A stretch of 33,141 nucleotides of DNA from a virus. Location of the stretch: the IMG/VR virus record IMGVR_UViG_3300040751_001230, positions 1 to 33,141 of that record; one strand, given 5' to 3'. The first letter of the stretch is position 1. Every line of letters starts with the position of its first letter. The notes under the pieces were generated by a model. It ran no database searches and had not been told where the DNA came from. It saw nothing but the letters and a program-made list of their open reading frames with translations. Below, piece by piece: positions 1 through 33,141 of the stretch. The position numbers were made by a program, and so were the translations under genes.

Positions 1-132
1 AGGTACATTACCTCCACGTGTAATGCCTACAATGTAATCAGGACGCCAGTTGTCTGTGTACATCTGATTTACGATATTGGTACACATAACTTCTACATCA
101 TGCCAACTGTAAAACTTTTTATTAATCTGCAT
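1..132 (-). CDS. Phosphoribosyltransferase-domain protein (C-terminus cut by window edge)
   Basis: Reading the minus strand from an ATG at 132 gives an open frame starting MQINKKFYSWHDVEV that runs off the left edge. The residues WRPDYIVGITRGGNVP match the first beta-strand and loop of type I phosphoribosyltransferases (the 'D-I-V-G-I-xRGG' region that opens the PRPP-binding fold). Such enzymes exchange a nucleobase for the pyrophosphate of PRPP. The start overlaps the stop of the upstream gene (ATG at 132, TAA at 124-122), suggesting translational coupling. Only about 44 residues are visible, so the base specificity cannot be told. Its neighbours, including GTP cyclohydrolase and a DNA transglycosylase, fit a purine or base-modification role, but that is inference. 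Confidence 0.75.
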   Translation of the reverse strand, partial: MQINKKFYSWHDVEVMCTNIVNQMYTDNWRPDYIVGITRGGNVP

Positions 133-421
133 CTACTTCTACCCCTGTAATCTTATCCCAACGGAAACTGCGCCAGCCTTTTGCATTTACGTCCCACACC
201 ACGCAAACGTTTTCACTTACTTTGCGTACTTTTTTCTGCGATGCAGGATCTTCTTTTGTTGCAGGTGGAACAACATCTTCTTTAAGTGTGCAGGTCATTA
301 CACGTTCATCGCCGTTAAGTTTATTAAATTTTACTACTACATTACCACTATGCAATACATTATACAACCAGTCTCGTGTTTGTTGTTCGTTAAACTTTTG
401 TATATCAATGTTCGAGTTCAT
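122..421 (-). CDS. Small SH3-beta-barrel-fold protein (DUF2693-like)
   Basis: A 99-residue protein. The segment VVVKFNKLNGDERVMTCTL, followed by the later VWDVNAKGWRSFRWDKI, is the signature I associate with the DUF2693 / SH3-beta-barrel family common in marine T4-like phages: a two-part beta-barrel that often holds a 'GxxRxMxCTL' strand and ends in 'GWRSFR'. No catalytic residue is evident and no function is established for the family. The gene overlaps the 3' end of the upstream cupin gene by 17 nt and its stop overlaps the start of the phosphoribosyltransferase gene, so it is part of a coupled operon. Confidence 0.7.
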   Translation of the reverse strand: MNSNIDIQKFNEQQTRDWLYNVLHSGNVVVKFNKLNGDERVMTCTLKEDVVPPATKEDPASQKKVRKVSENVCVVWDVNAKGWRSFRWDKITGVEVDAD

Positions 422-875
422 ATTTTTCTCTCAAGTAAGTTTCATTATCTACCCATTCACCATCTCTAATGAATCCCCATTCTCTCATTTTAGGTCCTGG
501 GATAAACAGTGTCCAAGGTGTAACGCCAGGCTCTAGTTCAATCCTATGTAGACTTTTAGAACCGTTAAATCTAAAGTGCCCAGGCTTCCTCCAAAAACGT
601 CCTTTAGGAGTAGTTTCCCAATATCCGCCTTTTAGAATAAGTGTAAAATAAGGCCACGGATGATCATGCAAATCATCTAAGTCACCTTTGTGGAATTTAT
701 GTAAGAATACATTAAACGGAAAACGTTTACGATCTTTTAAAAACAAATAATAACGTGTTAGATAAGGTTCGTTTTCATAGCGATCCATAATAACACGTTT
801 ACGACCAATTAGGTCTAACCAATCTAAAAAATCGAATCCACCGATCCATTTAAAAAATCTAAAACGGAATGTCAT
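405..875 (-). CDS. Cupin-fold protein
   Basis: A 156-residue protein. Residues 70-73 (HDHP) with the following WPYFTLILKGGYWE, and the second half around GHFRFNGSKSLHRIEL (His at about 110), give the two beta-strand motifs of a single-domain cupin with candidate metal ligands H70, H72 and H110. Cupins of this size include sugar epimerases, dioxygenases and small binding proteins; the substrate cannot be read from the sequence. It starts inside the last codons of the upstream SSB-tail gene (17-nt overlap), so the two are probably co-translated. Related cupins are common in T4-like marine phages, but I know of no assigned role. Confidence 0.65.
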   Translation of the reverse strand: MTFRFRFFKWIGGFDFLDWLDLIGRKRVIMDRYENEPYLTRYYLFLKDRKRFPFNVFLHKFHKGDLDDLHDHPWPYFTLILKGGYWETTPKGRFWRKPGHFRFNGSKSLHRIELEPGVTPWTLFIPGPKMREWGFIRDGEWVDNETYLREKYELEH

Positions 876-1206
876 CTTTTTCCTCGTTATTTTCCTTGTC
901 TGCTTTTACCATAGTATATACGTATAAAAACTGTTCCCATAATGCTTTGCAAGTTGGATTTGATTCAACTAATTCTGTATCTACATTAGTATATGAATCA
1001 TCTATATCACCAAAACTCCATTCAGGACTGGAATCTATACCACTAATACTAAATGTAGGACTTATGTTACTATCGTATGTTAATGTGCTAGGACCGCTGT
1101 AACTTGAATCGATAGTTACTGTACCTGTGTTAGTTGAAATAGGACCGCAAGTTGTATAAGTTTGATCATCTATTGTTATAGTATAATCTTTATTTTCGTC
1201 ACCCAT
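859..1206 (-). CDS. Unknown Thr/Ser-rich protein with SSB-like C-terminal tail
   Basis: A 115-residue protein I do not recognise. Residues 1-75 are rich in Thr, Ser, Gly and Asp and look like beta-strands, as in small virion or adhesin-like proteins. Residues about 85-105 form a probable amphipathic helix (LWEQFLYVYTMVKAD). The last residues are EEKDDIPF. The acidic stretch ending exactly in D-D-I-P-F is almost identical to the C-terminal tip of bacterial single-stranded-DNA-binding protein (DDDIPF in E. coli), which docks repair and replication partners. No OB fold is visible, so it is not an SSB itself. Start: ATG at 1206, just downstream of folE-distal sequence. Function unknown; see findings. 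Confidence 0.6.
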   Translation of the reverse strand: MGDENKDYTITIDDQTYTTCGPISTNTGTVTIDSSYSGPSTLTYDSNISPTFSISGIDSSPEWSFGDIDDSYTNVDTELVESNPTCKALWEQFLYVYTMVKADKENNEEKDDIPF

Positions 1207-1208
1207 GA

Positions 1209-1895
1209 TTACCTCGGAGCAAATTCCTGTTGTAGTTTAATATTGTCCATAAACTCTTTTTTAGTTGCTGGATCATCTTTAAATGAACCTTTTAGTACAG
1301 TTGTTTGTGTAAGACTGCTATGTGCCATGATGCCTCTGTTTTCGCAACAACCATGTGTTGCCTGAATATAAACACCTAAATGTTTTGCATCTGTTGCCTT
1401 ACTAATTTCTCTTGCAATATCATTGCAAAGTTCTTCTTGCAGTGTACCACGTCTAGCACACCATTGTGCGATACGTGTGTATTTGCTAAGTCCAATAACC
1501 TTGCCATTAGGAATAACACCAATATATGCAACACCTGTTACTGGCTGATGGTGATGTGAACAAACACTCTTTAGTTCTGAACGAACTACAAGCATACCTG
1601 TATATGCATCTTCTCCTTCATTAGGAAAAGCAGTAGCATTAGGAATAGTATCGTAACGTCCTGCCATTAGTTCGTTGTAATACATTTTTGCAAGACGTCT
1701 TGCTGTACCTTGTGAATTAGGATCTGTAAATCTATCGATAATTAGTGTATCTAATACTTTTTCAAATGCTTCAGTTGCTTCTTCAATTAGTTGTTCTTTT
1801 TCACCTTCGTTAATAAAGTCACTAATATTGTCGCCTGCCCAATAGCGTTTATTTGCTTCTTGCAAACGTTTTGTAATTTCTCTTGTTTTTTCCAT
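1209..1895 (-). CDS. folE: GTP cyclohydrolase I
   Basis: A 228-residue FolE. It converts GTP to 7,8-dihydroneopterin triphosphate, the entry step of folate, biopterin and 7-deazaguanine synthesis. The zinc and substrate site is visible as VCSHHHQPVTG (family CxHH), KVIGLSKYTRIAQWCARR (family K-x-I-G-L-S-K), and THGCCENRGI, where the second Cys and RG match the family HxCxxxRG. The N-terminal 90 residues form the usual helical extension. Start ATG at 1895 has GGAG 6 nt upstream. It lies between the SSB-tail gene and a glycosyltransferase. With the T-fold protein at 3267-3677 and the DpdA-like enzyme at 4428-5885 it suggests a deazaguanine pathway for DNA modification. A plain folate role is the alternative. 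Confidence 0.93.
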   Translation of the reverse strand: MEKTREITKRLQEANKRYWAGDNISDFINEGEKEQLIEEATEAFEKVLDTLIIDRFTDPNSQGTARRLAKMYYNELMAGRYDTIPNATAFPNEGEDAYTGMLVVRSELKSVCSHHHQPVTGVAYIGVIPNGKVIGLSKYTRIAQWCARRGTLQEELCNDIAREISKATDAKHLGVYIQATHGCCENRGIMAHSSLTQTTVLKGSFKDDPATKKEFMDNIKLQQEFAPR

Positions 1896-1909
1896 TTATT
1901 TCTCCGAGT

Positions 1910-3028
1910 TTAAGACGTGGATGTCTCTTCATTGTATGATTGTAACACATTCTTTAGTTTTCTGCAACTAAAATATTCATCACTTAAGAATTTAACTAAC
2001 CGATCTAGATTTACATAATGTTTCTTATGGTCATTCATAATCCAATGAATTTTTTCAATTAACTTATCTTTATTTGCAATATAACTATCCCAGTCTGTAG
2101 TCCATTCGCTTGGATACTTGAAATAGTCATCATACATTTCTGTATAACTTAATCTATCAGGCATAAGCGGAAACGAATTTACAATCGCACCTTCATATGC
2201 ACTAATGCCTAATGTTTCTTGTAGGTTAGCACTAAAGATCATTTTACTTTCGCCTAGTAAGTTGTGATACTCGACTTTGCTTAATCTTTGATCTTGACAA
2301 ACGACAAATTCATAGTCGCCTTGTAATGTTTCTTTTAAATCTCTAAAAATTTCAGGTTGTTTTTCTGGAGCAACTCTGTGAGGAAACAAAATTAAGTTTC
2401 TCTTCTGCATACCTTTAAATGGAACAAGTGAGTCAGCAGTATATTCCATAGGCCAACCTGTACGCACAATTTTTTTACTTTCACATAGTTTATCTGTGTC
2501 TTCTTTACTAATGCCTAGTAATTCTTTAGCAAACATATCTATATGAAAATTACTAGCAAAGTAATTATGGTTAAAGCATTCAAAGAAACTTTTCTCTGCG
2601 TGTCTTACCCAAGGTTTATTACCTACTAGTCTACCTAAAAAATCTGCAGGATCATAACTACCCGCATGCCATAATCCATGTGTTATTACATCAATACCTA
2701 ACAATTCGGCCATGTATTTGATGTTAATAATACCTGGATGCCAAGCGTCTGTGAATAGTATATGATCCCCAGATTTAACTTTTCCTTTTGTAAAGGCTCT
2801 AGAAATCTTTTCGATCTGTGTAGACTTGTAAATGTTAGTACCACCAAAGTTTAAGAAAGCACCTGGTGTAGTAGCATCTGGAATATCATCAGCACCGTCA
2901 ATAATTTCAACAGTTACTTTATTGTTATCAAATACACTAGTACTAGAAAGTATTTTAGGTACGTGTACCTTCCACTCACTTGTGTAACGTGTTTCAACAC
3001 TTTCTAAGTCTACTAACCAAATCTTCAT
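1910..3028 (-). CDS. GT-B-fold glycosyltransferase
   Basis: A 372-residue protein with the two-lobe layout of GT-B enzymes. The N-terminal half contains an acceptor-domain-like region (DHILFTDAWHPGI, then LLGIDVITHGLWHAGSYDP). The C-terminal lobe starts at RNLILFPHRVAPEKQ, typical of the donor-binding lobe of GT4-like enzymes. It continues to NLQETLGISAYEGAIVNSFP, which matches the E-x7-E nucleotide-sugar signature (QETLGISAYEGA). It would transfer a sugar from a nucleotide donor; the acceptor is unknown. Placement directly between folE and the T-fold/DpdA genes makes a modified DNA base one candidate acceptor, but a protein or surface glycan is equally possible. Start ATG at 3028 has AAAGGA upstream. 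Confidence 0.7.
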   Translation of the reverse strand: MKIWLVDLESVETRYTSEWKVHVPKILSSTSVFDNNKVTVEIIDGADDIPDATTPGAFLNFGGTNIYKSTQIEKISRAFTKGKVKSGDHILFTDAWHPGIINIKYMAELLGIDVITHGLWHAGSYDPADFLGRLVGNKPWVRHAEKSFFECFNHNYFASNFHIDMFAKELLGISKEDTDKLCESKKIVRTGWPMEYTADSLVPFKGMQKRNLILFPHRVAPEKQPEIFRDLKETLQGDYEFVVCQDQRLSKVEYHNLLGESKMIFSANLQETLGISAYEGAIVNSFPLMPDRLSYTEMYDDYFKYPSEWTTDWDSYIANKDKLIEKIHWIMNDHKKHYVNLDRLVKFLSDEYFSCRKLKNVLQSYNEETSTS

Positions 3029-3030
3029 TC

Positions 3031-3255
3031 CTAATTCCTTTGCCTATTACGCTTACGAGCCAACTTTTTCTTAAGTCGGTTCTTATGCCTGTTATACATT
3101 TGCCAAGGATAACTTGCATTGTTGTACAAGTCCTTCTCATCAAACACATAACTCTTAGAGTCACCGTGAACCCAACTGTTCACGCACCAATCCTTGTATG
3201 ATTCAAGGTCGTTAAAGATCTTTACGATCTCTGGGTGGTCTGCAAAATATGACAC
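3031..3255 (-). CDS. Small basic-tailed hypothetical protein
   Basis: A protein of about 74 residues, not recognised. The N-terminal part (FADHPEIVKIFNDLESYKDWC) looks helical. The C-terminus is very basic (NRLKKKLARKRNRQRN), suggesting binding to nucleic acid. Start choice: an ATG at 3261 directly abuts the Shine-Dalgarno AGGAG (3262-3266) with no spacing. The GTG two codons later at 3255 has ideal spacing of about 6 nt, so I place the start there; the ATG would add two residues. It sits 5 nt after the T-fold gene's stop and 2 nt before the glycosyltransferase start. Confidence 0.55.
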   Translation of the reverse strand: MSYFADHPEIVKIFNDLESYKDWCVNSWVHGDSKSYVFDEKDLYNNASYPWQMYNRHKNRLKKKLARKRNRQRN

Positions 3256-3266
3256 TGTCATCTCCT

Positions 3267-3677
3267 TTAATATTTTGCGTACTCGATATGGGCACCGTTT
3301 TCTCCATCTTCGCTAACGTCGATGTGTACTTCTCTGCCCGGGTGTTTAGCAATAATCTGATTATATAGATCATCGCAGATCATTTCACAACTCTTGTAGT
3401 CTAGTTCAAGTGTCTTCTCCTCGTACAGTTTTTCTAACCATCTTTTGAATTGAATAAATTCGATATCTCTGTCGTTGTGTGTAACAGTAATACCAACCTT
3501 GAAATGGAATATGTGTCTGTGGGGATATCCCAAAAACGAAACATCATATTCATCACCTGTTGCAAGACTAGGATCTTCTAGTGCCGCAGGATACTTGTGA
3601 ATACCTTCCTTACGGAAAGTCACCCAAATCATTCTCTTTGCTGTATTCATAATACGTCTGTGATTGTCTTCTGCCAT
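3267..3677 (-). CDS. T-fold protein resembling 6-carboxytetrahydropterin / pyruvoyltetrahydropterin synthase (QueD-like)
   Basis: About 136 residues. The order HRHIFHFKVGITV, then DIEFIQFKRWLEKL, then SCEMICDDLYNQI, then VHIDVSEDGENGAHIEY follows the T-fold pattern of the QueD/PTPS family: a strand with HxH-like metal ligands, a 'DF-x2-LK' helix, a 'PT-x-E' helix and a final 'V-x-E' strand. The match is by pattern only and several catalytic positions differ, so activity is not certain. Start choice: an ATG at 3710 lies immediately after the -10 of a consensus promoter, so it would not be in the mRNA. The ATG at 3677 has AAGGA (3686-3682) in front and is preferred. The nearby folE and DpdA-like genes support a role in deazaguanine synthesis. 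Confidence 0.55.
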   Translation of the reverse strand: MAEDNHRRIMNTAKRMIWVTFRKEGIHKYPAALEDPSLATGDEYDVSFLGYPHRHIFHFKVGITVTHNDRDIEFIQFKRWLEKLYEEKTLELDYKSCEMICDDLYNQIIAKHPGREVHIDVSEDGENGAHIEYAKY

Positions 3678-3710
3678 TGCTTCCTTCATCATGTTATCAG
3701 TTATACTCAT

Positions 3711-3739
3711 ATTATAGTGCCTTTCAGTGCTGTTGTCAA
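3711..3739 (-). promoter_or_regulatory. Consensus sigma-70 promoter
   Basis: On the minus strand TTGACA (3739-3734), a 17-nt spacer and TATAAT (3716-3711): six of six at both boxes. Transcription should start near 3704. That is inside the longest reading frame of the T-fold gene, and this decides the downstream start at 3677. It would drive the T-fold, small basic, glycosyltransferase, folE and distal genes. Confidence 0.85.
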
Positions 3740-3740
3740 G

Positions 3741-4244
3741 TTAATCTTTAGGTTCGTCATTGCCATATTTGCTCCAATCTGTAAACTTATCACGTTCTAG
3801 TAAGCCGTGTACAGGTTGAATCCAAACTCCGGGATTAGAATGATCAAAATCAGCATCGTCGATTTTGATACAAGCATTATAGTTTAATTGATTTACATAA
3901 GGAAGTTTTACTGATAACATACTAATAAACTTGTGTTTTTCGTTAAAACCCATTTCTAGTACCCATTCGTGATACTTAACATCATAGTCTAGGGTTACCC
4001 AATAATTCTTATCAAGCAAACCGTGTATTAGATCTTCCCAATCTTCTTTTGGAACAAAACTATGATTAGCACCAAGATAGATATGATCAACGTGATTCTT
4101 TTTTGCCTTTTCAAGAACTTCTTCTAGTGGACGACAGCCTACAACAAATAGTGTGTCCATATCATATGCTGGTGTTTTTTCTACTTCAAAGCCTGTAAAG
4201 TACATTACATCATCTTTTACACCGTCTGCATAATCACGCTTCAT
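3741..4244 (-). CDS. Conserved marine-phage protein of unknown function
   Basis: A 167-residue protein. I recognise its general look (MKRDYADGVKDDVMYFTGFE at the start, ending DKFTDWSKYG) as a protein that recurs in T4-like marine phages, but I know no function. It alternates strands and helices (TLFVVG; DHIYLGANHSF; YWVTLDYDV; ISMLSVKLPYV), consistent with a small alpha/beta fold. No catalytic motif, metal site or membrane segment is visible. It overlaps the DUF465-like gene by 11 nt and ends just before the consensus promoter at 3711-3739, whose -35 starts 2 nt downstream of its stop. Position next to the DpdA-like and T-fold genes hints at a shared pathway, as inference only. Confidence 0.7.
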   Translation of the reverse strand: MKRDYADGVKDDVMYFTGFEVEKTPAYDMDTLFVVGCRPLEEVLEKAKKNHVDHIYLGANHSFVPKEDWEDLIHGLLDKNYWVTLDYDVKYHEWVLEMGFNEKHKFISMLSVKLPYVNQLNYNACIKIDDADFDHSNPGVWIQPVHGLLERDKFTDWSKYGNDEPKD

Positions 4245-4428
4245 TTTTTAATAGCCTATCAAGTTGATCTTTAATATAAAGTTTAGTTTTCTTTAGTTTA
4301 ATTAAAAGAGCCTTATGGCCGAAGTCTCTATACATTGTACGCTCTTTTTCTATTTCGTCAACCTTTTTAGAATAGTATTCATGCTCTTTGGTTAACTTTT
4401 TTACTGCTTTGTTTTTTATTTTAGCCAT
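4234..4428 (-). CDS. Small coiled-coil protein, DUF465/YdcH-like
   Basis: A 64-residue, almost fully helical, lysine-rich protein. The pattern LTKEHEYYSKKVDEIEKER followed by HKALLIKLKKTKLYIKDQL matches the short DUF465 (YdcH) family, in which 'H-x2-L' and 'LKK-x-KL-x-LKD' are the conserved points. No biochemical role is established for the family. Its start overlaps the stop of the DpdA-like gene as TAATG, with a strong GAGGAGG ribosome-binding site inside the end of that gene, so expression is coupled. Confidence 0.65.
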   Translation of the reverse strand: MAKIKNKAVKKLTKEHEYYSKKVDEIEKERTMYRDFGHKALLIKLKKTKLYIKDQLDRLLKNEA

Positions 4429-5885
4429 TATGCCTCCTCAAATAGATTTGCAAATTGTGTACTTGCGTTTACAGTTTTCTTACCCGTTGCTCCTCTAGTG
4501 CCAATAATTGACATCCAGAATCTTGAAAATTCTTCTATGATTGCTTCGGCTTCGTCTCTGTTTGACGTTGCAAATATTGCCTCCACAACATCTCTAAAAA
4601 ATACCCTGTTAAAGGACTCTTCCACAAGCATGTTCGGAACTGTTCCGTTGTCGTATTGCCTGTTCGCTTCTTGTACTGCATTAATGTGACTCCATACATT
4701 ATGACCCATTTGGATCGCATAAGAAAAACTATCCCATGATGTTTTTCCTTCTTTGCCTATTTTATTTAGGTCTCCTGGCGCATAGATGCAAACATCTTTT
4801 GCCTGTAAACTTTGTGTAATAGGACTATCTAAGAAACTTCCGTGTTTGCCTTCACGTACAAATGCTTGTCCAAATGATGTTGTATCAGTTGCCAATGCTT
4901 TGTCGTCAATGCTAGGTACCATTCTGTATACCCATTTAGTTCTGTCTTTTGTTTCAAGTTCACAATAAATTTGACCATTTGCTGTTGCTAGGAACGGAGA
5001 AGCACAGTCAAATGTAATTGTAAAATTAGGATTGTGATACTTACGAACTGCTCTTTGAATATCTGTTAAGAGCGTTGCCCACTCTAGTTTGCTTGTACCT
5101 AGGAAGTGCATAAAGTCATGCACACCTTTTTCAAGTAAGCCGTCAAAACGTAGTGCTACTAATCTTTTAAGAACAAGATGTACATCACACATATTCTGTC
5201 CACCCATTGACCAACCGTTAAAGTGTGTGTCTGGGAATTGCTTAGGATCGCAATAGTGTTTCATACGCTGATACCAATCTTCTGCGTCAGCGTGATTTTC
5301 ACCTTGTAGAACGTTTAAGAACTTACAAGCACCTGTTCTGTGCTTCATAAAGTAGTCGTTATTGATTTTAGTTGCATTAACAGCATCAATGTATGTACTA
5401 ATACCTGTTGCTTTAGCACCAGCAGGCGAACGTGCAACCCATGCCGGGATATCAAGGATCATACCGTAGTCCATATAAGCGTCCATCCACGTAAGAACTT
5501 GCTCACGTTTCTTTTGTGCCTTAGGACAATTAGGATCTTTCCAATCACCTTCCCAAACGCCTTTACCAATCTGGAAGCCGCCTGAGTCACCTAACAGCCA
5601 ACTGTTCTCACGATCACGTTCTCGGATCATAAGTTCTTTAGGAGCATCTTTGTTTATATCAAGTTCTGCATGTCCTGCCGAATATAGTGTCCAGTGATAT
5701 TGAAATATACCCTTTTGACGATTAAGCCAATTAAGTCCTTCCATATCATTGTTAGGAAAAGGAATACGGCTCTTTTCAACATATTCTTCTTTACGTTGCT
5801 TACCAATAAATGTAGCATAAAAGCCACTCAACGCCGGAAGAAATATTGCGTAGTCCTTTTGCTCTGCTGTTAAGTCAGTTCTCAA
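4428..5885 (-). CDS. dpdA: DpdA/TGT-like DNA (guanine) transglycosylase
   Basis: A 485-residue protein of the tRNA-guanine transglycosylase superfamily. Family motifs appear in order: LLGDSGGFQIG (Asp100, the general acid/base of the family 'DSGGFQ'), MDYGMILDIPAW at about 138, FLNVLQGE at 189-196 (family 'VQGG'), NGWSMGGQ at 223-230 (family 'GxAIGG'), HFLGTS at about 260, and TFDCASPF at 291-298 (Asp293, the expected nucleophile of 'FDCVxP'). The C-terminal Cys-x-Cys-x2-Cys zinc site of tRNA TGTs is absent. In phages this superfamily is represented by DpdA, which swaps guanine in DNA for a 7-deazaguanine. The start is TTG at 5885 with AGGAG 7 nt upstream. It follows the sliding-clamp gene and so is placed with DNA replication, which supports a DNA substrate. 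Confidence 0.82.
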   Translation of the reverse strand: MRTDLTAEQKDYAIFLPALSGFYATFIGKQRKEEYVEKSRIPFPNNDMEGLNWLNRQKGIFQYHWTLYSAGHAELDINKDAPKELMIRERDRENSWLLGDSGGFQIGKGVWEGDWKDPNCPKAQKKREQVLTWMDAYMDYGMILDIPAWVARSPAGAKATGISTYIDAVNATKINNDYFMKHRTGACKFLNVLQGENHADAEDWYQRMKHYCDPKQFPDTHFNGWSMGGQNMCDVHLVLKRLVALRFDGLLEKGVHDFMHFLGTSKLEWATLLTDIQRAVRKYHNPNFTITFDCASPFLATANGQIYCELETKDRTKWVYRMVPSIDDKALATDTTSFGQAFVREGKHGSFLDSPITQSLQAKDVCIYAPGDLNKIGKEGKTSWDSFSYAIQMGHNVWSHINAVQEANRQYDNGTVPNMLVEESFNRVFFRDVVEAIFATSNRDEAEAIIEEFSRFWMSIIGTRGATGKKTVNASTQFANLFEEA

Positions 5886-5895
5886 AATTTATCTC

Positions 5896-6627
5896 CTACT
5901 TGCTTTGTGCAGGCAAAATATATTCATATGTTGCTAGTCCGCTGTCAACTTGAATTTGCATTGCACCTTGATCTGAAATACGCATAGTCTTATCACCATC
6001 AAGATTTAAAATAGCCATTGTTTGTGCTACTGGCCATGCCCATTCATTTTTAAGGCTACCTGTTACGCCTGTTGCAAAAACAAACTCACCTGCGTGTGTA
6101 CTTGCATCACCAAACTTAAATTTAATATCTGTACCATCTGTAATAACAGTAAACACAGTTTCTTCTGCATTTGCAGTTGCTTGTAATTTAAAACGTTGTA
6201 CATTAGCAACAGTAGGTTGTACTTCAACGTCCCAGTTAGCACCTTTAAATTTAACAGTCTTAAGTTTTTCGTTAATGATGTCTGCGTTCATAAAACGATA
6301 ATCGTTTTTAAAATCGCCGGCGGCATTTTCAAAGTGAATACCTACTGGAATAGTTTGACCGTTACGATCAGCAGTTACAACATCAATTGATGCTCCGTCT
6401 TTATATTCTGGACACTTCAAGTGAATGTCTAGTTTATTTAGGTTAGGCATACCAAATGTGCCTTTCATTTCTACTTGAGCATTTTTAGTATTTGCCTGTA
6501 GAATAACAGAACGATCTTCAGCCATGCTGTCGATTCCTGTTTGTGCATCATCACCGTTGACCTTGACAATATTCAAAAAGCCAAGTGCGTGTGTATGTGC
6601 TACAATATCTTGTAAAATGTCTTTCAT
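5896..6627 (-). CDS. 45: Sliding clamp, DNA polymerase processivity factor (gp45)
   Basis: A 243-residue gp45-type clamp, close to the family's usual size (T4 gp45 is 228). It forms the trimeric ring that tethers gp43 to DNA; in T4 it also activates late transcription. Recognisable parts are the opening helix MKDILQDIVAHTHALGFLN, the central VQRFKLQATANAEETVFTV, and the end MRISDQGAMQIQVDSG with TYEYILPA, the last strand of the clamp. It has its own promoter at 6652-6680, partly inside the end of the polymerase gene, and a GGAG ribosome-binding site. It directly follows gp43, whereas in T4 the clamp and clamp loader are adjacent; here gp44 is about 24 kb away. Confidence 0.9.
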   Translation of the reverse strand: MKDILQDIVAHTHALGFLNIVKVNGDDAQTGIDSMAEDRSVILQANTKNAQVEMKGTFGMPNLNKLDIHLKCPEYKDGASIDVVTADRNGQTIPVGIHFENAAGDFKNDYRFMNADIINEKLKTVKFKGANWDVEVQPTVANVQRFKLQATANAEETVFTVITDGTDIKFKFGDASTHAGEFVFATGVTGSLKNEWAWPVAQTMAILNLDGDKTMRISDQGAMQIQVDSGLATYEYILPAQSK

Positions 6628-6651
6628 TTGTTTTCTCCGTTCCTTTTACAT

Positions 6652-6680
6652 ATTATATTTAGAAAATCATTCAAAGTCAA
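6652..6680 (-). promoter_or_regulatory. Sigma-70 promoter of the sliding-clamp gene
   Basis: TTGACT (6680-6675), 17-nt spacer, TATAAT (6657-6652) on the minus strand. The -35 lies in the last codons of the DNA polymerase gene (Phe-Asp-Phe-Glu). The predicted start near 6645 leaves an 18-nt leader with GGAG before the ATG at 6627. Confidence 0.75.
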
Positions 6681-9339
6681 ATAAATTATTGAATGTATTC
6701 TTCTGTTCGGTTGATTTAATATCCCAATCCAAAACGCCTAATAAGTTGCCAATTTTGTTATCGATGATAACTGATTCCATTTCATCGTCCGCAAACGGAA
6801 GTTCTTGGAACCAACTTGGTATTCTTAGTTCGTCTGTAGGATATGCAACCGAAGTATATCCCATTGGATTGTTTTTTAGTTTACAAACAATAACTTTCAT
6901 TCCATCAACAATGTTCATAGAATAGTTGTCACTGTTCATTTCTTTCAGATTATTCCAGTTAATACTTGCCCTTACATGTCCTGGCATATTAACTTTACCT
7001 TGCTTTTTAAGTTTAGCAAGATAATCTGTAATGTTGTTTGCACGTTTAGGCGAGCCTTTTTCCCAGCCTGGTCGTGCTTTAAATTCAGTTCTAAACTCAG
7101 TAATCATATCAAGCACTTGTTCTTCTTTAGCACCTGTTAGCACTGCTAACAAAACTTCGCTTAAGAAGTCTTGCATAAACACAGGAGTATCTGAACGTTT
7201 GAGATCGAGGCCCATTGCTTTTACTTTGCCTGGTTTGCCATCAACGTCTTTACGTTCGCCTTCGTTATCAAAAATTAAAATTGCATAACGTTTCTTGGTA
7301 ATGAATAATCCTTTTTCACCTACAACTTCTCTACCTGCGGCAATAACACCTTCACTTCTTGACTTAGGACAATGAAATGCATCGTTCATAAAGTTAGGAA
7401 ATGATTTGTTTGCTTCTTCACAGATTTGATCATACAATGCAATAATGCTGTCTTTGTCCCATGGGATATCACCTTTTTCGATCTCAGGACGCAAACTTGT
7501 ATATGCACTAAAGTAACAAGAGTCTGTATCTCCATATATAATTGCTTTACCTATGTGATCATAATCACCTGTAACAATTTCATTTACTTTAGCACTCATA
7601 TGCTTAACAATAGCACGACCTGTTAGCGTAGTTGATTGTCCAATCCGTGGATCAAAGAATCTACAACCTGGATTAAGAATAGCACCATATAAACTGTTTA
7701 AGTTAATCTTTTTAACCAACTGTCGCTTGTCCCAGAATGCAATTTCTGTTTTATTTCCTGCATCAATTGCTTTACGCATTTTGGCTTGTAATTCTTTACG
7801 TTCAGCATACCAACGCTTTAACAGTCCTGGAATAACACCATCAAATTCTGTAGTTAATATAGTTCCGTTAGCACTTAACATCCAAGGTTGATTGCTTTCG
7901 AAGATTAGTCTATAAACTTCCGCGGCACTCATTACATCACTTTCGCCGTTTTCCCATAGAACTGTAATCTGCTTGTCTTTGCGTTGTTCCATAACAAAAT
8001 CATATTCTAAACTGCCGAAACGCCCTTCCCAAGCCGCCGCAAATGACTTCTTACGCAAGGTCATTTCATCACGTACATATTCTTCTGTGTATTCTGGTTT
8101 TAGTTGTCCTACAACAGTTGCTGGATCCATGTTCAAACTTCTAATAACGGAAGGATACAGTGAATTCAAGTCCATTGACCCAATCCAGTCATGCAATCCT
8201 TTTTTAGGATATGCAACATACGCACCTGCCGCCGGTTCTGAGCCAGGCTCTCTGTGTACTCTGTTAGGAACTACAAAGCCACGTCTATGTGCTTCATTAA
8301 TGATTGCTTGTTCTGTAACTGCAACAGCACCCATTGTGGTGGGTAGCAAAACTGTATTTGCATGTGCAAGTTCATTGGCTAGATCAATAAACTTTAGTTT
8401 TTGGTCCAACTTGTCCAGTAGTGCAACGTCTTGTCGGTTGTATTCGATAAACGTTCGGAAGTCATTGTTATAAAGTTGATCGAGCGTACCTTCGTACACA
8501 GTCTTCTTTTCACCGACTTCCATTTCACCAATGGCATCAAGCCTGTAAGTGTGTCTTTCTTCATACGTGTATTTACGATACAATTCCAAACTATCTAAAT
8601 GCTGTCTGCCTATTAGGTCATAGGTTTCCTGTTCTCTTCCGAACTTTTCATATGTTCTTTTCTTAGGATATTGACCCCATAAACAAAAGCGTCTTGTATC
8701 TTCTTTAGATAGCACTCGTGTAATTCTATTAACAGTGTATGGAATATCATAACCTTCACTGTTCCAACCACTTAGTATATCTGCATCTTCAATTAGTGTA
8801 AGGAACGTATCAAGCATTTCTGCTTCACTATCAAACAAATATGTGTTAGGAAAGTCTTTTACAGCATACTTGGCATCGTCCATGCTCATACCCTTTGGTG
8901 GCATAGCAAGTGTAATAAGACTGTCAAGCCATTGTAGGTGTACTGTGATAGCAGTAATAGCAGTAAAAGGATCTTCAGGTGAACTGTACCCACGTTCTGG
9001 GTCAAAGTCAACTTCGATATCGAAAAACGCTTTGTGCAAGTCGGGTGCGTCTTGACCTAAATAATTTTCTTCAAGTAATCTGTATACCGGATTGATGTCT
9101 GCTTCAAACAATCCTTTGTGCTTGTTAATTTTTTGTTCTTTAAGATATTCTTTCCAACTCTTACATACAACACGGCTTACAGGATCGCCCATGGTACTTT
9201 TTTGTTTACCACGTGCATCGCCATAATAAAAAACATATCTTGCGGGGAATTCTCTGTATTCACGTTCGCCGGCTTTAGTTCGCTCGACTACTTTAATAAT
9301 ATCTTTGTCGCGATCCCAGAGGGCATCTACATAACTCAT
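6667..9339 (-). CDS. 43: DNA polymerase, family B (gp43)
   Basis: An 890-residue replicative polymerase, full length for T4-type gp43 (RB69 903). The 3'-5' exonuclease motifs are FFDIEVDFD (DIE at 107-109), GWNSEGYDIPY (191-201) and YNRQDVALLD. The polymerase motifs are MDLNSLYPSVIR (A), KINLNSLYGAIL (B) and YGDTDSCYFS (C). All catalytic acidic residues are intact. The C-terminus NTFNNLFDFE is short, hydrophobic and acidic, like the clamp-binding tip of gp43. It is preceded by a small gene driven by the promoter at 9718-9746. An 87-nt gap (9340-9426) before it holds the ribosome-binding site CAGGAG but no clear promoter or gene. Confidence 0.97.
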   Translation of the reverse strand: MSYVDALWDRDKDIIKVVERTKAGEREYREFPARYVFYYGDARGKQKSTMGDPVSRVVCKSWKEYLKEQKINKHKGLFEADINPVYRLLEENYLGQDAPDLHKAFFDIEVDFDPERGYSSPEDPFTAITAITVHLQWLDSLITLAMPPKGMSMDDAKYAVKDFPNTYLFDSEAEMLDTFLTLIEDADILSGWNSEGYDIPYTVNRITRVLSKEDTRRFCLWGQYPKKRTYEKFGREQETYDLIGRQHLDSLELYRKYTYEERHTYRLDAIGEMEVGEKKTVYEGTLDQLYNNDFRTFIEYNRQDVALLDKLDQKLKFIDLANELAHANTVLLPTTMGAVAVTEQAIINEAHRRGFVVPNRVHREPGSEPAAGAYVAYPKKGLHDWIGSMDLNSLYPSVIRSLNMDPATVVGQLKPEYTEEYVRDEMTLRKKSFAAAWEGRFGSLEYDFVMEQRKDKQITVLWENGESDVMSAAEVYRLIFESNQPWMLSANGTILTTEFDGVIPGLLKRWYAERKELQAKMRKAIDAGNKTEIAFWDKRQLVKKINLNSLYGAILNPGCRFFDPRIGQSTTLTGRAIVKHMSAKVNEIVTGDYDHIGKAIIYGDTDSCYFSAYTSLRPEIEKGDIPWDKDSIIALYDQICEEANKSFPNFMNDAFHCPKSRSEGVIAAGREVVGEKGLFITKKRYAILIFDNEGERKDVDGKPGKVKAMGLDLKRSDTPVFMQDFLSEVLLAVLTGAKEEQVLDMITEFRTEFKARPGWEKGSPKRANNITDYLAKLKKQGKVNMPGHVRASINWNNLKEMNSDNYSMNIVDGMKVIVCKLKNNPMGYTSVAYPTDELRIPSWFQELPFADDEMESVIIDNKIGNLLGVLDWDIKSTEQKNTFNNLFDFE

Positions 9340-9426
9340 TTTTTCTCCTGTTTGTCACTTTCGGCTGACAATACCAAATTGTGTCGTTTATGGCCGACTG
9401 TACCTTCATCGTAGTACTTATGCCTA

Positions 9427-9696
9427 CTACTCTGAGTTCCGTTTTTTTCTGCCTTTTTTTGCCTGTTTAGGTTTAATGCCGTGTTCTTTATACCATTTCG
9501 CTTTAATTTCTGCATCAGTCCAATGAGGTACTCTATCTAATCCACCAGCACCTTGTGCCGCACCCGGCGCCACTTTTTCAATCTTGCCACCTTTAGCAAG
9601 AAACGTTTTCATTAATTCGTCTAGTTTTTCTTGCTGTTCTTCTTTAGAAGGTCCATCTTCTTTAGGATTATAATTTCTTCTAATGTCTATTGCCAT
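9427..9696 (-). CDS. Small hydrophilic hypothetical protein
   Basis: An 89-residue protein, not assigned. It opens MAIDIRRNYNPKEDGPSK, has a helix (KLDELMKTFLAKGGKIEKV), a Gly/Ala-rich loop, a possible WTDAEIKAKWYKEHG helix and a strongly basic end (KPKQAKKGRKKRNSE). The charge pattern suggests DNA or RNA binding, with no recognised domain. It is the first gene after the promoter at 9718-9746 and precedes DNA polymerase in the same transcript, so an early replication-related role is likely. Start ATG at 9696 has AAGGAG 4 nt upstream. Confidence 0.65.
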   Translation of the reverse strand: MAIDIRRNYNPKEDGPSKEEQQEKLDELMKTFLAKGGKIEKVAPGAAQGAGGLDRVPHWTDAEIKAKWYKEHGIKPKQAKKGRKKRNSE

Positions 9697-9717
9697 AAAA
9701 CTCCTTAGTTGTATAAC

Positions 9718-9746
9718 AATATAACATTATTTTCACTCTTTGTCAA
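9718..9746 (-). promoter_or_regulatory. Sigma-70 promoter ahead of the DNA polymerase unit
   Basis: TTGACA (9746-9741), 17-nt spacer, TATATT (9723-9718) on the minus strand. The -35 is read as part of the last codons (Leu-Asp-Lys) of the HAD phosphatase gene. The leader of about 15 nt carries AAGGAG before the ATG at 9696. Confidence 0.78.
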
Positions 9747-10059
9747 GTTCTATTTGCTCAAAATACATATTTGCATTTCTGCTTTTATCATCTATCCAAA
9801 GATCATAATGGGGTTTTCCTAGTTTTAAACTTGTATATTTTACACCCCAATCTTTTAGTTGCTGTTTTGTAAGTTCTGTATAATCAATTTTACTTTGTTG
9901 ACCTCTAGCAGTCCAATAGTGTATTTCGTGTCCTTGATCAAACAGTTCGTTGAAATGTTCTATTCTTTCTTTGTAAGGTTTTGATAAACTATAATGTTTA
10001 CCCAATTCTTGATCACATATAGTTCCGTCAATATCTACATAGTAGATCATATTTTCCAT
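9733..10059 (-). CDS. HAD-superfamily phosphatase-like protein
   Basis: A 108-residue minimal HAD fold. Motif I is YYVDIDGTIC (catalytic pair D-x-D at about residues 9 and 11), motif II is YWTARG (Thr in the family 'T/S' position), and motif IV is YDLWIDDKS (two acidic residues for magnesium). Motif III is a Lys in KLGKPHYD. There is no cap domain. Similar small HAD proteins dephosphorylate nucleotides or sugars; the substrate is unknown. Its stop is at the promoter of the next unit. It starts at 10059, overlapping the preceding gene by 13 nt; a second ATG three codons later, preceded by GGA, is also possible. Confidence 0.75.
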   Translation of the reverse strand: MENMIYYVDIDGTICDQELGKHYSLSKPYKERIEHFNELFDQGHEIHYWTARGQQSKIDYTELTKQQLKDWGVKYTSLKLGKPHYDLWIDDKSRNANMYFEQIELDKE

Positions 10060-10271
10060 TCCATCTTTTCTTCAAGGGCATGTTTAGCACCGTGGATATA
10101 ATCACGATCTTCTTCTTGCAATGCACTCCAAAATTTGGATACACTTTCAATTAGATCAAGTACATCATCTGGGTGATGAAGGTGATGATTACCTTCCATC
10201 CATTCCTGTAGTTGATCCATGCGTTGTTTAATTTTTTGTTGTACTGGTTTAGTAAGATCGTAATCGGTCAT
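10047..10271 (-). CDS. Conserved small acidic/helical protein of unknown function
   Basis: A 74-residue protein beginning MTDYDLTKPVQQKIKQRMDQ and ending HALEEKMEWKI. It is helical, with a His/Asp-rich loop in the middle (GNHHLHHPDD) and the conserved-looking VSKFWSALQEEDRDYI. I recall similar short proteins from T4-like marine phages but no function. A longer reading frame exists, but its extra residues lie over the end of the membrane-protein gene. The ATG at 10271 forms TAATG with that gene's stop and gives the sensible start. Confidence 0.65.
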   Translation of the reverse strand: MTDYDLTKPVQQKIKQRMDQLQEWMEGNHHLHHPDDVLDLIESVSKFWSALQEEDRDYIHGAKHALEEKMEWKI

Positions 10272-10552
10272 TATAACCATCCCATTGCTACACAAAACCC
10301 AAAAATGTTTACTGTAAAGAAATAGTAAACCATTACTAATGGCCATGCAAGTTTACGTCTAGTGTATGTAAAAATTGCAAGTGCCGATCCTAACATAAAA
10401 CCTGGATACACAATACGCATATCTGGATTATCTGCATTTATGGCCAGTGTCATACTTGCACCAATAGTTACAAGGGTGCCTAGCATTTCTAGCCAAAAGC
10501 ATAAAGGATCTTGTTCTTTAGCCTGTTTCCAAAACTCAATTATTTTTTTCAA
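10271..10552 (-). CDS. Small integral membrane protein
   Basis: A 93-residue protein with about three hydrophobic segments: residues about 18-40 (FWLEMLGTLVTIGASMTLAI), about 48-66 (VYPGFMLGSALAIFTY), and about 69-93 (LAWPLVMVYYFFTVNIFGFC). A short basic linker (TRRK) separates the last two. The N-terminus (MKKIIEFWKQAKEQDP) is cytosolic-looking. No family is recognised. It sits between the DsbA-like gene (which ends 1 nt before it starts) and the 74-residue gene (TAATG overlap), so it belongs to the transcript from 10840-10868. Confidence 0.7.
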   Translation of the reverse strand: MKKIIEFWKQAKEQDPLCFWLEMLGTLVTIGASMTLAINADNPDMRIVYPGFMLGSALAIFTYTRRKLAWPLVMVYYFFTVNIFGFCVAMGWL

Positions 10553-10813
10553 TTACTTGTCTCGACCAGTAATTGTAATAATAGATTCTAGATCGTCGAA
10601 GTCACTAGATACTTCACCCCAGTTTGCTTTGTGTGCGATTGAAATTGCTTTGTTAATTAAACCCGGCTTTACATCAATTTCTTCTGCTACTGCTTTTACA
10701 GTATCTCGTAAGCCTTCATTTAAACTTTCAACTTCTGACTTAACTTGTACACCGTCGTTAATTACCTGCATTAGTTTAGCCTTTTCTTCAGGACCAAATA
10801 CTTTTGAACTCAT
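10553..10813 (-). CDS. dsbA: DsbA-like double-stranded-DNA-binding protein (T4-type late-transcription factor)
   Basis: An 86-residue helical protein. The layout (basic start, NEGLRDTVKAVAEEIDVKPGLINKAISIAHKAN, acidic end) matches what I recall of DsbA in T4-like marine phages. In T4, DsbA (89 residues) binds double-stranded DNA near late promoters and aids late transcription. The call rests on size, helical pattern and the GLINKAISIAHK segment, not on any catalytic motif, so it is moderate. It is not the thiol oxidoreductase of the same name: there are no cysteines. The gene is first behind a perfect consensus promoter and has AAGGAG before its ATG. Confidence 0.6.
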   Translation of the reverse strand: MSSKVFGPEEKAKLMQVINDGVQVKSEVESLNEGLRDTVKAVAEEIDVKPGLINKAISIAHKANWGEVSSDFDDLESIITITGRDK

Positions 10814-10839
10814 AGGTTACTCCTTTGTTTATTTTGTAT

Positions 10840-10868
10840 ATTATATATTGATTTATTCTGTGTGTCAA
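10840..10868 (-). promoter_or_regulatory. Consensus sigma-70 promoter ahead of dsbA-like gene
   Basis: TTGACA (10868-10863), 17-nt spacer, TATAAT (10845-10840) on the minus strand: a perfect match. The leader is about 20 nt, with a good ribosome-binding site before the ATG at 10813. The rest of 10814-10887 holds nothing else I can identify. Confidence 0.88.
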
Positions 10869-10887
10869 CCTTTATTGACAGTAATGG

Positions 10888-11538
10888 TTAATCTTTTAAC
10901 CCTTCACCTTTGTCTTTATATGCCCATTCATCTGTATGTCCAACGCTCCATTTTGGATTGTTTTCTACAGTATAGTTTTGAGTGCATACTTTGAAATCTG
11001 GCGTCTTTCTTTCGGTTGGAATTAGGCTTTGGTCTGTGAATACTACTCTGTTGTTTGGTTGTGCGGCAAATTGACCATTATCTAGTTTAATAATATTAAA
11101 TGTTTTGTGTTCTGGATCATGTTCTGCAAAATTTATATCAAGTGTCGAATGCTGTGCATGACAAGTGTCAAGTGTAAACATATATTCACCTTTGTGCATT
11201 TTGCGATCTTTTCCAAAGAACTCGCAATCACATAGCATAGGCTTTTTAATTAGTGTAATATCATAATCAAAACAGTCCCATATTTGCAGTGTGTCTAAGG
11301 GAAGTTGGTTGTCTTTGTCGTAATTTTCTTTCCATACAAACGCTGATATTGGAAGTTTGTCGTAAAGAGCACCGTATTCGACTAGTAGTGTTTCAAAGTA
11401 AAGTGCTTTGCTTTGTATACTTCTAATACTAATCCACATGCCCGGAGTAAGTTCTCCGTGACCTTTTTGATGATCATATAAGTATTCTTTTTTAACAAAT
11501 ACTTCAACGGGTGGTAGGTTGTGTACTAGAAATGCCAT
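10888..11538 (-). CDS. Conserved T4-like marine-phage protein of unknown function
   Basis: A 216-residue protein. The opening MAFLVHNLPPVEVFVKKEY, the middle LPISAFVWKENY and LPLDTLQIWDCFDY, and the later IKLDNGQFAAQPNNRVVF look like a protein widely conserved in T4-like cyanophages and relatives. I know no function. It is mostly beta-strand, hydrophilic and without signal or membrane segments, consistent with a virion or nucleic-acid-associated protein. It is the last gene of the long run from 20215. Its ATG lies in a potential hairpin (11538-11564); AGGA sits in the loop. Confidence 0.72.
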   Translation of the reverse strand: MAFLVHNLPPVEVFVKKEYLYDHQKGHGELTPGMWISIRSIQSKALYFETLLVEYGALYDKLPISAFVWKENYDKDNQLPLDTLQIWDCFDYDITLIKKPMLCDCEFFGKDRKMHKGEYMFTLDTCHAQHSTLDINFAEHDPEHKTFNIIKLDNGQFAAQPNNRVVFTDQSLIPTERKTPDFKVCTQNYTVENNPKWSVGHTDEWAYKDKGEGLKD

Positions 11539-11561
11539 AGTAGTCCTGTTGTTAACTACTA

Positions 11562-11720
11562 CTATTTAGTTTTTTTGGCTGTTACTTTTTTAGATTTGTA
11601 TAGTTTAGCGTGTGGAACTTTCAAGTTCTTTTTACCGTATATATTACCTATTTTGTGTGTATACGACATGTGTGCTGGATCTAATCCGTAAAAGTAATCT
11701 GTTACTTCACGAATTTTCAT
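11562..11720 (-). CDS. Small basic hypothetical protein
   Basis: An open frame of 52 residues (MKIREVTDYFYGLDPAHMSY..., ending KKVTAKKTK) fills the 183-nt space between the genes on either side. It begins 1 nt after the stop of the upstream gene and has the same strand. The C-terminal half is lysine-rich. The opening MKIREVTDYF resembles the short helical starts of other proteins of this operon. No family is recognised. The coding call rests on tight packing, a sensible start and lysine-rich, phage-like composition. Confidence 0.6.
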   Translation of the reverse strand: MKIREVTDYFYGLDPAHMSYTHKIGNIYGKKNLKVPHAKLYKSKKVTAKKTK

Positions 11721-11721
11721 G

Positions 11722-12177
11722 TTAAACTTTTACGCCGGGTTTTTGAACTGGTTGTTGATTTTTTTGTAAAAATCTTTCAAGAGCGTCTATAGTGTTTTGT
11801 AAATCACGTTCTTCGGTTGGTTTAGCAGACATACCTTGCATACCTTTTAGCATAGGTAACATCATTATAATCAACTTATTCATTTGCTGAACCGGACCTA
11901 TTTTTTCTAGAATACCTAAAAACTTTTCCATTGCTTGGTCCGGCGGAATAGTGCCTTGTTGAAATCCTTGATTTGTTTGCTTTAATTGTCTTATAAGCAT
12001 TTGATCGTTTTCATTAGTTCCAGTAGTAGCATTCTTAATCCATTTTTTTAATCTTGCAAGAACACTTGATGTCTGACCTGTTGTTTTAGTCTTTTGTTTG
12101 CTGTTGTGTCCAAATGTTGAATCTAAACTACCTTTTACGTCTGACCAAGTGTTTTCACTAAACTCTATAAATTTCAT
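11722..12177 (-). CDS. Hypothetical protein of the late operon
   Basis: A 151-residue protein, not recognised. It starts MKFIEFSENTWSDVKGSLDS. The region of about residues 70-120 is Met- and Leu-rich (MNKLIIMMLPMLKGMQGM) and may be an amphipathic or membrane-active helix. The end is Gln/Pro-rich (KNQQPVQKPGVKV). Its ATG at 12177 overlaps the last base of the stop of the next upstream gene. The N-terminus is one of several in this operon that resemble capsid-targeting peptides; see findings. A packaged or scaffold-associated protein is possible. Confidence 0.6.
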   Translation of the reverse strand: MKFIEFSENTWSDVKGSLDSTFGHNSKQKTKTTGQTSSVLARLKKWIKNATTGTNENDQMLIRQLKQTNQGFQQGTIPPDQAMEKFLGILEKIGPVQQMNKLIIMMLPMLKGMQGMSAKPTEERDLQNTIDALERFLQKNQQPVQKPGVKV

Positions 12178-12800
12178 TATTTTTGGTCCTCTAAAAATTC
12201 TAAATATTCTTTGAATAAACTTTTACTGGTAGGTTTTGCTTTATCTTCTGCACTAAGTTTATCTTTGATAATTTTAGATCTTCTTAGTTTGATAGCATCT
12301 GCTGTTTCTTTATCCATTGAGCCTGATTTACGAATTTGTCTTTCTAAATCATCTAGATCTTTTGTATGTCTTTTAAGTTTGTCACTGTCTTTTTCTTCGT
12401 TATACATAACTGCTTCGAAAATTTTATTCAACTTGCTTTCGATGTTATCTAGTCTTGCTTCAATTTCTGCATAAGGATTTGTATTTGAAGGAATAGTTTG
12501 TACAGGCTCAGCATACATAGTGCTTGGATTTGGTTGTGCTGGACTTGGTCTTGATCTTGGTGTGCTGTTTCCTAGACCTGCTAGTGCCGCCATGTCATTT
12601 GTGCTTACATCTGTAACACCCGGAATATGTTTGCCACGAACACTTTCGTTAACATTTCTTGCATGTGCATTTGCATTTACGTCAGTTCCAGAACCTGTTG
12701 ATTGTTCTTTTGCTGGTGCAACCGGAGCGTCAACTGTTAGTCCTTGGTTTTTAATTCCTAGTTGATTAAACTTGTTTAGTATGTTGTGAATATCACTCAT
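12177..12800 (-). CDS. Hypothetical coiled-coil protein of the late operon
   Basis: A 207-residue protein. Residues 1-110 are low complexity (Ala, Asn, Pro, Ser, Thr) and probably disordered. Residues about 112-165 form a coiled coil (EIEARLDNIESKLNKIFEAV, then KRHTKDLDDLERQIRKSG). The end is a charged helix (LFKEYLEFLEDQK). The layout resembles scaffold or core proteins of phage heads, but no specific family is recognised. It lies between the CxxC-module gene at 12811-13890 and the gene at 11722. Confidence 0.6.
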   Translation of the reverse strand: MSDIHNILNKFNQLGIKNQGLTVDAPVAPAKEQSTGSGTDVNANAHARNVNESVRGKHIPGVTDVSTNDMAALAGLGNSTPRSRPSPAQPNPSTMYAEPVQTIPSNTNPYAEIEARLDNIESKLNKIFEAVMYNEEKDSDKLKRHTKDLDDLERQIRKSGSMDKETADAIKLRRSKIIKDKLSAEDKAKPTSKSLFKEYLEFLEDQK

Positions 12801-12810
12801 AATTAACCTT

Positions 12811-13890
12811 TTACTTTTTAATTTTTACACAGTTATCAACTGTTTTTCCGCCCTTTTGTTTGGTGCCCATACGCTTGTAGCCTTTCCAGCATACTTTGCC
12901 ATCAACACCTTTTTGCTTTTCTTCATCAAGTGTAGTGTAACTAGGCTTACCACATTCTTTACATAAGCCTTTTGATTCGTTAAGTTTGCGTTCTAAACTT
13001 TCAAAGTAGTCATCTTTAGCATCTTTCATTGACACCATGCGTTTCTTTTCCATAGCCTGTTGACGCTCACCTTCCATGTATGCATGAAGTGTTTTGATTT
13101 TTTCGTGTACACCACTTAATTTATTTTGAAACCATTCTGGAAATACGCCACCTTTGTGTACGTGATCTCTGATTTCGTCAGCCGCATATTTAATAAATGC
13201 AATTTGATTATCTAGCATTTCACCTTCGTAATCACTTGCTGGTTCGTCATAGTGATCTTCTTGTACACTATTTGTTTGTATTTGATTGATTTTTTGTCTT
13301 CGGCTATCCATTTGTTTCGTTATAATTTGGTGCGATTTATTCATCAGTTCTAATTGTTTATCAAAATGTTTCATAAACTGATCGTGTGGCATTTTGCTAT
13401 AATCTATACTATCAAGTTTTTTTAATTCTTGTTGTATATATTGAAATTCTCTTGCAAGAGAGTCATCTTTAGTAGGCACTGCTCTTCTGCCATCTGTACC
13501 CATTTGTTTAAGAGTAGCATCATTAGGAAAAACACCAAATGCTTGTCCTATGTTTTTCATTAAATAGGCAAATGGTCCATTTGTGCTTGGACCCATTCCA
13601 ACTTCAGAAACTTCAGTTTCGAATACTCTATCTAAGATTTCTTCTCTTGTGTAACTTTCCCCTTGTGCAGGATTGCTATTGGTATTATTTGGGTTTCTTG
13701 CTCTTAATGCTTTTAAATTTTGTAATTCCTTATTGTTTAAACTAGCATTTTGTTTGTATTTTTGTGTAAGAACATTAAGAGTTTTTTGTGCGTTATGTAA
13801 CGCATCAGCATATTTTTGAATTTCACCTACTGCGATTTCTAAATCTGAATATTTTGTTTTGTCATCAGCAGTTCTAATTTGCATTGGCAT
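12811..13890 (-). CDS. Hypothetical protein with C-terminal Cys-rich basic module
   Basis: A 359-residue, mostly helical, hydrophilic protein. An N-terminal coiled coil (residues about 12-65) is followed by a linker with YTREEILDRVFETEVSEVG and further helices. The last 50 residues change character: LCKECGKPSYTTLDEEKQKG has a CxxC pair, and GKVCWKGYKRMGTKQKGG with TVDNCVKI adds two more Cys in a Lys/Gly-rich context. I have seen this tail on otherwise unrelated marine-phage proteins. It looks like a small zinc- or nucleic-acid-binding module. The start is ATG at 13890 with GAGGAG upstream. Function unknown. Confidence 0.65.
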   Translation of the reverse strand: MPMQIRTADDKTKYSDLEIAVGEIQKYADALHNAQKTLNVLTQKYKQNASLNNKELQNLKALRARNPNNTNSNPAQGESYTREEILDRVFETEVSEVGMGPSTNGPFAYLMKNIGQAFGVFPNDATLKQMGTDGRRAVPTKDDSLAREFQYIQQELKKLDSIDYSKMPHDQFMKHFDKQLELMNKSHQIITKQMDSRRQKINQIQTNSVQEDHYDEPASDYEGEMLDNQIAFIKYAADEIRDHVHKGGVFPEWFQNKLSGVHEKIKTLHAYMEGERQQAMEKKRMVSMKDAKDDYFESLERKLNESKGLCKECGKPSYTTLDEEKQKGVDGKVCWKGYKRMGTKQKGGKTVDNCVKIKK

Positions 13891-13892
13891 TT

Positions 13893-14651
13893 TTATGTAC
13901 TCCTCTTTAGTGTGCCACCAAATATTGAAGTCCCTTTCATATCTAGTGCATTGTCGGTTGGTTTTTGTTTTTTTGCTTTTGGTGGATTAGGTACTGCACC
14001 TACCAAAGACCCGTATTTTTTACGTGTCTTTTTATCACCAATAGCCATGTGTGGATTTACAACTACAGATACATCGCTTACAGAAGTGCCGCCTGCTGTT
14101 GCTACTTCGTCTAATTGATTAAGTGCATTAAAGATTGTGTTTTCTGTTTTTTCTTCTTTGTGAAAAGGACTATATTTTTTGTAAATTTTCATATCAGGAT
14201 CTAGGATTTTCATCATACCGCTGATTGCTTCTGACTCTTTTTGTCCTCTTTGCCATACGCTGTGATCATCACTGTATTGATAAGTCCAATCATGACTTTT
14301 AAGCATGTCAACGTATTTGTCCATTGCTTCAGGACCTAAATCTTTTACCTGCTGTTGTCTAATTTTTTCAGAACGATCAATTTCTGCTTGTTTTTCGGCT
14401 TCATCATCTTGATATACTTTACCAAGCACATCTTTCATTTTGTCATTCATAGGACCAAGTTCTGCTGGGTCTGCTTCATCCATCTTTTTATACTTTTCTT
14501 TGCGTGGAATAACTTTAGTCTTGTCCTTGTGAGCACCAGCGGCACCACTACGGCGTATATCCTGCATTGTTTGTGCGTTAGGATCACGTGCTTTAATAGG
14601 CTTATCTTTGCCCTCTACTGTAACAGTGTTATCTATGTCTAGCATTTTCAT
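13893..14651 (-). CDS. Hypothetical basic protein of the late operon
   Basis: A 252-residue protein, highly charged (Lys, Asp, Glu). The N-terminal part reads ARDPNAQTMQDIRRSGAAGA then HKDKTKVIPRKEKYKK, a basic stretch I associate with DNA-contacting marine-phage proteins. The centre is helical. The last 70 residues contain the hydrophobic VSDVSVVVNPHMAIG and end GTSIFGGTLKRST. No enzyme motif is visible. The start MKMLDIDNT may be the first or third codon; there is no strong ribosome-binding site. Probably a virion or core protein by position. Confidence 0.6.
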   Translation of the reverse strand: MKMLDIDNTVTVEGKDKPIKARDPNAQTMQDIRRSGAAGAHKDKTKVIPRKEKYKKMDEADPAELGPMNDKMKDVLGKVYQDDEAEKQAEIDRSEKIRQQQVKDLGPEAMDKYVDMLKSHDWTYQYSDDHSVWQRGQKESEAISGMMKILDPDMKIYKKYSPFHKEEKTENTIFNALNQLDEVATAGGTSVSDVSVVVNPHMAIGDKKTRKKYGSLVGAVPNPPKAKKQKPTDNALDMKGTSIFGGTLKRST

Positions 14652-14659
14652 ACTACTAT

Positions 14660-16249
14660 TTACCCTTTTTTACGTCCTGATTTCATGTTTGCACACCAGT
14701 GATACATCTTTGCTTTTTCGCCACTAGCGTTTTTTGCCTTCTTACGTAAACTAGTTACCGATCCTTTGCAACTAGCACCGGCACGTTTGACTCTACCCGG
14801 GCGTGATTTACCCTTTTTTTTACCGTCTGCAAAGTTTTCTACAACCTTTAGTAGATCGTCTATAGGTAACTCTTTACCTGTTTTTCTTTTAAAGTTAACT
14901 CGCAGGTAACGCATTATATTAGTAAATTCTTCTCTAGACAGTTTTCCTGCTTTTAAATCTTTAGAAGCATGTCGAATCATAGCCTTTGCATTGTCTAATG
15001 CTCTAGGAAAATTTATTTGTTGGGCTCGTGCTATTTCGTCTGGAGTTCTTTTTTTATTAACTGCTTTAAGCAAGTCATCTACATAACCGCCGTGATCATT
15101 AGCAGGTTTTTGCAGATTAGGTTTTTGCGTTTTTGCTTTGTCTAATGCTTTTTTAACTGCGTTAAATCCGTATCTTTTTACAAGTTCTCTAATCGTTACA
15201 CCAGCCGCCGCTAGTGCCGCAATTACAGCAGGATGTTCTACAATAATTGATTCTTCTATGTTTTCATTCTTTTTTTTACGGCCAGCACAGTGCGCCTTTT
15301 GACTAAATCCTTTGGGATTACTACAATCAATGCTTTTCTTATATTTTGCACTCCACTTTTCCATGACCGTTTTTACTTCCTCAAGTGTAAGTGGAATACG
15401 AGCAACTTCAGCATAACCGCTGTTCAGTTGTTTTAGCACTTCGTATCTGTGATGTCCGTTAATAATTCTATAGTTTTTATCTACTACAATAGGAGCGAAA
15501 CGATTCTCTGTAAGACGTTTATACTGCTTTTGTAGATTTTCTGTAACAAGTTCTTTTTGCACTGGACAAACTACCTCCAAGTCTACTGTTTCTACAGCGT
15601 GTGGAATATAGTTTAAGTGTTCTTTAGTTACCTGTGGCAATTCTGAACGTTTATATGTTTCTTTTGGTTCTTGTGTGACTCTAGTGCTTACCATTAAGTC
15701 ACTGTCTTGCGGTTCTTGTACATCTCCCCTAAAGAACCTGTCCAATCCCATTTTAATAGTTTCAAGTGAATCTTCGTCGGCTTGATACTTAATACCATAA
15801 CCGCCAGCCGCGATCCAGTCACGTATATTTTTACCCCTATCGTCTATGAGAATGTTTGGGGTACCGTCCGGTTGGGTTGCCCACTTAGGCTTTCTACCAG
15901 TAATGATAATATCCTTTGGTAGTGGGTTAAGATGCTTTGATATCCAAACTCTTTTGTGTTTTTCAGAGTTTTTATTATCCCCGCGTAATGGACTTGAACA
16001 AATATTATAATGATCAGTGTAACTTAGTACTAGTTTTAACAGTTGTGGTACTGTTTTAAACATAGGCAGTCTTGCAAAAAAGTCAGTGCCTATCATTTTG
16101 TCTAGTGTAGGATCTACTTTTGCAGGAGGTATATCTCTGTATGAGCCTGTAGTTACTCCTGCTAACTTTGCATACTCCGCAAAGAAGTCAGCCAAGACAC
16201 CGTCCATGTCTAGATAAATTTCTGTAGGAGTATTATCTGTTTGGCTCAT
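14660..16249 (-). CDS. Fusion: HAD deoxyribonucleotidase-like domain + ParB-like domain + Cys-rich basic tails
   Basis: A 529-residue multidomain protein. Residues about 10-170 are a 5'(3')-deoxyribonucleotidase-like HAD domain: IYLDMDGVLADFF (nucleophile D-x-D), YNICSSP, and NILIDDRGKNIRDW (acidic motif IV). Residues about 195-300 resemble a ParB/sulfiredoxin-type domain: RFAPIVVDKNYRIINGHHRY, with the G-H-x-R core. Residues about 305-326 carry CSNPKGFSQKAHCAGRKKK. A helical stretch follows. The last 50 residues carry KRAGASCKGSVTSLRKKAKN and YHWCANMKSGRKKG, a second Cys-containing basic module. Roles could include dNMP removal and DNA binding; the fusion as a whole has no function known to me. 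Its TAATG-like junction with the 72-residue gene suggests coupling. Confidence 0.72.
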   Translation of the reverse strand: MSQTDNTPTEIYLDMDGVLADFFAEYAKLAGVTTGSYRDIPPAKVDPTLDKMIGTDFFARLPMFKTVPQLLKLVLSYTDHYNICSSPLRGDNKNSEKHKRVWISKHLNPLPKDIIITGRKPKWATQPDGTPNILIDDRGKNIRDWIAAGGYGIKYQADEDSLETIKMGLDRFFRGDVQEPQDSDLMVSTRVTQEPKETYKRSELPQVTKEHLNYIPHAVETVDLEVVCPVQKELVTENLQKQYKRLTENRFAPIVVDKNYRIINGHHRYEVLKQLNSGYAEVARIPLTLEEVKTVMEKWSAKYKKSIDCSNPKGFSQKAHCAGRKKKNENIEESIIVEHPAVIAALAAAGVTIRELVKRYGFNAVKKALDKAKTQKPNLQKPANDHGGYVDDLLKAVNKKRTPDEIARAQQINFPRALDNAKAMIRHASKDLKAGKLSREEFTNIMRYLRVNFKRKTGKELPIDDLLKVVENFADGKKKGKSRPGRVKRAGASCKGSVTSLRKKAKNASGEKAKMYHWCANMKSGRKKG

Positions 16250-16467
16250 TATTTTTTGCGTCCTCTAAATCCTGTTGGCATGCCTGTCATGTATGGTCTA
16301 CTAAACCATAACTTAAACCAATCACTGTCGCCCGGTTTTACACCTAGTTTCTTTTCTTTGTCTTTTAGTGCCTGTGCTGTGTGCGATATGTTTTCAAAGT
16401 TAACAGGTTGTTGACCTTTAAATTCGTTAGTAATACCAGCAAGTTTTTGTAATTCTTCTTTGGTCAC
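16249..16467 (-). CDS. Small hypothetical protein with WFKLWF tail
   Basis: A 72-residue protein, MTKEELQKLAGITNEFKGQQ at the start. Its C-terminal third is GDSDWFKLWFSRPYMTGM followed by PTGFRGRKK. A similar 'WFKLWFxxPxLTG' tail is familiar to me from other marine-phage proteins, so this may be a stand-alone copy of a modular tail. No domain with known function. The gene is tightly packed between the HAD/ParB fusion and the 170-residue gene. Confidence 0.6.
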   Translation of the reverse strand: MTKEELQKLAGITNEFKGQQPVNFENISHTAQALKDKEKKLGVKPGDSDWFKLWFSRPYMTGMPTGFRGRKK

Positions 16468-16980
16468 TTATAGTCCTTCTAGCATCCTTGCAATAACTTG
16501 ATCTAGTGCGCCTTCAAAATCGCCTTTTTCCATTAACTTCGCCGCTTTAGGAAATTTATTTGCTAGGTCTTCATATGTATCTATAATAGCATCAACATCT
16601 TGTTCTGAAATATCTAACTTAAGAGCAATGTTTTTCCTCATATCCGGATCAGTTGCATACACCATGTCAGGTAACATTTTGCCTATTTCTTGTGCTATTC
16701 CATCTTTATTCCATTTTGCGTATGTTTTTAGCATACCAAAATTATAACCCATTCTTGTTAACTCTTGGCTACCCATTCTAGCACCTGCTCTAGCAAAAGG
16801 AATACCCTTCTTAATAAGGTTATTGTAGATATCCTGTGAAGTAATTTGCTCTAAAGGTTTTTCAATAACTTGTTCTAGGTATTGTCTAACTTCTTGCACT
16901 CTACCTGCAACTTCTTTGATTGCATTGATAATGTGCATGATTTCTTGTTTGCCTTCGATTATAAAGTCTCTTGCTCTCAT
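16468..16980 (-). CDS. Hypothetical protein with capsid-targeting-like N-terminus
   Basis: A 170-residue, all-helical protein, not recognised. It begins MRARDFIIEGKQEI: a short basic/hydrophobic start with I-I-E followed by Gly, which resembles the targeting peptide of T4 internal proteins cut after (L/I)-x-E. The rest is a series of helices (AGRVQEVRQYLEQVIEKPLE; ISEQDVDAIIDTYEDLANKF) with no catalytic motif. It overlaps the end of the nucleotidyltransferase gene by 4 nt. A packaged core protein is a reasonable guess. Confidence 0.6.
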   Translation of the reverse strand: MRARDFIIEGKQEIMHIINAIKEVAGRVQEVRQYLEQVIEKPLEQITSQDIYNNLIKKGIPFARAGARMGSQELTRMGYNFGMLKTYAKWNKDGIAQEIGKMLPDMVYATDPDMRKNIALKLDISEQDVDAIIDTYEDLANKFPKAAKLMEKGDFEGALDQVIARMLEGL

Positions 16981-17720
16981 ATTAGTTTATACCCCTTCAT
17001 CATTTTTTTAAGGGTGCCTTTCTTAACATCCTTAGTTGTGTTTTGTTTAGTAATTATACCTACGCCAGCCGCTTCTTCAGTTTGTGTATCTTGTATGCCC
17101 ATACCTTGACGTACTCTATTGTACATTTGTTTTGCAAGAGTTTCGTTACCAGGAACACTGCTTTTAAAACCAGGCTGTGTTTGACCTGTTTCGTCTTTCC
17201 AATCTTCAAATTTTCCTTCAGCGGCAAGTTTCTTTACCTTACTTGCACTCATACCCTCAATACCGTCAGCATCTGGATCACGTTCTCCACTGCTAAACAC
17301 TCTTATGTTTCTAAATGCAAAAGGAATTTCGCCTGACTTATCAGGTTTGTTGTTATACTTGTCAACTAATGATTGGTATTGATCTATTCTATCACTACCT
17401 GCAACAATAGCAACATTTGTATAACCTTTGCCTTGCAAACTTTGTAAGGCTTGTATTATTGTTTTAATACTTGAGTTTCTATCAATCGAAATCTGAAACA
17501 TTTCGCTTGCAAAATGTAATTTTTCTGCAAATGATAATGGATTCTTTTTAGCATCCTGTGTCTTTGTTAAAAAAAGAATTGGATCGCCTTGAGTCTTTTG
17601 TGCAATAGACTTAACAGTTTCAATAACCTTGTTATGTCCGATGGTAGGCGGATTCATTCGACCCCATGCTATAACTGCTGTTTTTTGAGGTTGTGCTTCT
17701 AGCAACTCCTTTAGTAGCAT
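16977..17720 (-). CDS. Nucleotidyltransferase (cytidylyltransferase-like fold) with capsid-targeting-like N-terminus
   Basis: A 247-residue protein. AVIAWGRMNPPTIGHNKVIE (T-x-G-H at 26-29) is the ATP-binding motif of the HxGH nucleotidyltransferases (NMN/pantetheine adenylyl- and cytidylyltransferases). VAIVAGSDR and GMSASKVKKLA (about 155) match the second and third family signatures ('ISSTxVR'-like). It would join a nucleotide to a phosphorylated substrate, perhaps an NAD precursor or a sugar phosphate. The first nine residues MLLKELLEA precede the fold and look like an added targeting peptide; L-L-E/A fits a head-protease site. The end is Lys-rich (KGTLKKMMKGYKLI). This predicts an enzyme carried in the head, by inference. 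Confidence 0.75.
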   Translation of the reverse strand: MLLKELLEAQPQKTAVIAWGRMNPPTIGHNKVIETVKSIAQKTQGDPILFLTKTQDAKKNPLSFAEKLHFASEMFQISIDRNSSIKTIIQALQSLQGKGYTNVAIVAGSDRIDQYQSLVDKYNNKPDKSGEIPFAFRNIRVFSSGERDPDADGIEGMSASKVKKLAAEGKFEDWKDETGQTQPGFKSSVPGNETLAKQMYNRVRQGMGIQDTQTEEAAGVGIITKQNTTKDVKKGTLKKMMKGYKLI

Positions 17721-18067
17721 TATAACTCCTTAGGATCGTATTGGCCGTCTTTAATTTCTTCTAAGTGACTTTCAGCAAACTGTCTTGCTACTTTTTCTTT
17801 AAGATCTTTTGTATAAATTTCTTCAACGTTACCTGGAAGTTTATATTCTTCTTGATACTTTTTACATCCTTGTTCAACCATGGCCATAAAACATTCATAA
17901 CAAGAATCATCGTCTAAAAGATTTTTTCTTTTTAATTCATCAACCGCAGGTAAAAAGTATTCCTTATGTAGGTCGTCTTGTTGTTCGATATAAAATTTAA
18001 TATCGTCTACAAGTACATCAGGAGTATCGGTTGATATGTTATTATCAAAAAGTTCTTTTAAGAGCAT
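17720..18067 (-). CDS. Hypothetical protein with capsid-targeting-like N-terminus
   Basis: A 115-residue acidic helical protein beginning MLLKELFDNNISTD. The first six residues are identical to those of the next gene (nucleotidyltransferase) although all five codons after ATG differ. That suggests either selection on the peptide or old divergence. T4 Alt also begins with a similar peptide (from memory). The remainder (DDIKFYIEQQDDLHKEYFLP; CYECFMAMVEQGCKKYQEE) is helical with a CxxC pair but has no known fold. It lies 6 nt after the 713-residue gene. Confidence 0.6.
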   Translation of the reverse strand: MLLKELFDNNISTDTPDVLVDDIKFYIEQQDDLHKEYFLPAVDELKRKNLLDDDSCYECFMAMVEQGCKKYQEEYKLPGNVEEIYTKDLKEKVARQFAESHLEEIKDGQYDPKEL

Positions 18068-18073
18068 TGTGCA

Positions 18074-20215
18074 TCACCATTTTCTGCATGACCAGTAACG
18101 TGCTTTGTGCTTAGGACCCGGTGAATCACAGTTGTGTCTTGCACGGAAACTCTTACGTCTCTCCGGATTAGATCTTTTAATTTTCATATCTGGATCACCG
18201 AAGTTAACTTTAACTACGTTACCTTTTGGATTTTTTACGTATACTTTAAATTTCTTAACGTCACCACGCATTGGCTTGTTAAGTTTTACAGTACGTCCTT
18301 GATATTCTGCTTCTTCTATGTGTTCTTCGTTTTCGCCGATCCACCCAAATGATTCATAAAATTCGTCACCGTGTAGTGTTACGTCATTTAAGCCGTTAAA
18401 CCATTCTGTAATTTCTTCACTTTCGTTTTGAATGCTTTCTAGTTCAAGATCTTTAAACAATTCTTTTGCTTCATCGCTCTTAGGGTCGAGCATTTTGTCT
18501 TTGAAGTTCTTTTCTGCTCGTGCTACCATATCTGGATCACCCTTACGTGTTTCTTTGCCTTGTGCATCTCTTGCATATACACCTGACTTAGGTGGCATAG
18601 TTGGATTACCATCTGGACCAGTTTGTTGATTTTTAGGATCAAATGGATCAGTTGCCTGTGCATCATTTTGATAGTTAGGATTTCCGTCACCTACATTGTT
18701 ATCAGTTTGTACCCAACCGTTGCTGTGGTGACTGTTTTTAAACTTTTCAATTTCTTCTGGTGTAGCATAGATTCTATATTTCTTACCTTGCCACTCCCAA
18801 TGTGTTTTAGGTTTGCTAGTGTCAATATTAAAATTAACTGTATTACCGTTAGATTGAATACGTCTGTTGTGATAAGTTAATGACTCATACATGCCGTCAA
18901 ATTGTAAATCAGGCATTGTGTCAGTAGTATTACTACCTGCCTGAGAAGTTCCAGTTGTACTATCGGTTCCATCAGTACCTGCTTTACCTGTAAGTTCTGC
19001 GGCCATGTCTTGTGCATCGTTTTTAATAACGTTTGCCATTTTTTCAGCATGTGATTTACTTTGTAATGCCATGTCTAGTTCGTTTTTATTAACAAGATCT
19101 GCTAACTCTTTCTTGCCTCTTAACGCACTACCTGCAATCATAACTTGAATGTCAGTACCTTGTTCAACCATTTGAGTCATATCTGCAAAGGCTTGTTCAT
19201 CTCCACGGTATGCTCTATTAACAGTTAGAATTGCTTCTCTCCATTCTAGTTTATCAGTAGCATCAACTGCTTGTAATTTTAATGCTAACATTTTTAATTC
19301 GTGATTGATATTTCTTATTTCGCCTGCCTGTTTCCATTCAGCAAAACTTAAATCAGCAAGTGCTTCGTTACGGTCAGTGTAGAAGTTACCGTCATCACTC
19401 TTGCTCCAATGTTTATATTGATCAAGTGCTACCCAACGGCTACCAACTTTTCTATGTGTACCTGTGTAATCACCATTACCTTGCCAACCCGGAGGATTGC
19501 CTTGGAAATCTGCATTAAACTCTTGACCGTATTTGTATGCAGGTAAACCAAAGCCTAGATCTAATAAACTTTGTACTTGAAACTCACGTGTTACTTTACC
19601 AGTCCAAATTGGGCGACCGTCAACTGCCATTGGAACATAACTTTTTCGTCCGTCAGCAAATCTAATTGCTTGATACATTCCACCGCCACGTTTAATAGGC
19701 TCTTCGTCCCAAAGGATTTCAAGTTGGCCACGCTCATTAAGTTGACCTTCTTCTTCTATGGACTTTGCGATATCGCTTTTAAATGTAGAAGTCGATTCAA
19801 ATTCATCTTCGTTATCGTCTTTGTAGGGTATTTCTGAATCTGGGTCTTTTACTAATGGTAATTCTTTATGTTTTTCCATTGCGGCTTGAACAACTTTAAC
19901 AAGTTCAGGTCCAAGTTTTTTCTCGCTGTCATGGACCATATTGCCCACTTTGCTTATAAACAAGGAAAGTTCATCATTGTTTTTGATTAGTTGTGCTAGT
20001 TCAGATAGTTTAAAAGCAATCTCTGCTCTTTCATCTGTAAATTGTTTAATGTTAGCACTGCTGTATTTGATTTGTGATTTGCTTGGTTCAGCAAAAACAG
20101 CGTCATTGATATCAGCAATTACATCAGCGGCAGTCTTGTACTCTTTACGTTGTACTTCCTTCTTTGCCTCAGAAGTAATACTGTCTATTTTATCTATTAA
20201 ATTTCTAAAGTCCAT
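18074..20215 (-). CDS. Large late-operon protein with C-terminal Cys-rich basic module
   Basis: A 713-residue hydrophilic protein, first gene behind a T4-type late element. Residues 1-130 are helical (LIDKIDSITSEAKKEVQRKE). The middle holds a repetitive Trp/Gly-rich region (QGNPPGWQGNGDYTGTHRK). A Gly/Thr/Asn-rich linker (about 410-440) follows, then KPKTHWEWQGKKYRIYATPE. The last 80 residues (YQGRTVKLNKPMRGDVKKFK, then SNPERRKSFRARHNCD and ARYWSCRKW) form a basic module with two Cys and clustered Arg. I have seen this module on other marine-phage proteins. No enzyme motif is found. It is most likely a structural or core protein of the head by operon position. Confidence 0.65.
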   Translation of the reverse strand: MDFRNLIDKIDSITSEAKKEVQRKEYKTAADVIADINDAVFAEPSKSQIKYSSANIKQFTDERAEIAFKLSELAQLIKNNDELSLFISKVGNMVHDSEKKLGPELVKVVQAAMEKHKELPLVKDPDSEIPYKDDNEDEFESTSTFKSDIAKSIEEEGQLNERGQLEILWDEEPIKRGGGMYQAIRFADGRKSYVPMAVDGRPIWTGKVTREFQVQSLLDLGFGLPAYKYGQEFNADFQGNPPGWQGNGDYTGTHRKVGSRWVALDQYKHWSKSDDGNFYTDRNEALADLSFAEWKQAGEIRNINHELKMLALKLQAVDATDKLEWREAILTVNRAYRGDEQAFADMTQMVEQGTDIQVMIAGSALRGKKELADLVNKNELDMALQSKSHAEKMANVIKNDAQDMAAELTGKAGTDGTDSTTGTSQAGSNTTDTMPDLQFDGMYESLTYHNRRIQSNGNTVNFNIDTSKPKTHWEWQGKKYRIYATPEEIEKFKNSHHSNGWVQTDNNVGDGNPNYQNDAQATDPFDPKNQQTGPDGNPTMPPKSGVYARDAQGKETRKGDPDMVARAEKNFKDKMLDPKSDEAKELFKDLELESIQNESEEITEWFNGLNDVTLHGDEFYESFGWIGENEEHIEEAEYQGRTVKLNKPMRGDVKKFKVYVKNPKGNVVKVNFGDPDMKIKRSNPERRKSFRARHNCDSPGPKHKARYWSCRKW

Positions 20216-20235
20216 AATTTATACTCCTACTGAAG

Positions 20236-20243
20236 TATTTATA
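20236..20243 (-). promoter_or_regulatory. T4-type late promoter element
   Basis: TATAAATA on the minus strand (20243-20236), an exact match to the T4 late promoter consensus, 20 nt upstream of the ATG at 20215. The leader carries AGGAG. It would drive the long run of genes from 20215 down to about 10888. Confidence 0.75.
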
Positions 20244-20252
20244 CAAAAGGAC

Positions 20253-20486
20253 TTATCTTCGAAAGGGTTTGATTTCTGTGATTTCTGGTGCGTTTGCTGT
20301 GAATTCGTATCCAGCCATACTACCCACATATAGGTCTGCTCTTCTATGCATTAACCGTAGTTTAACCGTGTTTAAAACTATGTCTATGTACTCATTTTCA
20401 ACAAATCTTGTAAGATATGCTTCTTTTACTTGCCCGTTGTCAGTACATTTAACGTTTATTGTTTCTGGTAGGTGTTGTGTATACAT
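20253..20486 (-). CDS. Small hypothetical protein
   Basis: A 77-residue protein beginning MYTQHLPETINVKCTDNGQV, with strands and a short helix (FVENEYIDIVLNTVKLRLMH) and a basic end (EITEIKPFRR). No family is recognised, though it looks like a short conserved phage gene. GAGGG lies before the ATG at 20486. The UUCG hairpin at 20509-20528 lies just upstream, so expression must come from read-through or from an unseen promoter. Confidence 0.55.
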   Translation of the reverse strand: MYTQHLPETINVKCTDNGQVKEAYLTRFVENEYIDIVLNTVKLRLMHRRADLYVGSMAGYEFTANAPEITEIKPFRR

Positions 20487-20508
20487 TTATGATCCCTCAC
20501 ATAGTGAA

Positions 20509-20528
20509 AGAGGCCCCGAAGGGCCTCT
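20509..20528 (-). terminator. UUCG-loop terminator hairpin
   Basis: On the minus strand AGAGGCCC, TTCG, GGGCCTCT: an 8-bp GC-rich stem closed by a UUCG tetraloop, followed by only a short run of T before CAC. It lies 14 nt downstream of the winged-helix gene's stop. The short T tract means efficiency is uncertain. UUCG-capped stems are common at T4 termination sites. Confidence 0.75.
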
Positions 20529-20542
20529 ATCGATAGTTTTAA

Positions 20543-20812
20543 TTAAGCAACTAAGCCTTTAGCCATTGCTTTGTAACCAGCCGCGATAACTGCTCTTGAC
20601 GCAGTACCTAGTCTGTACTTTTTGTATACTCTACCTTTGCTGTCTTTAACAGTGTTTAGGTATACTGGAAAACCGTTGAAGCGTAATGCTTGGATTACTG
20701 CACCTGGGTTTCCTGCACCAAATCTTGATTTGATTTGAGCCGCAGTTAGTTCATTACCGTCTTGTAATGAAGCAAGTACTTTAGCCTGGATAGTTTTAGT
20801 ATTATTAGTCAT
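20543..20812 (-). CDS. Winged-helix DNA-binding protein
   Basis: An 89-residue protein. LQDGNELTAAQIKSRFGAGN plus PGAVIQALRFNGFPVYLN forms a helix-turn-helix with a following wing (DSKGRVYKKYRLG). The tail TASRAVIAAGYKAMAKGLVA is a helix rich in Ala. It would bind DNA as a regulator or small chromosomal protein. Start choice: a longer frame begins at 20851, but the ATG at 20812 has AGGAG (20818-20822 region) and fits the fold, while the longer start lies inside the 5' leader. It has its own promoter (20866-20894), a perfect 18-nt palindrome in its leader and a terminator downstream, so it is a single-gene unit. Confidence 0.72.
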   Translation of the reverse strand: MTNNTKTIQAKVLASLQDGNELTAAQIKSRFGAGNPGAVIQALRFNGFPVYLNTVKDSKGRVYKKYRLGTASRAVIAAGYKAMAKGLVA

Positions 20813-20839
20813 ATTTTCTCCTATTGACATTTTAAATAA

Positions 20840-20857
20840 AACACTTTGCAAAGTGTT
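20840..20857 (-). repeat. Perfect 18-nt palindrome in the leader of the winged-helix gene
   Basis: AACACTTTGCAAAGTGTT, identical on both strands. It begins about 2 nt after the predicted transcription start. As DNA it could be an operator; as RNA it gives a 7-bp stem with a 4-nt loop at the extreme 5' end. Confidence 0.85.
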
Positions 20858-20865
20858 ACTCTATT

Positions 20866-20894
20866 ATAATACGCTCTTTAGCATATAAAGTCAA
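20866..20894 (-). promoter_or_regulatory. Sigma-70 promoter of the winged-helix gene
   Basis: TTGACT (20894-20889), 17-nt spacer, TATTAT (20871-20866) on the minus strand. A TATAAT overlaps it 3 nt further on but with a 20-nt spacer. The predicted start is near 20859, giving a 46-nt leader that contains the palindrome. The gap 20895-20928 holds nothing I can assign. Confidence 0.68.
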
Positions 20895-20928
20895 TAGCAA
20901 TATAGAATTAATTTAGCCAAAATGACTA

Positions 20929-21219
20929 TTATTGGACTGTGTAGCCGTTTCCACTTACTTCAATTTCGTAATCACCCTTGATCACTGAAGCAATAGTGTT
21001 TGCCATTTCGTCTGCTCTTTCGTTGCTTAGTTCTTGTGTAAGAGAAACTTCGTAGACATGATGTCCTTCAGACGTGGTATACGACTCAAATGTAATTTGG
21101 TTTTCTGCAGATTCAAGTAAACATTCGTCCAAAGTGTGTGACATAGCACCTGCAAAGGTACGCATAAACTTTTCGTCTTGTTGTTCGTTGAAAATAATTC
21201 TTACAAAATGTTCACTCAT
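20929..21219 (-). CDS. Small hypothetical protein
   Basis: A 96-residue protein starting MSEHFVRIIFNEQQDEKFMR. It alternates strand and helix (FESYTTSEGHHVYEVSL; ERADEMANTIASVIKGDYEI), a ferredoxin-like or beta-alpha-beta pattern. No family is recognised. A longer frame starts at 21285, but that part overlaps the virion-like gene. The ATG at 21219 forms TAATG with that gene's stop and is preferred. Confidence 0.6.
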   Translation of the reverse strand: MSEHFVRIIFNEQQDEKFMRTFAGAMSHTLDECLLESAENQITFESYTTSEGHHVYEVSLTQELSNERADEMANTIASVIKGDYEIEVSGNGYTVQ

Positions 21220-21611
21220 TAGTAGTTTACCCTTATATAATTTACAGTGCCATCTGTAAAGTTTGTAATCTTTGCTCGTAACCAAACAAAGTTACCATCA
21301 AAGTTATACATGTATGATCCGTCTCTATTTACAGTACCACCGGCAACTGTTGCAGTATGTTCTGTAGAATCAACATCAAACCAATCATCTGCTGTTGGTT
21401 CTGCAACTAATGTTGCTTGGATAATAATTGTGCCGTAAAATCCGGCAACTTTTAGTGCATAGGTGTGCGAACCATCGCCGCCTTTGTAGTAACCATCGCC
21501 TTTGACTTTATCACTGATGTATTCTTCAGCGGTACTGTCACCAGGATGATTCACTTGAACAGTGTCTGATCCGTTGATTGTAAATTCAAAATTCGTACTT
21601 AGTTCTGGCAT
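21219..21611 (-). CDS. Beta-rich putative virion protein
   Basis: A 130-residue, beta-strand-rich protein without catalytic motifs. The pattern FYGTIIIQATLVAEPTADDW with SYMYNFDGNFVWLRAKITNF is what I associate with small decoration or tail-associated proteins of T4-like marine phages. It contains no Cys and many Thr, Gly and Asp. A late-type element (one mismatch) sits just upstream at 21620-21627. It is probably a structural protein; the exact place in the particle is unknown. Confidence 0.6.
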   Translation of the reverse strand: MPELSTNFEFTINGSDTVQVNHPGDSTAEEYISDKVKGDGYYKGGDGSHTYALKVAGFYGTIIIQATLVAEPTADDWFDVDSTEHTATVAGGTVNRDGSYMYNFDGNFVWLRAKITNFTDGTVNYIRVNY

Positions 21612-21619
21612 AGTACTTT

Positions 21620-21627
21620 TATTTATT
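21620..21627 (-). promoter_or_regulatory. Possible late promoter element
   Basis: AATAAATA on the minus strand, one mismatch from TATAAATA, overlapping the stop codon region of the 97-residue gene and only 8 nt before the ATG at 21611. The short distance to the ATG makes it weaker than the element at 20236. Confidence 0.35.
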
Positions 21628-21916
21628 TAATTTTGATTTTATATGCTTGTGCCATGCGGTTAACATCCATGCCTTCTACTGCTGTAATAGCGTCATATTT
21701 CACTTTAAAAATATGATCTTTACCAGCATCACAACGATCCCAGCCTTTTGCTGAATCTTCGCCTAGGCTTCCAATAACAACATTTTTGTTTACTTCAATA
21801 GGTTGTCCGCCTAACCCATTTGCTGTTACAATAGCATCAATGTTTGTGCCATCAACTATAACTTGGCGTTTGATTAGTTCCTTAATTATTTCCTTCTTAA
21901 CCATTTTTTTATGCAT
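21623..21916 (-). CDS. Small hypothetical protein
   Basis: A 97-residue protein, MHKKMVKKEIIKELIKRQVI at the start, then strands (NVVIGSLGED; HIFKVKYDAITAVEGMD) and a basic end. No domain is recognised. The ATG at 21916 has AAGGA 6 nt upstream and overlaps the stop of the preceding gene (TAATG), so it is coupled to the unknown gene at the end of the chaperone operon. Confidence 0.6.
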   Translation of the reverse strand: MHKKMVKKEIIKELIKRQVIVDGTNIDAIVTANGLGGQPIEVNKNVVIGSLGEDSAKGWDRCDAGKDHIFKVKYDAITAVEGMDVNRMAQAYKIKIK

Positions 21917-22635
21917 TATATTTCCTTTTCTAGTTTGAATTCAGTAATACTTTTAATTGCATCACCAAGATACATTTGTAATAATAACATCATTTCTTTA
22001 TTTGTCGAGTATAAAAATTTACCATTTAGATTAAAACCGCCCGATTCGATACTTTTAATTGCAGTTTCGCTGATTTTTAAATCGCCGTAATTTTTAATCC
22101 AATCTTTAAAACCTTCACGCATAGCCTTAGGTACTATTACATTTCTTAAATTAATTCTATACTGATATTTGTTATACGGATAATTGTTAACGATTTCGTT
22201 CGTAGGATTGCTTAAAAGATAATTCAAATGTGTTGAATCCTTTGGCCATGATATATCGTATAAACTATCTTTGAATACCTTGCACATATCATTAAAAACT
22301 TCTTGGTTATTAAAATAAAATCCACATGTATCGCTTTCTAATCTCATAGTAAATTTCACACCAGAATTAGCAATTTTTTCTTTGTAAGTTAACACTTTGT
22401 AAATTAAAAATCTACTTTCCCATGTTCTTCTCATTCTACGATTTTCGATATCAGCAACAATAGCACTAGGTCTATACTTCATAGATTGCACATATTCTTT
22501 GTAGGATTCTACTTTGAAAAGATTAGCAATATGCTCTGCGTCTGGATATCTGATACCAGAAATATGCGGGCAACGTATTGTTACCCTGTATGCATATTTT
22601 CCGAAAAATAGTTTATGAGTGTGATTCGCGTTCAA
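21916..22635 (-). CDS. Unknown protein at the end of the chaperone operon
   Basis: A 239-residue protein. The opening HKLFFGKYAYRVTIRCPHIS is distinctive and reminds me of a poorly characterised family seen in marine phages, for which I know no function. The rest is mixed helix and strand with many Tyr, Asn and Lys; no catalytic motif is visible. The start is TTG at 22635, inside the last codons of the ClpA-like gene (23-nt overlap), with only a weak AGGG upstream. It is therefore translated by coupling to the unfoldase gene, which suggests related or stoichiometric function, by inference. Confidence 0.6.
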   Translation of the reverse strand: MNANHTHKLFFGKYAYRVTIRCPHISGIRYPDAEHIANLFKVESYKEYVQSMKYRPSAIVADIENRRMRRTWESRFLIYKVLTYKEKIANSGVKFTMRLESDTCGFYFNNQEVFNDMCKVFKDSLYDISWPKDSTHLNYLLSNPTNEIVNNYPYNKYQYRINLRNVIVPKAMREGFKDWIKNYGDLKISETAIKSIESGGFNLNGKFLYSTNKEMMLLLQMYLGDAIKSITEFKLEKEI

Positions 22636-24883
22636 GTTCTTGCCCTGGAGTTTCTTGCATAAAGTTTTCGATTGATAGTTTTATTTTGCCATCAACTACA
22701 TCTACAGTGACTTTACCTCCACTGACAAGATCACCAAACAATACTTCTTTACTCATTGGTTTTTTGATGTCTTGATCAATTACACGTTGTAATGGTCTCG
22801 CACCCATTTTCTTATTGAAACCTTTCTTAATCAAATGCTCTTTTGCATTATCTGTTAGAACAATAAAGATACCTTTATCTTTAACAAGATCGTTTGCTTC
22901 TTTAATAAACTTATCAACAATTAATGAACATGTTGTTTTTTCAAGTTTATCAAACTTAACAATACCATCTAGTCTGTTACGGAACTCTGGTGCAAAGAAA
23001 TCATTTACTGCGTTATCATCTTCGCCTTCACGTTCTAAGTTACCAAATCCTACACCGTTCTTTTCCATTTCTCTAGCACCTAAGTTACTAGTCATAATAA
23101 CAATGGCGTTACGTGCATCTGCTTTTTTACCATTTGAACCTGTAACAAATCCATTATCCATAAGTCCTAGCAAAATATTAGAAACATCTTTGTGTGCTTT
23201 TTCAATTTCATCTAACAACAGTACACAGTTAGGAGATTCTTGTAGTTTAGTAATTAACTGTCCTGCATCTTCTTCAAAACCTACATAGCCTGGAGGAGCA
23301 CCGATAAACTTAGCAACTGAGTGCTTCTCTTGGAATTCACTCATATCAAAACGCACCAGTGTTGTACCCATTTCTTGTGCAAGTACTTTTGCTGTTTCTG
23401 TTTTACCACAACCAGTAGGGCCAACGAACAAGAAAGAACCAATTGGTTTATTAAGTGATTTTAATCCTGCTTGGGCAATAAAAATTTTATCAAGCAAACT
23501 GTCGATGGCTTCGTCTTGTCCGTATACACGTTTCTTCATGTTACTGTCAAGATCACGCATACTTTCGCTATCTTTACTTGCAACTTGTTCTAGTGGCAAG
23601 TTTGTCATTTTGCTTATTTCAAAAACAATCTGATCATGATCAATAACGCCGCCTTCTATATCTTGAATTTTATATCTAGCACCAGCACGGTCAATTACAT
23701 CAATTGCTTTATCAGGTAGTTTCTTATCAGCCATATATTTTACTGAGTACTTGACAGCATTTTCAATTGCTTTTTCTGTAATAGTAACGCCGTGATGTTT
23801 TTCGTAGTATTTCTTAATACCTTTAAGGATATCAATTGTTGTTTCCTCATCTGGTTCATTAACCGTGACACGTTGAAATCTACGCATCAACGCACGATCC
23901 TTTTCAAAGTGTTTGCGATATTCTTCCCAAGTAGTAGAAGCAACAACTTTAATTGTTCCTTTACTTAGAGCAGGCTTTAGCATGTTAGCCATATCGTTTG
24001 CTTGACCTTGCCCACCGCTACCTGCACCATTAATCATGTGTGCTTCGTCGATGAATAAAACTGAATTCTTTTTCTTCTCTAGTGCATGTACAACCATTTT
24101 AAGTCGTTCTTCAAAGTCGCCTCTGTATTTGCTACCAGCGACCATAGCACCAATATCTAATGAATAAACTGTACTACCTTTGATAAATTCAGGCACGTTA
24201 TCGTTTACAATTTCTACAGCAAGTCCTTCAGCGATAGCAGTTTTACCAACACCAGGATCACCAACTAACATTACATTGGCTTTTTGTCTACGTGCTAGAA
24301 TAAGCACAGTTTCCTCAATTTCTTTTCCACGTCCAATAACAGGATCAATTTTTCCTGCTTTTGCTTTTGCTGTAAGATTTGTACAAAACTGACCAATGAT
24401 TCTTTCTAGTTGACTTCTGTTGTAGTCTGCACTAGCCGCTTCTCCAATAACTGCTTCTGTTTCGATAAAGTTACTAAACTTCTCTTTATCAATATTGTAT
24501 TTTTTCATTAAGAAACTACTGTATGATTTCTTTTCATTTAGTATTGAAAGAAAAACATCGCTTGGACTAATAGTAGTTCTACCACTAAACAGTGTTTGTG
24601 TAAATGCACGATTAAGCACACGTTCTAGTGCTTGTGTTTTAGTAGGACGACCTTTTCGGTTGGTATTAACGATATCGTCTAGTTTAGTTCCAATAAACGT
24701 TGAAAGGTCTTTGCTCATCTCTTCGATGTTAGCACCAAACTCTTCCAACACTGATTTAAATTCTTCATTTAATACTAGAGCATAGGTAAAGTGTTCTACT
24801 GTTACGTATTCGTGTTTAGCCTCTTGTGCTAATTTGATTGCTTTTTCAAAAATTGTTTCTAGTTGTGAATCAGGCTCAAGCAT
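22613..24883 (-). CDS. clpA: ClpA/ClpC-type AAA+ protein unfoldase
   Basis: A 756-residue two-ring Clp ATPase, the same length as E. coli ClpA (758). An N-terminal Clp_N domain spans about 1-145. D1 has Walker A GDPGVGKT (208-215) and Walker B LFIDE (276-280). D2 has GPTGCGKT (488-495), pore loop GYVG (532-535), LLLDE, and the Arg-rich sensor GARPLQR. There is no ClpB middle domain. After the MTSNLG strand lies KNGVGFGN (VGF at 611-613), at the place of the ClpP-docking IGL/VGF loop of ClpA and ClpC. So it could feed substrates to a host ClpP. It is the third gene of the DnaJ operon, overlapping the deformylase gene by 8 nt. Confidence 0.92.
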   Translation of the reverse strand: MLEPDSQLETIFEKAIKLAQEAKHEYVTVEHFTYALVLNEEFKSVLEEFGANIEEMSKDLSTFIGTKLDDIVNTNRKGRPTKTQALERVLNRAFTQTLFSGRTTISPSDVFLSILNEKKSYSSFLMKKYNIDKEKFSNFIETEAVIGEAASADYNRSQLERIIGQFCTNLTAKAKAGKIDPVIGRGKEIEETVLILARRQKANVMLVGDPGVGKTAIAEGLAVEIVNDNVPEFIKGSTVYSLDIGAMVAGSKYRGDFEERLKMVVHALEKKKNSVLFIDEAHMINGAGSGGQGQANDMANMLKPALSKGTIKVVASTTWEEYRKHFEKDRALMRRFQRVTVNEPDEETTIDILKGIKKYYEKHHGVTITEKAIENAVKYSVKYMADKKLPDKAIDVIDRAGARYKIQDIEGGVIDHDQIVFEISKMTNLPLEQVASKDSESMRDLDSNMKKRVYGQDEAIDSLLDKIFIAQAGLKSLNKPIGSFLFVGPTGCGKTETAKVLAQEMGTTLVRFDMSEFQEKHSVAKFIGAPPGYVGFEEDAGQLITKLQESPNCVLLLDEIEKAHKDVSNILLGLMDNGFVTGSNGKKADARNAIVIMTSNLGAREMEKNGVGFGNLEREGEDDNAVNDFFAPEFRNRLDGIVKFDKLEKTTCSLIVDKFIKEANDLVKDKGIFIVLTDNAKEHLIKKGFNKKMGARPLQRVIDQDIKKPMSKEVLFGDLVSGGKVTVDVVDGKIKLSIENFMQETPGQELERESHS

Positions 24884-25388
24884 TTACAAGTCCTCGTTTC
24901 TTAAATTTATCTGCACGTTTTGTGGCCATATCCCATTTTAGTTTACTTGCTCTGTCCTTGTATGTAATACCTAGCAAATGATCAAGTTCATGTAGATAAC
25001 ATCTTGCATCATATTCTTCGATCTTACCAACCTGTTTTTCACCTTTTTCATTATAGAACTCTGCAACAATCCATTTAGGTCTGTTTAATTGTACATAAAT
25101 GCCTGGAAAACTTAAACAACCTTCCCAGTCTAGTGTTGTTTCTTTACTTGCTTCGAGTACTTTAGGATTGATAAAGATTGCACTTTTTTCAGGTACATGT
25201 TTGCTACCCATTACAAACACTTGTGCATCAATGCCTACTTGATTAGCACTTAATCCTACGCCATCGCTGGCATACATAATATCAAGCATATCTTTTTTAA
25301 CTTCTAAAATATCCATATCAGGATTTTCAAAGTCAAATGGTTTAACTTGTTTGTTTAAAAATTCGTCTGGGTAATAAATTAAATTCAT
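24876..25388 (-). CDS. def: Peptide deformylase
   Basis: A 170-residue complete deformylase. It removes the formyl group from new protein N-termini. All three family motifs are intact: GVGLSANQ (43-50), EGCLSFP (89-95, metal-ligand Cys91) and HELDH (133-137, two metal His and the catalytic Glu). Marine phages often carry one, thought to keep phage protein production going. Its ATG overlaps the stop of dnaJ (4 nt) and its end overlaps the start of clpA, so the three are co-translated. AAAGGA precedes the start. Confidence 0.95.
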   Translation of the reverse strand: MNLIYYPDEFLNKQVKPFDFENPDMDILEVKKDMLDIMYASDGVGLSANQVGIDAQVFVMGSKHVPEKSAIFINPKVLEASKETTLDWEGCLSFPGIYVQLNRPKWIVAEFYNEKGEKQVGKIEEYDARCYLHELDHLLGITYKDRASKLKWDMATKRADKFKKRGLVNA

Positions 25389-26251
25389 TGTTTTCCTTTA
25401 ATCTTAGTTATCATATCTAGTTGTTCAGGGGTTAGGTCTTTTGGAATACTCGCTTGTATTTTAATATATAAATTACCATAACCATTTCCATTTAGTATAG
25501 GCATGCCTAATCCGCCCATGCTGTACGTTGTATTTGGCTGTGTGCCATATGGTACATTTAGGCTGTAACTTTGACCGTTTAAATGTTCTACTTTCACTTT
25601 AGTACCTAGTATAAGATCAAACACGTCAACTGTCAAGTCTTTTTGTAAATCGTTTCCGACTCTTTTATAACCTTTTTGATCATGAATAGTTACAGTAACA
25701 TGCAAGTCACCTGGAGGAGCACCTTTAATACTTTGGTCTCCTAATCCTCTTAATCTAATAGTTTGTCCATGATCAATACCTTTTGGTATCTTAACATCAA
25801 GTGTTCTTGTTCCACCTGTTGGCATAGGAATTTGAATAGTAACCTCATGTCCATGATATGCTTGATCTAAACTTATTTGCAGATTAGTTCTTACATTATG
25901 GTTTCTATTTCTATTTCTTCTTTGAAACCCACCTGGACCAAAAATAATTTCTTCACCGTCAATCCCTCCCATTCCCTGTCCAAACATTTGGCTAAACATA
26001 TCCTCAAAGTTTCCAGCATTAAATCCCTGTTGTCTAAAACCTTGTTGTTGAGGATCAGTAGTACCAAATTGATCGTACATTTGTTTCTTTTCGGGATCAG
26101 TTAGTGTTTGGTAAGCCTCGTTTAATTCTGTAAACACTTTATGGTCACCTCCCTTGTCAGGATGATGCTTTGCCGCAAGTTTACGGAATGCAGTCTTTAT
26201 TTCTTTTTCAGAGGCATTACGGGAAACACCTAAACGTTCATAATAATCCAT
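25385..26251 (-). CDS. DnaJ/CbpA-type co-chaperone
   Basis: A 288-residue type II (CbpA-like) J-protein. The J-domain (1-68) has the HPD triad at 30-32. A Gly/Phe/Gln-rich linker follows (about 70-110), then two C-terminal substrate domains (GGTRTLDVKIPKGIDHGQTI; KGAPPGDLHVTV). The Cys4 zinc fingers of DnaJ are absent. It would stimulate host DnaK and bring it substrates. It is the first gene of the operon. The J-domain starts at the first Met, so the start is fixed at 26251, only 6 nt from a perfect -10 box. The mRNA should thus be leaderless. Confidence 0.92.
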   Translation of the reverse strand: MDYYERLGVSRNASEKEIKTAFRKLAAKHHPDKGGDHKVFTELNEAYQTLTDPEKKQMYDQFGTTDPQQQGFRQQGFNAGNFEDMFSQMFGQGMGGIDGEEIIFGPGGFQRRNRNRNHNVRTNLQISLDQAYHGHEVTIQIPMPTGGTRTLDVKIPKGIDHGQTIRLRGLGDQSIKGAPPGDLHVTVTIHDQKGYKRVGNDLQKDLTVDVFDLILGTKVKVEHLNGQSYSLNVPYGTQPNTTYSMGGLGMPILNGNGYGNLYIKIQASIPKDLTPEQLDMITKIKGKQ

Positions 26252-26257
26252 AGTAGT

Positions 26258-26286
26258 ATTATATACTTAGTTTAGGTATTTGTCAA
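26258..26286 (-). promoter_or_regulatory. Consensus sigma-70 promoter of the DnaJ operon
   Basis: TTGACA (26286-26281), 17-nt spacer, TATAAT (26263-26258) on the minus strand: a perfect match. The -10 ends 6 nt before the ATG, so the A of ATG falls at the normal transcription start position. The -35 lies just beyond the end of the holin-like gene. Confidence 0.9.
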
Positions 26287-26289
26287 TGA

Positions 26290-26652
26290 TTATTTGTCGG
26301 ATTTTTTACTAGATCCAGTATATAGACCAAACCATGCCGCGCCAGCACCAACTACAATACTAACCAAACCTGATTGTTCCATAGTAGGGTTTGGAAGTTC
26401 CATATACCAAACTACAACTTTATATAGTAAAACAATGTAAGTTGTAATAAAGACACGAGGAAAAATTCTCCAACTGTCGACTGCTCGTGCTAAATGAATT
26501 AGTTTAGCATATGGATTAACACCTAAGTCTTTTGCAGAAGCATCAACATCTAATTCTAGATTAATTTTTCTTTTTGTTGTCTCGGAGCCAACATTAACTT
26601 CAATTGCTTTACCTGCTTTGATCTTTTCTTGTTCAGTTTTTAAATCACTCAT
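26290..26652 (-). CDS. Holin-like membrane protein
   Basis: A 120-residue protein with a charged N-terminal half and two hydrophobic segments: about 67-85 (FITTYIVLLYKVVVWYM) and about 94-114 (SGLVSIVVGAGAAWFGLYTG). It ends in a short charged tail (SSKKSDK). Size, two membrane segments and position next to spanin and endolysin genes suggest a class II-type holin that opens the inner membrane at lysis. There is no sequence signature, so the call is by context. A late-type element lies upstream. Confidence 0.6.
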   Translation of the reverse strand: MSDLKTEQEKIKAGKAIEVNVGSETTKRKINLELDVDASAKDLGVNPYAKLIHLARAVDSWRIFPRVFITTYIVLLYKVVVWYMELPNPTMEQSGLVSIVVGAGAAWFGLYTGSSKKSDK

Positions 26653-26677
26653 TTTGTACCCTCTCGTTTAATATATG

Positions 26678-26685
26678 TATTTATT
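26678..26685 (-). promoter_or_regulatory. Possible late promoter element ahead of the holin gene
   Basis: AATAAATA on the minus strand, one mismatch from TATAAATA, 25 nt before the ATG at 26652, and overlapping the stop codon of the small lipoprotein gene. Spacing suits a late start near 26671. Confidence 0.45.
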
Positions 26686-26836
26686 AAAAATCGCAGGTTA
26701 TTTGGCCCCTGGGTACTATTTTTTCTGTAATAGTCTGACCTTTAGTGTTAAGTTCAGCACCGGGTTTTAAAGCACAAGTGGTTTTAGTGGAACAACTACT
26801 TAGAATCAGTAGCGTCAGTATTATCGCCGCCCTCAT
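26684..26836 (-). CDS. Very small lipoprotein overlapping the outer-membrane spanin gene
   Basis: A 50-residue frame: MRAAIILTLLILSSCSTKTT at the start, ending GQITCDF. It has a positive residue, a hydrophobic run and a lipobox L-S-S-C with Cys15, so it is a predicted lipoprotein with a 36-residue mature part. It starts inside the end of the 130-residue spanin gene in another frame (41-nt overlap) and fills the space before the holin gene. The mature part has two more Cys and a Pro/Gly region. Lipoprotein signal, overlap and position support a real gene; its role is unknown, perhaps a second small spanin partner. Confidence 0.62.
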   Translation of the reverse strand: MRAAIILTLLILSSCSTKTTCALKPGAELNTKGQTITEKIVPRGQITCDF

Positions 26837-27188
26837 AATACTTTCTATATTGATCTAGTGTAGCACCTTGCTTGATCATGTATGCACGGATTTGTGCAAA
26901 GTTTTTAGCAAGTGTTTCATAGTCATCATCGCTTAAACCAAACAGCACAGGATCTTTACCTTGCTCTTTCATTTTAGCAAATACTTCTTCAGCATTTTCA
27001 GAAGTAATAATGATGAATTTTAGTTCCTCCATTTTAGGAGTTTCTGGATCTGGGAGATTCAGAGGTGCTCTTTCTACTTCTGTCTTGAAAATGTCTAACT
27101 TAGATACCGTACTACAACTAGTAAGGAACGTAGTTAGGATTAGCAATACTAGGACACTCTGAATTGATTTCAGATTTCTTTGTAGCAT
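26796..27188 (-). CDS. Outer-membrane spanin (Rz1-like lipoprotein)
   Basis: A 130-residue lipoprotein. A signal peptide with a lipobox F-L-T-S-C (Cys25) is followed by a Pro-rich stretch (APLNLPDPETPKMEELK) and a small alpha/beta domain (KFIIITSENAEEVFAKMKEQ; ending RKYYEGGD). It starts inside the Rz-like gene in another frame (71-nt overlap), the classical arrangement of spanin pairs. It would sit in the outer membrane and bind the inner-membrane spanin to fuse the membranes at lysis. It is longer than a typical Rz1 (40-70 residues), but similar long forms occur in marine phages, from memory. Confidence 0.68.
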   Translation of the reverse strand: MLQRNLKSIQSVLVLLILTTFLTSCSTVSKLDIFKTEVERAPLNLPDPETPKMEELKFIIITSENAEEVFAKMKEQGKDPVLFGLSDDDYETLAKNFAQIRAYMIKQGATLDQYRKYYEGGDNTDATDSK

Positions 27189-27603
27189 TTCTCTCTTTCT
27201 CCGTTAGTTCTGCACCCATAGCAATTTCTACACATCTCATTGCTTTTTTAGATGCATTGTTTATAATACGTTCTACTGCACGATCTTTTTCAATAGCAAG
27301 TTTGCCAATATCTCTTACTTCGCCCTTGCCGTTAATTTTATTGAAACGTTCGTCAAGTGCGTTAAACTCTGCGGTAAGCACTCTGTTTTTTTCTTCAAGT
27401 TCTCTATTAGCCTCGAGTATAGCAGTAAAATCTTTTCTTTGCTGTTCAATAACAGCCTGTTGTTCAGACACACTGTCTAACAGTTTAGCGTTATTTGCTT
27501 CACTAGTAGCAAGATCACTTTTAAGTGTTTTTACATACATGAAACCACCGCCAGCACCTGCCAACATAATTAACACCATTGCAATTTTAATTGAACCGAA
27601 CAT
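27118..27603 (-). CDS. Inner-membrane spanin (Rz-like)
   Basis: A 161-residue protein with one N-terminal membrane anchor (IAMVLIMLAGAGGGFMYV, about 7-24), then a long coiled coil (about 30-90; QQAVIEQQRKDFTAILEANR) and a C-terminal part with two Cys (CVEIAMGAEL; ECPSIANPNYVPY). This is the layout of Rz, which spans the periplasm and pairs with the lipoprotein encoded in the overlapping gene. ATG at 27603 lies 1 nt after the small zinc-ribbon gene. Its C-terminal coding part overlaps the signal peptide of the outer spanin. Confidence 0.72.
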   Translation of the reverse strand: MFGSIKIAMVLIMLAGAGGGFMYVKTLKSDLATSEANNAKLLDSVSEQQAVIEQQRKDFTAILEANRELEEKNRVLTAEFNALDERFNKINGKGEVRDIGKLAIEKDRAVERIINNASKKAMRCVEIAMGAELTEKERNATKKSEINSECPSIANPNYVPY

Positions 27604-27604
27604 T

Positions 27605-27721
27605 TTATCTTCCCTGTTTACAAACTTCTATAACAATCGTTTTACCATCACCGTCTACAAATTCTTTATATAGTGGGCCTTCGTGTTTTTCGTGTCCGCA
27701 GTTTTTACAGGAGTTGCTCAT
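27605..27721 (-). CDS. 38-residue zinc-ribbon-like peptide
   Basis: A frame of 38 residues starting MSNSCKNCGHEKHEG and ending VIEVCKQGR. It has CxxC, two His and a third Cys, as in small metal-binding ribbons. The start overlaps the endolysin stop (ATGA at 27721-27718) and the stop lies 1 nt before the Rz-like start, so it fits the cassette exactly. No known family. Short phage zinc-ribbon genes of this type are usually overlooked. Confidence 0.6.
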   Translation of the reverse strand: MSNSCKNCGHEKHEGPLYKEFVDGDGKTIVIEVCKQGR

Positions 27722-28230
27722 ACCATCTTAAGTGCGGCTTCTGTAGTTTCTTCTACTCTGCGTGTCCAACCTCTACCAAATGTAGAAAAAGTTGATAAAG
27801 ACTCGTAGTATTTCTGACGGTCTGCTTGATATGTTTTAATTGTTTCTTCTACACCGTGTTCATCAACATAATTGTTTAATGCTTTAAGTGTGTTAGGACC
27901 AATTCCGCCATCTGCTACTGTACCAATCTGTCTTTGTAGATATTTTGCGGCTCTTCCTGGACCAGCATTTACAGCAAAATCAAATACACAAAGATCTAAT
28001 CCTGATGGAAGATCATCGCCTTTAACTTTGCCCCAATAATTTTTTTCGTAAATAGGAGCAACATCTTCAACTAAAAGATCTTTCATATCTTTAGTTCCGC
28101 CCCATTCTTCGTAAACTCTTTTTGTTACACCCAAGTTAGTTTCGCCACCTGGATCTTTTGGATGGTTTACATATCCACCTTCATGATGTAAAATCATCTC
28201 TAATGATGCTTGATAGTTCTCTTTAGCCAT
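27718..28230 (-). CDS. Endolysin, glycoside hydrolase family 108 (N-acetylmuramidase)
   Basis: A 170-residue lysozyme. Residues about 13-35 (ILHHEGGYVNHPKDPGGETN, then LGVTK) hold the GH108 signature; the Glu of HEGGY is the catalytic residue. The C-terminal half (YLQRQIGTVADGGIGPNTLK and later helices) matches the peptidoglycan-binding part of this family. It cuts the glycan strands of the cell wall. There is no signal peptide, so release would need a holin. It is the first lysis gene behind two conserved genes of a late unit. Confidence 0.9.
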   Translation of the reverse strand: MAKENYQASLEMILHHEGGYVNHPKDPGGETNLGVTKRVYEEWGGTKDMKDLLVEDVAPIYEKNYWGKVKGDDLPSGLDLCVFDFAVNAGPGRAAKYLQRQIGTVADGGIGPNTLKALNNYVDEHGVEETIKTYQADRQKYYESLSTFSTFGRGWTRRVEETTEAALKMV

Positions 28231-28231
28231 A

Positions 28232-28945
28232 TTATTTCCTTTTCAATACTTTAGTTCTTACACCGTTCGTAAAGAACAAGTTTTCATCTATTTTGTATAT
28301 GTTATAGTTACCAAAGTACTTTGTAAGCCACAGAACTTCTGACATTGACTCTTCGTCCAATTTAGTTGCACCTACAAATCTTCCAGTAATTTCTTCAGTT
28401 GTGCCTTCGTCGACAATTTCCATTCTGACACTACCACTTGCATGTCTTTTAAATTCTACAATATTGTCAGCCACATGTTTTTGTTCAGTTGCACCTTTAT
28501 TGAAGAATCTATCTAATTCTCTTTGTTTGTATCCTTCAATAAAACTGTTGTATGTTTCCTTATCTACTGGAACTTCTAATTCTTCTGTGAATGGTTTACT
28601 TTCAACTTCTTTATAGTATCTGTATTTCCATTCGTCGATTCCTGTCAACTTTTGTACGTCATCAAGAATTGTTTTAATATTTTTACCTAAGTATCTGTTA
28701 CGTTCAAGTTCGACAAATACATCGTATTTTCCTCTACGGTTTTCGCCTGAACTTACATCTGCATCTAAAATAAAAGGATATCCTTTTTCAATAAAACTCA
28801 TTAGGTCTTTAGCAGGTTCTTGATCAGTAACTTCAAATGCAAGTACTGATACATCTTCATCTTTACCCATTTTTGATTTGTATGAATCAATAGTAAAGAT
28901 TTCGTTTACAAAGTTTTTTAAATCTTTAGATTTGAGAGAGGTCAT
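28232..28945 (-). CDS. Conserved protein of unknown function
   Basis: A protein of 237 residues from the ATG at 28945 (MTSLKSKDLKNFVNEIF). GGAG sits 7 nt upstream, whereas a GTG at 28963 has no ribosome-binding site, so the later ATG is preferred. It is soluble, with mixed helix and strand: FEVTDQEPAKDLMSFIEKGY, LDADVSSGENRRGKYDVFV, and TGIDEWKYRYYK. I recall relatives in T4-like marine phages without known role. It overlaps the upstream gene by 20 nt and ends 2 nt before the endolysin start. It may be a virion or assembly protein. Confidence 0.65.
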   Translation of the reverse strand: MTSLKSKDLKNFVNEIFTIDSYKSKMGKDEDVSVLAFEVTDQEPAKDLMSFIEKGYPFILDADVSSGENRRGKYDVFVELERNRYLGKNIKTILDDVQKLTGIDEWKYRYYKEVESKPFTEELEVPVDKETYNSFIEGYKQRELDRFFNKGATEQKHVADNIVEFKRHASGSVRMEIVDEGTTEEITGRFVGATKLDEESMSEVLWLTKYFGNYNIYKIDENLFFTNGVRTKVLKRK

Positions 28946-29453
28946 TCTGTTGCTCCAAGTCACTATCTGCTGTTGCTTGTACTTCAGGCTGTGTTGCTAC
29001 CTGATCCATGTCGCCATATAATTGTTCGTCAACGCTTCTTAAATATCCTTTGTACATATCAAACAATAAACTCTTAGGCATTTCAACATTTACAATCCAA
29101 ATAGGATGTCTGTCAATTTTACCTTTTTTAGTACCTGGACGATAATCGTCTGGTGTTTTGATTTTTCTTGGTTGCATTAAGAAGTCTTTTTTGTATGAAA
29201 CTTTACAGTTGTAATCTAGCAATCTTTCTCCTGCTTTAGGGTTTGGCATTTTATCTCTAGGCCACATAAAACTGCAACTCACAGTATGCCTATTAACAAT
29301 AGGACCTTCACATAACTCGCCATCTTGCCAGTTTTCAAACACATACATATCTAATTCATCCATTACACGCTCAAAGTCTTTAAGAACCCTTAGTGTGTTA
29401 TTAGACTCGTATATGCCCTTGATATTTTCGATTACTTGTACAACGTCATACAT
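28926..29453 (-). CDS. Conserved protein of unknown function
   Basis: A 175-residue protein from the ATG at 29453 (MYDVVQVIENIKGIYESNNT). GGAG lies upstream, and a longer frame from 29492 would begin before the late element, so it is not used. It has a helical N-terminal region (VLKDFERVMDELDMYVFENW), a central beta part with CSFMWPRDKMPNP, and a Gln/Asp-rich, probably disordered C-terminus. No domain is recognised. It is the first gene of the lysis-cassette transcript and looks like a conserved marine T4-like phage protein. Confidence 0.65.
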   Translation of the reverse strand: MYDVVQVIENIKGIYESNNTLRVLKDFERVMDELDMYVFENWQDGELCEGPIVNRHTVSCSFMWPRDKMPNPKAGERLLDYNCKVSYKKDFLMQPRKIKTPDDYRPGTKKGKIDRHPIWIVNVEMPKSLLFDMYKGYLRSVDEQLYGDMDQVATQPEVQATADSDLEQQNDLSQI

Positions 29454-29470
29454 AATTTGTTCTCCACATT

Positions 29471-29478
29471 TATTTATC
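29471..29478 (-). promoter_or_regulatory. T4-type late promoter element ahead of the lysis cassette
   Basis: GATAAATA on the minus strand (29478-29471), seven of eight with TATAAATA. The predicted start near 29465 leaves about 12 nt with GGAG before the ATG at 29453. It would control both unknown proteins, the endolysin and the spanins. Confidence 0.6.
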
Positions 29479-29517
29479 GTATTCGTGACCAATAAAAAAA
29501 TTATGTTATACGTTTAA

Positions 29518-29550
29518 AACTGCATTTATTTGTTAAATACTTTTGCAGTT
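29518..29550 (+). repeat. Inverted repeat in the phoH leader region
   Basis: AACTGCA (29518-29524) and TGCAGTT (29544-29550), seven exact complementary bases 19 nt apart. It lies between the divergent late element and the phoH ribosome-binding site. It could be a protein-binding site or an RNA stem. No clear promoter for phoH is visible in 29479-29579. Confidence 0.5.
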
Positions 29551-29579
29551 GGGCACTAAAACCTTAAAGGAGGTCAATA

Positions 29580-30290
29580 TTGTCTAGAGCAAAACGTAAA
29601 GAGCGTAGAAGTAATAACGTAATAGATTATAACAACTATGCACACAAAAAACAGGAAGTTTCCATACTTCCACGCAACATTAACCAAGAAACTTACTTAG
29701 AAACACTAAAAGATAGGAAAAAAGACATTGTATTTGCAGTAGGTCCTGCAGGTACAGGTAAAACCCTATTAGGTGTCATGATGGCTATTAAGGAGTTCAA
29801 AGACAAACAGGTAGATAAGATCGTGATTACACGTCCGGCTGTAAGCGTAGACGAACAGCACGGTTTTTTACCAGGAACACTTGAGCAAAAAATGGAACCA
29901 TGGACTCGTCCAATTTTTGATGTTTTTGGTGAGTATTTTTGGAAACATGAAGTTAAAGGTATGCTTGAAGAAGATATTATAGAAATATCACCACTTGCTT
30001 ATATGAGAGGTAGAACATTCAAAAATGCTTTTATTATTGCGGACGAGATGCAAAATGCAACACCAAGCCAAATGAAGATGCTTTTAACCAGAATAGGTAA
30101 AGGCTCTCGTATGGTAGTTACAGGAGATCTACAACAAGCGGATCGAATGAATCATAACGGCTTACTTGATTTTTGCAATAAAGTTTCACCAAGACAATTA
30201 CAACGTTTAGCGGTTTGTAATTTTGATAAAGGAGATGTAGAACGACACGAAGTAGTTAAAGAAGTTTTATCCATCTACGGAGAAGATTAA
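29580..30290 (+). CDS. phoH: PhoH-like P-loop ATPase
   Basis: A 236-residue PhoH, the only plus-strand gene here. Walker A is GPAGTGKT (55-62). [20 protein letters not shown] is a highly conserved segment of the family. Walker B is [10 protein letters not shown], and the C-terminal sensor is VVTGDLQQ. It is an RNA-helicase-like ATPase, widespread in marine phages and used as a marker gene; its exact role in infection is unknown. The start is TTG at 29580, with a very strong AAAGGAGGT 6 nt upstream. Its stop overlaps the stop of the convergent ferredoxin gene. Confidence 0.93.
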
Positions 30291-30625
30291 TCTTTTCCGC
30301 CAGGATTTTTAGAAAATAGTTTGGTTTTGTCCAACTGCATACTAAACTTTTCGTAATCCGGCATAGGATCTTTTGCTTCAGTAATATTAGGCCAATTACC
30401 TGTCGTTGAAAAATACTCGTTGTGTTTATACCACGGGTCGTTTACATCGTCTGTCTGATAAATTGCTTCTTCAGGACATTCTGGAATGCACACTCCGCAG
30501 TCAATACATTCTTCAGGATTGATTACTAACATATTTTCACCTTCGTAAAAACAGTCCACCGGACATACATCTACACAGGTTGTGTGTTTACACATTATAC
30601 ATTTGTCATTTACTAAGTGTGCCAT
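30287..30625 (-). CDS. fdxA: 7Fe (3Fe-4S/4Fe-4S) ferredoxin, FdxA type
   Basis: A 112-residue ferredoxin. Cysteines 9, 12, 17, 21, 25, 40, 43, 46 and 50 match, one for one after allowing for the initiator Met, those of Azotobacter vinelandii ferredoxin I. There, C8, C16 and C49 hold a 3Fe-4S cluster and C20, C39, C42, C45 hold a 4Fe-4S cluster. Conserved stretches are [13 protein letters not shown] and [13 protein letters not shown]. The C-terminal tail [12 protein letters not shown] is also that of the FdxA type. It carries single electrons to a redox enzyme that is not identified here. It lies 1 nt after the membrane-protein gene in the clamp-loader transcript. Confidence 0.9.
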
Positions 30626-30626
30626 A

Positions 30627-30875
30627 TTATGCTCCTACCCAATTCCATACACCTCTTACTGCTAATAATAGATACATTAATTCCATTAATGCTCTAGGTA
30701 TATCTTTATCTTTAACTCCCATCCAAATCCAAATACTACAAGAAACTAGTGCAACTGACCAACCTAACCATTGTACATCAGGGTTACCGCCGCTTAGTGT
30801 AAATGCACTGACCATTGCTAGTATAAATCCTAACCAACGCCAGCCATCTATCTTATGGTAGTATCTTATCTTCAG
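30627..30875 (-). CDS. Small membrane protein, probable CTG start
   Basis: The frame encodes two or three membrane segments: [37 protein letters not shown] and [18 protein letters not shown]. An ATG exists only at 30815 and would cut the first segment in half. The frame stays open upstream to a stop just inside the end of gp44 (TAG at 30899-30897). The only plausible initiator is CTG at 30875, one base after the gp44 stop (TAA-T-CTG) with AAGGA 5 nt before it. This gives about 82 residues. No family is known. If the ATG is used, the gene is 30627-30815. Confidence 0.55.
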
Positions 30876-30876
30876 A

Positions 30877-31806
30877 TTATTCCTTTCCCAGCCTTGCTAA
30901 CTTAATAAGTGTAGCACTCATGTTTATTTCTGGATCAGCAACAAATGAATGATCTACTAGTCCTTGTTTTAAAATTAATACTGCTTGATCCTGTTTGTCT
31001 TCTTCTTTAGCAAATACATCAAGATTATCATAGCACCAACGGAAAATATCTTCCATTTCTTCTGGTCTTGCTTGACTACAGACAAGTTTACGTGCTTCTT
31101 GAATCTTACCTGCTTTAAACAATTCTACCATTTCAACTTTGTAATCACTTTCGCCTGTGTCACCTTTTTGTGGCGGAAGTAATTTACCTGTTGTACTATT
31201 CATCTGACACATATTAATACACTTACGCATATCAGGATATGTTGCTTTTACAAACGTATCAAGTACATCTAGATCTGGTTCAACACCTTCTTCTAGCAGG
31301 ATAGTGGCTATACGTGCTGTGAACTCTGTTTGATCAACATTTGTAATATGAAACCCTTGACAACGTGAATGAATCGCTGGAATAATTCTGTTAGGATAGT
31401 TACACGTCAAAATAAATCTGCTTGTAGTATGATATTCCTCCATAACACCACGTAATGCCGCTTGTGCGTTAGGCGACAAATAATCAGCCTCATCTAGTAG
31501 CACAACCTTAAAGTCACCAAATGGAATCATCTGTACAAAGTTAACAATCTTATCACGAACATCTTCTACAGAGTTTGTACGTGATGCGTTAATCTCTAGT
31601 ACATCATATTCATTAACTTCCAGTTCATTTAGCAATACTTTTGCTAGTGTTGTCTTACCTATACCTGCGTGTCCACTAAACAGCAAGTGTGGAATGCTTT
31701 TGTCTTTTACCCAACCGTTTACTTGGTCTTTTTGTGCCTTGTCTCTAAAAACATAGTCCTTTACTTCTTTAGGACGATATTTTTCTACCCATAAATCTTT
31801 AGCCAT
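30877..31806 (-). CDS. 44: Clamp loader large subunit (gp44)
   Basis: A 309-residue AAA+ ATPase of the RFC/gp44 type. It opens and closes the sliding clamp around DNA. Motifs: KYRPKEVKDYVF (family start), Walker A GHAGIGKTT (about 45-53), Walker B VVLLDEADYLS, sensor TCNYPNRI, and the arginine-finger SRC in IHSRCQGF. The C-terminal helical collar follows. The T4 partner gp62 is not in this window. The gene is far from gp43 and gp45, unlike in T4. It has a perfect promoter inside the end of the TagD gene (31859-31887). Confidence 0.93.
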   Translation of the reverse strand: MAKDLWVEKYRPKEVKDYVFRDKAQKDQVNGWVKDKSIPHLLFSGHAGIGKTTLAKVLLNELEVNEYDVLEINASRTNSVEDVRDKIVNFVQMIPFGDFKVVLLDEADYLSPNAQAALRGVMEEYHTTSRFILTCNYPNRIIPAIHSRCQGFHITNVDQTEFTARIATILLEEGVEPDLDVLDTFVKATYPDMRKCINMCQMNSTTGKLLPPQKGDTGESDYKVEMVELFKAGKIQEARKLVCSQARPEEMEDIFRWCYDNLDVFAKEEDKQDQAVLILKQGLVDHSFVADPEINMSATLIKLARLGKE

Positions 31807-32209
31807 TTTGTTCTATCCTTTTTCTTAATCCACTTGTACTAAATGAATGTTGTCTTTTATTATAGTATATTTCTATGCCTTTGTCAACACATAATTGCTT
31901 ACCTGTGAACTGTTTGGTTTTATATTCTTCACCAATAAATCTTACATCAATATTATATGTTAGCAGTATGTCTATTAGATCTTTTTCAGTTTCGTACGGT
32001 ATAATTTGGTCAATATACTTACAGCCTTCTAATTGGACATAACGTTCAAATGTGCTTTGGATAGGTTTATTCTTTTCAGGTCGATCAATTGTTGGATCTG
32101 TTTGTAATCCTACCATCATATGATCACAGTTTTCTTTTGCCTCTTTGAGCATTGCAACATGACCACTATGAAATAGATCAAAAGATGAAAATGTTATTCC
32201 GATTTTCAT
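31799..32209 (-). CDS. tagD: Glycerol-3-phosphate cytidylyltransferase (TagD-like)
   Basis: A 136-residue nucleotidyltransferase, close to TagD (129). TFSSFDLFHSGHVAMLKEA has the HxGH motif (HSGH at 14-17) for CTP, and HSFSTSGLRKRI is the C-terminal 'ISTTxxxxRI'-like motif that binds the triphosphate. It would make CDP-glycerol or a similar activated polyol. Related genes are known in marine T4-like phages; the use by the phage is unclear, perhaps surface or glycan modification. The start forms TAATG with the upstream acidic gene. Its 3' end contains the gp44 promoter and overlaps the gp44 start by 8 nt. Confidence 0.85.
   Translation of the reverse strand: MKIGITFSSFDLFHSGHVAMLKEAKENCDHMMVGLQTDPTIDRPEKNKPIQSTFERYVQLEGCKYIDQIIPYETEKDLIDILLTYNIDVRFIGEEYKTKQFTGKQLCVDKGIEIYYNKRQHSFSTSGLRKRIEQNG
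31859..31887 (-). promoter_or_regulatory. Consensus sigma-70 promoter for gp44, inside the tagD coding sequence
   Basis: TTGACA (31887-31882), 17-nt spacer, TATAAT (31864-31859) on the minus strand: a perfect match, wholly within the TagD-like coding region (codons for VDKGIEIYYN). It lies about 50 nt before the gp44 ATG at 31806, giving a leader of about 46 nt. Confidence 0.8.
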
Positions 32210-32448
32210 TAATGTAGTGTCCTATTTTGCATGTCATCTTCAAACAAACGATCCCATATTTCTTCTAGCATTGCGTAATAGTCGTCATCGTCAAGATGTG
32301 TTCTGTATATCTTGAGAGCATTAGCAAATAGATAACTAGCAACCAACAACTGATCGTTGTTTTCGTCATCTAAGAGTTTAGCCACGACTTCACTAACAGT
32401 TTCATAGAGTTCGTCGTCTTCTAAATAATCATTGTCTTCATTACTCAT
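32209..32448 (-). CDS. Small acidic protein
   Basis: A 79-residue protein, extremely acidic (MSNEDNDYLEDDELYETVSE at the start; HLDDDDYYAMLEEIWDRLFE near the end) with a hydrophobic helix between. Its charge could mimic nucleic acid or bind a basic host protein, but no such function is known. The ATG at 32448 lies exactly 6 nt after the -10 of the promoter at 32455-32483, and no ribosome-binding site exists, so the mRNA is probably leaderless. Confidence 0.65.
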   Translation of the reverse strand: MSNEDNDYLEDDELYETVSEVVAKLLDDENNDQLLVASYLFANALKIYRTHLDDDDYYAMLEEIWDRLFEDDMQNRTLH

Positions 32449-32454
32449 TTTACT

Positions 32455-32483
32455 ATTTTAATACCAATTGAGAAATTTGTCAA
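32455..32483 (-). promoter_or_regulatory. Sigma-70 promoter giving a probable leaderless mRNA
   Basis: TTGACA (32483-32478), 17-nt spacer, TAAAAT (32460-32455) on the minus strand: 11 of 12 matches. The -10 is followed by AGTAAA and then the ATG of the acidic gene, so transcription should start at or next to the A of ATG. Confidence 0.78.
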
Positions 32484-32490
32484 TAGTTTT

Positions 32491-32904
32491 TTAGTTTACT
32501 CTTTGCCAAACATTATCAGGTGTAAACTTAAAACTGCCTTTACACTCCCAATAAGGTACACGTTCTGGTTCAATAATACTCAAGAACAATTTTTCGTCAG
32601 CACCAACATAAAGATGATATACTTTTCCTACTACAGGAATAAAAGCATACTTGGAATTGTATACTAGTTCAGTATCTTCTGCTGTTTGTACTAGTTTAAA
32701 GTATTCTTGTTTTAATTGATCGAATTTAGATTCGAGATAGTGAATAGCATTTGTACCACGTTCATTTTTGTGTTTAAGAACGTCAGGTACTGTAAATGCT
32801 GGTGCTCCTACATTGGTGGGGTATGGTAGCGACTGTGGATTGTCCGCTACCATGTCAGGCTTCTTAGAGATCGCCTTCTTTTCTGTTTTCTGAGTAGTGG
32901 ACAT
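32491..32904 (-). CDS. DUF2452-like protein
   Basis: A protein of 137 residues from the ATG at 32904, preceded by AGGTGG. A GTG at 32916 would add four residues but has no ribosome-binding site. After a disordered N-terminus come SLPYPTNVGAPAF, a helix (IHYLESKFDQLKQEYFKLVQ), and AFIPVVGKVYHLYVGADEKL with LSIIEPERV. This order fits what I recall of DUF2452, a family without known function. It overlaps the MazG gene by 41 nt. No membrane or signal segment. Confidence 0.65.
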   Translation of the reverse strand: MSTTQKTEKKAISKKPDMVADNPQSLPYPTNVGAPAFTVPDVLKHKNERGTNAIHYLESKFDQLKQEYFKLVQTAEDTELVYNSKYAFIPVVGKVYHLYVGADEKLFLSIIEPERVPYWECKGSFKFTPDNVWQRVN

Positions 32905-33141
32905 CAAATTCGCCACCTGGGTAACGTGCTTTTAATTTGTTAACATTCTCTGCTACAACTTCATTAGGATCGAGACCCAATGCCCGGCAACTATTAATCC
33001 AATACCACATAATATCGCCAAGTTCTCGTTTGCAATGAAAGACAGTTTCATCATCCATTGGTTTACCTTGGAAGATACATTTTTTAACAATTTCACTAAA
33101 CTCTCCTCCTTCTGATGCAATACCAATTGCACCTGTTAGTA
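32864..33141 (-). CDS. mazG: MazG-like nucleotide pyrophosphohydrolase (N-terminus cut by window edge)
   Basis: The frame is open to the right edge, well past the first internal Met at 33058. The visible 91 residues hold IASEGGEFSEIVKKCIFQGK (acidic E-x2-E metal site) and KRELGDIMWYWINSCRALGL (E-x2-D metal site), the two halves of the MazG active site. They then run to KLKARYPGGEFDVHYSENRK, the tail familiar from marine-phage MazG. It hydrolyses nucleoside triphosphates to monophosphates and pyrophosphate. Phage versions are thought to recycle nucleotides or act on dGTP/dCTP. The true start lies outside the window. Confidence 0.88.
   Translation of the reverse strand, partial: LTGAIGIASEGGEFSEIVKKCIFQGKPMDDETVFHCKRELGDIMWYWINSCRALGLDPNEVVAENVNKLKARYPGGEFDVHYSENRKEGDL

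Follow-up and report, generated by a model that had tools for sequence, protein, structure and literature searches.

The 33,141-nt DNA analyzed here (the window) derives from a marine T4-like virus and contains a block of 11 ORFs, all on the minus strand, in which several proteins share a short N-terminal peptide (tag). The features of this block are given below, with a slash marking the putative cleavage site.

20236–20243, minus strand: T4 late-promoter-like TATAAATA, immediately upstream of the first gene of the block
18074–20215, minus strand: first gene of the block, 713 aa; start MDFRNLIDKIDSITSEA, with MDFRNLIDKIDSITSE/AKK at 20168–20215
17720–18067, minus strand: tagged gene, 115 aa, helical protein of unknown kind; start MLLKELFDNN, tag at 18047–18067
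16977–17720, minus strand: tagged gene, 247 aa, NMNAT/cytidylyltransferase-like enzyme; tag MLLKELLE/A at 17697–17720
16468–16980, minus strand: tagged gene, 170 aa; tag MRARDFIIE/G at 16954–16980
16249–16467, minus strand: gene with no N-terminal tag, 72 aa; start EELQKLAGI
14660–16249, minus strand: gene with no N-terminal tag, 529 aa; 5'-deoxyribonucleotidase, ParB-like and Cys-rich modules (PHROG matches)
13893–14651, minus strand: cargo candidate, 252 aa; LDE cut motif at 14106–14114, followed by a putative mimic of the gp23 N-arm
12811–13890, minus strand: gene with no N-terminal tag, 359 aa; C-terminal Cys-rich module (CWKGYKRMGTKQKGGKTVDNCV)
12177–12800, minus strand: gene with untagged N-terminus, 207 aa; tag-like C-terminus LFKEYLEFLEDQK (12180–12218)
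11722–12177, minus strand: possibly tagged gene, 151 aa; start MKFIEF (12160–12177)
11562–11720, minus strand: small tagged gene, 52 aa, MKIREVTDYFYGLD; start MKIREVTDYF

PADLOC and Pfam searches gave nothing useful on the unknown genes. The window holds one exact copy of TATAAATA where 3.9 are expected by chance, and therefore only the position of this element is suggestive.

The original prediction held that four of these proteins (those at 17720–18067, 16977–17720, 16468–16980 and 11722–12177) begin with peptides like those that target T4 proteins into the prohead. The four ORFs and their starts lie exactly where they had been placed, all five codons after ATG are different between the two MLLKEL copies (CTC TTA AAA GAA CTT in 17720–18067 and CTA CTA AAG GAG TTG in 16977–17720), and in two starts A or G follows (L/I)-x-E. 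The tagged gene at 11562–11720 and the start of 18074–20215 had been overlooked. Residues 2 to 9 of the 11 block genes have a mean mutual BLOSUM62 score of −2.24, versus −6.65 ± 1.03 in random gene sets (permutation p = 5e-4), and the block is the top scorer among 42 contiguous gene runs of the window. The corresponding block of G001, a relative of 181,867 bases, scores −0.22 versus −6.64 ± 1.11 (p = 5e-5) and ranks first among 181 runs. The excess is absent from residues 11 to 18 in the same test (p of about 0.7).

These results confirm that the block genes share short starts beyond chance, and that otherwise unrelated proteins have an N-terminal peptide in common, as a capsid-targeting sequence (CTS) requires. 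Chance, a common translation-start bias or paralogy could be invoked, given that the peptides are short, that MK and MR starts are common among phage genes and that the four starts were chosen by eye. This is nevertheless very improbable in view of the permutation results, the absence of similarity beyond residue 10, the encoding of one peptide by different codons and the unrelated protein bodies. A strict test for L/I-x-E with the glutamate at residues 7 to 12 gave no significant enrichment in the block (p = 0.21 for G001 and p = 0.27 for the cultured pelagiphage relative HTVC008M), and the claim therefore depends on a wider tag. Its putative form, lineage-specific and one residue shorter than that of T4, is M[RK]xx[E/D]-hydrophobic-hydrophobic-x-E/[A/G/R]. 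The lineage-specific regexes were picked post hoc, with the data already seen; the permutation test was not. The HTVC008M block contains no canonical tag match, only loose ones.

Alignment of the starts across relatives bore out their expected conservation. For 17720–18067, MLLxEL is invariant in seven of seven homologues, with synonymous variation at the codon level. Its AlphaFold model has a mean pLDDT of 80, with low confidence at residues 1 to 14, and a PDB fold search with the predicted fold gave no match. The only cut site in this start is L-K-E/L, which is Alt-like and fits the tag loosely. The 16977–17720 protein matches the PHROG cytidyltransferase family (E = 1.1e-47) and has a nucleotidyltransferase domain homologous to that of the virion enzyme T4-GC190, in which the motifs GRMNPPTIGH and GMSASK occur. 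Its tag ends in LLE/A, both E and A being conserved, and the glutamate aligns in all 12 homologues (in one only with aligner gaps). The enzyme occurs both tagged and untagged among homologues; the G001 copy starts with MRIDEVVNN, without the canonical E-A. PDB sequence searches with this protein returned S-layer matches only, which were rejected as spurious.

The M R A..F..E G pattern of 16468–16980 is invariant in four of four homologues. This tag ends in IIE/G, has alanine at the first targeting position and takes the same form as MRFRQFIIE/A of the virion-detected S-SZBM1_140; the structure model of the protein was too poor for a fold search. MKFIEFSENT (11722–12177) is the weakest of the four proposed tags and fits loosely: the strict L/I-x-E gp21 site is absent, and homologues start with MRFTEF and MRFKEF. 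Homologues of 11562–11720 start with MKIREV, MKICEV and MKIKEI (L010, L004 and L011, respectively), and L009 (MKIKEIILGYD..) carries a fusion of a related small gene with a Cys-rich module. In 18074–20215, EAK is conserved in L004, L009, L010, L012 and others, with a differing middle part. The C-terminus of this protein is a Cys-rich module (phrog_7595) that stands alone elsewhere behind the canonical tags MKRYKDWLVEA and MISFKDFISEA.

The T4 internal proteins IPI, IPII and IPIII likewise carry, on unrelated mature bodies, a short N-terminal peptide with L/I-x-E/A; the T4 peptide also has two spaced hydrophobic residues and is cut by gp21. The window tag is usually one residue shorter and is varied (the T4 form is MKTYQEFIAE/A), and its bodies include enzymes (NMNAT-like), whereas those of T4 are small basic inhibitors. 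MLLKELFDNN and MLLKELLEAQ resemble the starts of the injected T4 ADP-ribosyltransferase Alt (MELITE/LFDED) and of the vertex protein gp24 (MAKINELLRES), although the bodies are unrelated. In IPIII, targeting requires residues 4 and 7 and processing requires residues 8 and 10; cleavage by gp21 takes place after L/I-x-E (PMC9026906). Cyanophage homologues meet the hydrophobic positions 4 and 7; the window tags fit them only with a one-residue deletion. A gp21-type protease, proposed to be encoded elsewhere in the genome, is present in the relatives G001 and G002; the window, a 33-kb fragment, lacks both gp21 and gp23. G001 encodes gp21 (PF03420, 2.4e-26) and a gp23 (PF07068, 3.1e-98) whose cut motif, LAE/A, is of the same kind as that of the tags.

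The tag is portable. In 2.9 million viral contigs, scanned without bias, MKxFxx(F)(L)xEA starts occurred at least 120 times, on 28 bodies unrelated to one another, and 117 of these starts had no upstream in-frame ATG; a swapped-order control gave 38 matches, 15 without an upstream ATG. As a positive control, a T4-derived regex matched only IPII, IPIII, gp24 and gp2 among 274 predicted T4 genes.

Homologues of 16977–17720 have been detected in purified virions by mass spectrometry in four phages: S-SM1 (T4-GC190, start MKKFSAFLNEA; PMC3037559), S-SCSM1 (S-SCSM1_91, MKSFLQFLKEA; PMC9602691), S-SZBM1 (S-SZBM1_140, MRFRQFIIEA; PMC9146016) and S-CREM2 (S-CREM2_154, MKNFSSFLTEA; PMC10665884). These are data of other groups on cyanophages, and none concern the phage of the window. 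The cyanophage enzyme (T4-GC190) is about 31 to 38% identical to that of the window and lies, tagged, in the same block; the S-SM1 and S-SCSM1 enzymes differ by additional domains and by tags of the canonical 11-residue type. Seven of nine genes of the syntenic S-SCSM1 block encode virion proteins (p = 5e-5), and the enrichment over three phages combined is significant (p = 9e-5); taken singly, S-SZBM1 (p = 0.18) and S-CREM2 (p = 0.09) are not. Some virion-detected block proteins of other phages are untagged.

The homologues could instead be abundant cytoplasmic enzymes that co-purify with virions, the tag governing stability or turnover. The proteome authors themselves allow that the enzyme is a contaminant, and few peptides are listed (three for S-CREM2_154 and two for S-SZBM1_140). 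Set against this, separate studies report the same enzyme from four T4-like phages, tagged in all four, together with products of adjoining block genes, which makes co-purification improbable. Sorting by the tag to another assembly (baseplate, neck, membrane site or host complex) rather than to the prohead core also appears unlikely. Head and tail locations cannot be told apart by virion proteomics, the tags are of amphipathic character, and in some tags of the lineage (MRIDEVVNN) the E-A cut site is missing; however, the tags closely match those of the T4 internal proteins, Alt and gp24 and the gp21 cut motif, and the same block holds a mimic of the gp23 arm and cut site.

The capsid-targeting reading is the best explanation and is supported by virion-detected homologues with textbook tags, by movement of the tag between bodies and by the gp21 and gp23 of a relative. 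That the window tags are a shortened T4 capsid-targeting sequence is well supported through homology. Since a row of unrelated block proteins carries T4-type labels and relatives of one of these proteins are present inside purified virus particles, the block most likely encodes cargo coinjected with the DNA, and we consider it probable that 11562–20215 is a virion-cargo operon with tag-directed loading, cleavage and injection. Loading and cleavage in the phage of the window, and injection in any marine relative, are inferences. By analogy with T4, the tag would bind the scaffold core during prohead assembly. A gp21-type protease, inferred from the cut motif, would then cleave after the glutamate. 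The virion presence of the cyanophage homologues and neighboring block proteins suggests that the freed enzymes may remain in the head beside the DNA, with which they would presumably be injected.

A new element is that 13893–14651, judged from its sequence, reproduces the cleavage site of the major capsid protein gp23 together with the N-terminal arm that follows it. The LDE motif is followed by the mimic VATAGGTSVSDVSVVVNP (about 14052–14105), and the cut site and arm of the gp23 of a relative read KYLAE/AATAGATSAGNVATLN. The window copy alone is not significant (score of 35, below the shuffle maximum of 46), nor is that of HTVC008M; the G001 (52, shuffle maximum 44) and L009 (56, shuffle maximum 41) homologues exceed their shuffles. 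E182 is invariant in eight sequences. The mimic is clear in G001, L009, S-SM1, T4 and S-CREM2, and similar copying occurs in cyanophage virion proteins and in the uncharacterized T4 gp61.1 (54 aa), encoded beside gene 61, where the tag MKTFKEFIKE/D is combined with a gp23 N-arm copy. The T4 protein is tiny and basic-tailed, whereas the arm of the window sits within a 252-aa protein. Such a copy probably docks cargo at the inner shell, an inference. We regard as an even proposition a T4-superfamily cargo-loading code in which a cleavable portable tag, N-terminal and possibly C-terminal, together with a gp23 cut-site and arm copy that anchors cargo, would load many unrelated marine-phage enzymes and explain the conserved gp61.1.

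Cyanophage proteomes repeatedly show the NMNAT-like enzyme without deciding between cargo and contamination, and no paper was found that connects it with a capsid-targeting tag. With a packaging tag on this enzyme that is portable to many bodies, the question can be tested directly, and injected proteins could be predicted from sequence across very abundant ocean viruses. Proteins injected in the first minute are candidates for counter-defense and host takeover. The copies of the gp23 arm point to a second way of anchoring, so far undescribed, and to a role for gp61.1 that can be tested.

The tag-like C-terminus of 12177–12800 is comparable to RTFKEFLEYIE of the virion-detected SSCSM1_93 and to FASFLKEFE and FASFLKELE in L004 and L012, without a significance test. 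Modules homologous to 14660–16249 are tagged in L004 and L011 (MRLFEI), in G001 (MKITEVLVER) and, as a module on its own, in L240 (MRIVEVLENFADGKKK). A Cys-rich module like that of 12811–13890 (CWPGYEKKGTKK...NNCV) is present in the virion-detected S-CREM2_160.

The window, a fragment of 33,141 bases from an IMG/VR virus, carries T4-type replication genes, and the genes under study form one block:

20215 down to 11562, minus strand, block of interest.

The four start peptides MLLKELFDNN (17720-18067), MLLKELLEAQ (16977-17720), MRARDFIIEGK (16468-16980) and MKFIEFSENT (11722-12177) were confirmed in the sequence at these coordinates, as were the differing codons at all five positions of the two MLLKEL copies. 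Their resemblance was assessed by a permutation test, which avoids choosing a pattern after the fact, comparing the similarity of block genes over residues 2-9 (mean pairwise BLOSUM62 score) with that of random gene sets from the same genome. The block scored −2.24 against −6.65 ± 1.03 (p = 5e-4) in the window and −0.22 against −6.64 ± 1.11 (p = 5e-5) in G001, a relative of 181,867 bases, and ranked highest among all contiguous runs in both. Residues 11-18 of the block genes showed no excess similarity in this comparison, which indicates that genes with unrelated bodies have about nine N-terminal residues in common. The similarity among the starts that was originally noted holds beyond chance; MKFIEFSENT lacks a strict cut site. 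Alignment of relatives showed that homologues keep the peptide, with synonymous codon changes, as anticipated. Three genes of the block lack an N-terminal tag, and the cultured pelagiphage HTVC008M is poorly tagged. Unlike the permutation test, and unlike the contig scan described below, the lineage regular expressions were fitted to the data.

Targeting of T4 IPIII needs no more than its first ten residues (MKTYQEFIAE/A; slash, gp21 cut point), among which 4 and 7 matter for this step and 8 and 10 for processing; gp21 cleaves after L/I-x-E (PMC9026906). A regular expression derived from these rules matched 4 of 274 predicted T4 genes: IPII, IPIII, gp24 and gp2. The T4 Alt start MELITELFDED is close to MLLKELFDNN, and the form of the window lineage, M[RK]xx[E/D]-hydrophobic-hydrophobic-x-E, is the T4 form minus one residue.

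Sequence comparison indicates a portable tag. In homologues of the cytidylyltransferase (16977-17720), the same enzyme follows MLLKELLEA, MLVKELLLEA, MKLFEFIAEA, MIKNFSQYLVEE or MKSFQQFLSEA; one homologue starts MRIDEVVNN, without the usual E-A, and some start untagged at the enzyme itself (MKKAVIAWGRMN). The nucleotidase (14660-16249) is untagged in the window, and its relatives start MRLFEI or MKITEVLVER. Cys-rich modules fused within window genes occur elsewhere as tagged stand-alone genes (MRYYEIISEA, MRIVEVLENFADGKKK, MKRYKDWLVEA). One family near packaging genes links short and long tag forms (MDFKKYLAEA/SKQYDFVIKLAGELPE in G001; MKRFGEFLTEA/KKEYQFKIGVAGELPE in the viral record L163).

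Scanning 2.9 million viral contigs with a DNA pattern encoding MKxF-x-x-F-(L/F)-x-EA gave at least 120 matches. Among the matches listed, 117 have no in-frame ATG upstream of the motif ATG, which is therefore the gene start; the listed proteins fall into 28 unrelated clusters, the largest being the cytidylyltransferase family (77). The control, with EA swapped to AE, gave 38 matches, only 15 of them without an upstream ATG. Several gene-start control matches (records L202, L205, L216, L221 and L222) resemble further tag variants (MKKFKTFLEAENRTPRKKGQH, MKSFIQFLLAEGAGHLTHVEDSV), so that tagged genes would be more numerous than the strict pattern shows.

Published mass spectrometry of purified virions from T4-like cyanophages detected the enzyme in S-SM1 (as T4-GC190; PMC3037559), S-SCSM1 (PMC9602691), S-SZBM1 (PMC9146016) and S-CREM2 (PMC10665884). 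All four detected enzymes start with a tag (MKKFSAFLNEA, MKSFLQFLKEA, MRFRQFIIEA and MKNFSSFLTEA, respectively), that of S-SZBM1 being almost identical to MRARDFIIEG of the window. Whether the enzyme in virions is cargo or contamination was left undecided by the authors of the proteomes. S-SCSM1 has 9 genes in its syntenic block, which lies upstream of gene 61, and 7 of them are annotated as virion proteins (hypergeometric p = 5e-5); the blocks of S-SZBM1 (3/11) and S-CREM2 (4/8) follow the same trend, neither significant alone, and the three combined give p = 9e-5. Among the open-licence papers searched, a single review mentions "cyanophage" together with "capsid targeting sequence".

A gp21-type protease is encoded in the relative G001 (PF03420), together with gp23 (PF07068), which carries KYLAE/AATAGATSAGNVATL where such a motif is expected. 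The gp23s of S-SZBM1 and S-CREM2, two of the cyanophage gp23s examined, have LTE/A at the corresponding place. Proteins of the putative cargo block copy the cut site and N-terminal arm of gp23:

window 13893-14651, minus strand, containing LDE/VATAGGTSVSDVSVV
L061
L009 5240-5470, tagged, stand-alone
L230 13343-14236
L069 12805-13353

The glutamate of the LDE motif is invariant in eight homologues of 13893-14651. Against the gp23 arm, the G001 copy scores 52 (its own arm; shuffle maximum 44) and the L009 copy 56 (shuffle maximum 41); the window copy alone, at 35 with a shuffle maximum of 46, is not significant. The arm is also copied in S-SM1_197 (62 against 38) and in the virion-detected S-CREM2_160, compared with its own gp23 (95 against 50), and PHROG 17311 matches both gp23 and the L009 cargo, independently but weakly. 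A T4 protein has the same arrangement:

L232 (NC_000866) 18966-19130, minus strand, T4 gp61.1, 54 aa, uncharacterised, tag MKTFKEFIKE then arm.

Its copy of the mature gp23 N-arm scores 69 (shuffle maximum 42), and it adjoins gene 61, as do the cyanophage arm-bearing genes. Homologues of gp61.1 match in 1,387 phage records, some of which name them major capsid protein; only two of the open-licence papers searched mention gp61.1. These copies amount to capsid-arm mimicry, and they probably dock cargo onto the inner face of the shell, the docking being inferred. Alternatively, they may merely give the protease its best substrate.

Of the proposed route by which the tagged proteins become head cargo, the evidence shows the common tag, its portability, the cut motif, the protease and capsid motif of the relative, and the tagged homologues in virions. 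By inference, the tag would bind the scaffold core and then be cut, and the cargo would be kept with the DNA and injected, for which there are no data from the window phage itself.

S-SZBM1_191 and _192 (L229 27312-28126), adjacent and between terminase genes, carry the near-T4 tags MKSFKSFLSES and MKTFKQYITEA, which suggests, from their starts and position, a second cargo site in that genome. Tag-like C-termini were also observed, in the window at 12180-12218 (LFKEYLEFLEDQK), in the virion-detected SSCSM1_93 (L228 7627-7836; RTFKEFLEYIE) and, as similar ends, in cyanophage gp21 proteins (ISAFEAFLKSL). A further motif, LAG[I/L], recurs at:

window 16249-16467
L057 17372-18457
G001 33518-35584

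The window gene at 16249-16467, in the cargo block, starts EELQKLAGI, and the motif lies at the C-terminus of the putative scaffold gp22 of G001 (LRRLAGLN) and of a G001 gene downstream of terminase (IKTLAGIRK).
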